From positions 429,444 to 493,443 of the forward strand of contig NZ_CP006745.1 in the NCBI RefSeq assembly GCF_000510265.1: 64,000 nucleotides of DNA, read 5' to 3'. The position numbers were made by a program, and so were the translations under genes. The notes below the pieces were generated by a model, which was not told the DNA's origin, made no database searches, and worked only from the letters and a program-made list of their open reading frames with translations. Every line of letters begins with the position of its first letter. The first letter of the stretch is position 1. The stretch comes from Candidatus Endolissoclinum faulkneri L5. GTDB lineage: Bacteria; Pseudomonadota; Alphaproteobacteria; Thalassobaculales; Thalassobaculaceae. Below are positions 1 to 64,000 of this stretch, piece by piece.

Positions 1-358
1 TACGAATACGGTTAACATGCTGCTTGATCTTGGGCTGCAATATGTTCATATTTTCCCATACTCACCTCGCCCTGGAACACCAGCCGCTTACATGCCCAGG
101 ACTCATGACGACATTCGTAAGTCGCGTGCTGCGGAGCTTAGAATTATCGGTGCTAATAATTTGGTACGTTGGCTTGACACTCGTGTGGGCACCATTGATC
201 GGGTATTGATTGAGTCTGACAGTATGGGTCATGGCGAAAGTTTTGCGAAGATCAAAGTAGCTGGCGGAGCGGTTGCAGGGGAGATTGTTAAGGTCATAGT
301 GATCGGTCGTGATGCTACTACTTTGATAGGCGAAAGAACTGTCGAGATGGTTAAATAA
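1..358 (+). CDS. mtaB: tRNA t6A37 methylthiotransferase MtaB, C-terminal part
   Basis: The frame is already open at the left edge, so only the last ~119 residues are present and the start lies outside the window. It begins inside the end of the radical-SAM barrel; the stretch FPYSPRPGTPAA is characteristic of the MiaB/MtaB methylthiotransferases. The last ~60 residues (from about DTRVGTIDRVLIE) fit a TRAM RNA-binding domain. The family converts N6-threonylcarbamoyladenosine at position 37 of ANN-decoding tRNAs to its 2-methylthio form, using two Fe-S clusters (cluster cysteines not in this fragment). ftsY follows 29 bases after the stop, an arrangement common in alphaproteobacteria. A related MiaB/RimO member is possible but less likely given this neighbour. 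Confidence 0.85.
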   Translation, partial: TNTVNMLLDLGLQYVHIFPYSPRPGTPAAYMPRTHDDIRKSRAAELRIIGANNLVRWLDTRVGTIDRVLIESDSMGHGESFAKIKVAGGAVAGEIVKVIVIGRDATTLIGERTVEMVK

Positions 359-387
359 AAAAACTTAGCTGTAAAACCTAAAAATTA

Positions 388-1347
388 GTGAGATTTTTTA
401 TGATCCAACACAAAAGCTCCAACTCATCTTCCAAAGGCTGGCTTACTCGGCTGCGTAGTGGATTATCTAAATCTTCCAGGCTACTTATAGATGGTATTGG
501 TGAGCTGTTTACTAAACATAGGCTTGACAAGGTTACTCTGAAAGAGCTTGAAGAACTGTTAATAACAGCCGATCTTGGTGTTGAGACAGCTGTAAAGCTG
601 ACTGGCAATTTAGCTTGCAAGAAATTTAAAAATGATTTAACTAGCGCAGAGATTCGTATCGCCTTAGCTGAAGATATTGTTGAGATTCTAGATCCAGTTG
701 CTCAGCCTTTAAGGCCATTTGGACATAAGCCATTTGTTGTTTTAGCTGTTGGAGTAAATGGTTCAGGCAAGACTACTACCCTCGGTAAGCTAGCATGTCA
801 ATGGACTAGTGAAGGCATGTCGGTGATGTTGGCAGCATGTGATACTTTTCGGGCAGCTGCTGTCGAGCAGCTTAAGATTTGGGGGGAGCGTGCACAAGTA
901 CCTGTGATTGACAAACCGTACGGATCTGATGCGGCTGCTTTAGCTTTTGACGCTTTGCTAAAAGCTAAAGCTACTGCTAGCGATGTGCTTATGATTGATA
1001 CCGCCGGTAGGTTGCAAAATAAAACTCAACTTATGGAAGAATTGGCTAAATTAGTTAGAGTTATTAAAAAACAAGACGATACTGCGCCACATGCCACAGT
1101 GTTAGTATTAGACGGAACGGTTGGTCAAAACGCTCATGTTCAGACGCAAGTATTTAGAGAAATGGTCAATGTAACTGGTCTTATAATAACAAAACTTGAT
1201 GGTTCTTCTCGAGGTGGTGTGGTTGTATCTTTAGCACAAAGCGTTGGTCTGCCGATGCATGCTGTTGGTGTTGGCGAGGGGGAAGATGATTTACACTCAT
1301 TCGATGCTCGAGTGTTTGCGCATTCCTTGATGGGCATTTCAGAGTAA
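388..1347 (+). CDS. ftsY: Signal recognition particle receptor FtsY
   Basis: SRP-receptor GTPase that docks SRP-ribosome complexes at the inner membrane for cotranslational insertion of membrane proteins. 319 residues: a short basic N-terminus without the long acidic A domain of E. coli FtsY, a helical N domain (~25-100), then the G domain. Visible motifs are the P-loop GVNGSGKTTT (~122-131), DTFRAAAVEQL, DTAGR (~204-208) and TKLDGSSRGG (~268). The frame opens with GTG at 388; an ATG at 400 (MIQHKSS) is an equally plausible start, as neither has a strong ribosome binding site. It lies directly downstream of mtaB and probably shares its transcript. Length is normal for an alphaproteobacterial FtsY with a reduced N-terminus. 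Confidence 0.95.
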   Translation: MRFFMIQHKSSNSSSKGWLTRLRSGLSKSSRLLIDGIGELFTKHRLDKVTLKELEELLITADLGVETAVKLTGNLACKKFKNDLTSAEIRIALAEDIVEILDPVAQPLRPFGHKPFVVLAVGVNGSGKTTTLGKLACQWTSEGMSVMLAACDTFRAAAVEQLKIWGERAQVPVIDKPYGSDAAALAFDALLKAKATASDVLMIDTAGRLQNKTQLMEELAKLVRVIKKQDDTAPHATVLVLDGTVGQNAHVQTQVFREMVNVTGLIITKLDGSSRGGVVVSLAQSVGLPMHAVGVGEGEDDLHSFDARVFAHSLMGISE

Positions 1348-1490
1348 AAATAGTATACCTTATAAAATAATAAATTGCTAAATAGTTACTTACATGCAAT
1401 CAATCTTAAATAGATATTAGGAATAAGTAATTTCTATCGTTATAGGTTATATATTAGTATTAATTATTGGATAATTAAGGCATTAGTTTG

Positions 1491-1537
1491 AATAAATGTT
1501 AAAGGACGATATTGGCTATTATCCTTTAACATTTATT
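1491..1537. terminator. Perfect 16-bp-arm hairpin downstream of ftsY
   Basis: Arms AATAAATGTTAAAGGA (1491-1506) and TCCTTTAACATTTATT (1522-1537) are exact reverse complements around a 15-base loop, about 140 bases after the ftsY stop. There is no U-tract on either side, so factor-independent termination is a guess; a transcript 3' end stabilised by the stem is the simplest role. Confidence 0.5.
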
Positions 1538-1764
1538 ATGGGCTTGTGAAATAAATTAAATTTAAAATTGTCATCAAAAATGATTTTTATCTTTTGCATG
1601 ATCGTTATAATTAGCACGATAATTTATTCAGTAGTGCAAAGTTTATTAAACTAATAATCTTCTATATTAATTTATTTGCTATTTAAGCGGACATTATAGA
1701 ATTTTGTTGACAGAAAAATTCTTCTGAATGGTACGGTTTCAATTATAGTTGTTAAGTAACACGC

Positions 1765-1899
1765 TCAAGAAAATTGTTGATTAGAAAGAGGATTTTGAGA
1801 TAGTCTCTCATTAGGCTCATCTGAGAAAGTATACCTACAACAAACAATACCCAGGGATATCACAACAGCAATGGGCATAATCAATAGCAAATTTTTCAC
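1765..1899 (-). other. Possible tiny membrane-peptide frame (44 aa)
   Basis: Reading the minus strand from a GTG at 1899 gives a 44-residue frame beginning MKNLLLIMPIAVVISLGIVC, a single hydrophobic helix followed by a polar tail rich in Ser, Asn and Gln, stopping with TGA at 1765-1767. The topology vaguely recalls short assembly proteins such as CcoS, but the diagnostic residues are missing. No ribosome binding site is visible and a frame this short is expected by chance in so much non-coding sequence. Confidence 0.15.
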
Positions 1900-4205
1900 A
1901 TTCAGGTTATAAGACTCAATATATTTGTTTACGGATTGTATTTTTAAGGTTTTTTATATCTATATCATGCATACAGTGTGGTTTTTATTTTTTCTTTTAT
2001 AATTTTTTATTCTAAAATATTTAATTCAATATTTTTTAATATAACAACAGGTTATTTAGATAAGATTGTTAATGATAAAGTATTTTCCTGGGGCTGCATT
2101 CTAGAGATTAATTAGCAAATCTAAAAAATTCTGCTTTAAGTAAAATTTGATCGCTACTGTTATTCAATAAAATATTTTAATTAGTTTGTTTTAGGAGATT
2201 ATTCTCTTATTTTTATTAATTTAATTTACAATTACTTATTTTTATTTAGATGTTATGGAGTATTAGTTGCCTATATTATATTTCAAATTTTAGGTAATCT
2301 ATAAGATTGAGCTATTAATTTTGGTATTACGTAAAGATTTTGTAATTCATGGTCTATAATTACAAAACATTTCAAGAAATAAATATATTTGAAATGCCAG
2401 TATAACCACTTCATAATTAGCTTTTTTTGATTATGCTATTAGAATTAATAGAAGCCATAATTACAGAATAATTTTTATTATAGTCTTAACGCTAAGAATG
2501 TTCAAATTAAGTGTTAAAGTTGATTATCTTAATTGATTTGATAAGCAACCTAATTCTATTAGAACAAAAAGGTATATCTAAGTGCTTTCAGCACCTTGAA
2601 ACTAGCAAAACGATGCGGTCGAATTAATAAATTTAGTTTTTCTTCTCATTTCCTTAATTATGCACCAGTTAGTTGCGCAGGGCTCTTTATTGTTTGATAA
2701 TATAATCAAGCGAGATGAAGTATAGTTGACTTTTAATTTGTTTTTGTCCCGCTTTTGTTCGATAGGGCAAATTTTATTTGCCCCGATTGCTGTTGTTTTA
2801 GAATTGTTACTTGGTTATATAATTTGACAGGCACTATCAGATTTAATTATTTGGTAGAATCCGCTATGGAATACAATAAAAAAGATCAGCGTTTTATTCT
2901 TGAGAAGTCAGCTATATACTTAAACTTATAAAGTTACCTTTTTACGCTTCAGTATCATCCTAATATTCGTTGTAGTTGTAACTAGCAAGATGTTTTTTAT
3001 ATAAAATGTTGTTCTGATACCATCAAAGAATCACTGCTGCCATGAACATGGTCTAGCATTATTATTTTAGTTGGTTTTTAGCTTTGGGCATGTATAAAAG
3101 AACGTTGGTTAATTTATATACTGGCGTTATGCTAACAGATTGTTAGATGTGTCTCGATTTTTTTGAAAGTGGTATTTTCGTAATTTTAATTAAATTTTAA
3201 GGAAAATACTATATTGCGATTTTTAAATCAAGACAAGGTAAAAGTGGGTTTTAATTTTATATCAATGCTAGTAGCATTGATATTGTTGTGCAATTTCCTT
3301 TCAGGATATTACGTGCAATAAAAACATTTTTGGAATATTCAAGACTATCTGGCTACTGAGGTATATGTTGGGGTATCATGCAATTTATCTTAAAGATTTA
3401 TATCTATAAAAACTTTATCTAGGTGGTTATCTAGATGCTCGTTATAAAAGTAATGGGGGTATTACGAGTTATGGATGTGATAGAAGCGAAAAAAGTAGTT
3501 TTCAATAGAAAACAACCTAGTTATAAGACTGTTCTCGTCTATGAGACTATAGTTAATTCACGATTTAGCAGTATTAAAAAAATTAGTGTATCGCATCGTT
3601 TAAAACCAACAAATTTATTATGATAGTTGTCTTTTTTAGCTTCGGCGTAAAAATTAAATATTTACTAGCTTACGCATAAGGTATTTGTAAAACAAATAAG
3701 TCGCTGTTATTCTGATCCATTTTTACGAACGCTAAGTTTATAGTTTTGTATATTATCAATAGGCAAATAGGATAAATATATTGAGTTATTAATAAGCTAA
3801 AATTTGTTTTGTAATCCAGGAAAACATTGCGCATTGTATAAATTATTTGGGATATTAGTGATACTTTTGTTGATTTTTATCAGGAAGTGATTTTAATTTC
3901 TTGTTACTCCCTAGTGGATCAACGTGAGATTTCTAGACTGGAAGAATTTCGGTGATTAGAATCTCTAACTCATTCGTGTTAATCAGATTAACTTTTTTGA
4001 ACAAGACGCCCAGCACGTATCGTGCCAGATTATACGCCGCGCCTTTATCTTAGAGATTTTACACAGTGTATTATGAATTACGATAGAGACGTATTCTAGT
4101 GTGTTATGTTTCCTGCCCGAGCTGAAGTTTTGTTACGTAATCGACAGCTTGGATCTATAGTCATTTTTTTGCAGTTGTTGCGACGCGATACGGAGTTACC
4201 AGCGT

Positions 4206-6812
4206 ATGACCAAGCGTATGCTAATCGATGCTGCTCATCCGGAAGAGACCCGGGTTGTGGTAGTCGACGGGAACAAGATCGATGATTTTGACCTTGAAAC
4301 AGCTTCCAAAAAGCACCTTAAAGGAAATATTTACCTTGCACGAGTAACAAGAGTAGAGCCATCGTTGCAAGCGGCATTTGTAGAATATGGCGGCAATCGC
4401 CATGGATTTATGGCCTTTACAGAGGTTCATCCAGATTATTACAGAATTCCGATCGAGGATCGTGAAGTTTTGCTTCGTGAAGAGCAAACTGACAATACGA
4501 TGAACGAAAAGGATGAAAGTAGAGTTGAGGAGGAAGCCGGTGGTGTTGATTCCAAGGATTTAAGTAATGCTGGAAAAAATATCGAAGTAACTGCCAATGT
4601 TTCTGAGTTGAACGCTCAAAATGAAATTGTCAGCAGTGAAACCACGGAGGATTTGCGTAACCGTCGACATTTGCCTGGTCGACGATACAAAATTCACGAA
4701 GTAATTGTTAGGCGTCAAATTATGCTAGTGCAAGTTATTAAAGAGTCGCGTGGTAATAAGGGTGCAGCTCTCACTACATATCTATCTTTAGCAGGGCGAT
4801 ACTGCGTGCTGATGCCGAATACAGATCGTGGTGGGGGTGTCAGCCGAAAAATCACTCATCTAGCAGATCGTAAACGATTAAAGCGGATTGTTGATACTTT
4901 GAAAGTACCGGAAGGTATGGCAGTTATCGTCCGCACCGCCGGTGCACAGCGTACTAAGGCTGAAATAAAACGTGATTACGAATACTTGCTACGATTGTGG
5001 GATGAAATTCGTAAAACTACGCTAGATAGCACAGCACCTTGTCTTATCTATGAGGAAGCCAATCTCATTAAACGTTCCATTAGAGATCTATACACGCGAG
5101 ATTTGGATGAGGTCTTAGTTGATGGCGATGACGGTTATAGGATTGCTAAGGATTTTATGAAAACTATGATTCCTAGTCATGCTAAGAGAGTCAAACGTTA
5201 TAATGATGTTCATGTACCATTGCTCCATCGTTTCCAATTAGAAAGCCAGCTTGATGCGATTCATAACCCGGTGGTAGATTTAAAGTCAGGTGGCTATATT
5301 GTGATGAACCAAACTGAGGCATTAGTCGCGATTGATGTAAATTCCGGTCGCTCTACCTCAGAACGAAGTATCGAAGAGACTGCGCTTAAGACCAACTTGG
5401 AAGCTGCAGAAGAAGTAGCCAGACAATTACGCTTACGAGACCTTGCTGGACTCGTTGTAATTGATTTCATAGATGTTGAGGATTCTCGCAATCAACGTGC
5501 AGTTGAGCGTCGTATGAAGGAAGCTATGAAATCTGATCGTGCACGTATTCAAATAGGGCGCATAAGTCATTTTGGCCTTATGGGGCTCTCTCGTCAGCGT
5601 CTTCGTCCATCCTTAGTAGAAGCCAGCACTCAGGTTTGCCTGAGCTGTAAAGGTTTGGGGTACATTCGTTCTATTGATAGTACCGCTCTGCATATTTTGC
5701 GGATTATTGAAGAAGAAGGACTACGTAATCTCGCCGCAGAGATTGTTATACATGTGCCAGCACAGGTTGCATTATATATTCTTAATCAGAAGCGTACTCG
5801 TCTTGCTGATATCGAATTACGCTACGGTAATCGCGTGTTTTTAGAACAAGATGATACTTTGGTACCACCAGATTATCGACTTGAGCGCTTACGTTCTAAA
5901 ACTGCTGAGGAAAGAGCTGCTTTCCAGATCGCGATCTCTGCCAATTCTGCTGAAGTCGCTAAGAATGATAATTATCTAGTTCTACCAGATAAGAGTGAAA
6001 TTGAGGATTTTAATCCTAGCGATGAATATCATGAACTTAACAACAATAATCATTCTTGCTGTCATTCAAGCGGTAGTTGCGCTTCTGAATTTCGAGATGA
6101 TACAAATAATAATCATACAGAGAACAAAGATACTCTTGTTAAAAATGAAACTAGTGCTGAGAGATGCGATGAATTAGACTATGACAATGATTATGATTGT
6201 CGCCGACGTCGTCGTCGAGGTAGAAGTGTTCGTCGTCGATCGCGAAAACAACGCCGTGATATTGTATCTGAAGCAAACTTGAGGAATGAAAAAATAAAAA
6301 CCTGCGATGTTTCTTTTTTTGACACAAAGATCTCTAATGAAAGGATACAGCAAGTTCTCATGGTCTCAAGCAAACCTGCCGAAAATAACTATGTTTATGA
6401 TTGCGAAGTGAGCTCTGATGAACTGATAACCGACGAACATGATATGCACAATGCTCACTTGCAGGGGGAGAAGTTGGGGTCCAATGGGATGATTAAGCAT
6501 GCATTAGTTTTTAATAAGAAAACAAGTAAAGAAAATAAGCTATTTAATAATCTTACTTCTAAGCGTTCACGTCACCGTCGACGTAAGAGTCGTGAAGATA
6601 ACCTAATGCTTGAAGCTCATAAGTTTGAAGAAAGGCATGAAAAAACTGTTAGTGATTCTTGCAAAGAGCTCGATGACAAAACAACCAACGTAGTAAATTC
6701 TACTAGGGAGAGTCCGATGGTATCGGAGGCAATAAATTCAACAGGAATTATTCAGATTAAAAATCTGAATAATGCAGTTGATAATCCTCGTAAAGGATGG
6801 TGGCGTCGATAA
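4206..6812 (+). CDS. rne: Ribonuclease E
   Basis: Endonuclease that starts mRNA decay and matures rRNA and tRNA; scaffold of the RNA degradosome. 868 residues. The N-terminal half contains the S1 domain (~35-190), interrupted by an acidic insert (~95-155) as in other alphaproteobacterial RNase E, followed by the 5'-sensor and DNase-I-like catalytic region. Metal ligands are visible as D377 and N379 in AIDVNSGRST and D420 in VVIDFIDVED. The zinc-link cysteines are C478 and C481 (CLSCKG). The C-terminal half is low-complexity with two arginine-rich patches (~660-682 and ~786-797). The last residues, KGWWRR, match the Gly-Trp-Trp tail that binds PNPase in Caulobacter, so a PNPase-containing degradosome is inferred. 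GGAG lies 10 bases before the ATG. It stands alone and converges on the aminotransferase gene. Confidence 0.96.
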   Translation: MTKRMLIDAAHPEETRVVVVDGNKIDDFDLETASKKHLKGNIYLARVTRVEPSLQAAFVEYGGNRHGFMAFTEVHPDYYRIPIEDREVLLREEQTDNTMNEKDESRVEEEAGGVDSKDLSNAGKNIEVTANVSELNAQNEIVSSETTEDLRNRRHLPGRRYKIHEVIVRRQIMLVQVIKESRGNKGAALTTYLSLAGRYCVLMPNTDRGGGVSRKITHLADRKRLKRIVDTLKVPEGMAVIVRTAGAQRTKAEIKRDYEYLLRLWDEIRKTTLDSTAPCLIYEEANLIKRSIRDLYTRDLDEVLVDGDDGYRIAKDFMKTMIPSHAKRVKRYNDVHVPLLHRFQLESQLDAIHNPVVDLKSGGYIVMNQTEALVAIDVNSGRSTSERSIEETALKTNLEAAEEVARQLRLRDLAGLVVIDFIDVEDSRNQRAVERRMKEAMKSDRARIQIGRISHFGLMGLSRQRLRPSLVEASTQVCLSCKGLGYIRSIDSTALHILRIIEEEGLRNLAAEIVIHVPAQVALYILNQKRTRLADIELRYGNRVFLEQDDTLVPPDYRLERLRSKTAEERAAFQIAISANSAEVAKNDNYLVLPDKSEIEDFNPSDEYHELNNNNHSCCHSSGSCASEFRDDTNNNHTENKDTLVKNETSAERCDELDYDNDYDCRRRRRRGRSVRRRSRKQRRDIVSEANLRNEKIKTCDVSFFDTKISNERIQQVLMVSSKPAENNYVYDCEVSSDELITDEHDMHNAHLQGEKLGSNGMIKHALVFNKKTSKENKLFNNLTSKRSRHRRRKSREDNLMLEAHKFEERHEKTVSDSCKELDDKTTNVVNSTRESPMVSEAINSTGIIQIKNLNNAVDNPRKGWWRR
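6747..6773 (+). other. Perfect 12-bp hairpin inside the end of rne
   Basis: ATTATTCAGATT (6747-6758) and AATCTGAATAAT (6762-6773) are exact reverse complements with a 3-base AAA loop. The hairpin is in-frame coding sequence for IIQIKNLNN, about 40 bases before the stop and just upstream of the Gly-Trp-Trp tail. It may be coincidence in a low-complexity region or an RNA structure near the transcript end. Confidence 0.5.
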
Positions 6813-7054
6813 GAGAAGTAATCTAGCTGATTAAAGTAATTTTTGCAGGCCCCTGTAAGATAGAACAAAAAACTAATGTTTTCGCTGCTTGGCCTTGATA
6901 GATCTATCTGAATGACATATTTCCGGCTTAGATTATTGACTAATGTGTAGAGTTATCAATAAATTAACTATTAAGCATTAAAATTTGAATTTAAACCGAT
7001 TAGTTTTTTACGCTATCCAGCGTAATTTTGATTTTATAAATAATAGCCATATCT

Positions 7055-8194
7055 CTACAACCAAGCCTTTAGTCTTTTACATGCTTCCAATATATCTTCA
7101 CTAGCGCCAGCGAAAGATAAACGTATCGTTGCATGCCCGCGAGAAGGATCAAAATCTATCCCAGGCGTACAGGCTATTCCGATTTCAGTTAAAATGCGTT
7201 GGCAAAATTTTCTGCTGTCGCTGGTGTATTTAGCGACATTAGCATAAATATAGAATGCTCCATCAGCTGGCACTAGATCATCTAGCCAAGTTGATGGCAA
7301 CTCATTTAGTAAAATATCTCGATTAAGAGCATAGCGTGCTACATTTTTTTGAGCTTCTTCTATGCAATCAAAGGCAGCTATTGCTCCAAATTGTGATATT
7401 GTAGGAGCTGAGATAAAGAAGCTAGCAGCAAGCCGTTCTACTGAACTCATTAACTCCGGCGGTGCTATGATCCAGCCAATACGCCAACCGGTCATTGAAA
7501 AGTATTTTGAAAAGCTATTGATTACTATGGCATCTGGATTGCTTTCCAAAGCAGAAACAGGGCGTTGTCCAAAATCAATTCCGTGATAAACCTCATCAGA
7601 GATTAGCCGCACTCCATTTAACTGACACCAACGAGTTATTTCTTTCATGCTATTTTCGCTAAGCATAGTGCCAGTCGGATTTGATGGACTGGCTATAATC
7701 AAACCATCTAACTTTCCAGCTTTTTCTAGCCTTGGTAATGTAGGCTGAAATCGATCTTTTTCATCAGTCGCTAGGTATACAACCTGCGCTCCCAATGATT
7801 TTAATATGTTGCGATATGCTGGGTAACCTGGTGAGGCAATGGCTACTCGAGATCCATGTTCTAAAGCTGATAAAATAGCAATGGTAAACCCGCTAGACGC
7901 TCCAGTGGTTACTACAATGCGCTCGATAGATACATCTATGTCGTACCATTTGCGATAATGGCTAGAAATTTTTTCACGCATTTTTGTCATACCAAGCGGT
8001 ACAGTGTAGCCAATCTTATCGTTATATAGCGCGAAGCGTGCAGCTTCTAGCACACCCTTAGGCGCTGGAGTAGATGGCTGTCCGATTTCTAAGTGCAGAA
8101 CATTATCACCGGCCGCTTCGCGTTTGACTGCATCTGACATCACTTGCATAACAATGAATGGATCGATTTCTCCACGACTGGCTGGATAAAACAT
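7055..8194 (-). CDS. PLP-dependent class I/II aminotransferase
   Basis: Fold-type I pyridoxal-phosphate aminotransferase, 379 residues, full length for the family. The PLP-binding lysine is K230 in NSFSKYFSMTGWRIGW. SPSNPTG supplies the conserved Asn that contacts the cofactor, and the C-terminal arginine region (ATIRLSFAG) would bind the substrate carboxylate. The N-terminus begins with FYPASRGEIDPFIVMQVMSD and matches the group usually annotated as aspartate/aromatic or general amino-acid aminotransferase; I cannot decide the substrate from sequence alone. It is transcribed toward rne and is separated by 1.4 kb from the broken M48 gene and the DsbA-like gene. A small cluster of these three is, from memory, usual in Rhodospirillales. 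Confidence 0.88.
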   Translation of the reverse strand: MFYPASRGEIDPFIVMQVMSDAVKREAAGDNVLHLEIGQPSTPAPKGVLEAARFALYNDKIGYTVPLGMTKMREKISSHYRKWYDIDVSIERIVVTTGASSGFTIAILSALEHGSRVAIASPGYPAYRNILKSLGAQVVYLATDEKDRFQPTLPRLEKAGKLDGLIIASPSNPTGTMLSENSMKEITRWCQLNGVRLISDEVYHGIDFGQRPVSALESNPDAIVINSFSKYFSMTGWRIGWIIAPPELMSSVERLAASFFISAPTISQFGAIAAFDCIEEAQKNVARYALNRDILLNELPSTWLDDLVPADGAFYIYANVAKYTSDSRKFCQRILTEIGIACTPGIDFDPSRGHATIRLSFAGASEDILEACKRLKAWL

Positions 8195-9147
8195 AACTAA
8201 CTTTCAAATTAAAACATTAAGAAAAACTGACTATATGCATTGGTTAAATCAAATAAACCCTACTGTAAACGAGAGTATTAATACATCAATGACTTATTTA
8301 TTGAAATGATATTTATGATTATAACATAATATTAGCGATTTTATAATCCATAAATTAAGTATGGTTGTCTTTTTTTTAAATCATAAAAATATCATAAAGT
8401 GTACTCATAAGTAAAATATTATGAATTTAAATCTCATCATTCTACATGTTATGTTTGTTTTAAGCTATAGTTTTAGAAATATGGATTTTTTTGTTAAGGA
8501 AAGTTATGGGGTGAATATTCTATTACTTAAATTGCTACTGACAAACAAAGATAGTGAGTACAAATATCTTAGTTATTATTGTTAATTTTATAGCAAATGG
8601 CTAATCTTTTTTTTAAGCAGATTTGTTTAATTTGGTGCTTAAAGATATTACATAATTTAGTAGTGTAATTTTATTTTTTGTATTAAATACAATACCTATT
8701 TTTAAATATTTCTAAATTTAATCCCAGCTATTCCTACTAGTTTAAAAATTTTTGATGGAAATTGGATTGAAAATTGTAGAAGCAAAGCTTAGCAAGCTGG
8801 TTACATACCAATGCTTTTATAGAGAGGATAAATAAAGTGTATGGTCAGTAATGGGTCTATAGCTATGGAGTGACAGGAATGTATATCCATCAATCGATAT
8901 AATTTTAGTTTTTTATGCTTTGCTGTCGTTACCTTAGTAACAAGGTCGTAATTAACGCAATAAAGCGATATTTTTTCTCTAAAATAATTAGATTTTTAGA
9001 AAAGCCTTCTTATATACAGAGCTATAAGAATTTCTTGGCGCGATTGTGGTAACACATATACTAAGTTAGATACGGTTTTTTATGTTAGATTATGTAAAAA
9101 TTTGACTAACTTGATGATTTTTCTTCCTAAGATTTCTAGTAAAAACA

Positions 9148-9187
9148 GTTTATTCTTAATTACAAATGTTTATTCTTAATTACAAAT
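9148..9187. repeat. 20-bp perfect tandem duplication
   Basis: Unit GTTTATTCTTAATTACAAAT occurs at 9148-9167 and again at 9168-9187 with no difference. One of seven 20-26-bp tandem duplications in the spacers of this window. Confidence 0.95.
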
Positions 9188-9221
9188 AATGTCTTTGTAC
9201 ATTTTAGGTATTGCTCATACT

Positions 9222-9263
9222 AGCTACTGGCATTCTCCAACTAGGCTGGAAATGCCAGTAGCT
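9222..9263. other. Perfect 13-bp-arm inverted repeat
   Basis: AGCTACTGGCATT (9222-9234) pairs exactly with AATGCCAGTAGCT (9251-9263) around a 16-base loop; TATTCATTTTT follows. It lies in a divergent interval, where a terminator is not expected from the surviving genes. It could be left over from a lost gene or act as a terminator of an unseen plus-strand transcript. Confidence 0.5.
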
Positions 9264-9563
9264 TATTCATTTTTGTTTACTGTACTCATTTGCATGAGTG
9301 CTTGGTATAGTATTTTGTTTGCCGAGACACTTTTTGAGTTTGGCACTTAATTTATTACTTAATCTAAATTCATAGTACTATACGATCAGCACATTAAGAT
9401 ATAAATCTTATAGTAATTGCTAGTTGTTTAACATTGATATTAGCTTGAGCTTTTCTAAAAGCTGTTAACTAAGTTAAACTGTCTTTGCTTGCTTATTAAG
9501 ATTAGGCGTAGCGTAAGGCTAGTGAAGAGAATAAGTTATTTTTAAATAGCTACCTTATAATAG

Positions 9564-10644
9564 CTATGCAATCGCAATTATAAGGTAATTAGCGTTATTG
9601 CTGATGAAATTGACTACATTGCCAGCGATCATTGAGCTCAAAAATAAAATGCTATCGATTCTGTTGCTAAAGCCTCTATGCTTATGGCAATTGTTGGAAT
9701 TGCTATAGAGTTTGTGAGTAGTCGTGGTGATATAGGTGCAGCAATTGCTATGAGCAGATAGTCGGTTTCGCTTAGCAGTTTTATGAAATATATACAAGAA
9801 TAGGAATCGATAGCTGATCAAGCGGGAATGCGGTTTCTTGATGCTATTTATCAATCAGCTGGGGGATTACAATTGTTTTTTTTAAACACATGATATCTAA
9901 GAAAACGCCTTATTTAACTCGACTTATTTATCTACACACTCATTTATCAGGGATCGCCTCAAATCAATCAAAGCACATGTTATTATATCTTCATATTCGA
10001 ATCTGAAAGCGATAGCAAAGCAGATTATCGATTTCAATCGATTACTTGCGAAGCTTCATGGATTTATTTTGCTTACCTTCTCAGACATTGCACAATATCC
10101 GGAAACTGATAGTGGTTTGCGTGCTAAGTTAGCTCGTGCAATCTTTTATCTTAAGATGCTGGATTATAAGCATTCGCTTGCACTAACGCTAGAGATAATT
10201 TAGGAATTATCCTCAAGATCCTTCTCTGTATGAATCAGAAAGTAAGATTTTTTTGAAAAGCAGGCAATAACCAAAGCTACGCTGGCGCCTATGCTTATGG
10301 AGCAAGAGCTAGCTCCAATGTAGGGTTGATTGAAGTTTTTATCGCAGCAAATTTTTTGGTAATAAAAGATTACGCTGCTAGCAGGAGATTATGCTTCACT
10401 TGCAAAAAATGTCAAGCCTTCTGAAGGTGATTTTCCTTTTTTGTGGCATCAATTGGCGATTGCTCAAGGAAAACTTGCTAATATCGCTGAAGCTGTAGTT
10501 TCTATAGCAGAGAAAGTCGTGAGTAACGATAATTGGGAAGATGGCAGCTATTCAAGCAAATCGTGTACAAAAAAGCTAAAACCTGCTAAACCTATGATGC
10601 TGAGAACGATAGCGATTGAATCGCTTGCAAAAAAGCATGGCTAG
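9564..10644 (+). pseudogene. Decayed M48-family metallopeptidase with TPR tail
   Basis: Plus-strand translation shows the ghost of a BepA/M48-type periplasmic peptidase. From 9594 the frame reads VIADEIDYIASDH where the family has VIAHETGHIAGGH, so both zinc-binding histidines of HExxH are gone. Then follow SRGDIGAAIAMS, a degraded copy of the membrane-proximal segment, ESIADQAGMRFLDAIYQSAG (family: QE..AD.A...YL...G) and RLLAKLHGFI with YPETDSGLRAKLARAIFY from the TPR-containing half. The end, WHQLAIAQGKLANIAEA, matches the family C-terminus. At least five in-frame stops and several frameshifts interrupt it, and no N-terminus or signal peptide remains. The 67-codon open piece at 10441-10644 is its last fragment. 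The intact DsbA-like gene follows 100 bases downstream, the usual neighbour of this peptidase in Rhodospirillales as I recall it. Confidence 0.85.
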
Positions 10645-10745
10645 TATAAAAGCAGAAAGCTACCTTAATGTCCATAGCTTAGACTAGTTGCAATCGTTAC
10701 TTTATAGCTAAATATAATCAATTGATTCTTGTTTTGGAGATCTGA

Positions 10746-11543
10746 ATGATTCGCTCTTTCTTCTCCTTTTTCTTATTTTCATTAGTTTTTTGTTTTAAAT
10801 TAGCAACCGCTAAAGATGTTCCTTGTTCTTTGGAAAATAAATCCGAGGTTAAATTGTTAATTCATAACTACATGAAAGACAATGAGATTGTAGAGGAACC
10901 GAATGATCTGATGAAAAATTTTTTTCTTATGCAAAGAAGCCAACAGACTGACAAATACGACCTTAAACAGGTTTTGACAAATAATCATTATGCATTGGAG
11001 TGTGATTCAGCAGATCCAGTATTAGGTAATTTAAATGCAGATGTCACTGTAGTAGAATTTTTTGACTACCAATGCAAATATTGTAAATTAATGACTAAGC
11101 TTCTGAAAGAACTAGCGAAGGAAGATACTAACATAAGAATTGTTTTTAAGGAACTACCGATTTTGAGTAAAGTATCTGAAACTGCTGCCTTAGCTTCGTT
11201 GGCTTCTCATTTGCAAAATAAGTATATGAAATTTCAAAATAAATTATTTGATACGCCTGGTCGAATTACTCAAGAAGTGATTTTTCAGTTGGCTAAGGAG
11301 ATAGGTCTTGATATCGATAAGCTGAAGAATGATATGGAAAGTATCATGCTACGTAACCAAATTCGTAAATCATTTGAACTCGCTAGGCTCTTATCAATTC
11401 AAGGTATTCCATCCCTGGTAATAGGTGATTATTTAATTCATGGTCTCATTTCGAAGAAACAGCTTGTTCAAGCTGTGACTGAGGTACGTCGCAGCAATAC
11501 TTTAAACCATTTGCAAGATCAATTTCTCGACTGTTCGAAGTGA
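10746..11543 (+). CDS. DsbA-family periplasmic thiol oxidoreductase
   Basis: Thioredoxin-fold protein of 265 residues with an N-terminal signal peptide (hydrophobic ~4-22, cleavage likely after LATA). The CxxC active site is C110-K-Y-C113 in FFDYQCKYCK and the cis-proline loop is GIPSL with P222. It resembles the Com1/DsbA-like (BdbD/ScsC) group, which has an N-terminal helical extension before the thioredoxin fold (here ~30-95). Role: oxidation or isomerisation of disulfides in exported proteins; with cytochrome c maturation also kept in this genome, periplasmic thiol chemistry is evidently retained. GGAG lies 6 bases before the ATG. It stands next to the dead M48 gene, a former operon partner. 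Confidence 0.9.
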   Translation: MIRSFFSFFLFSLVFCFKLATAKDVPCSLENKSEVKLLIHNYMKDNEIVEEPNDLMKNFFLMQRSQQTDKYDLKQVLTNNHYALECDSADPVLGNLNADVTVVEFFDYQCKYCKLMTKLLKELAKEDTNIRIVFKELPILSKVSETAALASLASHLQNKYMKFQNKLFDTPGRITQEVIFQLAKEIGLDIDKLKNDMESIMLRNQIRKSFELARLLSIQGIPSLVIGDYLIHGLISKKQLVQAVTEVRRSNTLNHLQDQFLDCSK

Positions 11544-12746
11544 ACGAAGGAGCAAATTCTTTATATTTGATCTTTTCATTCTATCCACAACTTCTAAAAT
11601 ATATAAGAGTTTACTTTGATAGCTTAGGTTTTGTCTTAGCTTTAAAAATGATTTAATTTATCAATGCGATAGTTAATCTCTTATTACACCTTGCAAGTTA
11701 GTATAAGATTAACTAGCGCATTTACGGCTTTATATATTGCGATTATGCGACGTACAACAGCGATAAAACTTTATAATTTTGCATATATAGATGGATAGTG
11801 TCTTATCAGAGTTTTGATCATCTATTAAGGAGATTATTAAGTGGAGTGTGATCAGCCTCTATCTATCACTTAGAGCTGGTGATACTCTGAGAATAAAGCA
11901 AGGGCATTGATCGATCGTTAATTGATCATGGTAAGGATTAATTTGAGATGTTTATAGTAGTCTTTTTATATCGATTAACTTAAGTTAAAACATCAGGTGA
12001 TTGAAAACAAGACTAATTATATAAGGCAAAGAATTTATTTTTATCAATATGTTAATTTAAATCAGCGATAGAGCACAATTAATCGCTTAATATTTTTAAT
12101 CATGTGGTTTGTCAGTTGATTAATTCAGATAATATAAGATTAATTCAGATAATATAAAACTACAGTGTTTAAAACTAAAAAAATAATTATAACAATATAA
12201 TTCAGAAATTATACACCAAATAAGCAATACTTTAACGTTTTGATTGTATAAACTAAAGAGTAGTTTAAGGTGGTTTAGCTTGGTATTGGCATGAAATCGA
12301 TTTCATGTTTTGGCAAAAATTATTAATTGCAAAACAATAGTTAAAATGCTAATGAAGCTTTATTTATTATGGAGGTTACATTTTAATTATAGATGAATAT
12401 ATAAGTCCTTATATAATAGAATACTCGATCAATTCTCGTTGCTTAATTAAAAAAACTCTATCGGAGAATAATGATAATTATTCATGATTACTATTATCCC
12501 TATTGCTTCAATTAAACATTATTGATAGTTGATAAAACGATGACCAGAGCGCGTTGACTCGTAATCGGTAATACTTAACTATTTTCTTTATATAACATCA
12601 ATCTTTATTGATCTGTTGATTGTAATAAGTCCGGTAAATAGCATAGTGAGTTAAAATAAGTTTTGGTTAACTAGACAATTCGAGATTAATAATAAGGATT
12701 TGCCGTAATCACAATTATGCATTGTATCAGGTTTATATTGTATCTA
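11544..12746. other. 1.2-kb AT-rich spacer
   Basis: Convergent interval between the DsbA-like gene and holA. No gene is readable. It holds a 20-bp tandem duplication (12118-12157) and an 18-bp perfect palindrome CATGAAATCGATTTCATG at 12290-12307. In relatives, as I recall, the DsbA-like gene is followed by aroQ-accB-accC; none of these can be recognised here. Confidence 0.6.
12118..12157. repeat. 20-bp perfect tandem duplication
   Basis: Unit GATTAATTCAGATAATATAA at 12118-12137 and 12138-12157, identical copies, in non-coding sequence. Confidence 0.95.
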
Positions 12747-13790
12747 TTAAATCCTACGAGTGATGCTTGGGATAAGAATTAGACTTGCGACATCTATCAT
12801 GGCTTGACGACATTCTACCTTATCTGGATAGTTTGTTGTTTTGCAGAGAATTTCTGCTAAGTTCAACCTCTTTAAGGCTAAGATAAGACTGTAGATATTC
12901 CAGCGCTTTATTTGTTGAGTCATGGAATCGGCTACACGGAAGAATACACTAGAGCGCAAGGACTTAATGGCTTGGGAAGCAGTAAGACGGTTGTTCATCC
13001 GAACACGGGCTAAGTGAAGCTGTTGGAAGTAAATTATTCCCATTCGCACTATCTGTACTGAAGTCATACCTTGCTGAAATGCTTGATCAATCACAGTCAT
13101 AATTAGATCCAATCTACCATCTGCTACAGTAGATATTAACTGAATAATATCCACTTCTGCGTTATTTGCTATAGCAGAAACAACTAAATCAAGATCAATA
13201 GTTTGGCCTTCTTCAAATAAAAGAGTAAGGTTTTCAACCTCTGTTTTACTTGCTATTCGGTTATCTTCCGAATGCGCTATAAGAAATCTTTCAGCATCTG
13301 GATTTATTTTAACAGATTTTGCCGCAAGCATTTTTTTTACTTCGTTGGCTCGCTCGCTCTCAGCATCTGAATAGCAGGCAAGAGCAAATATATCTTTTCT
13401 TTTACTTGAGAAGAATTTACGCAATTTACTTGATGTCTTCAAATCGTTAGATTCAATAATGAGTAACGTGTCACCAGTATCACCTTCAAGCGCATTGATA
13501 ACCATTTCAGTTATTTTATCAGGTGCATTGTGAATCCAAACTAGGCGACGATCTCCTGTCATTGAGTGCGCTTGCATTTCCTCCGATAGCCTTGCCGGAT
13601 CACTGGCAGCTTCGCTACCATCCATCTCACTAAGATTAAATGGATCATTTAGTGTTGTTACTACTGTTTTAGCAATTCGTTTGGCAAATTTCAGCACTTT
13701 ACCAAGATCTTGTCCGTATATAAGAACGGCTTTGGTGGAATACGGTAGATGATTAATAAAATCTTCTATCTCATAGGTTGCTAATTTCAT
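12747..13790 (-). CDS. holA: DNA polymerase III subunit delta (HolA)
   Basis: Clamp-loader subunit that opens the beta sliding clamp. 347 residues, normal length. The N-terminal domain has the alphaproteobacterial pattern VLIYGQDLGKV, a degenerate P-loop, with GDRRLVWIHNA and KITEMVINALE downstream; the middle shows FLIAHSEDNRIASKTEVENL, the helical lid region, and the C-terminal domain holds ARVRMNNRLTASQAI. It starts with ATG overlapping the lptE stop by four bases (ATGA), so it is translationally coupled as the last gene of the DUF3576-leuS-lptE-holA block. No anomalies beyond AT-driven Ile/Lys/Asn enrichment. Confidence 0.92.
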   Translation of the reverse strand: MKLATYEIEDFINHLPYSTKAVLIYGQDLGKVLKFAKRIAKTVVTTLNDPFNLSEMDGSEAASDPARLSEEMQAHSMTGDRRLVWIHNAPDKITEMVINALEGDTGDTLLIIESNDLKTSSKLRKFFSSKRKDIFALACYSDAESERANEVKKMLAAKSVKINPDAERFLIAHSEDNRIASKTEVENLTLLFEEGQTIDLDLVVSAIANNAEVDIIQLISTVADGRLDLIMTVIDQAFQQGMTSVQIVRMGIIYFQQLHLARVRMNNRLTASQAIKSLRSSVFFRVADSMTQQIKRWNIYSLILALKRLNLAEILCKTTNYPDKVECRQAMIDVASLILIPSITRRI

Positions 13791-14347
13791 TTGTTATTTG
13801 TTCGATTATCTATACTATTGAAATATAATGCGATACGCAATCGAATATCATCTGCTAGTTCTGTTATTGCGCGCAGGCTCGCAGCTCTCTCGGCGTTAAG
13901 GTTAGCATATTCAGATGAATTAATGAAGAAGTTTGATGTGCGCTCATTTTGTCCATTAATTATAGCTTTATTAGTTATAACTTCTATTAGTTTCCATTTT
14001 ACTTCAACAATATAGCTAGCCAAAGTTACTTTTGATTTTCGCAGTAAGATTATATTAGGTTTATTTTTATTGATAATAATATCTATGCGATATCTAGGTT
14101 TAATAACAATGCCACTCGGATTAATGCGGTCAAATAATACGTTGCAAAGCATCTGACTTAAGCGATTGTCAGTTGATTTGATATCAATTTGAGTAAATAT
14201 TTGATCATATAGGTTATAACTTATAGTTTTTGTCGAATATAATGGCTGAAAATCACAGGCTACAAAAGTAGTTCCGTACAAAACTAGAATCATAGCTGCT
14301 AATGATTTAGAGTGTTCTATCGCTCGCACCACAAACTCAAGCCACAA
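13787..14347 (-). CDS. lptE: LPS-assembly lipoprotein LptE
   Basis: Outer-membrane lipoprotein that plugs the LptD barrel and delivers LPS to the surface. 186 residues in the longest frame. A hydrophobic stretch ends in the lipobox TFVAC followed by DFQPLYS, matching the Cys-Gly/Asp-Phe-x-Pro-Leu-Tyr start of mature alphaproteobacterial LptE. The rest is weakly conserved, as usual for the family, with [20 protein letters not shown] near the C-terminus matching the family end. The start is uncertain: TTG at 14347, or GTG at 14332 or 14329, all overlapping the leuS stop or lying just after it. Context between leuS and holA is the classic one. Its retention implies LPS or lipooligosaccharide is still exported. 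Confidence 0.85.
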
Positions 14348-16916
14348 AGTTGACTATCTTGTTAGGTACTACAATAACTTTACGAGTAGTTTTGCCCTCA
14401 AGCAATTTCAATACACTCGGCTGTTTGCTAGTTTGTTCGATAATTTCTTCCTTGGAGGTATTTTTTTCCGTTTCAATTGTCCCACGCAATTTACCATTAA
14501 TTTGGATAACAATAGTTACCATTTTGCTTTCTATCAAACTAATATCCGCTTCTGGCCAAGCAACCTTGGTAAGCATGCTGCTATAACCAAGCTTCATCCA
14601 TAATTCTTCGCAGATATGTGGGATTATAGGCGCCATCATTTTGATTATTGTTTCTAAACCAAAGCGTAAGGTCCATGCTTCGCCTTCACCTTGGCCAGAC
14701 AATGTAAATATCTGATTGGACAATTTGCGGATCTGGGCTACTGCAGTGTTGAAACGGCATTTTTCGATGTTATCGGTTACAGAAAAGATGGTCCTGTGGC
14801 ATTCTTTATAGATGGATTTAGCTTCTGGCGATAATACAGTTGGTTTTGTCGTTTTAACCGATAGCAGATTAATTTTGCATTCTGTTATTGCTTGCCATAA
14901 GCGATTAATATAGCGCCAGGCGCTATTGATACCTTTGTCATTCCATTCTAAGTCTCGTTCAGGAGGGTTATCAGACAAGATGAACAAACGAACTGTATCA
15001 GCACCATATTGGGCAATTATTCCCTCTGGATCAACTGTATTGCGTTTGGATTTTGACATTTTTTCTATTCGACCGACTGTTACTGGTTTATTGTCTTCGA
15101 TCGTAACCAAGTGGTTGCTAGCAGTTTGGGTAATCTCTTCGGGATAAAGCCAGCGATCGTTTCCCCAATAAGTTTTATGGCAGACCATGCCTTGGGTAAT
15201 AAGTTGAGAAAATGGTTCTTTTATAGAGAGGTATCCACAATCGCGTAGAGCGCGGGTAAAAAAACGAGCATAAAGCAAATGTAGTATTGCGTGCTCTACA
15301 CCTCCAATATACTGATCAACAGGCAACCAGTAGTTGGCGGCTTTGTGTTCAAAAGGAACGTCTGCGTTTGCATCAGCTAAACGAGCAAAATACCAAGAAG
15401 ATTCAAAAAAAGTATCAAGCGTATCAGTTTCGCGAATCGCATTTTTGCCACATAATGAGCATGTCGTATATTTCCAGGTTGGATGAGAGTCAAGCGGATT
15501 GCCTGGGCTGTTAAAATCGATATCCATAGGAAGTTTAACAGGTAGTTGATCTTCTGGTACGGCTACAATTCCACAGCTGCTGCAGTGAATCATGGGTATC
15601 GGGCATCCCCAATAACGTTGCCTGGAAATCCCCCAATCTCGTAAACGCCATGTGATACTACGTTTTCCTATACCACATTTCTCAAGACGCTCAATAACAG
15701 CGGATTTAGCGTTTTCGACTTTCATACCATTTAAGAAGTCAGAATTGTAAATTGTACCAGGTCCTGTGTAAGCTTTACACCCGCTTGAAAAAGAAGCTTC
15801 ATTTTCCTTCGCTGGGAGTACAACTGGAATTATTGGTAAATTGTACTTACGTGCGAAATCAAGATCACGCTGATTACTGGATGGACAGCCAAAAATAGCA
15901 CCAGTGCCGTAATCCGCTAGTACTAAATTACTGACATAAACTGGTAGAGTCTTGTTAGGCAAAAAGGGATGCTTGGCTTTAATTTTTGTACGATATCCTT
16001 TTATTGTTGAGGTATCGATGTTTATTTCACTAGTACTAGTGCGATTGCATTTTGCGATGAAGGCTTTCAAAGCTTTATTGTTTTCTGCTAACTTAGAAGC
16101 TAGCGTATGATCGGCAGCTATCGCACAGAAACTAGCGCCAAATAGCGTATCTGGCCTAGTAGTAAACACATCTAGCTTTTCTCCGATTCCTCTTGCTCCA
16201 GTAAGCTGAAAACTAATCAATGCCCCATCTGAACGCCCTATCCAATTCTTCTGCATAAGCCGAATTTTATCTGGCCAGAGATCTTCCATCTCCTTTAACG
16301 TATCTAGCAGATCTTCTGCGTAGTCGGTAATTTTCAAGAACCACTGATTTAGCTTACGTTTTTCAACTGTGGCCCCAGAACGCCAACCAGTACCGTTGAT
16401 TACTTGCTCATTGGCCAGCACTGTTTTTTCTAGAGGATCCCAATTGACCCAGCTTTCTTTACGATATGCAAGCCCAGCTTTTACAAAATCCAGAAAAATT
16501 TTTTGCTCGTGGCGATAATAGCTAGAATCGCAGGTAACTATCTCACGACTCCAATCATAACTTAGTCCTATGCTTTTAAGTCTATTGCGCATAGCAATGA
16601 TGTTATTTTTGGTCCAATCATGAGGATGAATACCGCGCTCGATCGCTGCATTCTCAGCAGGTAAACCAAAGGAGTCCCAGCCAATTGGATGTAATACATT
16701 GAATCCACGAGCAATCTTATATCTTGCTAGTACATCTCCTAATGTGTAATTACGAACATGACCCATATGAATGTTGCCTGATGGATATGGAAACATTTCT
16801 AATATATAGAACTTGGGTTTAGAAAAATTAATTTTTGCCTCAAAATACTGGCACTGAGCCCACTTTGATTGCCATTTTTCTTCAGTTTTCTTAAAGTTAT
16901 AGTAAGTCATAAACAT
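14337..16916 (-). CDS. leuS: Leucyl-tRNA synthetase
   Basis: Class Ia aminoacyl-tRNA synthetase charging tRNA-Leu. 859 residues, full length. Visible are the HIGH-type motif HMGH (50-53) in [16 protein letters not shown], the CP1 editing domain ([19 protein letters not shown], ~255-275, with the conserved Asp-containing segment near [12 protein letters not shown]), a zinc-type knuckle CSSCGIV, and KMSKS at 619-623 in [13 protein letters not shown]. The C-terminal domain ends with the conserved [11 protein letters not shown] segment. ATG at 16916, with a second ATG two codons later as an equally good start. It overlaps lptE by 11 bases and follows the DUF3576 gene by 59 bases, so the four genes form one transcription unit. 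Confidence 0.97.
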
Positions 16917-16975
16917 TTTTCTTTCTTCAATATGGTCAATAGCGTAAGATTTATAGCATGCAAAAGATTGTAAAA

Positions 16976-17551
16976 TTAGTTATCATCTGGTAATGATAAT
17001 TGTCGAATACGCATTTGACGCGCGCGCGTGAGAATTGTATTCTCCAAATCCCTAGCAAGAGTATTATCGATTATGGTGTCACCCCAATTCCCTTCGGGAG
17101 CACGTATTTGTCGAAAAACATTAGCACGAATGGCGTCAGAACGAAGTTTGCGATCAAGGATGTAAACAGTTATTTTAAAACGCTCTTTAGGGCTATCCAA
17201 CGAATTATACCAATCTGAGATAATCACTCCTCCAAACGGATCAGCCGAATCTAATGGCAAAAAAGACAGAGTGTCTAGTGTTGCTCGCCACAAAAAAGCA
17301 TTAACAGTTATACCATTCTCAGATTTATTAGAATGATTATTCTTGCCAAACGATAAAAGATCGATCCAGTCTATTGTTGTTATTTTATCTTGTTTTTTAT
17401 AACTTGGTATTCCGTCTGGACCTGTAGTAGGGTACTGATATGTTACTGGTATGTTGGAGGTACATGATGATAATATGAAAAAACAGACTAGTATTGACCT
17501 CAAGAGATCTTGGGGGTTTAAGCGAAAATCGATCATTACATTTTTATCCAA
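16976..17551 (-). CDS. DUF3576 family lipoprotein
   Basis: 191-residue protein of unknown function conserved in alphaproteobacteria. A hydrophobic segment (~18-30) ends in ILSSC followed by TSN, a lipoprotein signal, so it should be anchored to a membrane on the periplasmic side. The family core is recognisable: [46 protein letters not shown] and [17 protein letters not shown]. It is first in the block with leuS, lptE and holA, where it is normally found; this position next to an LPS-assembly gene suggests, but does not show, an envelope role. It is divergent from the porin gene. Confidence 0.82.
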
Positions 17552-17881
17552 TTTTTATGGTCATTTTTACTAGTAACATGCTGTAGAAGCATTAATCATG
17601 AAACACGATGTTATTTTTAATCTTATGGATTTGCGAGGCAAGTATTGTAGAAATTTGCATTAAGACTGACATTTGAACTAGTGCTTATCACTTGATATTT
17701 GTGATAACTTTGCCAAGTTAGGCTTGTTTTGTAGTTTAAATCACCACTACTAAGCTAACGATTGTCAATGCTCACTTTGCAGTCGGCTATCGGTAGTGAA
17801 TGGCGATTATTCTTTTGCGCTTTTTCCGGCATAGATCAAGCATTATACAACAATAACTTCAAACTTAGGGAGATATGGGGA
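17552..17881. other. Divergent regulatory interval, DUF3576/porin
   Basis: 330 bases that must contain the promoters of both divergent transcripts. The porin frame stays open upstream to 17762, but that part does not look like porin and precedes a clean signal peptide at 17882, so it is treated as 5' leader. An inverted repeat lies at 17685-17707. No promoter could be assigned with confidence. Confidence 0.5.
17685..17707. promoter_or_regulatory. Inverted repeat upstream of the porin
   Basis: TTATCAC (17685-17691) and GTGATAA (17701-17707) are exact reverse complements with a 9-base spacer, a geometry typical of a dimeric regulator site. It sits about 175 bases before the porin ATG. No regulator can be named. 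Confidence 0.3.
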
Positions 17882-18946
17882 ATGAAGAAGAGTGTACTAG
17901 GTTCAACAGCTTTTGTTGCTGCTGGTCTAATCGCTGCACCTTCCGCTATCGCAGCTGAAAAACTGCATATTGGAGTTAGCGGTTACATGGAGCAATGGCT
18001 TGGTTACACTACAGTTGAAGATAATGATTTCAGCCGTGATGTTGACGGTTTTGACGTTAAATCCGATTCTGAAATTCACTTCGAGGGTTCTACAACTCTT
18101 GATAACGGGATTAACTTAGGTGTAAACGTTCAGCTTGAAGCTAATACAGATAAGAACGATCAGATAGATGAGTCTTACTTGTTTATGAAAGGATCCTTTG
18201 GTGAGATCAACTTAGGATCCGTAAATTCAGCGATGCATAACATGCATTTCGCTCCAAGTGATTTTGGTATAGGTATCAATTCTGGTGATCAAGCTGAGTG
18301 GTCTGGTTTTTCTGGTAGCGAAATTGATCAACCGCAGTATTCGCGTAGCGTTTTAAATTCGACATACATTGATCCTAATCTTGCACACGATTCAGAAAAA
18401 TTGACGTATTATACTCCACGTTTTGCAGGCATCCAACTTGGCGCCTCTTATTCCCCCGATAATTTACATGACAGCAATTCTGCAGTGAATCGTGATCTTG
18501 ATAGCAGTGACATGGTCGCATTCGGCGCTAATTACACCGGTGATTTTTCTGGTATGTCAATGGGCGTCTCAATGGGATATGGTACTTTTTTAGAATCAGG
18601 ATTTAAGCATGACAAACCGAAAAGTTATAACGCAGGCATTACTCTTGGCATGCGCGGTATAGGTATTGGCGCCTCTTGGGCAGAGGCTAATAATTCGTTT
18701 GCTGATGGTTCCGCCTACAACCTGGGAGTTTCCTATGAGACCGGTCCTTTAGGTGTGAGTTTAACTTATTTTAACGGCGTGCTTGATAAAAGCGTCTCTC
18801 AAAACACAATACATCTATCTGGTAAGTACGCCCTTGCTCCAGGAATTGACGCGAAAGCCACACTAGGTCATGCAAATTTCGAAGAATATCACAATGAGGA
18901 GATCGATGCTACTTACTTGGTAACTGGCATTCGCGTATCGTTCTAG
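17882..18946 (+). CDS. Outer-membrane porin
   Basis: Gram-negative general porin of the alphaproteobacterial Porin_4-like type. Starting at ATG 17882 gives 354 residues with a textbook signal peptide (MKKSVLGSTAFVAAGLIAAP, cleavage after AIAA) and a mature start KLHIGVSGYMEQWLGYT. The body has alternating polar/aromatic strands and a putative loop-3 region (~115-160, rich in Met/His/Gly). It ends in Phe (GIRVSF), the signal for Bam insertion. A longer frame begins at 17762 but would bury the signal peptide, and the purine-rich GGGAGATATGGGG directly precedes 17882. Codon use looks less AT-biased than neighbours, as expected for an abundant protein. A strong hairpin follows. It supplies nutrient passage across the outer membrane. 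Confidence 0.92.
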   Translation: MKKSVLGSTAFVAAGLIAAPSAIAAEKLHIGVSGYMEQWLGYTTVEDNDFSRDVDGFDVKSDSEIHFEGSTTLDNGINLGVNVQLEANTDKNDQIDESYLFMKGSFGEINLGSVNSAMHNMHFAPSDFGIGINSGDQAEWSGFSGSEIDQPQYSRSVLNSTYIDPNLAHDSEKLTYYTPRFAGIQLGASYSPDNLHDSNSAVNRDLDSSDMVAFGANYTGDFSGMSMGVSMGYGTFLESGFKHDKPKSYNAGITLGMRGIGIGASWAEANNSFADGSAYNLGVSYETGPLGVSLTYFNGVLDKSVSQNTIHLSGKYALAPGIDAKATLGHANFEEYHNEEIDATYLVTGIRVSF

Positions 18947-20340
18947 ATTGATTACACAATACTGAATTAGGTAGCTTACTCTTGAGTAACTACCTAATTC
19001 TTCTACAAGGTATTTATTGACAAAAATTGCTGCTTTGTAAATCTACTGAAATATAGTGTTATGTTAAAATACGTAAGCGCTTGCGTTATATTGCAAAGCA
19101 ATATGTTAATTTTTTGATATTATAATTAAATTCTACTAAAAATTATCTTGTTTACTGACATAACTTAGTCGATTACAGCAATAAATAATCTATTATTTTT
19201 CTTTTGTACCTAAAATCGTAACGCTTTTGTTTATATAAAACACTATAACAGTGCAGTTTGTAATTTAGCATTTTCAATTTTTACTATTAAGTGTGAATTA
19301 TAATAATTAAGATGTCAGGGTATTATTTTATAATAATAAATTTGTATATTACACATAAATCATTTGCTTATTTATTTTTATAAATAAATCTACTATAAAT
19401 TGAATATCATAGTACATTGCAATTAATTAATATGATTCTATCGAATTATAAACTAAAAAGTTTGACTATCATATAAATTAGTGCTCTGAAGATTCTTTAA
19501 TCTTAAGAATTATTTGATAATATATAGATACAAAATTAGTTTTATATGCTTATCATTTGCAAATTGGGTACATAGTTATTAGAAATATTTTTGACTATAT
19601 AAAAATAATATCAGGCAGTGTACGTAAGTAGTATTGTTTGTAATAAATTTCTTTTACTAAAGCTAACTAAGTAGTTAGATGTCTTTTTGTGTATAACTTT
19701 TGAAGCTATATATAAAATAGCTATCAATTACTTGAGTTAGCAAGAATATTATTAATTATATGTATAATTACAGAAATTAATGAAAATATTTTGCTTTGTA
19801 ACGTTTGTTATTACATCTGTACTTAATAATTTATTAATTGCCTGGAATCGTCTAATTTTATATCGAAGCTTATTAATTCGTCTAAAAGCATGTTGACTGT
19901 AAATACATTATTTCTAATATTAGGTATAAATTGTAAATAATTTATATTAAAAAATGTTAATTAAGACGTAAAACTAAGTATATAACTAAAAATAAATACA
20001 AGCAGAGCGAGTACACTTCTACTTACTCGAATTATATTAACTAAATAACCAGGTCTTGGTCCATTATTGATTTTTATAAGATTCAGATTGAATCATTGTG
20101 ATTATCTGATAATTTGCTTTCGAATTAGTATAAAGTATTGATAGTAGATAAAACCTTTGGCATGAGCTTATAAAACTATAAAAATCTAACTTTAGCCACA
20201 ATCATCAACTAAACTGCAAAGATGTTTCCTTCCTGATGCATTTGGTGATATGTGATATCAGCCTGATATTACACAAAGCTTCATCTGGAATAAAGCAAAT
20301 TTTTATTTGGTTATTTGACATTCAGTGAGAGATAAATAAC
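18947..20340. other. 1.4-kb very AT-rich spacer
   Basis: Convergent interval between the porin and acnA. After the porin terminator it holds only AT-rich sequence, a near-palindrome ACGTAAGCGCTTGCGT at ~19071-19086 beside ATATTGC-AAA-GCAATAT, and no readable frame. Confidence 0.6.
18964..19004 (+). terminator. Porin terminator hairpin
   Basis: GAATTAGGTAG (18964-18974) pairs exactly with CTACCTAATTC (18990-19000), with an inner TTACT/AGTAA stem and one bulged base; TTCT follows. It lies 18 bases after the porin stop, the expected place for an intrinsic terminator. Confidence 0.75.
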
Positions 20341-23031
20341 TTATGCGTTCGCTGTTAACTGACGGAGAACGTAGTATAGTATACCTCCGTGCCGATAGTA
20401 TTTGAGCTCATTTGCAGTATCAATACAGCAGAGTAAGTCGACTGTTCTATTCTCTCCGTTTGTGTAGATAACAGTAAGCGATGCTCGCATTCTTGGAGAA
20501 ATGATGGATGATATAACGTCAATGTTAAATGTTTCATTACCAGTCAAGCTAAGCGATTTACGATTAATGCCTTCTGGAAATTGTAGTGGCAATACACCCA
20601 TGCCAATAAGATTAGAACGGTGAATGCGTTCAAAGCTCTCAGCGATAACTGCTTTTATTCCTAACATATAGGTGCCTTTAGCAGCCCAGTCACGAGACGA
20701 GCCAGAGCCATACTCTTTGCCTGCTATAATTACCAAGGGAATATTAAGCTTCCCGTATTCTACGGAGGCATCAAAAATTGATGTTTGTTCTCCAGTAGTT
20801 ATTATTTTCGTAATTCCGCCCGATAAATCTGTAGTTATTTCATTTTGCAGACGGATATTGGCAAATGTACCGCGTACCATAATTTCGTGATTACCTCGAC
20901 GCGAACCGTAGGAGTTGAAATTGATTGGGGATATTTGATGCGCTAAAAGAAATTTACCGCTTGGTCCGTCCTCATTAATCAAACCGGCTGGCGATATATG
21001 ATCGGTCGTAACTGAATCACCAAGTATTGCTAGGGCACATGCTCCACTAATGTTTTTGATTACTTTAGGCTTCTTTTGAAAATCAATAAAATAAGGTGGT
21101 TTTTTTACGTATGTCGAATCAGCATTCCACTCATATGTTAAGCTGCTAGATACAGGAATGTTTTGCCAATCTTTGTCGCCCTGAAATACATTCTTATAGC
21201 GTAAGCGGTACATTTCTGGAGAAATTTGGGATTGAATTATTGAAACGATTTCACGATTCGATGGCCAAATATCGCGTAGATAAACGGGGTTGCCATTTTT
21301 GTCTTCCCCAATAGGGTCGTGTTTTAAATCAACCAATAGCGACCCAGTGAGAGCATATGAAACCACTAATGGCGGTGAGGCTAAGTAGCTAGCTTTCACG
21401 TAATGATTTATACGTCCTTCGAAGTTACGGTTACCTGATAGCACTGCGCAGACTGTTAGATCGCCAGTTTCTACTGCTGTTCTAATCGTTTCATTAAGTG
21501 GCCCAGAGTTCCCTATGCAAGTAGTACAGCCGTACCCAACTAGATTAAAACCTAGCTTATCGAGCGCATCTTGCAGACCTGCAGCTTTTAAATAATCGCT
21601 AACGACTTGAGAGCCTGGGGCTAAAGAAGTCTTTACCCACGGCTTCACCATCAAGTTATTCTCGATTGCTTTTTGAGCAACTAGACCGGCAGCGATAAGG
21701 ACGCTAGGGTTCGAAGTATTAGTGCAGCTCGTGATTGCAGCAATGACGACATCGCCATCATTAAGTTGATAATTTTTATTCTTGACTTTGATCGAGCGTC
21801 TAGTATTCGCTTTATTACCGAGAGTAGATCTAAGTGTTGTCTTAAAATTTTCCACTGCTTCGGTTAGTAATATTCGGTCTTGCGGACGCTTAGGGCCAGC
21901 TATAGAGGGTAGTACTGTCGATATGTTAAGCTCTATGATATCATTAAACTTGGGGTAATCTGTATTGTTTTCGCGCCACATGCCCTGAGCCTTAGCATAA
22001 GCCTCAACTAGCTCTATACGGCTTTCGTCTCTTCCTGTAAAGCGGAGGTAACGTATAGTTTCAGCATCAACTGGAAAAAATCCACAAAAAGCACCGTATT
22101 CTGGAGCCATGTTGGCTATAGTTGCTCGGTCGGCTAGTGGTAATTCGTTTAGACCAGATCCGTAAAACTCGACAAACTTGCCGACGACTCCCTTGGCACG
22201 GAGCATTTGGGTAATCTTTAGAACAAGATCAGTAGCGGTTGTACCTTCCTGTATTGCACCTGTTAGTTTAAAACCAACTACCTCAGGAACTAGCATCGTT
22301 ATCGGCTGACCTAGCATGGAAGACTCAGCCTCGATTCCTCCTACACCCCAACCAAGCACCCCTAAGCCGTTAACCATAGTAGTATGGCTATCAGTACCTA
22401 TAAGAGTATCAGGATAGGCAATGGTCTTATCTCCTTCTTCTTTAGTCCATACTGTTTGTGCTAGATATTCTAAATTTATTTGATGACATATACCAGTCCC
22501 TGGAGGCACTATACGAAAATTAGAAAAAGCCTTCTGACTCCATTTTAAAAACTTGTAGCGCTCCTTATTGCGAGTTAATTCTAGTTGGATATTATTATTA
22601 AATGCGTCTGAATGACCAAATTCATCTACTATTAATGAATGATCAATAATTAAATCTACTGGTAAGAGTGGATTTATTTTGCTTGGATCATCACCGATTT
22701 CATTCATGGCATCGCGCATTGCGGCAAGGTCTACCAGAGCCGGCACTCCCGTAAAATCTTGCATGAGTATACGTGCCGGGCGGTAAGCAATTTCACGAGA
22801 CGAGTATTTTCTGGTTTTAAACGGCTCTATTAGAGTTAAGATATCTTCATAACTAACGTTGATGCCGTCTTCGTGTCGCAGCAAATTCTCTAATAAAATC
22901 TTTAACGAATAGGGTAAGTATTTTACGTCAAGTTTGGTAACATCATAGTAAATATAGCTTTTTTCTGATACATTAAGAACTGACTTAGTTTTAAAGCTAT
23001 TCAGACTTGCTATCATTGTAGTATCCTGCAT
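20341..23031 (-). CDS. acnA: Aconitate hydratase A
   Basis: [4Fe-4S] dehydratase interconverting citrate and isocitrate in the TCA cycle; the apo form may bind mRNA. 896 residues, full length for AcnA. Cluster ligands are C436 in AITSCTNTSNPSV and C502/C505 in YGCTTCIGNSG. DSHTTMVNGLGVLGWGVGG carries catalytic residues, and the swivel domain contains AGKEYGSGSSRDWAAKG with the substrate-binding Ser/Arg. Two ATGs, at codons 1 and 6, are possible starts. In Rhodospirillales acnA is often adjacent to the ccm genes; here they lie 30 kb apart, a sign of rearrangement. It is transcribed alone, with long spacers on both sides. Confidence 0.97.
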   Translation of the reverse strand: MQDTTMIASLNSFKTKSVLNVSEKSYIYYDVTKLDVKYLPYSLKILLENLLRHEDGINVSYEDILTLIEPFKTRKYSSREIAYRPARILMQDFTGVPALVDLAAMRDAMNEIGDDPSKINPLLPVDLIIDHSLIVDEFGHSDAFNNNIQLELTRNKERYKFLKWSQKAFSNFRIVPPGTGICHQINLEYLAQTVWTKEEGDKTIAYPDTLIGTDSHTTMVNGLGVLGWGVGGIEAESSMLGQPITMLVPEVVGFKLTGAIQEGTTATDLVLKITQMLRAKGVVGKFVEFYGSGLNELPLADRATIANMAPEYGAFCGFFPVDAETIRYLRFTGRDESRIELVEAYAKAQGMWRENNTDYPKFNDIIELNISTVLPSIAGPKRPQDRILLTEAVENFKTTLRSTLGNKANTRRSIKVKNKNYQLNDGDVVIAAITSCTNTSNPSVLIAAGLVAQKAIENNLMVKPWVKTSLAPGSQVVSDYLKAAGLQDALDKLGFNLVGYGCTTCIGNSGPLNETIRTAVETGDLTVCAVLSGNRNFEGRINHYVKASYLASPPLVVSYALTGSLLVDLKHDPIGEDKNGNPVYLRDIWPSNREIVSIIQSQISPEMYRLRYKNVFQGDKDWQNIPVSSSLTYEWNADSTYVKKPPYFIDFQKKPKVIKNISGACALAILGDSVTTDHISPAGLINEDGPSGKFLLAHQISPINFNSYGSRRGNHEIMVRGTFANIRLQNEITTDLSGGITKIITTGEQTSIFDASVEYGKLNIPLVIIAGKEYGSGSSRDWAAKGTYMLGIKAVIAESFERIHRSNLIGMGVLPLQFPEGINRKSLSLTGNETFNIDVISSIISPRMRASLTVIYTNGENRTVDLLCCIDTANELKYYRHGGILYYVLRQLTANA

Positions 23032-24775
23032 TTGGTATTTTTTCTGTACGTATTTTTAATTTAACCTTTGATTCCGACTATTAATCATTTCTCTGAAGGC
23101 CATGTACTTTGTCGCTTATCTTGACTCTAGCCAGCTGATATTATACAGGTTATTTTTAATTTTACCAAAGATTGTTATATTGATAATGTAATTTACGGCC
23201 AAAAGTTTAATTTCTTTCCTCACCACTAAAATATTATTCGGTATATTAGGATGAATATAAATTTTTTCAGATATGATCCTACTTGTTTTGTGGCATTTAC
23301 TTTTAGTATTTTAACACGTGAGGTTTGTTCATAATGCCATGAGCTTCTTTGTGGAGAATTATAGGTAGTTATCAATTTTGATTTACCGTATTTCTTAATT
23401 TTAATTAATATTTTAAGTGTTTCTTGACATTAGGTTATTTTAATTGATTTTGAGCATAAGTATATGTGTTTGATTTTCATTATTTGATCTAGAGAAGAGT
23501 ACTTTGGGAGGACATAGCTTTACCAAAATTAAGTGACTTATTTATCCGCTTGGCTGATCTCCCGATCAGAGATCCTAACCTTAGATTAAGATATAATCAC
23601 AATTAACATACGCACTTAACATTATGTTAAACCAATGAGCATGAATAATCGCTTGTTAGTATTACTTAAATGATTTCATGGTAAGATGGTAAATTTTGGT
23701 ATATAGTTCTGAAAGACTTACCCGGCGCTAAGGTGTTAAAAAGTTTTGAAGTAATAAATAATTTTCAAACTGAAGATGCAATTTGTCTTTAAGTAAGTAA
23801 CTATGGTTTTTCTTTATTGTTAAGTTAGCTTATTTTTGTTTCTCATGACTTTTACTAAACTAACATTATGATAGATAATAGGTAAATTAAATTATCTAAT
23901 CTTCAGTTATAGTCTATTTTGCTTATATAATAATCCGAAGTAGTTAAAGCTATTCTACTTGTCAGCAGTTTATCTTACTAAAGATAAATACTTGATACCA
24001 ACAAGCTAGATGTCTGCTAATCTTAGTTTGCTGAATGATTAATAGATTTATACTAAAATAATAGGTAAATTTGTTGTACTTAAAACTTGCTTACTATTGC
24101 GCACATCGATTATAATGGATATACTGAGGCAAATTAGAGTAGATATTACTTTTTATTGATTAATCAACAAATTTACTGCCCATGCCTATTCTTTAATGTA
24201 CTTACAGGCCATTACTTTATTGTTATGCTATACTTACTGACTTATTAAGTAATCTGTGAATGCTTGAGATGAGATTAAAAAATTTTTAACTCCTCTCGGA
24301 GACATGCCAATTTTTATAATGATTTAATGTTGCTGATTATTAACATACGGAAAAGATAAAATGATATCCGGCATTAGATTAATGCGAAAGTTTTTTAGTT
24401 GTTTCGCTAGCCTATCAAGTGATAGCCATGGTAAACTACTAATAAGGTCGATTATTAAAAATATCTATAAGCTGAATGTTCGCATTTTTTCAAGTTTAAT
24501 TTTTTTTGAAGTGTGATGATCGAAGTTAATGAATAAAAATCCAGATAAAATAGTATATCGTACATACTCAATGAATATTTTGAGATAGGATCGTAAATCT
24601 ATCTGTAGTACGGGTTAATATAACAAAGCAACTTAGGTATGTTTTATGACGAGTATCTATCTTTGTATATTAGGCTTATTTTTACATGGCAGTAAATCCA
24701 ATAAAAATTAATTATCCTAAACTGGCACTAAAATTACTTGCAAGAAAATAATATTAATTATCAAACATTAGCTAA
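23032..24775. other. 1.7-kb AT-rich spacer
   Basis: Lies upstream of acnA and downstream of rpsU, both on the minus strand. No recognisable frame. A small hairpin GATCTC-CCGATCA-GAGATC lies around 23550-23570. Nothing else stands out. Confidence 0.6.
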
Positions 24776-24973
24776 TTAATAGCTTTCACGTTCCATGCGT
24801 TTACGCTTACGGTAGCGACGTACCGCCTCTGCCCGCTCACGTGCCTTTTTCTCAGAAGGCTTTTCATAACTGCGGCGCAGTTTTAGATCTCGGAATATAC
24901 CCTCGCGCTGCATTTTCTTCTTCAATGCACGCAAAGCTTGATCGACATTATTATCACGAACAGATACTTGCAC
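24776..24973 (-). CDS. rpsU: 30S ribosomal protein S21
   Basis: Small basic ribosomal protein that helps the 30S subunit pair with mRNA at initiation. Starting at GTG 24973 gives 65 residues beginning [20 protein letters not shown], the exact family start, and ending [11 protein letters not shown]. The frame is open to a GTG at 25015 with an ATG at 25009, but those 14 extra residues do not belong to the family and lack a ribosome binding site, while AAGGAAAGG lies 12 bases before the inner GTG. The C-terminal third is Arg/Lys rich, as usual. rpsU beside a COQ9 gene on the opposite strand is an alphaproteobacterial pattern. Confidence 0.93.
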
Positions 24974-26248
24974 AGGTTTTGCAAACCTTTCCTTTGGTGT
25001 ATGAAACATAAACACTGAAAATGATACTTACAGCTGATGAATTAAACGACAATTACAAGCACACAAGTGCTCGAGGATGATTATATCATAAATTCATTCA
25101 TTTAAGAAAGTATTTTTATATATATTTTCATTAATAATAGCAAAGTATATAAATTTGTAAGAATGATGCGATTAATGTATTTATAGACGAGACATATAAC
25201 TTAATCAATCATTCTAAATATAAAACCGATTTGCTCTATGATTCGTACTTTTATCTGATTCAAAAATTAATAGAAATAAATTTTATTCTCCCCTAGATTG
25301 CAAAATCTGAGCAATTAATGCTAGTTTTATAGAAGTTATGCGAACTTTAACTAACTTATGAAGTTCAGATATTTTTACCTCTTTAATCAATTTGAAATTA
25401 GGTCCTTTAAAATTTTTAGTTTCATTTATTGAATTTAGATTAATAGCAAATAAACGACCTGGTTTTAGACGAATGAAGTATTTTGATCAATTTGATTATG
25501 ATTAAAATTGAAGGAATATCCATTCATTAGTTAAGCTATAATTGTAATGCATATTATAATTTTTAATAAAAGTTCTTAAGTAAAAGTATCGTCTAAGATA
25601 AATATTTATATATGTAATGTTACAGAGCAAAAGAATTATTATGATTCAGTTGAATATTAGCTCAAAACAATAGTTCTAATTCGATTTTTAGCGTAGAAAA
25701 TTTGTTCCTACTATTACAGTGTAGAGATTGTAAGGCGAGTAGATATGAATAATATCTGTATATTGTCGAAATGTTTAACGAGCAGTAATTTTTTCGCATT
25801 AAAAAAATTAGCTTAATATACGTTTCTGTAGTACTTTGCTAATAAAATATTCTAAACATCCTAGAGATCTATTAGGTAAAATATGCTCAGTTTAACTTTC
25901 ATGTTTAGCATTTGCGTTTTTATTGCGCTTAATCTATTTTAAGGTTATTTGATAATATAATTCTAGGAGTGGTTTTAATTTGATGAAAATTAGCTGAGTT
26001 TCAATAATATATAAAGTAGATATACAACCATCTTATCAAATTTATGTATTCATATTTCTTAACACGATGGCCAACTTTATCGTAAATGCTGTACTTTTTG
26101 GTTTCGATAGATAATACTTTTGCCTAAGCATAGATATGTGCTTTCTTAGATAAGAATTATTTATTGTTGTTGCGTGTATATACTATTTCATTTTATACAC
26201 CTCAGAAATTACTAATATACACTTCAGAAATTACTAAATATATCAATT
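24974..26248. other. 1.3-kb AT-rich divergent spacer
   Basis: Separates rpsU and COQ9. A minus-strand frame without stops runs 25486-25283 (67 codons), Lys/Ile rich, without a usable start codon; probably chance or a relic. A 22-bp tandem duplication sits at 26194-26237, directly before the COQ9 start. Confidence 0.55.
26194..26237. repeat. 22-bp tandem duplication before COQ9
   Basis: TATACACCTCAGAAATTACTAA (26194-26215) is followed by a copy with one change (C to T at position 8) at 26216-26237. It ends 11 bases before the COQ9 ATG, so it lies in the leader or promoter of that gene and could change spacing of control elements. Confidence 0.9.
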
Positions 26249-26938
26249 ATGACTATGAGTTCAAAAAAATGTTCATATTGTTCTTCTAGTATATTGGATT
26301 TGTTGCGTATAAACATACTAGAAGCAGCTTTGCCATATATTCCGTACGATGGATGGACACGTAAAAGTTTGATTAAAGGTGCATGCTCCGTTGGTTATGC
26401 TGCTGCTGATGTGGATATTGCTTTTCCTTTGGGTGTGCGCGAAGCTGTAATGTGTTGGCTATCACTAATCGATGCGAGCATGGAATCCGATGTGCTGGCC
26501 TATGACTTAGTCGAATTAAGAATTCGCGAAAAAGTTGCACTTAGCGTACGACTTAGGCTGGAGAAAACATTACCTTATAAAGAGGTTATGCGTCGTGCTT
26601 TATCGTTTATGTGCATACCTAGCAATATGAACATATTAACAAGTAGTTTTTTTAATACAGCGGATAGGATTTGGTTAATTTCTGGTGATACGTCCAATGA
26701 CTACACTTATTATACTAGGCGTATTTTAGTAGCAGTTGTACTTAGCTCAACCCTAATTTACTGGCTGGACGATAATTCTGATAACCACACAGATACGTGG
26801 GCGTTTCTTAATCGTAGTATTGATGATGTGATGGGACTTTCAAAAGTGATAAGTAAGTTAAAAGTATTTGGAAGTTCTTTGCCTAACCGAGGAAGATTTT
26901 CACGTGCCTGGCATGCCTGGTACAATAAAATTTCTTGA
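26249..26938 (+). CDS. COQ9 family ubiquinone biosynthesis protein
   Basis: Lipid-binding accessory protein of ubiquinone synthesis; eukaryotic COQ9 presents intermediates to the hydroxylase COQ7. 229 residues. The N-terminal half is a TetR-like helical bundle: ILEAALPYIPYDGWTRKSLI and the segment REAVMCWLSLIDASME. The COQ9 domain shows LRIREKVALSVRLRLE, FNTADRIWLISGDTSNDYTY and RILVAVVLSSTLIYWLDD, all close to alphaproteobacterial members. No DNA-binding helix-turn-helix is evident. The C-terminal amphipathic helix is short. The gene is alone on its strand, divergent from rpsU. It implies aerobic respiration with ubiquinone, consistent with the cytochrome c genes in the window. Confidence 0.88.
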   Translation: MTMSSKKCSYCSSSILDLLRINILEAALPYIPYDGWTRKSLIKGACSVGYAAADVDIAFPLGVREAVMCWLSLIDASMESDVLAYDLVELRIREKVALSVRLRLEKTLPYKEVMRRALSFMCIPSNMNILTSSFFNTADRIWLISGDTSNDYTYYTRRILVAVVLSSTLIYWLDDNSDNHTDTWAFLNRSIDDVMGLSKVISKLKVFGSSLPNRGRFSRAWHAWYNKIS

Positions 26939-27978
26939 CAAATCATAAAGAATGAAGTTTACAAAGTCATTATGCTGTTTATACTAATATAGCTTATTGA
27001 TTAACTTTGTTGTCTTACGCGTGTTGAAAGTAATTGTGAAGATATTATTTAGTATAATTTCTTTTAAATTAATCAAGTTAATAAATGCATTAGCCGCTTG
27101 GCTTTGAGTGCATTACAAATATTAAAGATTACGGCTTATTATTATCATATGTGGAAAAAGAATAATTTAGACTATTCATTTTTCTTTTATGCTTTTTTTT
27201 CAAAAATTGACTATCTGATGGCTTAGCGTTTTTTATTTTAGGTAATCAAAAAATGGTTTTTGTATATAATTTCGAAGTAATTAATCGAAGTGTACGCATT
27301 TAAAATGTTATTGATTTTGAATCGTTATCTCGTAAACTAGTTAGCAATATATTCCGTGTTAAATGACTAGATGATGGTTATTTGCGCACCGTTCATCTAT
27401 AGTTTTTTAAAAAAGTTATTTTTTGCAAAGAGTCTGAGAATTAAATGTGTTTATTAGTTAAGTGCTATGCTGCTCGTCTAAATTTTTCTTTGTATAACCA
27501 TTTCCAATTAAGATTTTGTATAACCATTTCCAATTAAGATTTTGTATAACCATTTCCAATTAAGATGAATGATTATAGGATGAGCATCATAAGGATAGTA
27601 AATTTCATAAAGAAACTTACGAAGTAAGTTATGTTCTAGAAATCAATATTCTATAGATAAAAAACTAGTTATAAGTAACTTATATTAGAAGAATGATCTG
27701 GTTTTTTTGATGTAGCCTCGTTTTATTTTGCGTGCTTTGAACAGTGTACAATCTATATATCCATTTGATGGACTTTAGTAAAAATTCGTCTCGCCTATTG
27801 ACTATAAGACCTCAATTTAGTTGATCGTTCTTCGTTCGCTAGACATAATAAATTCTTGTGATAAAGTTTTTATACTATAACTTCGCTTATTCAAACGCTT
27901 ATGGACAGATTTGTTGAGTACAAAAATCTTGCAAGCTGGATTGTAGTATAAAGGTTCTTTCAGACTGTAAATAAAAAT
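26939..27978. other. 1.0-kb AT-rich spacer with triple repeat
   Basis: No readable gene. Its only clear structure is the 26-bp triplication at 27489-27566. Confidence 0.6.
27489..27566. repeat. 26-bp perfect tandem repeat, three copies
   Basis: Three identical copies (27489-27514, 27515-27540, 27541-27566) of a unit starting TTTGTATAACCATTTCC and ending AATTAAGAT. Direct head-to-tail with no spacers, so it is not a CRISPR array. The lack of any difference between copies suggests recent origin. Confidence 0.95.
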
Positions 27979-28116
27979 TTAATGAGGGAATTGATTTTCC
28001 GGTATAATCTTTCTAACTGGAGCTGTTGGCGCAGGTATCTCCCATTTTAATAAAACTACAGCGCCGCTAACGATTGTTAGCACCAGCAAGAAGAGTAGGA
28101 ATATAGCAAAACGCAT
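27979..28116 (-). CDS. Small single-pass membrane protein
   Basis: From ATG 28116 the product is 45 residues: MRFAIFLLFLLVLTIVSGAV forms one transmembrane helix, followed by a short outside tail WEIPAPTAPVRKIIPENQFP. The tail matches, from memory, a small alphaproteobacterial protein type with IPAPxxxVxKxIPxxxF after one helix; no function is known to me. The frame is open to 28176, but the extra 20 residues look unlike a signal and no better ribosome binding site was found. The Pro-rich tail in such an AT-rich spacer argues against chance. Confidence 0.6.
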   Translation of the reverse strand: MRFAIFLLFLLVLTIVSGAVVLLKWEIPAPTAPVRKIIPENQFPH

Positions 28117-28511
28117 TTCTAAATACCAATTATTTTTATTAACAATACAGCTCCCAAGCATAATACTAAAATACATACCTTTTATTAAGTAGTTTATTTC
28201 TATGCATTTAGGTAAATACTGAAGTAGCTATGTTGAGAGTTTTATGTCATGGGCAAGGATTTCTCAGATATTGCCTTTCTTAAAAAGAGAAAAGAAATCA
28301 TTAATAAATTGCATTATTTTTAATAAAAAATCCTGCTAACAAATTTTTACTCAATAAAGGTGACGATCACTAACAAAACAGGGATATATTCTATATATAT
28401 ACTACAATCGGTAAGTTGCTTACCTGAAAATTATATTGTTCTTATTAACTTATATTGTATTTAGAATTTTCATATAAATGTTAGTCTTCAAGTAGACAGT
28501 TAAAGGAGATT

Positions 28512-28553
28512 GTTATTGATAATGTATTGTGAGTTATTGATAATGTATTTTGA
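28512..28553. repeat. 21-bp tandem duplication
   Basis: GTTATTGATAATGTATT-GTGA (28512-28532) and a copy with one difference (28533-28553), adjacent and in direct orientation. Confidence 0.9.
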
Positions 28554-28633
28554 TATAGATCTAGCCGTTGCTTTACATTCAGCTTAAGGTGTTGCGTCTG
28601 TTAACAACATAAATCGTTCGCTAACTTATTATT

Positions 28634-28675
28634 TGTTATTATACAAGCATTTATTGTTATTATACAAGCATTTAT
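28634..28675. repeat. 21-bp perfect tandem duplication
   Basis: A unit starting TGTTATTATACAAGCATTT occurs at 28634-28654 and 28655-28675, identical copies. Confidence 0.95.
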
Positions 28676-29046
28676 ATTCTTATTTAATTAAGATTCTATT
28701 TCAAAGATAATTATTCACAGAATGCATTATTACTCTTGAATGATTTAATTAAATAATGCGGTTTCGCAAAATAAGTTTTAGATTATCCACTGAGGCTTAT
28801 TAAAACTTTTCTGAAAGAAAGCGATTAATTGACTATCTGAGACTGAAATATGATCTGATTTTTACTTAGAACTTGGCATAAATTTTGCTAGCATATAAAA
28901 ATATGATGGTTGTTAAGCGGTTAAATTGAGTATATCCTTATCATAGCTTGTAAACTAAGCTTGATCTTATATGTATGAAATTAAATTGCTCCTAAACTAA
29001 CACTATGATCACTTTTAAGTGATTGTTTTAATGGAGGATCCAAAAG

Positions 29047-29143
29047 AATACCCTAGCAGTTTTAAACCAAAAGGGTATTTTAGTAAAAATTGGTCAAGTA
29101 GTCAATATATTAAAACTTTGTTGTAATCCACTCTCTTGACTAC
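29047..29143 (+). promoter_or_regulatory. Two stem-loops in the CorC-like gene leader
   Basis: AATACCCT (29047-29054) pairs with AGGGTATT (29072-29079), followed by TTAG; then GTAGTCAA (29098-29105) pairs with TTGACTAC (29136-29143). Both precede the start at 29171. They could be a terminator of an unseen upstream transcript followed by a leader stem. I see no match to a known Mg2+ riboswitch. Confidence 0.3.
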
Positions 29144-29170
29144 TGGTCTAATTCGCTCCAAGCCTTATCC

Positions 29171-30472
29171 ATGAATTTATATTCAATCATCGATACAGAC
29201 ATAGAAATTCCGATCACTATCTGTACAATAGCTTTCCTAATATTGCTGTCTGGTTTTTTTTCTGGATCAGAGACCGCTCTTACGACTGCGAGCAAGGCAA
29301 GGCTCAGTCAACTTGCTCGCAAAGGTAGCAGCCGGGCTGCAACAGTAATTGATCTCAAGGATAAGAGTGATAGTCTAATTGGGGCTATACTAATTGGAAA
29401 CAACATCGCCAATATTTTGGCATCTGCACTAGCAACTAGTACTATGGTAGCTCTTGTCGGAGAAAGTGGTGTTCTCATCGCTAGTATTGCTATGACAGTT
29501 TTTGCAGTTATTTTTTCTGAGATGCTACCCAAGACATATGCTATTAATAATCCAGATAAGATGGCACTTTTTGTCGGACCTTTAGTAAGCTCATTAGTTT
29601 TCGTTCTTACCCCCTTTACCTGGGTAACTAGAATAATTGTAGAAGGTATGCTAAAATTATTTGGTATTTCACCATTTTCTAGTAGATTAGCTCATGACGA
29701 TCGTGAGGAGGAACTACGCGGATTAATCGAGATGCATGATGATGGAGGAGAAGATTTTAATCACGAGCGAGCTATGTTACGCAGCATTTTAGATCTAGCT
29801 GATGTTGAGGTTGAAGAAATTATGACTCATCGTAGTGCAGTATGTATGATTAATGCAGAAGCTCCTGTCGATAAACTTTTTGCTGAAGTGCTGAAAAGTT
29901 CTTTTACTCGCTTGCCGCTGTATCGTGCGGATCAGGATAGTATTGTAGGTGTACTACACGTCAATGATTTACTACGACTAGCAAGCTGTAACACAAAAGA
30001 AATGATACCAGAAAATTTTGACGTTATGACAATTGCTGCTAATCCTTGGGTTATACTAAATAATACTACCTTGCTTGATCAGCTTCAAGCATTTCGCACA
30101 AGAGGTGAACATTTTGCTGTAGTTGTCGATAAGCACGGTAGCTTTATGGGTGTAGTTACTCTAGAGGATATTCTGGAGGAGATTGTTGGCGATATTCTGG
30201 ATGAAAAAGATAGGGATGTTCTTGGCGTTTGTCCACAAGCTGATGGTTCATATATTGTCCAAGGGTCGATGACGATTCGTGATTTGAATCGTGAGTTTAA
30301 CTGGAACCTGCCTTACGGAGAAGCCTCCACTGTTGCTGGGATCGTTTTATATGAATCTCGGAAAATTCCAGAAGTTGGTCAGAAATTTTCCTTTCATGGT
30401 TTCTGCTTTTTGGTTTTACGACGGCATCGTAATCAAATTACACTTTTGCGTATGACGCCTATTCATCCCTAG
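29171..30472 (+). CDS. CNNM/CorC-type transporter (DUF21 + CBS + CorC_HlyC)
   Basis: 433-residue inner-membrane protein of the HlyC/CorC family, proposed Mg2+/Co2+ exporters. The DUF21 transmembrane domain (~12-190) carries the signature SGFFSGSETALTTASKARL and GNNIANILASALATS, the ion-binding Ser/Asn motifs of CNNM/CorB proteins, then SEMLPKTYA. Two CBS domains follow (~210-330: VEEIMTHRSAVCMI; TTLLDQLQAFR...HFAVVVDKHGSFMGVVTLEDILEEIVGDI), where CorB proteins bind Mg-ATP. The C-terminal CorC_HlyC domain is ~345-430. Length is normal. The gene stands alone; in relatives, as I recall, it is downstream of aroKB, which are not in this window. Confidence 0.92.
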   Translation: MNLYSIIDTDIEIPITICTIAFLILLSGFFSGSETALTTASKARLSQLARKGSSRAATVIDLKDKSDSLIGAILIGNNIANILASALATSTMVALVGESGVLIASIAMTVFAVIFSEMLPKTYAINNPDKMALFVGPLVSSLVFVLTPFTWVTRIIVEGMLKLFGISPFSSRLAHDDREEELRGLIEMHDDGGEDFNHERAMLRSILDLADVEVEEIMTHRSAVCMINAEAPVDKLFAEVLKSSFTRLPLYRADQDSIVGVLHVNDLLRLASCNTKEMIPENFDVMTIAANPWVILNNTTLLDQLQAFRTRGEHFAVVVDKHGSFMGVVTLEDILEEIVGDILDEKDRDVLGVCPQADGSYIVQGSMTIRDLNREFNWNLPYGEASTVAGIVLYESRKIPEVGQKFSFHGFCFLVLRRHRNQITLLRMTPIHP

Positions 30473-32275
30473 GTTAGATTAATTTTTTAATGCTTTAGGT
30501 ATCTCCTTCAATTTTTTACAAAGCAGTTAATATCTAAATGTACAAGACCTTTGAATTAAGTATAACTAATTATGGCATTATAAGCATCATCTACAAAATG
30601 TAATATTGTATAAATTATAATAATTGAATTTTTCGCTAATTGCTGCTTATTTTGTCAATTGTTATTGAAGAGAGCTATTAAGCTATAATAAATTACTGAA
30701 CAAATGTCTGCAATCATTTGACCATCACCAAATAATTTATTTTTGGTTTCGTTTGGAGCGCGTATAATTGGTTTAATGTTTAACAGGTTTTGAATTTATT
30801 CTTTTATCAATTATGCACTCAAAAGGGTTTTTAAGTTAGATTACTCGTATGCATATACTGTTTTGTATGCACCTAAATATAGCTACGAGTAGCTATATAG
30901 GAAAAGTTATTGAATTGGATCGCTTGTATAGATTTTTAATATTCAACATCTAAAAATCTTAGTATTGGGATTAATCAAAAACTATTTATTAGTGTAATTT
31001 AGACAAATGTTTAGGTAATTATTTGGATTTTATTGCCGATAATGATGATTTTAGAGTAATAGATTATCTTTTGTAACTATTTTGCTTCCCTAGCAGTGGA
31101 CGATGAGAACTTACAAATTACGGATTTTCTTATTGGTTGTCTATATACGCTATTGTTAGGTATTAAGATATATTGAATAACCTTATATGGGCTGATATTA
31201 TAATTTTTATAAAATTCAGCCGTTAGCAGCTTGAATATTAATGGTGAGTGTCATCAATTTGTTAGATCGATAAATGGTCTTTGTTTGCGATTTTTGCTTC
31301 TATTTTAGATATACCGTTAAGTTTTTTTTAAATTGTAAATTTTCCATATGCTCAAAATATTAAGGAGATGTTTTTTATTTTTGGCCACTTGGTTGCTCCA
31401 TATTATAGAATTGTTTGTAGTTAGGCTTAATATGAATAATTTAAAAGTACTTAAGTGCTAATTAAAACGATAATAGAATTATTATCTTACGTTCGTCGAT
31501 GCTGTTAGTTACAATAAGTCAGCATTAAAATTCAATATTAATTCAAGCACATCTTTCCGTGTTTAATGTTCTCTTTTAGAGAAATACTTTTGCTTTAAAA
31601 ATGCTAAATTGTATTTAGCTAATCTTGGACCATAGTCATTTAATTTAGGATATAAATGTTGAATATTCAGAGACATTCATGGTTATCATCTAGATAATTT
31701 ACTATATCATCTAGATAATTTACTAATCTACAAATATTAAATTGTTATATTATTTGATATTTTAGCTTGTCGATACGGTAAATTTAGCTCAAGATTTTTC
31801 GCTTAACCTCATTGGAGGTTGAATTCTGTTTAACAAGGCTAGTAAAGTTCTTTGTTTTACTGCTAAATTTGCTATTCTTGGTAATTCTAGTGTTATAAAA
31901 TAATATGCGACAAATTATAAGCTGTTTTCTGCACAATCATTCCCTAATGCAGTTTAGCGAATGATTGCTAAGTACAAACCTGCGGTATGTACTAAAATAT
32001 TTTAAAACTGAATACTGGGTAATCATCTAATGTATTTATTGTGCTCACACGAAATGATGCGAAGTATAAGGTTCAATGATTGTTTTTTATACCAAAGATT
32101 AGGCACATGAACTATTCCGGATGTGAGATTAAATAAAAAATATTAACTTTTTACTAACGCAATTGCATAAAATAAAGAAAATTTCTTGAACGAAAAATCC
32201 TTGCATATGCTCTATTCTTTGCTAAGAATCACTAATTTAGCTATTTATATTCAAAACGATAATTTTTAGGTAGTT
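30473..32275. other. 1.8-kb AT-rich spacer
   Basis: No gene is readable. Relatives often have zapA and 6S RNA (ssrS) just upstream of fau; I looked for a 6S-like structure at 31790-32250 and saw only short stems (for example AATCATT/AATGATT near 31940 and AGTACA/TGTACT near 31971). It also has a 21-bp tandem duplication at 31684-31725. Confidence 0.55.
31684..31725. repeat. 21-bp perfect tandem duplication
   Basis: A unit starting TATCATCTAGATAATTTAC is present at 31684-31704 and repeated without change at 31705-31725. Confidence 0.95.
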
Positions 32276-32878
32276 ATGGTGATTACAGCTTATCCAATTG
32301 TTAATAATTTAATTATTGACAAAATTAATATGCGTAAGCAAATTTTTCGTCTCCTTGAGAGGCTGTCGGCTGAGGCGATGGGTGCAGGTCATAAGCTAGT
32401 TATCAATCTTTTTGAAGCACTCTCACCCTGTTCAGGCATGGTAGTATCTGGGTATTGGCCAATGCGCTACGAGATCAATTTGCTGCCGTGTTTGAATGCG
32501 CTATGCTCTTACGGTTGTCGAACTGCTTTGCCTGTTATACTTCCAGATGAACATGTATTGATCTTCCGTGCTTGGGCACCAGGCGATCAATTGGTTAAAG
32601 GCTTATATGGTACTTTGGAGCCGAGCCATGAGGCGGAGGTAGTTTACCCTACTTTGCTGCTGGTACCTCTAGTGGCCTTTGATCGATCGGGCAATCGTCT
32701 TGGTTATGGTGGAGGCTATTATGATAAAACACTAGTCAGCTTGCGTGAGTGGCTTACTATCCAGGCTATTGGCGTAGCCTATGCAGTTCAAGAGGTTGAC
32801 TGTGTTCCTGTAGGCGCTCATGATGTTATGCTTAACGGCTTCTTAACCGAAAACGGTTTTATTGAAATTTCGGAGTAA
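32276..32878 (+). CDS. fau: 5-formyltetrahydrofolate cyclo-ligase
   Basis: ATP-dependent enzyme turning 5-formyl-THF into 5,10-methenyl-THF. 200 residues. The C-terminal signature LGYGGGYYDKTL (~142-153) is intact, with LLVPLVAFDRSGNRLGYG before it and GVAYAVQEVDCVPVGAHD after it. The N-terminal region is diverged from the usual Lys/Arg-rich start: the frame begins MVITAYPIVNN at 32276 and a second ATG (MRKQIFRLLERL, 32330) may be the true start. It is followed directly by ymdB: its TAA ends four bases before the TTG I choose for ymdB, so the pair is coupled. The fau-ymdB-yebC order is typical of Rhodospirillales and places it at the head of the old yebC-ruv-tol region. Confidence 0.9.
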   Translation: MVITAYPIVNNLIIDKINMRKQIFRLLERLSAEAMGAGHKLVINLFEALSPCSGMVVSGYWPMRYEINLLPCLNALCSYGCRTALPVILPDEHVLIFRAWAPGDQLVKGLYGTLEPSHEAEVVYPTLLLVPLVAFDRSGNRLGYGGGYYDKTLVSLREWLTIQAIGVAYAVQEVDCVPVGAHDVMLNGFLTENGFIEISE

Positions 32879-32882
32879 GATC

Positions 32883-33701
32883 TTGCGTGTATTGTTTTTA
32901 GGTGACATTGTTGGGCGGGTTGGGCGAGAAGCAGTAATTCATCATTTGCCTAATTTAATAAAATTTCTCAAAATTGATTTCGTTGTAGCTAATGGTGAAA
33001 ATTCTGCGCATGGATTCGGAATTACTAGCAAAATTTGCAATGAGCTTTATGATTCTGGAGTAGACGTTATTACCACAGGCAATCACGTATGGGATCAGCG
33101 TGAGATTATCAATTTTATTGTAGATGATGATCGATTAGTGCGTCCAATCAACTTTCCTCGGGGCACACCCGGCAAAGGAGCAGTTGTTAGAGAAAGTTGC
33201 GATGGGCATAGAGTTCTGGTGATTAATGTTATGTGCAGGCTTTTTATGGAGCCTCTTGATGATCCATTTATTGCTGTGGAGAAGGCGATTGATGGGATCT
33301 CTTTGGGAGGAGAATTAGATTTTATTTTGATTGATGTGCATGGTGAGGCGACAAGTGAAAAAATGGCTTTCGGACATGCTTTCGACGGCCGAGTTTCTTT
33401 GGTAGTCGGCACTCACACACACGTACCAACAGCTGACTTAATGGTTTTAGCTAACGGAACAGCCTACCAGAGTGACGTAGGTATGTGCGGTGATTATGAT
33501 AGCGTGATAGGGATGAAAAAAGAATATCCAATCAAACGTTTCATTACAAAACTTCCTACTCCGCGATTAGAAGCTGCCGAAGGCGAAGCTACTATTTGTG
33601 GTATTTTGGTTGTCACAGATGATCGTAGTGGCTTGGCTATTAGTGCTGAACCGTTGCGTGTCGGAGGTTTGCTTACAGAGATAATGCCACTTAGATCTTA
33701 A
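32883..33701 (+). CDS. YmdB-family metallophosphoesterase
   Basis: Calcineurin-like phosphoesterase of the YmdB family (TIGR00282 type), which in Bacillus acts on 2',3'-cyclic nucleotides. I start at TTG 32883: this gives MRVLFLGDIVGRVGREAV, the exact family start, and GGAG (32872-32875) lies seven bases upstream. The frame is open to a TTG at 32862 inside fau, but that would add seven unrelated residues. 272 residues. Dinuclear-metal ligands are visible: D8 in LGDIVG, NGEN, GNHVWD, DVHGEATSEK and GTHTHVPTAD. Length is normal. It is translationally coupled to fau and 267 bases ahead of yebC. Confidence 0.9.
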   Translation: MRVLFLGDIVGRVGREAVIHHLPNLIKFLKIDFVVANGENSAHGFGITSKICNELYDSGVDVITTGNHVWDQREIINFIVDDDRLVRPINFPRGTPGKGAVVRESCDGHRVLVINVMCRLFMEPLDDPFIAVEKAIDGISLGGELDFILIDVHGEATSEKMAFGHAFDGRVSLVVGTHTHVPTADLMVLANGTAYQSDVGMCGDYDSVIGMKKEYPIKRFITKLPTPRLEAAEGEATICGILVVTDDRSGLAISAEPLRVGGLLTEIMPLRS

Positions 33702-33953
33702 TCTTTTACTGTATTTTACTTCTAAATTTAAAAACAACCTTAGTAATTATAAAACGATAATAATAATATATTAAAACAGATTAATTAAAAAAATATTGTA
33801 TGGTATAAACAGCGTGCTCTATGCTTTCCTAACTAGGAAAAGCTGCAGATTTGTTGTATGAAATATTAATAGAGTAATATTAAGTATAGAATCTTGCTTG
33901 TTGTCTGCTTATTTTTTATTAAGTATCGGTTGTTGTTGCAGACATGGAGGTAA

Positions 33954-34700
33954 ATGGAAAATCTGAAAATGGCTGGTCATTCTCAATTTAAGAACATTAT
34001 GTATCGCAAAGGAGCGCAAGATAAAAAGCGTGGCAAGATTTTTGCTCGTCTTGCATGCGATATTCAGGCCGCAATTAAAGCTGGTAGCGATGATCCATGT
34101 TCAAATCCAGCTCTTCGTAGCGCTATTATGTCAGCTCGCAGAGAAAATATGCCTAAGGAGAATATTGAGCGCGCTATTAGAAATGGTTTTTGTGGTGGTG
34201 ACAATGTAAGCTGGCAGAATGTTTGCTATGAGGGCTATGGACCAGGTGGCGTAGCTCTGATTATTGATGCATTGACTGATAATCGTAATCGTACTGCTTC
34301 AGAAATGCGTGCTGCTTTTAGCAAATTTGGCGGTAAATTAGGTGAAACTAATTCGGTTTCTTTTATGTTTAATCGAGTTGGTCGGATTGTGTATCCTGCG
34401 GATATCGGTAGCGCTAACGATGTGCTAGAAGCAGCGATTAACGCTGGTGCGGAAAATACCGAGAGCTCGCAAGTTTCGCACGAGATCGCTTGTCATGTTG
34501 AAGAATTTAATATAGTGCTTGAACTTTTACAATCTACATTCGGCAAACCTCAGTCAGCAGGGCTAGCATGGAAACCATTAAACAAATTGGCTGTGGATGA
34601 TGAACATGTTGTTGCTCTAATTAAATTGTGGAAGCTTTTGAAAAGCAACAATCATGTACAGCAACTTGCCGCAAACTTTGACACTACTTTAATTGTATAA
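33954..34700 (+). CDS. yebC: YebC/PmpR family protein
   Basis: Conserved three-domain protein once annotated as a transcriptional regulator and more recently linked to translation of difficult (proline-rich) sequences. 248 residues from ATG 33954; the family start MAGHSQFKNIMYRKGAQDKK is at 33969, and GGAGG at 33946-33950 lies only three bases before the first ATG but 18 before the second, so the start is undecided. DIQAAIKAG, ARRENMPKENIERAIRNG and YEGYGPGGVALIIDALTDNR are family hallmarks; the C-terminal third is more divergent than usual and slightly eroded. In relatives ruvCAB follows directly; here 2.2 kb of non-coding sequence does. Confidence 0.93.
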   Translation: MENLKMAGHSQFKNIMYRKGAQDKKRGKIFARLACDIQAAIKAGSDDPCSNPALRSAIMSARRENMPKENIERAIRNGFCGGDNVSWQNVCYEGYGPGGVALIIDALTDNRNRTASEMRAAFSKFGGKLGETNSVSFMFNRVGRIVYPADIGSANDVLEAAINAGAENTESSQVSHEIACHVEEFNIVLELLQSTFGKPQSAGLAWKPLNKLAVDDEHVVALIKLWKLLKSNNHVQQLAANFDTTLIV

Positions 34701-36939
34701 TTTTTATTGTTTCGGAATATCGAATGCGATCTTAGATACTAAGAATTAATCAAATAATTTTTACCTTTTATTTAGTGACCCTTTTTAGGAGTTAAGTTTA
34801 TTTATAGTTGTTTTATTCTGGCGTTATATCCAAAACTAAGCTTTTAGCGCTATTTGCTAGTACTTAATGATAATTTTTTATTTTAAACTCGAAAAGTTAA
34901 TTCTTACTGAAAGGTAAATATTTTTATTATCCATAAGGAGAGAGAACTTTCGATGTTCCTAACCCCTATAATCGATCTTTATATGTTTGAAGATTTTTAC
35001 CCGATTATAGTAATCTCTTAATTTTATTATTACTCGTATTACAGTAATATTTCTTTATAAGAAATATGATCAAAACAAAATGCAGTTTCGCGATAAGTTT
35101 TTGAAGATATTAATGTAATCTTATCTACTGCTGTATTATTTATTTAGCTAGTGCTATAGTAAGAAATATCTCTTAATTAGTAGTAATTAATTTTGCTTTA
35201 TTTCTTATTAAGCTTTAAAAAAAAATAATGTTTAACTAAAAATTATTAAAATAACTTCATTAGGCTTATCGCTAATCAAGATTAAGCAATCTCTAAACTA
35301 GAAATTGCAGATTACACAACTAATTCATTGAATTTTTATTCTGCTGATCGATCCACTACATAAGTTATATAATTTAATATTTGTATATCTAAAAATACAT
35401 TAGTATAGAAGTATTTTTACTTATGTTTTGCGACGGTAATTTTATTGATAATGTTTGGCGTTTTCAATTTCATATTTAGACTTACTCTTAAAATAAGAAA
35501 GATTATTTAGCGACAAGAGCGTGAACTGTCTGCATTCTACCATGTTGCAAATAATTAAGATTTAATGTGCTTGTTTATAGCAAGCTCTAAGATTATTGTA
35601 ATAAAAGGTATTTTGATAAAATTGTTAGTTTTAATTGTTTTCTTAGCGCAGCGGAAAGTTGTTATTGTTTGCATAGGCTAATAAGTATGTTTTGCTTTAT
35701 GTTCTTTATATGCAGTGCATTTGATCAACTTTGAATAATTATTTTTAATTAAATGCTTAGCTATCAATAGTAAAACAGAGAATGTAATGTTGCTTTTATA
35801 TTACAGTATTGCTATTAATGAGAAATAAATATTTAATTATCATTACAGATAGTTTTGAATGTTTAAAAATTTTTAATTACATTGAGCAGCAATTTCTTTA
35901 AGAATATTTTATATTTTAAGCGTATACGATCAGTTTATTATAAAAGATAATTTTGTTTTATTATAACTTGACAATTAAGTTAACTATAGTTTGGTGTGCT
36001 AGCACTGCTATATGAAAATGATCGCAAAAGCGATTGCTGCAATTTATAATTTTTAGATACTTTCCACGGTAAAGAAAATTTAAGATCGTATGATAAAAAT
36101 AAATTATTTAGCTAATATTTGACATGAATATTAATTACGCAACTTATAAAAACAATTAAGCCGTCCAATTTTTGCTTGGTGCTTTCATAGTCTGAGTAAC
36201 TATGGAAATACCGACCAAATTTTATTATTGGAATGCTATTTTATAGAAAAGTAATCTTGGTAAATATTACTAAAGACGAAAGAAATGCATAAAATTATAT
36301 ATTTTTAGAAAAATTCTATTTAATTTTTAACAAAAATCTATGCTGCATTAATCTAGATTAATTCAATATTTTTTATCATGTATTACTTACAAAAATAATC
36401 GTTTATTTTAAGCAACACTTTGCTGTGAAATATTCCAGCACTAATTTCCCTACTAACATATATTATGCTATTAGCTAAAATATAAAAGTTTTATGTAAAT
36501 TTTTTGATTTTCAGTTAACTAACAGCGGCACAAGTGAACTTTAATCAATGTCAGTCTAAAAATCGTTTAGATTGTTTAATAGGAATGCGATAAATATACA
36601 ATCTTCAATAAATATAATTTGAGATTATGGCGAATGGCTTGATAGCAGATAAATTGTGATACATGTCAACATCGATTCTGTTATCTTTAATACATTAGCA
36701 TGAACTGTTTAGTGCTTTTTAGTTGGCCACAGAGATCATAATGTTTACGCAAAAATAATAGGATAAAAGATTATTAGGATAAAAGATTATCAATTATTTA
36801 TTAGGGGATTATTGGCTATTCTACAGCAATCAGCTTAATTAGTCCAAAATTTATATTGGCGCTGGTAGTGTTAATATTTATAATTAAAAAAAATTATAGA
36901 TATCCAACTATGATCTGCGTAAAGGGGGGCGCAGAGACG
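34701..36939. other. 2.2-kb spacer where ruvCAB is expected
   Basis: In alphaproteobacteria the order yebC-ruvC-ruvA-ruvB-ybgC is common. yebC and ybgC are intact at the two ends, but no ruv frame, P-loop or other fragment can be read on either strand between them. The length (2,239 bases) is close to the combined size of ruvC, ruvA and ruvB, so this looks like a gene-dead locus eroded mainly by substitution. A 16-bp near-perfect duplication is at 36760-36791. Confidence 0.55.
36760..36791. repeat. 16-bp tandem duplication before ybgC
   Basis: AGGATAAAAGATTATT (36760-36775) is followed by the same sequence with a final C (36776-36791). Confidence 0.85.
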
Positions 36940-37365
36940 ATGTCTGAATCATTCCGATTTTCTGTCCGTGTATATTACGAAGACACTGATGCAAGTGGAG
37001 TAGTGTATCATGCAACTTATTTGCATTATGCAGAACGTGCACGTACGGAGTTTTTGCGCACTAAGGGGATCGAACAACGCGTAATGCGGAAAGTAGAGAA
37101 CTTTGCCTTTATGGTTCGCCGTTGTACAGTTGATTATCGTGCTCCAGCGCTTTTAGATGATGCACTTGAAGTACTTACTCGTTTTACATTTGCACGCGGT
37201 GCTGTTTTGAAAGTAGTGCAAGAAGTGATTAGACGTGGAGAAAGCAAACCGCTTGTGGTGATAGATCTAGTTATTGCTGGAGTAAACGAACGAGGAAGAC
37301 CAGTGCGGTTGCCTCAAAAAATATGCGATATGGTTATTAGAGCTAATCAGTCTAAGGAATTATGA
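36940..37365 (+). CDS. ybgC: YbgC acyl-CoA thioesterase (Tol-Pal associated)
   Basis: Hot-dog fold thioesterase of the 4-hydroxybenzoyl-CoA thioesterase family, normally encoded with tolQRAB-pal. From ATG 36940 the protein has 141 residues and starts MSESFRFSVRVYYEDTDASG; the catalytic Asp is D17 in DTDASGVVYHATYLHYAE (D18 in E. coli). The run of six G bases at 36924-36929, 10 bases upstream, serves as ribosome binding site; the longer frame from 36856 adds 28 residues unlike the family. C-terminal RPVRLPQKICDM is normal. Its partner genes tolQRA/B are missing here, yet its catalytic sequence is intact, which suggests a Tol-independent role in lipid metabolism or very recent loss of partners. 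Confidence 0.92.
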   Translation: MSESFRFSVRVYYEDTDASGVVYHATYLHYAERARTEFLRTKGIEQRVMRKVENFAFMVRRCTVDYRAPALLDDALEVLTRFTFARGAVLKVVQEVIRRGESKPLVVIDLVIAGVNERGRPVRLPQKICDMVIRANQSKEL

Positions 37366-39812
37366 AGAGATGTTTAGTTTAAGAAAATTAAAAATAATTG
37401 CTAAATTGATTGCAAACAAACTATTATTTGTAAGATGTTGAAGTTAGTATTCTGACTTGTGAGTATTATGCTTTAAATATAAAATTTAATTTTCTTGTTT
37501 AGTTGTATTAGGTATAAGCTGCTAGCTGAAAAATTCTATTCTACGTCTATTCTATTAGTCAGATTGATTTAAATTAATATTTTTAGCAATATAATAAAAC
37601 ATAACAACCAAATGATTATTTTGATTGTTATGTTTTGATCGGCTATTTATAGCATTAACAAATCAGACGCTGCATTTTATTAATTTAAAATCATCTTTAG
37701 TTACTTATCATGCAAGAATAAGATTCTAATGCTTTGTTCTAAGTTATTAGCTTTTATTATTTAAAAGTTCAGTAAAAATTGCTTATTGCAACTGGCTTAG
37801 CCTTTAAGCTATTTTTATTTGATTATAGCTAACAAGATAATATTCAAATAGAGAAATCCTCTAAAAGTGTTATTTTTTCTTTGATTGCTTAAAAATAAAA
37901 ATAGTACGCTAAACTATATATTCAAATCTTGATTTATTTATAGATACGTTGAACTATAAGAGCTGAGAATCATAATTAATAGATGAAACGAAAAAAAGAT
38001 TTTGTACCGAAGAATAGGTATATTAGTGGTTTAACGACCAAGCTTAGCTATGAAATAGCGTATTTAAGAACAATAGCGCACTTGCTTGTAAGTTTTATAG
38101 ATATTTTACAAATCACTGTATTATTATGTGTTTACTGCAATAAACCTATACTTTTTTGATCATAACTTTAAAAAGAATAGTTGAGATTATTGTAATATAT
38201 TTTGCTTTTAAACTTGTTTTAATTGTAGGTATAACAGTGCTATAATCTTCTTATTGAAAATATTTTTTCTTCCTAATCGGAGTTAATGGATGACTTCATG
38301 AAGATCTTCTGCTACTTGTTGAACCTTTAAGATTAAATAATAAAGCTTTTTGACTAATTAGCTGTTTTACTTAAGTAGCTGTAAGCGCTAATGAATTAAT
38401 CATTACCGCCTCCTTTCTTCATAAGTCTCCTGCGATCAGATTATCAGCAACAGTACTTAATAAGTTTAATCATTTTAAAACTTTATTCTCATCGTCATTA
38501 AAATAACAATTTTAGTATCTGTCATTTTGACGGATACTGCTTGATGAATGATATAGTACTAATTTTCGTAGTTTGGGGATTAGTATCTATTAAGTAAATT
38601 TATGCGATAAAGTAATCTTACTAGTTATCACGATATAAGCTTTAAAATATTATATTGAAAGTTACTTAGTATGTAATTCTTAATATGAAGATTAGTTTAA
38701 TATCCTTAGGTTTTATTATTTTTTTGATCTAGCTTAAACACTTAAAAGTTAGCAGAATTTAATTGCTTAAACTTTTAGGAAGTTTTAGCTGGATAGATGT
38801 ATTGTTATGTCATCAATTATTAAGTAAAATTTTTTATAGTGTCATTTTAATAGTGTTATATAGATTTTTATACAGATAGTGGATTTTTATATAGTTATAG
38901 TGTTTTTTATTTAATTTAGGTTATATTAAGTGTTATATTTATAGTGTTATATAACTATATTACATGAGCTCCTTGCTTTAAGGAGAAAGCTGACCTTGTA
39001 TTGTTTGGATGATTATTTCACAATAAGAAACTTCTTTACGAAAGAAGCGCTATATTAAGAACAGCAATTGTTATTTAGCTTTTAAGCATTGTGCTGTAGA
39101 AGCACGATCTGCTTAATCTTGATGTCAACTTTTTTACTCTTAATGTTTAAGTAGGCTTTTAAATATCGTATTTCAGCATAGGCTATGTGAGCTATTTTTG
39201 TTTTAATTAATCGGAGCTGATCTGGTTTTGTTTCTGTTAAGATAAATTAGTTTTGGATTTTTTCTATTATTACGTTATGTCTATTGACAAGCTTCGTGAA
39301 TAGTGACTTATTAAATAATGGTGACTTAATAATTCTTGTGGAAGCTATGAGTTATGCGGTCTAAGATTTCGCTTTTGCGTATTTTATATAGTGCGAAAAG
39401 TATTTGCTCCAATTGGCTCAATGTATTACAGGTTGTATAGTGATTGGTTTAGCCATAATTATGTAGTTATATATATGTTACATAATATATACGTTACATA
39501 ATATTATGTAGTTTATAATATATTATGTAGTTATATATTTTAAATATGTTTATATATATTTATAAATATATTTATAAATATATATTTTGGTATACGTTTT
39601 TTAGAATTTCGCTAAAAACCTTAAGTATTTTTTTTGGTCGGTCTTTAAAGGAGCTGCTAAAGATAATTTTAATGGTTAGATTAAGGTTAATTCTGTGAAA
39701 TTTGGTTAAACGATTTGCGGTTTTTTTTTGGGTAAGCTTTGGCTTTGAAGATAGCAAATTAAGTCTCAAACTTTGAAGCAAGCTACCGCAGAATTCTTCA
39801 AAGGAGCTAATA
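37366..39812. other. 2.4-kb spacer where tolQRAB is expected
   Basis: ybgC and pal normally flank tolQ, tolR, tolA and tolB. None of these can be recognised in any frame. The interval holds a hairpin at 37596-37636, a run of ATAGTGTTATA-like repeats at about 38830-38960 and extreme low-complexity AT sequence at ~39455-39590 made of ATATTATGTAGTT/TTACATAATAT elements. A minus-strand frame across the pal start is only its shadow. Confidence 0.55.
37596..37636. terminator. Hairpin downstream of ybgC
   Basis: AAAACATAACAA (37596-37607) pairs exactly with TTGTTATGTTTT (37625-37636); the stem continues inward with one mismatch. About 230 bases after the ybgC stop; no U-tract beyond the arm itself. 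Confidence 0.45.
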
Positions 39813-40325
39813 TTGATCATGCGCATAAAATTTCTCAGCATATTTGCTGCAGTATCGCTGCTTGCTGCTTGCGAAACCGCACCCACTGAGACCTCGAATG
39901 TCGAATCGACTGGAGTAAAGACGGATGCTGTTTCTACATCCCCTTCAAATCCCACTACTATAGTCCCCGGCAGTTCGGAAGATTTTGCTGCTAATGTTAC
40001 CGATCGCGTTTTTTTTGCATTTGATAGTTTTTCTCTTGACGAGAAGGCCCGCCGAATCCTTAAAAATCAAGCTTCCTGGTTACGCAAATATCCAGCCACG
40101 ATGGTTACGCTAGAGGGGCATTGCGACACAGTTGGTACTCGCGAATATAATATGGCCCTAGGAGAGCGTCGCGCTAATGCAGTTAAGGATTATCTTATTT
40201 CTTTGGGCAGTGATCCTAGTCACATAACAACTACCTCTTATGGTGAGGAACGTCCAATTAACAAGGGGACAACTAAGAAAGATCAGGCGGCTGGAAATCG
40301 TCGTAGCGTTACTGTAATTAATTGA
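39813..40325 (+). CDS. pal: Peptidoglycan-associated lipoprotein Pal
   Basis: Outer-membrane lipoprotein whose OmpA-like domain binds diaminopimelate in peptidoglycan. 170 residues. N-terminal signal with lipobox LLAAC, then a low-complexity Thr/Ser/Pro linker (~22-55) and the OmpA_C domain: VFFAFDSFSLDEKARRIL, EGHCDTVGTREYNMALGERR with the peptidoglycan-binding Asp and Arg, and TTSYGEERP. The frame opens with TTG at 39813, six bases after AAGGAG; an ATG two codons later (39819) is the alternative. The Tol proteins that normally recruit Pal to the septum are not encoded here, so it may act only as an envelope tether. A strong hairpin follows. Confidence 0.95.
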   Translation: MIMRIKFLSIFAAVSLLAACETAPTETSNVESTGVKTDAVSTSPSNPTTIVPGSSEDFAANVTDRVFFAFDSFSLDEKARRILKNQASWLRKYPATMVTLEGHCDTVGTREYNMALGERRANAVKDYLISLGSDPSHITTTSYGEERPINKGTTKKDQAAGNRRSVTVIN

Positions 40326-40361
40326 TAATTTTGCTTCTGCTTAAGTTCTACTTGACGTTAT

Positions 40362-40406
40362 GATAAAAGGATGAAATTTTATTTTAGATTATTTCATCCT
40401 TTTATC
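40362..40406 (+). terminator. Pal terminator, perfect 16-bp stem
   Basis: GATAAAAGGATGAAAT (40362-40377) and ATTTCATCCTTTTATC (40391-40406) pair perfectly around a 13-base AT-rich loop, starting 37 bases after the pal stop. T-rich sequence (TCTCC) follows. Confidence 0.7.
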
Positions 40407-40514
40407 TCTCCAATAGGCATTCTTGCGGTGGTTTTTATGTTATAGACTGATTTGCTAACTGGTAATAACATTTATTTGTGTGCTGGATGGTATGCGCAAA
40501 AGCTATGATTAGTG

Positions 40515-40571
40515 ATTATTTAAACAATATCTAAACCTTAATTCCTAAGGTTTAGATATTGTTTAAATAAT
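40515..40571. repeat. Perfect 26-bp inverted repeat, 5-base loop
   Basis: The left arm (40515-40540) reads ATTATTTAAACAATATC then TAAACCTTA; the right arm (40546-40571) is its exact reverse complement, with loop ATTCC. There is no T-tract on either side. This is the largest perfect hairpin in the window and follows the pal terminator by about 110 bases. It could be a bidirectional terminator or 3'-end stabiliser, but no mobile-element end or coding context explains it. Confidence 0.9.
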
Positions 40572-40770
40572 GTTTCTGTTATGTCTAAAGTTTTTTCATC
40601 CTAAGATGTATCTTCTCATCTAAGATGTAGCATGGTTAGTTGGGAGGGATTACACAATTTACTGCTAAATTTCTTAAAAAATTATTTTTAAGGAAAAACT
40701 TATTTAGACTAGAAATGGCCTAATTGGCAATGTTTTAGTCAATTAGCGGTATTGAGTAGTTTGTTCTTTT

Positions 40771-42144
40771 GTGAAAGAAGACTTTTCTCTAAGTCATGCT
40801 CCGTTGCATGATATCGATGCGATCGAATTGTTGGACATCGTTATGGCTGATGATCTTGATCTATATGGACCAGTTGCTTTAGCTGTTTCAGGTGGGCCTG
40901 ACAGCACAGCTCTATTGTATTTTGCGGATCTTTGGGCGCGGCAAAGAAAAAGGAAATTGTTAGTACTTACAGTAGATCATTCTCTACGTCATGAATCTTC
41001 AAATGAAGCTGTTGAAGTTGCACGGAAGGTTGTGGCGATGGGGCATACTCACCGAGTGCTCACTTGGCGTGGGAATAAGCCAGCGACAAGAATACAGGAG
41101 ACCGCTCGTGCTATTCGTTTAACTCTGCTTTCTGAGGCATGTTATAATGCTGGTGCGAATACTGTGCTACTTGCACATCATCGTGAGGATCAGGCAGAAA
41201 CATTGTTGCATCGCATAAATTGTAACACTGGTCCAGAAGGACTCGCAGGTATGGCGCTGGTCACTTCGTGGAATGGCTTGCGGTTGGCTAGACCGTTTTT
41301 ATCTGTGCCAAAGGATAGACTTTTGGCTACTTGCCGGAAAGCCGGGATTGACTACATTACGGACCCATCTAATGAGGATTTGCGTTTTGCTCGTGCAAAA
41401 TTACGGCGCTTACGACCTGCTTTATCTGGGATAGGTTTAACGGTTGACCGTTTAACTCGACTATCTAATTCTATGAGTATCGCCCGTTGCGCTATGAGTA
41501 AGATAGTTAGTAACTGGCTGGCTCGTTATGCCGTGGTTTACTCTTGTGGTACTTGTCGGCTTGATCGATTAGCTCTGCAAGCTGAACCGGTTTATTTTAT
41601 TGTTATTATTTTGCGTTACGTGCTCAATATAGCGGGCGGCTGCGGTTATCCACCGAGCAGCGAGGCGATGACCAAGTTGATTGATTGGTTAACTGGAGAG
41701 TCAGCTGTATGGCGACGTACTTTGCGTGGATGTTTACTCCAAGTTGATAATGCTGATCTTATAGTAATGCGGGAAGAAGTTGCTTGTGCGCCGCCTGTGT
41801 TTATACGTCGTGGCCAAGTCAGATGTTGGGATGGCCGTTTTTTAATACGCAACAAGACGAATTGTACAATAAATGTAGGATCATGTGGTACGGATGGATG
41901 GCGTCGAATCAAATGTTCTAGATTAACTTTGATGCTATCTAAGGAATTGCGAAATCTACCTTACCCAGCTCGTATCGCTTGGCCTGTTGTTACTAATCTT
42001 GACGGATCAATTACTCTCCCCCACCTTGTGTCAAGCGAACAAGATGCACTGAAATCAAATAGTATTGGGGTGGAAATCTGTTTGATGTCTCTGCAGGCGC
42101 AAATGATCGTTGGCCTGAAGGTTAATGGAAAGCTAAGGATGTGA
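40771..42144 (+). CDS. tilS: tRNA(Ile)-lysidine synthetase
   Basis: Modifies C34 of the CAU-anticodon tRNA-Ile to lysidine so that it reads AUA; essential, and AUA is frequent in this AT-rich genome. 457 residues. The PP-loop ATPase motif is SGGPDS (40-45) in [25 protein letters not shown] and [17 protein letters not shown] are the further catalytic segments. The C-terminal substrate-recognition half is divergent, with long stretches hard to align, but uninterrupted. GTG start. The stop overlaps the ftsH start by four bases (GTGA), giving tight coupling with ftsH as in other alphaproteobacteria. Confidence 0.92.
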
Positions 42145-44078
42145 ATAATTTTGGTAAAAATATTGCTCTTTGGGTTATTATTGGCGTTTTGTGTGTAGCA
42201 CTGTTCAATCTTTTTCAAGGATCTTATTCGCACACTAGCCAGCGGACTCTAGCCTATTCCGAATTTTTGTCTGAAATTGAAAGTGGTCGTATTAGTCAGG
42301 TTGTAATTCAGGGACAAGAAATTTCTGGCCAGTTTTTTGATGGTAATACTTTTAGTACTTATGCGCCGCAAGATATTAATCTTGTTGCGCAACTTACCAA
42401 GTCCGGTGTACGGATTTCTGCGGAACCTCTTGAGAATGGTACTTCCGGATTTCTTCAAATATTACTTAGCTGGTTCCCAATGTTGCTTTTTATAGCTGTT
42501 TGGATTTTCTTTATGCGTCAGATGCAGGGAGGAGGAGGAAAGGCTATGGGATTTGGCCGAAGCCGAGCTAGATTGTTAGCCGAGAGAAGTGGGCGTGTTA
42601 CCTTTGACGACGTTGCTGGTGTTGATGAAGCAAAATCTGAATTAGAAGAAATAGTTGAATTTCTCAAAGATCAGCAGCGGTTTCGTCGATTGGGTGGCAA
42701 GATTCCTAAGGGATGTCTATTGGTAGGACCTCCTGGTACTGGTAAAACCCTTCTTGCGCGCGCAATTGCGGGTGAAGCTAATGTACCGTTCTTTACTATA
42801 TCTGGTTCTGATTTTGTTGAAATGTTTGTAGGTGTTGGTGCTAGTCGTGTTCGCGACATGTTTGAACAAGGTAAAAAGAATGCTCCTTGCATCATTTTTA
42901 TTGATGAAATTGATGCAGTCGGTCGTCATCGTGGTGCTGGAATGGGTGGCGGTAATGATGAACGCGAACAGACTTTAAACCAACTTTTAGTTGAAATGGA
43001 CGGTTTTGAGTCAAACGATGGTGTTATTTTGATCGCTGCTACTAATCGGCCAGACGTTTTGGATCCTGCTCTTCTGCGTCCTGGTCGCTTTGATCGACAA
43101 ATCGTCGTCTTAAATCCTGATATTCTTGGTCGCGCAAAAATTTTAAAAGTTCACATGCGCAAAGTGCCAATCGCATCCGACGTAGATGCACACACAATTG
43201 GACGTGGTACCCCAGGTTTTTCTGGCGCTGACCTTGCTAATTTGGTGAATGAAGCCGCCTTGTTAGCCGCACGTAAGGGCAAGCGCTTAGTTGGTGTTAC
43301 TGAATTTGAGGAAGCCAAAGATAAAGTTATGATGGGCTCAGAACGTCGCTCTATGGTCATGACCAACGATGAAAAAAAGCTTACTGCTTATCACGAAGCA
43401 GGTCATGCTATAGTCGCTTTGCATTGCCCGAATAGCGATCCTATTCATAAAGCCACTATTATTCCGCGCGGTAGAGCTTTGGGTATGGTCGTACGCCTAC
43501 CTGAGGGTGACAGGATATCATTATCACGAGCAAAGCTAGAAGCTGATTTGTGTGTTGCTTGCGGTGGACGTATTGCTGAATCCATTATATTTGGTTCCGA
43601 GCAGATAACTACTGGTTCTGCTTCCGACATTCGCATGGTGTCAGAGATGTCACGTCGAATGATTAGAGAATGGGGCATGAGTGATCAACTTGGCTTTTTA
43701 GCTTACTCGCCTGATCAATCTGAGATACTTTTGGGTCATTTAGTTAATCACCAAGCTAACGTTTCCGAAGCGACTGCTAACGTTATTGATAAAGAAATTC
43801 GCCGAATTAGTGATTGTGCCTATGACTACGCTACTCGAATATTGGAGAATAATATAGAAGATTTGCATGCTTTGGCTAAAGGCTTGTTGGAATACGAAAG
43901 TCTTTCTGGTAATGAGATTCAGGAGTTGTTAGCAAGAGGATCAATTAATCGTTCTTGCGGTCGTGATGAAAGCTGTAACAAGCCTAGCAACTCAGGTCTT
44001 CGTCGTAGAGCATCTGTGCCTACTGGTGGCAGTACTGGTGTTGCCACTACGACCACTAATAGTGCATATTGGACCTAA
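42141..44078 (+). CDS. ftsH: ATP-dependent zinc metalloprotease FtsH
   Basis: Membrane-bound AAA+ protease for quality control of membrane proteins and, in many bacteria, LpxC turnover. 645 residues. Two transmembrane segments (~6-25 and ~108-128) flank a periplasmic domain. The AAA module has Walker A GPPGTGKT (196-203), Walker [14 protein letters not shown] and the second region of homology [20 protein letters not shown]. The zinc site is HEAGH (418-422). The C-terminal tail is low-complexity (Arg, Gly, Thr, Ser). Starts with GTG inside the tilS stop. Normal length; no anomalies. Confidence 0.97.
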
Positions 44079-44797
44079 TTTTCCGTAGCCTGGTGATTGC
44101 TGAGAAATGTCAACATCTTATATTAAAAAATTAATATTGGTAAATTTACCTAGCAAATCGAATTCGCCTGTGATGCAGAGAGTTTTACCCTCTTGAATGT
44201 ATGCAAATAAATAAATTAGATTATTCTTAAAATATACTGGCTATAAAAGTATGGAAAGAATTAATTTTTTTATTAAAGGTAAACTATACGTATTTTATAG
44301 GTAATTGTGTTGCTTTGTTTTATATTTTTTGACTAATTGACCTAATTGATTTGTCTGTTTATGTAATTTGGTATATGTAATTATCTGCTGAGAAATTTCT
44401 CGTGTGCTATAAAAAAGCTTTATATATTAGTTAATTAGGCATTAAGCTCATATATCTTGTTAATTTCTTTATTTTTATTCAGCATAAAAAATTTATAATT
44501 TTTATTTTTAAATGGGTGTACTTGCAGTTAGTTAAATATTATGGAGTTTATTGAATATAAGCTTTCCGCTATTAGTTATGAAATTCTTTTGATTGATTAA
44601 AGTTTATTACAAGCATGTGATTTAGTATTTTTTGCAAAATTTGTAAGCAGATAGTATTGCAATACTTTTCTATTGAAGATTGAGCGTCTTTGTTCTATTA
44701 TTTTATTTCTTAAATAAACAGCTGCTTTAAAATGGTGTTGATAATTTATCATCGTAATTTAAAAAATTAATTAAATTTAAATCTTCTTTGTCTTATT
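44079..44797. other. 0.7-kb AT-rich spacer
   Basis: Between ftsH and folP. Only short palindromes (for example GGTAAATTTACC near 44140). No gene or clear terminator. Confidence 0.6.
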
Positions 44798-45901
44798 ATG
44801 AATTTTCGTATTATTCGTGAACCTTTACCAACGCGCGGTTTGCCCTTATCTACAATAATTAGCCCAGAATATGCTCGCCCAGTCGATTTATTGTATGGCC
44901 CGATGGCCAAGATTGCGGTGGATGCTGGTGAAGCTTTGTTGTTAGCTGGCGGACCTATTGCTTTTCGTGCTCTACAATTGATTTACCGGGAAAGCAACTG
45001 CTTACGTGTGCAGACTGTCACTGTACCTGAACTTGATTCAGTTGTTTTGCCAATAGGTATGTTGCAATGCTTTATAAATTCTCGCCCACCTATGTGGAGC
45101 AATTCTGTTCCAGTTATTATGGGTATAGTTAATGTAACGCCAGATAGCTTTTTTGATGGTGGATTTTTTGCTGCACGGGATGATGCAATATCAAGAGGAC
45201 GTCAGCTTGCAGCAGCTGGGGCTGATATTCTAGATATAGGCGGTGAGTCTACTCGACCAGGAGCTATTGAGATTACGGTTGCAGAGGAGATTGATCGAGT
45301 AGTTCCAGTGATTGAAGCGCTTGCTAACGAACAGTATCGAGTATCTATTGACACTCGCAAAGCTTCAGTAATGCATGCGGCTTTGGAAGCCGGGGCAACG
45401 ATTGTTAATGATATTTCCGGTTTAATATATGATTCTAATGCACGAGAATTATTGGCTAATTACACTTGTCCAATTGTGCTTATGCATATGCGAGGCACAC
45501 ATGAAACGATGCACAATGATTACCACTATAGTTTTGCGCCAATTGAAGTTTATGACGAGCTTAGCGAGCGCTTAGCAGCTGCGGAGATGGCTGGAATTGC
45601 GTTAGACCGATTGGTAATCGATCCTGGCTTCGGATTTAGTAAAAGCGTATCGCACAATGTGCTAATAACAGCTTGGCTAACGATGTTTCATGGAATGGGT
45701 AGGCCTATTTTGTTTGGTGCATCACGCAAAAGTTCTATCGCTGCGTTGTCTTGCAAAGAGCCAGCGCAGGCTCGTTTACCCGGTTCTATTGCTTTAGCTT
45801 TATCAGCCTTTGAACTTGGAGTTCAAGCAGTGCGTGTACATGACGTCTCGGAAACGGCTCAGGCTTTCGCTGTACGTCAAGCTATTCTTAATTCATTATA
45901 A
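44798..45901 (+). CDS. folP: Dihydropteroate synthase
   Basis: Condenses dihydropterin pyrophosphate with p-aminobenzoate in folate synthesis. 367 residues: a ~100-residue N-terminal extension (LRVQTVTVPELDSVVLPIG at ~67-85) typical of alphaproteobacterial FolP, then the TIM-barrel. The first DHPS signature begins at ~107 (VIMGIVNVTPDSFFDGGFF), with N112 and the P-D-S of loop 1. The second is ILDIGGESTRPGA. RKSSIAAL follows the phosphate-binding FGAS, and VRVHDV ends the barrel. Order ftsH-folP-glmM-thiD is conserved. The uninterrupted frame implies folate is made by the cell; the host may still supply precursors. Confidence 0.93.
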   Translation: MNFRIIREPLPTRGLPLSTIISPEYARPVDLLYGPMAKIAVDAGEALLLAGGPIAFRALQLIYRESNCLRVQTVTVPELDSVVLPIGMLQCFINSRPPMWSNSVPVIMGIVNVTPDSFFDGGFFAARDDAISRGRQLAAAGADILDIGGESTRPGAIEITVAEEIDRVVPVIEALANEQYRVSIDTRKASVMHAALEAGATIVNDISGLIYDSNARELLANYTCPIVLMHMRGTHETMHNDYHYSFAPIEVYDELSERLAAAEMAGIALDRLVIDPGFGFSKSVSHNVLITAWLTMFHGMGRPILFGASRKSSIAALSCKEPAQARLPGSIALALSAFELGVQAVRVHDVSETAQAFAVRQAILNSL

Positions 45902-45981
45902 GCCTAATAGTTTAATCACTTTTATTAAGTGAGGATAGACTTTTATTATCTAAAACATTATTAACATATATTAGCATACTT

Positions 45982-47343
45982 ATGTCGCGCACACTTTTTG
46001 GAACAGATGGAATACGCGGCCGCGCAAATGTAGAACCGATAACCCCTTCTATTGCTATGGCTGTAGCAATGGCGTCTGGTGCACGATTTCATACTAACCA
46101 TGCCGGGCGCAACTTAGTCTTAATTGGTAAGGATACTAGGTTATCTGGATATATGTTGGAAACGGCAATGGTGGCTGGTTTCACCTCAATTGGTATGGAC
46201 GTAGTACTTGTCGGACCGATGCCTACTCCTGCTGTTGCGATGCTAGTGCAATCTATGCGTGCTAATCTTGGAGTTATGATCTCTGCTTCGCACAATCCTT
46301 ACTATGATAATGGTATTAAGCTTTTTGGGCCAGATGGATATAAGCTATCAGATCAGGTTGAAGCGGAAATTGAAGAAATGTTTACCCGCTGGCAAAGTTT
46401 ACCATTAAGCAACTCTGAGTCACTAGGTCGTGCACGTCGTTTAGAAGACGAGCAGGGTCGATATATTGAGTTTGTTAAATCAGCTTTTCCCAGAGATTTG
46501 CGTCTAGAAGGTTTGAAGGTTGTTATCGATTGCGCAAATGGCGCTGCTTACAAAGCAGCACCTCGTGTTTTGTTTGAGCTTGGTGCTGAAGTCATCTCTA
46601 TGGGAGTATCACCGGACGGGTTTAATATAAACGATAATTGTGGCACTACCGCGCCGGAAGCTATGATGAACCTTGTTAATAATGAGGGTGCTGATATTGG
46701 TATTTCCCTTGATGGAGATGCTGATCGGCTGATCTTAGCTGACGAAGAGGGGCGCAAACTAGACGGTGATCAGATTCTTGGCCTAATAGGTAGCTCTTGG
46801 TTGATTGATGGTAAGCTTAGCGGAGGTGGTATAGTAGCTACAGTGATGTCTAATCTTGGATTAGAGCGTTATCTTAATGGGATTGGTCTTAAGTTGGTGC
46901 GCGTTAAAGTAGGTGACCGATACGTGCTCGAGGCAATGCGTGCAGGGGGTTATAATGTTGGTGGTGAACAATCTGGACATATGATCTTAGCTGATTACGG
47001 TACTACTGGTGACGGTTTAGCAGCTGCTTTGCAAGTTTTAGCAGCAATGAAACGCTCTGAAAAGCCATTGTCCCAAGTTTCTAAGATTTTTGAGCCTATG
47101 CCTCAGATTTTGCGTAATGTTAGATTTGTTGGTCCAGATCCTCTATCTATCGATTCTGTAAAATCTGCGATCGTAGCTAGTAAGGCTAGATTGGGTGATA
47201 GTGGTCTTTTAGTAATACGTAAATCAGGCACAGAACCTTTGATCAGAGTTATGGCACAAGGTGAAAATCAAATAGAAGTGTTGTCTGCAGTAGAAAGAGT
47301 AGTGGATGCAATTGAACAAGCTACAAAAAAAACGATGGAGTAA
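45982..47343 (+). CDS. glmM: Phosphoglucosamine mutase
   Basis: Converts glucosamine-6-phosphate to glucosamine-1-phosphate for UDP-GlcNAc, feeding peptidoglycan and LPS. 453 residues, full length. The start [17 protein letters not shown] is typical. The phosphorylated serine is S103 in [17 protein letters not shown]. Mg2+ is held by D244, D246 and D248 in DGDADR. Sugar-binding GGEQSGHMI and phosphate-binding [12 protein letters not shown] are present. Follows folP by 80 bases and precedes thiD by 11, so folP-glmM-thiD are likely co-transcribed. A small hairpin TCACTT/AAGTGA lies between folP and glmM (~45917-45933). Confidence 0.97.
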
Positions 47344-47354
47344 AAAAAATTGTT

Positions 47355-48173
47355 ATGTCGAGGCTGACAAAAGGACGTGTTTTAATCGTTGCCGGATCTG
47401 ATCCTACTGGTGGCGCAGGTATTCAAGCTGATATCAAAGTTGTTACTGCCCTTGGTGGTTATGCTATGACTGCTATTACAGCATTGACGGCCCAAAATAG
47501 CAAATGTGTGCTTGATATCCATTCAATACCGATTGCTTTTTTGCGTAAGCAATTTGAACTTGTAATTGATGATATCGGCACTGATGTGATTAAAACTGGC
47601 ATGCTACATTCTGCTTTGGTGATTGATCTTATTGTTGATCTAATTCAAGATAAGGCAAGAGATATCCCATTAATAGTTGATCCTGTGATGACAGCAAAGG
47701 GTGGAGGATGTCAATTGCTTAATTCAGACGCTATGCAAGTTCTTAAAGATAAATTAATAATGCGAGCGCATTTACTGACACCTAACATACCTGAGGCTGA
47801 GTATTTAACTGGTATAAAAATCAATAATTTAGATGATATGTATTACGTTGCTAAATCACTTTTATCTCTTGGTCCTTCGGCAGTTTTACTAAAGGGAGGG
47901 CATCTTTTTTCAGAAACGGTTATTGACCTAATGGTTACAAAAGACAATTTGCTTGAATTTAACAGTCCGCGAATTAGCAGCAATAATACTCACGGCACGG
48001 GCTGTACATTAGCGTCAGCTATTGCTACAGGCTTAGCTCAGGGGTTATCTATGAAAGATGCAGTATTACGAGCAAGGAAATATGTCTTTACAGCTATAGC
48101 AACTGCTCCGAGCTATACAACAGCTGGCTATGGTCCTTTAAATCATGTTCATACGGTTATTAAAGACATTTAG
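47355..48173 (+). CDS. thiD: HMP/HMP-phosphate kinase
   Basis: Phosphorylates hydroxymethylpyrimidine twice to the pyrophosphate used for thiamine. 272 residues with the ribokinase-like pattern: VAGSDPTGGAGIQADIK at the N-terminus, DPVMTAKGGGCQLL for the substrate pocket, LTPNIPEAEYLTG and the anion-hole NTHGTGCTLASAIATG with the catalytic Asp position occupied by the usual G-C-T-L set. Eleven bases after glmM. A TTTTTTTTTT run overlaps the region right after the stop (48176-48185), possibly aiding termination. No TPP riboswitch is visible, as expected inside an operon. Confidence 0.93.
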   Translation: MSRLTKGRVLIVAGSDPTGGAGIQADIKVVTALGGYAMTAITALTAQNSKCVLDIHSIPIAFLRKQFELVIDDIGTDVIKTGMLHSALVIDLIVDLIQDKARDIPLIVDPVMTAKGGGCQLLNSDAMQVLKDKLIMRAHLLTPNIPEAEYLTGIKINNLDDMYYVAKSLLSLGPSAVLLKGGHLFSETVIDLMVTKDNLLEFNSPRISSNNTHGTGCTLASAIATGLAQGLSMKDAVLRARKYVFTAIATAPSYTTAGYGPLNHVHTVIKDI

Positions 48174-49644
48174 TCTTTTTTTTTTGAGCAAATGAGAGCA
48201 GCGAGCCGCCTAATTTATTTTCTTTAACTTGTTTCTTTATCTGTTTTCTTGCTCGTAGAGCGAATGCTCTAAAAATAAAATTGTATAATATATTTTCTAT
48301 TAATGAATAGAAATACACTGATGATAATTTTTATTTTTTTACAGCATTAGTTAAGTATAAGATTTGCATGTAGCATCTGATGCTAGTAATCAGTGATTGA
48401 CGACAACTCTGATTTATAATTTTGCTTAGTAGCTAAGTAAAATGATTGATGAATTTAAGGATTCTTATTAATAAAAATCTACTGTGTTTTTCTATTTTAT
48501 AATATAGGCTTTTATCAAGAGTATAATCTATATTTTATCGAAATTAGTATATTATACTAGTAAATTATACTAGCATTAACAATAAATCGATAATTGTTAA
48601 TTTTTAGTTAAGACTTATTACCTAATTAAAGCATTATATTTTACTTTTAAGTAAAAAACATGTAAAGATCAATAATCACATTGTGGATATTTTATTGTAA
48701 CTCCAAGACAAATACTGTAAAATTAGATTATCTTAACAAGATGTCACGAAAGAACATGAATGTTAATTCGCTAGATATTTGTTTGACAAACCAAGGATCA
48801 TATTTTTAACTTAAATAACTAGATTTTACAAAGAAAGTGATTTTTCTATGAAATTGGATTTAAACAATCGTTTTGACCGTAAGAAACTTGCTAATAATAT
48901 TAGTATACAAAATTAAAAAAAATAAGAAAAGCATAATTTTAACAATGCACTTTCTTAACTCTGTTAATTTTATTATAATCTCATTGTTTTTTATTTGATA
49001 TATTAAATTATAGACTATTGCTTTGTTTAATCTTCTTTACAAGAACCTCTGTTTTTACAAGAGGTTTTGTAAAGAAAAAACTTAATTTTGCGATTGGTTT
49101 ATTTTAGCGTAGCAAGTTTTATTTTGTTTTTTTTAACTTCTCAGTTATGAGATGGATTGAATGATGTATTACTTTTTAATTAGAATATAACACACAATAA
49201 GTGTATTTATTTTTACTAGAATATTCTTTTCTGAAGAAAAAAAATATTAAAGAGTAAATTGGTTATATCTAGCAATTAACAATAAGGTATGGATTAATTT
49301 TAAAATGTGTGTTTTATAACATTAGAACAGAAAAGAAACGAAAAAAATATCCGCCCAAATTTGTATTATTTTATTGCTACAATATTGAATATTTGCCATC
49401 CGGTTGGATATAAATATTATAGGTTAATTAATTGATTTTACCAAAGATAAGTCGCCTTCTGCATTAATTTTAAAATTAAAATTATAATATGGCAGATTAC
49501 TATTGAGATCGTCAATAAATTTTATGACTTATGCGAGCCTGAAGAAAACAACACACCCAAAAGCATTATAAAAAAACTTTACTTACGTCAAAAAATAGCT
49601 AATTTATGATAATTTATTCTTATTATTGTGCAATATAATGACTG
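48174..49644. other. 1.5-kb AT-rich spacer
   Basis: Convergent interval between thiD and gpsA. A T-run directly follows thiD, and a near-perfect hairpin lies at 49034-49076 (TCTTTACAAGAACCTCT with a partner lacking one base), followed by A6. Two frames of ~22 codons near 48741 and 48848 look like chance. No gene. Confidence 0.6.
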
Positions 49645-50685
49645 CTACGAGCAGCGATGCTCCGCTTTTAGCGGGCGTTGTACAAGGCGATTGATTACTT
49701 CTGAAATCTCCATATCGTCAGATATAACAGAACGTACAGCTTCACATATTGGCATCTCTATACCCAATCTTCGAGCGAGATCAGTAATGGAAACTGCGTT
49801 AACTACACCCTCTACAGTATCCTGTTTACTACTGACAAGATCCTTTTTGCAGTGTTGATTACTACTTAAAACTTTACCAAATGACATGTTACGCGACTGC
49901 TCAAAAGAGCAAGTTAATGCAAGATCCCCAATGCCTGATAGGCCTGCTAAAGTTTCATCTCGCCCTCCAAGAGCCCGCGCTAGACTCTTAATTTCGTATA
50001 GCCCACGAGTGATTATTGCAGCGCAAGTATTAGCTCCAAAGCCATAGCCACTAGCAATTCCGCTAGCGATAGCAATTACATTTTTTACAGCTCCGCAAAT
50101 CTCTACGCCTATTAGATCATCAGAAATATAAGGGCGGAAAAATGGCGTTGCGAGTGCTAATGATAGCCTATTAGCTAGTGATCCATCCGGATCAATTATA
50201 GCATCTGCCGAAGCTATAATTACTGCTGTTGGATGACTAGCAGCAACCTCTGAGGCAAGGCTTGGACCAGATAAGACGGCTATAGGTTGACCAGGCATTT
50301 CTTCAGCTACAATAGCTGACATTAGCTTCCCTGATTTATTTTCTACTCCTTTACTGGCCAAGACGATTGGAACATTTGTAGGTGCTACATTGTGTATCAT
50401 TTTCCCAATTTTGCGAATAGCTTGAGAGGGAACTGCTAAAATAATCGCGTCAGATATAGCCACAGCTTCTGCTATCTCAGAAGTTGCAGTCACTTCATCG
50501 GGAATATTATAGCCAGCTAAAAATTGAACATTCGTTCGATTTTGATTTATAGCGTTCGACAAGGCTGGATTACGAGCCCACAACATAACTTTGGATCCGG
50601 CACGGGCAGCAATGATGGAAAGTGCTGTACCCCACGCCCCTGCGCCAATCACGGCAATTTTTCTTATTCTATTATCACTGTTCAT
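49645..50685 (-). CDS. gpsA: Glycerol-3-phosphate dehydrogenase [NAD(P)+]
   Basis: Reduces dihydroxyacetone phosphate to sn-glycerol-3-phosphate, the backbone for phospholipids. 346 residues. The Rossmann motif GAGAWGTALSIIAARAG is near the N-terminus; ILAVPSQAIRK and LSGPSLASEVA follow; the catalytic lysine lies in GVEICGAVKNVIAIASG, and GLSGIGDLALTCSFEQSRN is the C-terminal signature. Length is normal. Alone on the minus strand; in relatives, as I recall, it follows tsaD, which would lie upstream (to the right) but is not readable there. Confidence 0.96.
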   Translation of the reverse strand: MNSDNRIRKIAVIGAGAWGTALSIIAARAGSKVMLWARNPALSNAINQNRTNVQFLAGYNIPDEVTATSEIAEAVAISDAIILAVPSQAIRKIGKMIHNVAPTNVPIVLASKGVENKSGKLMSAIVAEEMPGQPIAVLSGPSLASEVAASHPTAVIIASADAIIDPDGSLANRLSLALATPFFRPYISDDLIGVEICGAVKNVIAIASGIASGYGFGANTCAAIITRGLYEIKSLARALGGRDETLAGLSGIGDLALTCSFEQSRNMSFGKVLSSNQHCKKDLVSSKQDTVEGVVNAVSITDLARRLGIEMPICEAVRSVISDDMEISEVINRLVQRPLKAEHRCS

Positions 50686-52143
50686 GTTGCAAACAACAGC
50701 CTATTGTTTGTTCTTACTAAGATAAGGAAAAATTTTAAACCTGATCATTTTCCCCTCTAACTTGGGCTGCATGATACCCTTATCAAGATTTAAGCGTGTG
50801 GCTATTTGCTAACCTATTGTTGTATTGTTAAACCCAATATGCTTTATCTTTGTTAGATTACATTTAACCTCAGATGCATTTAAAAATAATCTTAGGCAAA
50901 ATGTTATTAGCTAATTTACATTAGTGTAGCATATTAACTCCATTTGTATTAATAGAATTTCTAAATTTATTATTGCTTTAATCGCTGATTAACAACCGTA
51001 AAAGCATCAAAAGTTCTATATTATATTTCTCTTAAATAATCTTAAAAACGATATAGAGTTGGTTTGAATATTAATCTTTGACTACATTATGTTTTTCATG
51101 AATCGATTAGCTGTACTATTTAAAACTAAATGCGTATCTATGTTCTATTAACCTAAATACAAATCTAATAATCATATTGATAAATAACTAAATCACTTAG
51201 CATTGCTTAATATTTTTAGTATGTAGTTAATCAGCTGCCGCTCCGGCCAAGCTGAATAGAGCTAATTGGGAGAATTATTAGATCGGTTGCAAGGCATATC
51301 TAATGGTATTGATTTTTTGATCCGACCGGCTGTTGACTTAACTGCTAACTAAGATTTATTTTTGCGCTCAAATCCTGTGGATGTTGATGCATAAGATCTT
51401 TATGTAGAACTTTTTATTTTTTTTTTGACTAAAAATATAATATCATTCGTTTAATTAAGCTATTTTTTTTGAAAGCTGTTAACTTGACAAGTTGGTTAGA
51501 TTATTACTATGCAATATCTTTGTACGCTAAATTCATGTTTTAATTTGAGTAAATTATTATAATTATACTAAATTAGGCAATAATTTATGGACTTGCGATG
51601 ATGCAAAATTTGGTTGCCGAATTTAATAGTACAGTTTTAGCAAATGAAAAATGCTAAAGTAAATTTACCTAGAAGAAGTAAATTTACTTTAGCATGACTA
51701 TCCTATACGTAACTAGAGTATTTTAATTTAATTTATTATATTTTGCTACTTGTACCATTGTAAATTATTAAATAAAAAAGCTAAGATTAACTTATTATAC
51801 TAGATTAGTATCATTTAGCATTTATCTTAGTAATTTTTTAAGTTTATTTATACAGCTTGTCTGTTATCTATGCTTTCTTAAATGCTAATAATTTCTCAAC
51901 ATTACAATAAACAATCCGTGTGCGCAGTGATTTAAAGATTAATTAAATTGGAGGAAGTTGTTAATGAAGATATTTGGCTATTTATAGTAGGCGATAATAA
52001 TCAAGTTTTCACGAAAAACAATTTAGCGTTAATTTCAATGTTATTTAGAAACGATTTTAGTATAGTTATAAATACTTATATAGTTTTCATCTTCAGGTGT
52101 TTTTTATTTATTGATAATACAATTTGCTCAATAGTTTGAATAA
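50686..52143. other. 1.5-kb spacer with a possible relic
   Basis: No intact gene. A locally GC-richer patch at ~51230-51410 reads, with internal stops, LGELLDRLQGISNGIDF then RPAVDLTAN and LFLRSNPVDVDA on the plus strand, which looks like decayed coding sequence of unknown identity. A 17-bp-arm hairpin is at 51651-51695. A plus frame at 51948-52139 runs into ccmB and is not convincing. Confidence 0.5.
51651..51695 (-). terminator. Perfect 17-bp-arm hairpin, likely ccmB terminator
   Basis: ATGCTAAAGTAAATTTA (51651-51667) and TAAATTTACTTTAGCAT (51679-51695) are exact reverse complements. Read on the minus strand it is followed by TTTTC, so it could end a ccmB transcript, although it lies ~450 bases beyond the ccmB stop. 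Confidence 0.5.
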
Positions 52144-52818
52144 TTATTCTAGCGATTGGCGCAAAACGTTACTCGCAGCTATTCCTACTAACGGAATTGC
52201 TGCGGATAATATTGCGCCTAAAAATAAAAGGCGTACACGAATGGCTGACCAGTCCCCCGTAGCCTCGATCGCGGAAACTGCGAAAATAAGCACCGGTATT
52301 AACAATGGTAACACGATTATTGTTATCAGTAAACCAGGGCGACGAGCGCTGATTACTAGTGCTGCTCCTAAAGTCCCGAATAGGCTAATAACAGGAGTCC
52401 CTAAAAGCATAGTAAAAATTGTGATAGGATAAGATTTTGATGGAAGATTCAGACCAACAGCTAAAAGTGGAGCTAATAATAACATCGGTAGTCCAGTTAT
52501 TAGCCAATGAGCACATGCTTTAGCCAATACTAGCATCGATAGGGGTAAGCCAGAGAAGATAAGTTGTTCTAACCAACCATCTTCATAATCTTTTTGAAAT
52601 AATTGATCAAAAGATAGCATTGCTGAAAGCAATACGGTAACCCATAGTACTGCCGGTGCTATTTTAGAGAGCAAAACCGGAGCAGAACTAAGTCCAAGCG
52701 GAAATAAAGCAACCACTAGAACAAAAAAAGCTAGCGTCATAGCGATATCAGTACCATGCCGCTTGGCAAGCTGCAAATCGCGGATAATAACAGCTAGAAA
52801 TAAAGCCACAGTTCTCAA
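52144..52818 (-). CDS. ccmB: Heme exporter subunit CcmB
   Basis: Inner-membrane subunit of the CcmABCD complex that releases heme-loaded CcmE for cytochrome c maturation. 224 residues, six hydrophobic helices. Family segments: FFVLVVALFPLGLS, LLSAMLSFDQLFQKDYEDG, QLIFSGLPLSMLVLAKACAHW and LGTLGAALV-type stretches. The start is a TTG at 52818 that overlaps an in-frame TGA of the preceding frame (TTGA), as if coupled to an upstream ccmA. It is on the opposite strand to ccmCDEFGHI, an unusual arrangement, and no ccmA is readable. Confidence 0.93.
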   Translation of the reverse strand: MRTVALFLAVIIRDLQLAKRHGTDIAMTLAFFVLVVALFPLGLSSAPVLLSKIAPAVLWVTVLLSAMLSFDQLFQKDYEDGWLEQLIFSGLPLSMLVLAKACAHWLITGLPMLLLAPLLAVGLNLPSKSYPITIFTMLLGTPVISLFGTLGAALVISARRPGLLITIIVLPLLIPVLIFAVSAIEATGDWSAIRVRLLFLGAILSAAIPLVGIAASNVLRQSLE

Positions 52819-52862
52819 TCGTGAAAGCGTTGCGCGTCTGTAATTATTGCTAAATGTATCAC
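52815..52862 (-). pseudogene. ccmA: Possible last residues of ccmA
   Basis: The minus-strand frame that stops in the TTGA overlap with ccmB ends HLAIITDAQRFHD, reminiscent of the ATHxxLxLxDAxxL end of CcmA, the ABC ATPase normally coupled to ccmB. A stop precedes it about 24 codons upstream and no Walker motif follows in the next 1.2 kb. Short and weak; offered as a hint that ccmA was once here. Confidence 0.2.
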
Positions 52863-54094
52863 ATAAATTAATTTTTGCGAAATTACTTAACTAGTTAGCT
52901 AGAATATTATAAAGTATAAGCTGAATACGGTATGCAATCTTGATGGTTATTTTATGGAAATTAGTTGATTTGTTTTTAGTTAAATGATAATAAACGATAG
53001 GTATAATGATAGCATAAGGGTATAATAACAGCATAAAGACTCTTCTTAAATCAATTTTATTAATTCCTTAAATACTATAAAACTATTCAAAGATAAGCTT
53101 TGCTTATCTTAATGAAAGAACACACCTTAGCAATGCTATTAATTCATAATTTTATGATTTTTATTAAAAATTATGAATTAATAGTTATAGAAAAATTTTG
53201 TTAACTACGCATATAATTTAATATTATTAAAATATCCCTTAAGTAGAATTCAGATCATCATTAAGTATAAATAAACAGGTCTTAAATAATAAATTACTTA
53301 AAATATTGATTAATTTGACATTGTGCATTACTGCTAAGTTGCTAGTAATATAGCAACTAGTATTTTTATACATAAATGTTGTTTTAATCCAAAAAGTAAA
53401 TATTATAATTTATTTTTAAAGCAATATTTGATATCTAAAGCTCCCAAAATTCTAAAAAAGTATTGTTGTGCTAGGCCATGCTAAAGATATTAGATGTATT
53501 TGATTAGTCAAACTAAAAATTAGTTAACTACTTGAATAATTAACTAGATCAATAATCGTTAATGGTTGTTATAGAATTTATATAAAGGTGATTACGATAA
53601 TTAGTTTTAATATTAGCCTACTGGAACAAATACTAACTACAAGATAGTAGATTGGCATACATTTCGGTAATGTAAGCTATTATTTTGGTATTAGCAATGA
53701 TACAAATAATTTTGTTGAATTTAAGCGCATCTCCTAAAGATCGCTATGATCAATTAGCCCTATGCTGACTTACGATAGCAGCAACCTCGAGTACATTATC
53801 AATACATGATAGCTTAAAAAGATTATTGTTAATTTATCGAAGTTAATTTTAATTTTTTAAAGTGTATTGGTCTGCTTAAAATCCTTTTTAAGAAAATCAT
53901 AATTCACGTTAAGCTGTAATTGACTACTCTGCTCAATATCTAAATTGAATATTTAGTATATTATGAATCATTTATGCCCTACAATTATGTATTTACATTG
54001 TAATTATCTGAATTGACTATAAAATATCAATATGACTATTTAGGCTGTAGTATAATGATGCCATTTAAAATAAGTGTGATATTAGGAGTCTATT
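52819..54094. other. 1.3-kb divergent spacer in the ccm locus
   Basis: Between ccmB (minus) and ccmC (plus). ccmA would be expected upstream of ccmB but no ATPase motif is readable. It contains AAGATAAGC-TTT-GCTTATCTT (53090-53110) and an 18-bp-arm inverted repeat at 53136-53184. Confidence 0.55.
53136..53184. repeat. Perfect 18-bp-arm inverted repeat
   Basis: CTATTAATTCATAATTTT (53136-53153) pairs exactly with AAAATTATGAATTAATAG (53167-53184). It lies between divergent genes and 26 bases from a second, 9-bp stem-loop (53090-53110). No T-tract. Confidence 0.85.
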
Positions 54095-54814
54095 ATGCAC
54101 CATATTAGCAATATGAATCGCTTTTTCTGTATTGCTAACGCAATTTTGCCTATATTTTGTGTAGTATCTGCGGGGATGTTTCCTGTGGGCTTGTACTACG
54201 CTTTAATTGAAAGCCCAGCAGATTATCAGCAGGGTGATACAGTGAGAATTATGTACGTGCACGTACCAGCTGCATGGGGTGCAATGATTTGTTACTTAAC
54301 GATGGCAATGGCAAGCGCTGTTTTTCTTATTTACAATCAGCCGTTAGCGAATCTTGCTGCTCGTGCGGCTGCACCAATCGGTGCAGGTTTTACGTTAATC
54401 GTTCTGGTTACCGGCTCCTTCTGGGGGCAACCAGTATGGGGAACTGGTTGGGTATGGGATGCTCGTTTAACTTCTGTGTTAATCTTGTTTTTCCTTTATC
54501 TAGGCTATATAGCTCTGGCTAATGCCTTTGAAGATCCCGATCGAGGTGGACGAGCAGGTGCAGTCTTAGCGCTGGTTGGTGCTATTAATCTGCCAATCAT
54601 TAAATTTTCTGTCGATTGGTGGAACACTCTGCACCAGTCTTCTAGCTTGTGGCGTATCCGTGGACCTTCAATAGTGCCTGAAATGTTGCTGCCATTATTG
54701 CTAATGGGGTGCGCATATTTTTCGTTGTTTGTGGTGATGATGATCCTACGCTTGCGTGGGTTATACGCTGGTCGACTTTTACGTCAGATGAGAATTGCTG
54801 CAGCTTCTAGATAA
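54095..54814 (+). CDS. ccmC: Heme transporter/chaperone subunit CcmC
   Basis: Inner-membrane protein that loads heme onto CcmE. 239 residues with six transmembrane helices. The tryptophan-rich motif is WGTGWVWDARLTS, with heme-ligand histidines in YVHVPAAWGAM and WWNTLHQSSS. AGGAG lies seven bases before the ATG. First gene of the plus-strand block ccmC-D-E-F-G-H-I. Confidence 0.97.
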   Translation: MHHISNMNRFFCIANAILPIFCVVSAGMFPVGLYYALIESPADYQQGDTVRIMYVHVPAAWGAMICYLTMAMASAVFLIYNQPLANLAARAAAPIGAGFTLIVLVTGSFWGQPVWGTGWVWDARLTSVLILFFLYLGYIALANAFEDPDRGGRAGAVLALVGAINLPIIKFSVDWWNTLHQSSSLWRIRGPSIVPEMLLPLLLMGCAYFSLFVVMMILRLRGLYAGRLLRQMRIAAASR

Positions 54815-54963
54815 CCAAAATACATTCGCTTTTGTGCTGGGCGCTAGATGATACTTAAGATAAATCTTTATCGCGCATTTAAATACAGTTCCTTTAGTTT
54901 ATAATGCTCTAAATGTATTTTACCGATATACAAATTGTATTATACGATCTAGGAGAATCGATA

Positions 54964-55152
54964 ATGGAGTACTTCTCTATGGGTGGGTATGCTGCCTATG
55001 TTTGGCCTTCTTACGGTATAGCAATGCTCATATTGGTAGGTCTTCTGATAAACTCTTGGAGTATTACTCGTCGTTATGAGGCTGATTTGATTTGCATGTG
55101 CCAAAATAGATCTGATATCGAACCTGTTTCAATAGACATTACGGAAAAATAA
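54964..55152 (+). CDS. ccmD: Heme exporter protein CcmD
   Basis: Small single-pass membrane protein of the CcmABCD complex. Start ATG 54964 gives 62 residues; AGGAG (54951-54955) lies eight bases upstream. The open frame begins at 54913 but those 17 residues precede the ribosome binding site. The family core MGGYAAYVWPSYGIAMLI is intact. One base separates its stop from ccmE. Confidence 0.93.
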   Translation: MEYFSMGGYAAYVWPSYGIAMLILVGLLINSWSITRRYEADLICMCQNRSDIEPVSIDITEK

Positions 55153-55153
55153 G

Positions 55154-55567
55154 ATGATAAGTAAGAATTATCGATTAGGGATGCTAATTGGCTTTCTTGC
55201 TTTTATCGGTACTGCAGTTGCTCTAGTGCTTATTGCATTTGAAGATAGCGTTGTTTTCTTTTTTACTCCAACTGAACTCCAATCGAAGCAGGTTAATCCA
55301 GAAAGGCGTATTCGTGTTGGCGGGCTGGTAGAGGATGGTTCTACAAAACGCGGTCCTGCTGATGCAGAGATACGCTTTAAGATAACGGATGGCAATACTA
55401 CTGTAACTATTCGCTATATAGGCATTTTACCTGATTTATTTCGTGAGGGTCAAGGCGTAGTAGCGCAGGGATATTTGCAGAATGCTGTATTCCAGGCGGA
55501 TGAAGTATTAGCTAAGCACGACGAGAATTATATGCCTAGAAATTTAGCTAGTGCTATGAATAAATAA
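55154..55567 (+). CDS. ccmE: Cytochrome c-type biogenesis protein CcmE
   Basis: Periplasmic heme chaperone anchored by one N-terminal helix (~8-28). 137 residues. The covalent heme-binding histidine is H122 in LAKHDENYMP, with Y126 as ligand. RRIRVGGLVEDGS and the OB-fold YIGILPDLFREGQGVVAQG are typical. Immediately follows ccmD. Confidence 0.96.
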   Translation: MISKNYRLGMLIGFLAFIGTAVALVLIAFEDSVVFFFTPTELQSKQVNPERRIRVGGLVEDGSTKRGPADAEIRFKITDGNTTVTIRYIGILPDLFREGQGVVAQGYLQNAVFQADEVLAKHDENYMPRNLASAMNK

Positions 55568-55635
55568 AAATATATTAAGATATATTTAGTAAAAGCATAT
55601 ACAATAAAAAACAATTAAAGACGGAGGAATAGTTT

Positions 55636-57552
55636 TTGATTGTGGAACTTGGCCACATGGCGCTTATCATAGCTTTGGTTGTATCAGTATTTCAGACGAT
55701 AATTCCTCTCTATGGTACGGCTTGTCAGCAGGCTAGATTGATATCTTTTGCTTGCCCAGCCGCTATTGTTCAATTTACCGCACTAGTACTATCCTTTGGA
55801 GCATTGATTAATGCATTTGTAACTTCGGATTTCTCTGTAGCGAATGTAGCTTATAACTCTAGTTTTCTAAAACCTATGCTTTATAAAGTTTCAGGTGTGT
55901 GGGGAAATCATGAGGGATCTATGTTGCTTTGGGTGCTAATTCTATCTTTTTTTGGCGCTTCTGTGGCGATTTTTGGAGGTAATTTGCCGGAAATTTTACG
56001 GGCACGAGCCATAGCGGTACAAGGTTTAATTGGCGCTAGTTTTTTAACATTTATAATATTTACTTCTAATCCGTTTGCTAGATTGATTCCAGCTCCAATA
56101 GATGGGCGTGGGCTAAATCCTTTGCTGCAGGATATTGGTCTTGCCTTACATCCACCTATACTCTATTTAGGCTATGTTGGTCTTTCAACTACATTTTCTT
56201 TTGCTGTAGCCGCTCTTTTAGAAGGTCGTGTTAGTCAATTATGGGCACGCTGGGTGCGTCCATGGATTTTAGCCGCTTGGGTCGCGTTGACTGCGGGTAT
56301 CACGCTTGGCTCTATTTGGTCTTATTACGAACTTGGCTGGGGAGGATGGTGGTTTTGGGATCCAGTTGAAAATGCTAGTTTTATGCCTTGGCTGGCAGCT
56401 ACCGCTTTGTTGCACTCGGTAGTTGTGGTGGAAAAGCGAAACGCTCTTAAACGCTGGACTATTTTGTTGGCGTTAGTTGCTTTTGCCTTTTCATTACTCG
56501 GTACCTTCTTAGTGCGTTCAGGTGTATTGACAAGTGTACACTCCTTTGCTGCTGATTCTCAGCGCGGTATGTTCATACTTGTTCTACTTTCAATTGCAAT
56601 TGTTGGTTCTTTATCCCTTTATGCTTGGCGAGCACCCAAGATAGAGAGTAGTGGAACTTTTCTCCTCATTAGTCGTGAAGGTGCTTTGGTCATAAACAAC
56701 CTTTTTACAGTCACTGGAGCAGGAACTGTATTAATAGGAACCATTTATCCTTTGTTTTTGGAAAGTATCTCTGATGAGAAAATTTCCGTCGGTCCACCAT
56801 TTTTTGAGGCTACTTTTGTTCCTCTTATGGTGCCGTTAATTTTTGCTGTAGGTGTTGGCCCATTCTTGGCATGGAAACGCAATAATTTAGTAAGTGCATT
56901 ACATAATCTAATTTTTGCAACAGTTTGTTTAGTTGTGGTATTTGTATGTCTTCTCGGCGCGCCAATCGGTGCGGTGTTTGGCATGGCATTAGCAGTTTGG
57001 CTAATGTTAGCTGTGTTAACTGAATGGGCTAAACGCGTGCGTTTATTTCGAGTATCACTTTTTGCGTCTTTATCTCGTGCACGTTTATTACCGCGTTCGG
57101 CCTACGGGATGTCCATCGCTCATTTTGGATTGGCGGTGTTTATTTTTGGTGCTGTCGGTGATAACCTTTATAGCACAGAAGTTGTGCGATATGCTTCCCC
57201 TGGAGATAAGATAAAAATTGCTGGACATACTTTAACTTTTCAAAGTGTTACTAAGCAATTGGGCATTAATTACGATGCATATGTGGGTAAATTTGTTATG
57301 GAAAATGGACAAGTGATTGAATCAGAACGTAGATTTTTCCCGGTAGAAGGTCAACAAACTACTGAAGTTGGGCTTAGTGTTCGACCTTCTGGTGATATTT
57401 ATACTGTTTTAGGAGAGGCGGTTGCGCAAGATAAGTGGACTATAAGAATCTATTACAATGCTCTTGTGGTTTGGATTTGGATTGGAACCGCTCTAATGTC
57501 TGTGGGAGGCTTGTTGTCATTTCTCGATGCTCGTTTACGTATTGCTCTTTAG
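55636..57552 (+). CDS. ccmF: Heme lyase subunit CcmF
   Basis: Large membrane protein of the CcmFGH(I) complex that attaches heme to apocytochrome c. 638 residues, many transmembrane helices. The WWD domain is WGGWWFWDPVENASFMPWL; histidine ligands lie in GNHEGSMLLW and GLALHPPILYLG. The C-terminal third holds the periplasmic domain ending RIYYNALVVWIWIG. It starts with TTG at 55636, eight bases after GGAGG, and the resulting start MIVELGHMAL is the family standard. Confidence 0.97.
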   Translation: MIVELGHMALIIALVVSVFQTIIPLYGTACQQARLISFACPAAIVQFTALVLSFGALINAFVTSDFSVANVAYNSSFLKPMLYKVSGVWGNHEGSMLLWVLILSFFGASVAIFGGNLPEILRARAIAVQGLIGASFLTFIIFTSNPFARLIPAPIDGRGLNPLLQDIGLALHPPILYLGYVGLSTTFSFAVAALLEGRVSQLWARWVRPWILAAWVALTAGITLGSIWSYYELGWGGWWFWDPVENASFMPWLAATALLHSVVVVEKRNALKRWTILLALVAFAFSLLGTFLVRSGVLTSVHSFAADSQRGMFILVLLSIAIVGSLSLYAWRAPKIESSGTFLLISREGALVINNLFTVTGAGTVLIGTIYPLFLESISDEKISVGPPFFEATFVPLMVPLIFAVGVGPFLAWKRNNLVSALHNLIFATVCLVVVFVCLLGAPIGAVFGMALAVWLMLAVLTEWAKRVRLFRVSLFASLSRARLLPRSAYGMSIAHFGLAVFIFGAVGDNLYSTEVVRYASPGDKIKIAGHTLTFQSVTKQLGINYDAYVGKFVMENGQVIESERRFFPVEGQQTTEVGLSVRPSGDIYTVLGEAVAQDKWTIRIYYNALVVWIWIGTALMSVGGLLSFLDARLRIAL

Positions 57553-57607
57553 GTAACGCGCTATAATCGGGTGATGGCGTTAACCATTGGAGGAGATCGC
57601 TGATTCA

Positions 57608-58141
57608 GTGTATCGTTTTCTTTCGATTATACCATTACTTGGAGCTATTATTTTACTATTTGCCTTGGTATGGCCAATTTTGGAAGATCACAACCCAGAA
57701 GAGTTGCCGTCAGCATTATTGAACAAGCAAGTTCCTGTTTTTGATTTGCCTGGATTAGATCCTAAAGCTCCCCGAGTAAGATCAGCTAATTTGATTGGTA
57801 AACCAGCGATAGTGAATTTTTTTGCCTCTTGGTGCATACCTTGTCGTATTGAGATTACAGAACTTAGAACTATTGCCAGCGATGGCATAATCATTTACGG
57901 TCTAGCATACAAGGATGATACGGAGGCGATACGTCGATTTTTGTCTAGTTTTGGAAACCCATATAAAATGGTAGGTCTAGATCGCGATGGTCGTATTGGC
58001 CTTGAATTTGGCGTTTATGGTCTGCCTGAAACTTATATAATTGATAGTAAAGGATTTATTCGCTATCGCCACGTCGGTGCATTAACTAATGAGATGATTA
58101 AAAATATTTTGGTACCTTTGCTAAATAAGCTAGGGCAATGA
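57608..58141 (+). CDS. ccmG: Thiol:disulfide interchange protein CcmG (DsbE)
   Basis: Membrane-anchored thioredoxin that keeps apocytochrome c cysteines reduced. Taken from GTG 57608 (177 residues) because the upstream TTG at 57587 overlaps the GGAGGAG ribosome binding site at 57589-57595. One N-terminal helix, then the DsbE domain with C76-I-P-C79 in FFASWCIPCRIE and the cis-Pro loop YGLPETYII. VGLDRDGRIGLEFGVYGLP is conserved. Its stop overlaps ccmH (ATGA). Confidence 0.93.
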   Translation: MYRFLSIIPLLGAIILLFALVWPILEDHNPEELPSALLNKQVPVFDLPGLDPKAPRVRSANLIGKPAIVNFFASWCIPCRIEITELRTIASDGIIIYGLAYKDDTEAIRRFLSSFGNPYKMVGLDRDGRIGLEFGVYGLPETYIIDSKGFIRYRHVGALTNEMIKNILVPLLNKLGQ

Positions 58142-58608
58142 TTCTGATAATTATTGTATACTTTCTGTTGGTTAACAGTGAGCCATTATTTGCTGTAGAA
58201 CCTAACGAAATGCTTGACGATCCTATTCTTGAGGCTAGTGCTCGTATAATTAGTGCTAATGTTCGTTGCCCTGTCTGTCAGAATCAGTCGATTGACGACA
58301 GTGATTCTGAATTAGCTCACGATTTGCGTTTACTAATACGCGAACGACTGATGGCTGGAGAAAGTGCTGAGCAAGTGTTTGAATTTCTAGTTGATCGCTA
58401 TGGTCAATTCATTCTTTTAAAACCACCGAAGAAAGTTAGTACTTTATTACTCTGGTATGGCCCTGCTGGTTTGTTTAGTCTGGGTGTTGTAATATTAATT
58501 TTTTCTTTTTCTCGACGCCAGAAATCAGTTGCACCCGTACCTCTGACTGCAGAGGAGCGAATACGTTTGGTAGCATTTTTAGGCAAGCACGAACATACTA
58601 GGAGATGA
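58138..58608 (+). CDS. ccmH: Cytochrome c maturation protein CcmH
   Basis: Membrane-anchored thiol oxidoreductase acting on apocytochrome c. 156 residues: signal peptide (~1-19), then the motif RCPVCQNQSI with C44 and C47, the helical RERLMAGESAEQVFEFL, VDRYGQFILLKPP and a C-terminal transmembrane helix. Starts inside the ccmG stop and ends overlapping ccmI by four bases. Confidence 0.95.
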   Translation: MILIIIVYFLLVNSEPLFAVEPNEMLDDPILEASARIISANVRCPVCQNQSIDDSDSELAHDLRLLIRERLMAGESAEQVFEFLVDRYGQFILLKPPKKVSTLLLWYGPAGLFSLGVVILIFSFSRRQKSVAPVPLTAEERIRLVAFLGKHEHTRR

Positions 58609-59525
58609 TAATGACGTTTTGGGTGGCTGCTGGTATTTTAATATCTATCGTAGTGCTTGTCCTAATTATTCCATTGTTGCGCCAGCATACTGCACCGGTT
58701 CCGAGAACAGCCTGTGAGCTAGCTGTATTGAACAATCAATTGGCTGAAATAGAGAATGATCTTGCTTGCGAGCTTATTAGCAAGGAGGAAGCTAATGCTA
58801 ATCGGATAGAGCTAAAGCAGTGTATGCTGAATGCAATTAATTTAACAGATAATTTTGTTCAACAATCTTCTAATATGCGATACAACTTTGTAGTTGCTTT
58901 ATCGATTGTCTTGTTCTTACCATTGACAACCAGCTTAATATATCTGAGTATCGGTAATCCTTATATGCCTGATTTACCGCTATCGATTCGATCAAAAGAG
59001 ATAGGCGCTGATATAGTTAAACTTGCTCAAAGCCAGCGTAGTATCGTCGCGATGGCTCATAATCTGGAAAACCGGCTTAGCTTTGAGTCGAACGATCTGG
59101 ATAGTTGGATGTTACTTGGCAGAGTCTGGCTGGAGCTTGGAGATTTTAAACAAGCCACTGTTGCCTTTCGTCAAGCTATTAAACTTGGTGGCGGATCTGA
59201 GGCAATGGGTGAACTGGCTGAAACTATGATTCGCATTAACCATGGGATTGTTAGTGCTGAAACTTATAAAATTTTTCAACATATACTAAAGATTGTTCCA
59301 AGTGATTCACGAGCCAGATATTATTTAGCCTTAGCAGCGTTACAAGCAGGCGATGCTAGTTCTGCACTACGCCAGTGGTTATTATTGGTTGCTGATACTC
59401 CACTAGACACTAATTGGCTCGCCACTTTGATGAAACGTATTGAAGAGGTAGCAAATGATAATAAAATTGACCTCGCAGCAATAAAGGAGCAGATTTGGCT
59501 TGATCGTATAGAATCATCTAAATAG
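58605..59525 (+). CDS. ccmI: Cytochrome c biogenesis protein CcmI
   Basis: TPR protein that binds the C-terminus of apocytochrome c for the heme lyase. 306 residues. Two transmembrane helices (~4-24 and ~97-117) flank a cytoplasmic CcmI-N region (ELAVLNNQLAEIENDLACE), and the periplasmic TPRs follow (DLDSWMLLGRVWLELGDFK, ALAALQAGDASSALRQW). ATG at 58605 overlaps the ccmH stop; ATG 58611 is an alternative. Last gene of the ccm block. Sequence is weakly conserved, as usual in CcmI. Confidence 0.9.
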   Translation: MIMTFWVAAGILISIVVLVLIIPLLRQHTAPVPRTACELAVLNNQLAEIENDLACELISKEEANANRIELKQCMLNAINLTDNFVQQSSNMRYNFVVALSIVLFLPLTTSLIYLSIGNPYMPDLPLSIRSKEIGADIVKLAQSQRSIVAMAHNLENRLSFESNDLDSWMLLGRVWLELGDFKQATVAFRQAIKLGGGSEAMGELAETMIRINHGIVSAETYKIFQHILKIVPSDSRARYYLALAALQAGDASSALRQWLLLVADTPLDTNWLATLMKRIEEVANDNKIDLAAIKEQIWLDRIESSK

Positions 59526-59552
59526 TTTGTTCAATCATTACTAATGAACAAA
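59526..59552 (+). terminator. Hairpin ending the ccm operon
   Basis: TTTGTTCA (59526-59533) pairs with TGAACAAA (59545-59552), starting right after the ccmI stop; sequence TTACTATAG follows. Weakly terminator-like. Confidence 0.5.
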
Positions 59553-60011
59553 TTACTATAGAGCATACCATATATTCAAATGATCTATTCTCAATAATGA
59601 GAGTTATTATCAAGCAATTTACAAATTCTTCTGAAAGAGAATTTCAAGCAATGATTAAGAGCTGTCTATAGTTATTTCATTCTTAATAATTGTTACGCAA
59701 GTTAGATGATTCGATTGATGATTAGATGCAAGAGATAGCATTGGATCTAAAAGATTTAATGCATAAATAAATTATGCTTGCGCTTTGTTTTCGCGAGAAA
59801 TTAAAAGAAAATACTTACAAACAAAATTTATTGAAGTTACTGAAAGAATAACTGTAAGTTAGACTTCTAGTTTAGAAGGAATATTGTTCGTTTGTGGGTA
59901 ATTGTAAAACCAAACGTAAATGATAACAGTTAAGATAATAATGAAAAATATCTGCTGAAAAGCATAGCAAAATATTTACTGATCTGTGAAATTATTCAGC
60001 TAATACTTAAT
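59526..60011. other. 0.5-kb spacer
   Basis: Convergent interval between ccmI and purK. Beyond the hairpin at its left end it holds only AT-rich sequence; no gene. Confidence 0.6.
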
Positions 60012-61100
60012 TTATCTTGGAATAGTATCTAGTCTTCTATTAACATGCCCCATCTTGCGGCCTGGACGAATTTCTTTTTTACCATATAGATGTACATGAG
60101 CAAAAGGATCCAGTAGGTAACTCGCGGTTTGTTTAATATCGTCGCCAATTAAGTTGATCATCTCAGTTGCTACTAACACATCGGTTGAGCCTAGTGGTAA
60201 GCCGACAACTGCGCGTACAAACTGTTCAAATTGAGAGGTGGCACAACCATCCATAGTCCAGTGGCCTGAGTTGTGTGGCCGAGGTGCAAGTTCATTAACT
60301 AAAATTTTACCGCAATTGGTTACAAACATTTCTACTGTTAATAATCCTACGATGTTTAGAGCAGCGATGAGAGTTTCAGCTGCCTTGTTGGCTTTTTGGG
60401 CAATTGCTTGAGAAATCTTAGCAGGTACCACTGAGCGATGAAGAATGCTATTTTTATGGTTATTTTCAGTTACAGGGAAACACGCAATATTGCCATTTAT
60501 GCTGCGTGCGGCTATAACTGAAATTTCAATACCAAATTCAACTTCCCTCTCTAAGATAGCATCGTTGTCATTCAAATCTTTCCAGGCTGTGGTCAATATG
60601 GAATTCGAGTCAATGCGTATTTGACTTTTGCCGTCATAACCAAACTGGCAAGTTTTTAATAGGGCAGGTAAACCAACTACTGTTAAACCGTAAATCAATT
60701 CATCTAGCGATTTTACTCCTAAAAATCTTACGGTTTCTAGTCCATTATCACGGGCAAATTTCTTTTCTAGAATTCGGTGACCTGTAATTGCTAGTGTTTT
60801 TGGGCTGGGGCGTACAATAACTTGTTTTATCAAGTATTCAACAGTAGCATAAGGTACGTTTTCAAATTCAAAAGTGACTACATCCACGGATTTTGCGAAA
60901 GCATCTAGTGCCGCCCAATCATCCCAGGCAGCTGATGTTGCTGCAAATGATACCTGAGCTGCTGGACTGTCTTCAGCACACGGATCGTAGATATGGCAAA
61001 TGTAGCCAAGTGAAGCGGCGGCAAGCGCTGTCATACGCCCAAGCTGCCCGCCACCTAAAATACCTATTATTGCATTTGTTGGGAAAGGATCAGTAGTCAT
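60012..61100 (-). CDS. purK: N5-CAIR synthetase PurK
   Basis: ATP-grasp enzyme making N5-carboxyaminoimidazole ribonucleotide in purine synthesis. 362 residues. Starts with the dinucleotide-like [23 protein letters not shown]-grasp segments include [29 protein letters not shown] and [18 protein letters not shown]. Normal length. It overlaps purE by four bases and is the second gene of a purEK operon. Confidence 0.96.
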
Positions 61101-61597
61101 GATTTACAATCTTCTATCGGAGGAAATTCGGCAACTAAATCAGTGCAAGCTTTGCGCCAGCTCGTTAAAGCGATATCAGCCTTAGGGTCGGACAATGCAA
61201 TGATAGAAGTAGCCATCAGGCCAGCATTAATTGCTCCTGCTTTTCCAATTGCTAAGGTTCCAACCGGAATACCGCTAGGCATCTGTACGATTGACAATAA
61301 ACTATCCCAACCGGACAAAATATTACTTTCTACTGGCACTCCTAGTACTGGCAAGGTTGTCATAGAGGCTACCATGCCAGGTAGGTGTGCAGCTCCGCCA
61401 GCAAAGGCAACGATCACTTGTAATCCCCTATCTTTAGCTGTCTCAGCATATTCAACCATACGTTTAGGGGTGCGGTGAGCGGAAATGATCCTAGTTTCAT
61501 AAGAGATTTTTAGATCATTTAATATTTTACATGTATGCTGCATGGTTGACCAGTCTGATTGACTGCCCATTATAATACCAACTCTGGGGGATGTCAT
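61097..61597 (-). CDS. purE: N5-CAIR mutase PurE
   Basis: Rearranges N5-CAIR to CAIR. 166 residues. [10 protein letters not shown] binds phosphate; the catalytic His is H41 in [30 protein letters not shown] and GVPV complete the class I signature. First gene of the purEK operon. Confidence 0.97.
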
Positions 61598-62124
61598 TCT
61601 AATCTCCGAGTTTTTGAATTTAGCCTATGGCTACCCGAAGCTTCAAAGTAACAAATTATCATTATCTAACTTTAAACCCCCGAAAAAAACTTACTTTAAA
61701 TATACTTAACAGTAAGATTAATATTATTAATTTAGCTAGCAACAATTTAGTCTTCTAGCAAATTAATGTAAAGTGAGCTTTTTCTTAACTAATATTTGTT
61801 TTGCATCAAGATCTAAAATGCTTCTTAATTTGATTAAGAATAGTAAATTAATAGAGATAAATGTATAATTTTATTGTAGCTTGCGCAACTAATAATGTAT
61901 CAGCAAAGCTAATATATATATACTACTTATGGAAGCATAGATGTAATTAATACAGATCTGTCCTTCAGTAATTATGCCTAACAGATTTTATATAGCAGTA
62001 TATAAAATCTGTTAGGCATAATTACTCTTAGAGCTTGATTTAATTATATCAATACGCTCTTAGTAAAACTATAGTACTATTTTTATTTTCTCTCGCTAGG
62101 AGAGCTGCAATCAATGTATCATCT
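61598..62124. other. 0.5-kb divergent spacer, purE/ribA
   Basis: Must contain promoters for both directions. Dominated by the 24-bp-arm inverted repeat at 61969-62024 and a small palindrome ACAGATCTGT near 61953. No FMN-riboswitch-like sequence was seen. Confidence 0.55.
61969..62024. repeat. Perfect 24-bp inverted repeat, 8-base loop
   Basis: The left arm (61969-61992) begins TAATTATGCCTAACAG and the right arm (62001-62024) is its exact reverse complement, ending CTGTTAGGCATAATTA; loop TAGCAGTA. It sits 100 bases before the ribA ATG between divergent genes, where a terminator is not expected. It could be a leader stem, a regulator site or a remnant. Confidence 0.9.
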
Positions 62125-63324
62125 ATGTTAACTAATCCTTATCATCAAGCAAGAGATACAACTACTGTTAATAATTCATCTATTGAATTTAATACTTCCG
62201 CTCGGCCTTTTATACGAGCAACAGGCCAAATAGCCGTTGATCGCGCTATCGCCGAATTACGACGTGGTGGATTAGTAGCTATTCGTGCTAGTCGCGATCT
62301 TGATCGTCTAGCGGTAGCTGCTGGTAGTGAGATGGCTACACGGGAACTTATGAGTCAGATGTCTGTTATAGCAGGCTCTGAGCCGCGGGTTGTACTAACA
62401 CGAAATCGGGCGGCAGCAGTTCTTGGTTCTGCTACTGAAGCACCAGCTGTTTCAGTAGCTATGGCTAATGATCTTGATGTGGATGCTGTCTTGGACCTTG
62501 CAGATCCCACAAGGAATGCCGGTATTCCATCTGGTCTTACCGCCTTACCTGAAAGAGCTGATACGCCAGCGACTGCTGCGGTAAAACTAGTAAAGTTATC
62601 TCGGTTACTTCCCAGCGCATTAGTTGCTTCAGTGCATGGTATTTCAGCTTCGACTATTACCGCTTGGGCTCGTGAGCTGACACTACTGGTAGTTGATGCT
62701 ATAGAAATTGAGCGTTTTGCTGCAACCACTTCTCATAGACTAATACGTGCAGCATCAGCTAAGGTACCAATGGCTGATGCTGAGCATTGTGAAGTAATTG
62801 CTTTTCGTCCGATGGATGGCGGGACCGAGCATGTTGCGATTCGTATCGGGAAGCAAGGCAACAATGCTAATCCGATCATGATACGTATTCATTCTGCTTG
62901 TTTAACCGGAGATTTACTGGGTAGTCTTCGTTGCGATTGTGGAGAGCAACTTCGTGGTGCTATTCGTGAAATAGCGAATGCTGGTGGAGGTGTACTGCTC
63001 TATCTAGCTCAGGAGGGACGAGATATTGGCTTGATTAATAAGCTGCGAGCTTATACTTTGCAGGACCTTGGAGCTGATACGGTAGAAGCTAATACTACAT
63101 TGGGCTTTGACGATGATGAAAGGGTTTATTTTCCAGCTGCCGAAATGTTACGCCAACTTGGAATTGATAGAGTTCGTTTGATGACTAATAATCCATCTAA
63201 AGTTGATCAACTCGCTGCCTGTGGCGTGAAGGTAGTAGAACGAATGCCTCACATTTTTGCTTCTAACAGCCACAACGAGCGCTATTTAAAAACCAAGGCT
63301 AAGCGCTCAGGACATTTATTGTAG
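62125..63324 (+). CDS. ribA: GTP cyclohydrolase II with degenerate RibB-like N-domain
   Basis: Opens GTP to start riboflavin synthesis. 399 residues. The C-terminal ~190 residues are RibA: zinc ligands C259, C270 and C272 in HSACLTGDLLGSLRCDCGEQ, the catalytic GRDIGL and TNNPSKVDQL. The N-terminal ~200 residues align in outline with DHBP synthase (AVDRAIAELRRGGLVAI) but the acidic DDEDRENEGD-type active-site loop reads ASRDLDRLAV, so DHBP synthase activity is probably absent. Alphaproteobacteria often have such a RibA, with a separate RibB elsewhere. The ATG at 62125 is 27 bases after AGGAG (62098-62102 region), and no better site is seen; an upstream ATG at 62114 is out of frame. Confidence 0.9.
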   Translation: MLTNPYHQARDTTTVNNSSIEFNTSARPFIRATGQIAVDRAIAELRRGGLVAIRASRDLDRLAVAAGSEMATRELMSQMSVIAGSEPRVVLTRNRAAAVLGSATEAPAVSVAMANDLDVDAVLDLADPTRNAGIPSGLTALPERADTPATAAVKLVKLSRLLPSALVASVHGISASTITAWARELTLLVVDAIEIERFAATTSHRLIRAASAKVPMADAEHCEVIAFRPMDGGTEHVAIRIGKQGNNANPIMIRIHSACLTGDLLGSLRCDCGEQLRGAIREIANAGGGVLLYLAQEGRDIGLINKLRAYTLQDLGADTVEANTTLGFDDDERVYFPAAEMLRQLGIDRVRLMTNNPSKVDQLAACGVKVVERMPHIFASNSHNERYLKTKAKRSGHLL

Positions 63325-64000
63325 GTGTTATTTCACTGAGAAGTAAGTAGACATACTCTAATGAAAGTTAGTTTTACATTGATTTGATTACTAAGCCAAT
63401 TTATTTAGTTCTCTAAATATGTTAGTATACATCGTCGTTGAATGCGCTTAAAACTTTAATTTTTATTGAGATAAATTGTTTTTGTTGAAATTTTTTAATT
63501 TCTGCTATAGAAAAAGTCGCTGAATTGTGCATAACAGAAACAGCGATTTCCCAGTAGCTAATGCTTTTATTGTTAAACGATAGCTTGTATAATTATATTT
63601 AATACAATAGTAGTATTTTTTACTCATCCATTACTAGATAACAAGTATATTATATTGACTGCATAACAAGCCAAATAGCTTTAAGTTTATAAAATTGATT
63701 GTGTTAATTTTAATGTTTTGGGAATACTAATACATAGAATTTTTATGAAATTTATTAGCTATATAATTAGCTAAATGTATTTATCCACAAGAGCTAGTCG
63801 TTATCAGAATTAAAATGATTTACTATTAAATATTACTGTTAATCACTTCAGCATACTTTACTATCAGTAAATTCATAATATATTTTGCTTTTGTTACTTA
63901 AATTAATTATGATCATTTATAGGTTAATAGGATAAATTGTAGGCAGGATTATATGACTAGATATATTCTATTTTATTTTAATAATTTATAATTAGCTAAG
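63325..64000. other. AT-rich end of the window
   Basis: No gene. A weak stem TCGCTG/CAGCGA at ~63517-63546 could end the ribA transcript. One consensus DnaA box TTATCCACA at 63781-63789 is probably chance. Confidence 0.5.

Follow-up and report, generated by a model that had tools for sequence, protein, structure and literature searches.

Strain L5 of ‘Ca. Endolissoclinum faulkneri’, a tunicate (sea-squirt) symbiont with a shrunken genome, carries a partial Tol-Pal locus that probably lost its Tol part and CpoB before the separation of strains L2 and L5 and retained the genes at its two ends, which do not depend on the motor, with YbgC as a thioesterase and Pal as a fixed tether. The L2/L5 split has been estimated at 6-31 million years ago. 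The analysed window is a stretch of 64,000 nucleotides (bases 429444-493443 of the closed 1,518,636-base L5 genome, which has a completeness rating of 99.9%). Its gene order around the locus is yebC, a gap, ybgC, a gap of 2.45 kb, pal, a further gap, tilS and ftsH (Table 1), and L2 has the identical layout with ybgC and pal surviving and a gap of 2.2 kb. In a free-living relative of the same genus (G003) the ybgC-pal interval is 4.05 kb and consists of tolQ, tolR, tolA and tolB, with cpoB after pal. The gap in L5 contains no forward ORF longer than 58 amino acids, and the original prediction of two intact ends with unreadable tolQRAB between them at 37366-39812 is correct to within 6 bp; pal starts at 39819 with an ATG shared with relatives, and an in-frame TTG lies at 39813. 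An Rfam scan of positions 34000-43000 gave zero matches. The 2013 genome paper mentions neither Tol nor Pal (PMC3851785).

Table 1. Features of the ybgC-pal region of L5, in positions of the window.
Feature	Position	Strand	Evidence
ruvCAB position, eroded, upstream of ybgC	34701..36939	.	order ruvC-ruvA-ruvB-ybgC in L125; without sizeable ORF
ybgC, acyl-CoA thioesterase, 141 aa, intact	36940..37365	+	profile matches, conserved columns, dN/dS
decayed tolQ-tolR-tolA-tolB remains, no gene	37366..39818	.	no notable ORF; tolQRAB here in relatives
TolB C-terminal trace position	39323..39460	+	homologous L2 block significant, L5 alone not
conserved tolB-pal spacer and pal leader with ribosome-binding site	39689..39818	+	aligned to L2 and to four relatives from the Thalassobaculum group
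pal, peptidoglycan-associated lipoprotein, 168 aa, intact	39819..40325	+	profile matches, predicted fold, dN/dS
codon D103, Asp kept, predicted diaminopimelate-binding	40125..40127	+	invariant; corresponds to Asp71 of H. influenzae Pal and D271 of A. baumannii OmpA
codons 104-105, Thr-Val	40128..40133	+	Glu (93%) and Arg (99%) in 76 TolB-linked Pals
codon R118 kept, predicted second diaminopimelate-binding residue	40170..40172	+	invariant; corresponds to R286 of A. baumannii OmpA and R104 of E. coli Pal
cpoB position, eroded, nothing readable	40326..40770	.	cpoB between pal and tilS in relatives
hairpin after pal, probable terminator	40362..40406	+	16-bp perfect stem, z -6.0

Genome-wide absence was assessed by family-by-family searches of L5 and L2. 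The PF01618 family (TolQ, ExbB, MotA) has zero matches in both genomes and 1-6 per genome in 29 of 29 relatives, and TolB (TIGR02800), present in all 10 relatives tested, is likewise missing from both. For TolR/ExbD (PF02472) neither genome gave a credible match; a lone weak ExbD match (E 0.014) was rejected as a chance score inside IMP dehydrogenase. The TonB_Cterm model found no match in L5 or L2, but it also scores the TolA of relatives poorly and is hence insensitive. At the locus itself, TolA was found neither among the ORFs nor with frameshift-tolerant profiles, and CpoB is missing from its own locus, the pal-tilS interval in relatives. The original prediction had called for a search for the motor elsewhere, and in the closed L5 genome tolQ, tolR and tolB were not found, the TolA search being weak. 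From these sequence searches we conclude that the motor (TolQ, TolR) and TolB have been lost from L5 and L2: the Pal lipoprotein of a Tol-Pal system was recognised, and its proton-driven TolQ/TolR motor and TolB propeller were not. Since the TolQ/TolR motor is absent, a diverged TolA, even if retained, could not be energised.

The gap is what remains of a tol operon and does not represent another locus, since a TolB trace is found in L2 and the spacer and leader before pal are recognisable in both strains. Frameshift-tolerant profiles (averaged-BLOSUM and log-odds) gave only chance scores for TolQ, TolR and TolA in the gap of both strains, and those for CpoB likewise scored at chance level. 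A TolQ score of 46.2 in L2 was out of order and was gone with the log-odds profile, where this spot matched the TolB C-terminus instead. The L2 trace of the TolB C-terminus (NGPGVASRLYSVGL vs RGRGGSSRLYSIDL) is equalled by 5 of 1000 shuffles with the C-terminal profile, whereas in L5 470 of 1000 shuffles are as good with the same profile, which is not significant. When a second block further upstream (NHNLLVETMGYMA), spaced as expected, was included in a two-block test (L2 positions 9608-9747), none of 200 shuffles reached the score, an optimistic figure as the blocks were picked post hoc; for L5, 60 of 200 did. The L2 trace sits 254 bases before pal, where about 220 bases are expected from a relative, and the homologous L5 bases are 60-77% identical to L2. 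Identity between the strains reaches 78-83% over 39691-39805 in the spacer and leader, compared with about 53% gap-wide. An AT-rich palindromic stretch at 39488-39594 in the decayed tolB-pal region falls mostly in a gap of the L2 alignment, which probably means that it expanded in L5 or was deleted in L2.

Other features of the window include a perfect 26-bp inverted repeat with a 5-base loop (40515-40571, fold z -10.8) in the pal-tilS gap, which is not visible at the L2 equivalent, and a perfect 28-bp inverted repeat with a 4-base loop in another intergenic gap (61967-62026), the longest of the perfect repeats detected across the window. A decayed amidase (2533-3196) and a decayed M48 peptidase (9521-10659), both intact in L2, coincide with L5 pseudogenes already printed (amidase from 431976, M48 peptidase 439025-440102; Table 2 of Kwan and Schmidt 2013, PMC3851785).

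YbgC is 68-75% identical to its counterparts in Thalassobaculum-group relatives. It matches TIGR00051 above the cut-off and TIGR02799 just below it (E 6e-40), and it keeps 28 of 28 columns of at least 90% conservation in both L5 and L2, including the active-site core DTD-x2-GVV-x-H-x2-Y (DTDASGVVYHATY, residues 15-27). The protein is a cytoplasmic acyl-CoA thioesterase for which a role in Tol-Pal has never been demonstrated (PMC5479800), so the survival of ybgC needs no Tol-based explanation and is plain retained metabolism.

By synteny and sequence, the symbiont protein is identified as a Pal ortholog. It is 59-65% identical to Pal of Thalassobaculum-group relatives, matches PF00691 (E 5e-24) and just misses the cut-off of TIGR02802 (E 2.5e-35, 120.7 bits against 125.35), and it keeps the lipobox LAAC including the Cys as well as every one of the 18 columns that are invariant across 33 aligned sequences. 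AlphaFold2 predicts a confident OmpA domain with pLDDT mostly above 90, and solved Pal and OprF structures rank first when this fold is searched with Foldseek. The predicted diaminopimelate-binding residues D103 and R118 are 15 residues apart, the same spacing as between D271 and R286, which bind diaminopimelate in A. baumannii OmpA (PMC6572160). R118 is, by our own residue count, equivalent to R104 of mature E. coli Pal, which is required for peptidoglycan binding (PMC11559426). In H. influenzae Pal, Asp71 and Arg73 are named as the diaminopimelate-binding pair (PMC7391070), and V105 of both symbionts aligns with this Arg73. The original prediction that the key residues are kept therefore stands for the YbgC catalytic core and for Pal D103 and R118, but the nearly invariant R105 of Pal has been lost in both strains. 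L2 Pal additionally carries R117H, and an aromatic at position 156 is replaced in both strains.

The conservation of Glu and Arg at 104 and 105 was derived from 76 reference Pals, each with an adjacent tolB. This pair is absent from general OmpA domains, and the OprF motif D-S-V-G-T resembles that of symbiont Pal, whose domain has OprF as best sequence match. Loss of E104/R105 was considered as a mark of TolB loss, but this is weakened by three cases that all have TolB (DSVGT in L051, DPIGT in G091, DSIGT in G173) and, conversely, by G130, which keeps DERGT and in which TolB was not found. As some TolB-bearing bacteria show such Pals, the change to T104/V105 cannot be blamed on the loss of TolB; as a lost TolB-related signature it is only a hint, and with three TolB-bearing relatives also lacking it, the Pal-typical E-R pair is not strictly defining.

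In E. coli, Pal has two alternative partners, TolB and peptidoglycan. TolB covers its diaminopimelate site and makes it mobile, and the removal of TolB by TolQRA lets Pal settle at the septum (PMC7066135, PMC7391070). We propose that the ancestral region ruvCAB-ybgC-tolQRAB-pal-cpoB-tilS-ftsH would have lost TolQ, TolR, TolA, TolB and CpoB before L2 and L5 separated, with the motor-independent end genes retained and YbgC presumably continuing as a cytoplasmic thioesterase. Pal would be expressed from its own leader, with transcription ending at its own hairpin. This hairpin is a probable terminator of the pal transcription unit: its 16-bp counterpart in L2 (z -7.2) differs in bases that still pair. 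A promoter scan did no better than shuffles. Pal would then acquire its lipid anchor and be delivered to the outer membrane; LolA, the carrier of lipoproteins to that membrane, is present in the genome. If a cell wall is present, D103 and R118 would bind its diaminopimelate, and since neither TolB would mobilise it nor TolA pull on it, Pal would stay where it first meets peptidoglycan and act as a static tether.

Only one OmpA-domain protein, Pal, is encoded in each of L5 and L2, compared with 11 and 13 in two relatives of the same genus, and L,D-transpeptidases (YkuD) number zero in the L5 and L2 genomes (G000, G005), against two per genome in these relatives. With the other OmpA-domain proteins and the L,D-transpeptidases gone, Pal is best read as a static tether, and the earlier suggestion that Pal acts only as a tether is to this extent the best supported one. 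On gene content, Pal is the last recognised link between outer membrane and peptidoglycan in the symbiont, which is known to keep most peptidoglycan synthesis genes and to form irregular globules. FtsZ was found in neither L5 nor L2, as already published (PMC3851785), and a loss of the division-linked role of Pal would fit this. It does not follow, as had been suggested, that septal constriction works without Tol energy: FtsZ is missing too, the cells are irregular globules, and a normal septum is not to be assumed.

Several observations bear on whether pal is maintained at all. It could be a slowly decaying leftover, not yet erased, like other genes of this low-density genome, which may be useless even if transcribed. 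The whole-gene dN/dS of pal between L2 and L5 is 0.293, the highest among 11 genes (with an interval that overlaps that of tilS), E104/R105 are lost in both strains and R117 in L2, and in globular cells the wall may be missing. The same dN/dS, and V105 in place of the peptidoglycan-binding Arg of H. influenzae Pal together with R117H, count against the static tether, as does the insensitivity of the TolA search. However, the excess is located in the linker (0.72), where a high value may be expected for a disordered segment. The OmpA domain (0.227) and ybgC (0.117) are under purifying selection, within the range of nine neighbouring housekeeping genes (0.087-0.246), so that the relaxed selection on pal and ybgC named in the original prediction as a sign of decay was not borne out. 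In addition, the rest of the operon was erased before the split, yet pal has stayed open in both lines since then, and its invariant residues, leader and terminator hairpin are maintained. Decay of pal therefore seems unlikely to us, though it deserves to be taken seriously.

It is rather improbable that Pal has taken on a new role or a new partner, for instance by stabilising outer-membrane proteins or by interacting with host factors, with peptidoglycan binding secondary. The replaced E104/R105 and aromatic 156 would agree with this, as would a domain resembling general OmpA-type domains as closely as Pal. On the other hand, D103 and R118, the diaminopimelate pair of OmpA-type domains in general, are invariant, domains of this type that lack E-R do bind peptidoglycan (PMC6572160), and direct evidence of another partner was not found. 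A still running Tol system whose motor genes have diverged beyond recognition could be imagined as symbiont proteins evolve fast and the search for the TolA family performs poorly on relatives as well. But Pal, OmpA and LolA are easily found, the locus is without ORF, and PF01618, TolB and a true ExbD match are all missing although the genes of the region are 78-92% identical between the strains, so this reading is highly improbable and close to refuted.

Compared with the Tol-Pal operons of the Thalassobaculum group, the symbiont locus shares the order of the end genes and the tolB-pal spacer, but the operon is complete in the compared relatives, whereas the symbiont locus lacks tolQ, tolR, tolA, tolB and cpoB. 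In Caulobacter the Tol-Pal complex is essential (PMC7327166). Buchnera and Rickettsia/Anaplasma have lost tol-pal completely (PMC12204202), likewise during genome reduction and intracellular life; in contrast to the symbiont, which retains pal and ybgC, pal is lost there too. Blochmannia, also a reduced symbiont with a partial tol-pal, shows the reverse pattern with six of seven genes kept and only ybgC missing (PMC4389277). The OmpA-type domains of OprF (5u1h) and A. baumannii OmpA share the fold and the D...R pair with symbiont Pal, and OprF also D-x-V-G-T, but these proteins are porins and symbiont Pal is a lipoprotein. The locus is thus a partial Tol-Pal loss, a variant of a known loss pattern and not a new system.

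In a survey of 290 Alphaproteobacteria, 11 genomes were without a TolB match, including both symbionts. Four of the nine others are without Pal too. The remaining cases were rejected: in G269, G270 and G101 pal is so close to a contig edge that the place of tolB is missing from the contig in whole or in part, in G054 the OmpA-domain matches are only weak, and the G130 assembly is fragmented and its pal has other surroundings. Judged by these matches, no sampled genome other than those of the two symbionts clearly has pal but not tolB. In G130 (1.4 Mb assembly, no TolB match) pal (L137/L163, G130:C30:7585-7890) lies outside a tol operon, near mur-type and sugar-biosynthesis-like genes; this could represent another lineage with Pal only, or the assembly may be incomplete. 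G056, G150, G219 and G278 (family f38) are 1.4 Mb alphaproteobacterial genomes without TolB and Pal matches, and another alphaproteobacterium (L139/L145, G270:C224) has a tandem pal pair after cpoB with the motifs DERGS and DERGT.

A wider picture, in which Pal would be a TolB-independent, OmpA-like static tether and the sole membrane-wall link of a cell that keeps most peptidoglycan genes and divides without Z-ring or energised invagination, is possible and we put it forward tentatively. The removal of the motor while Pal was kept by evolution suggests that tethering by itself can be reason enough to retain the gene, and the Tol motor joins the division functions that are absent from the largest FtsZ-less genomes reported.
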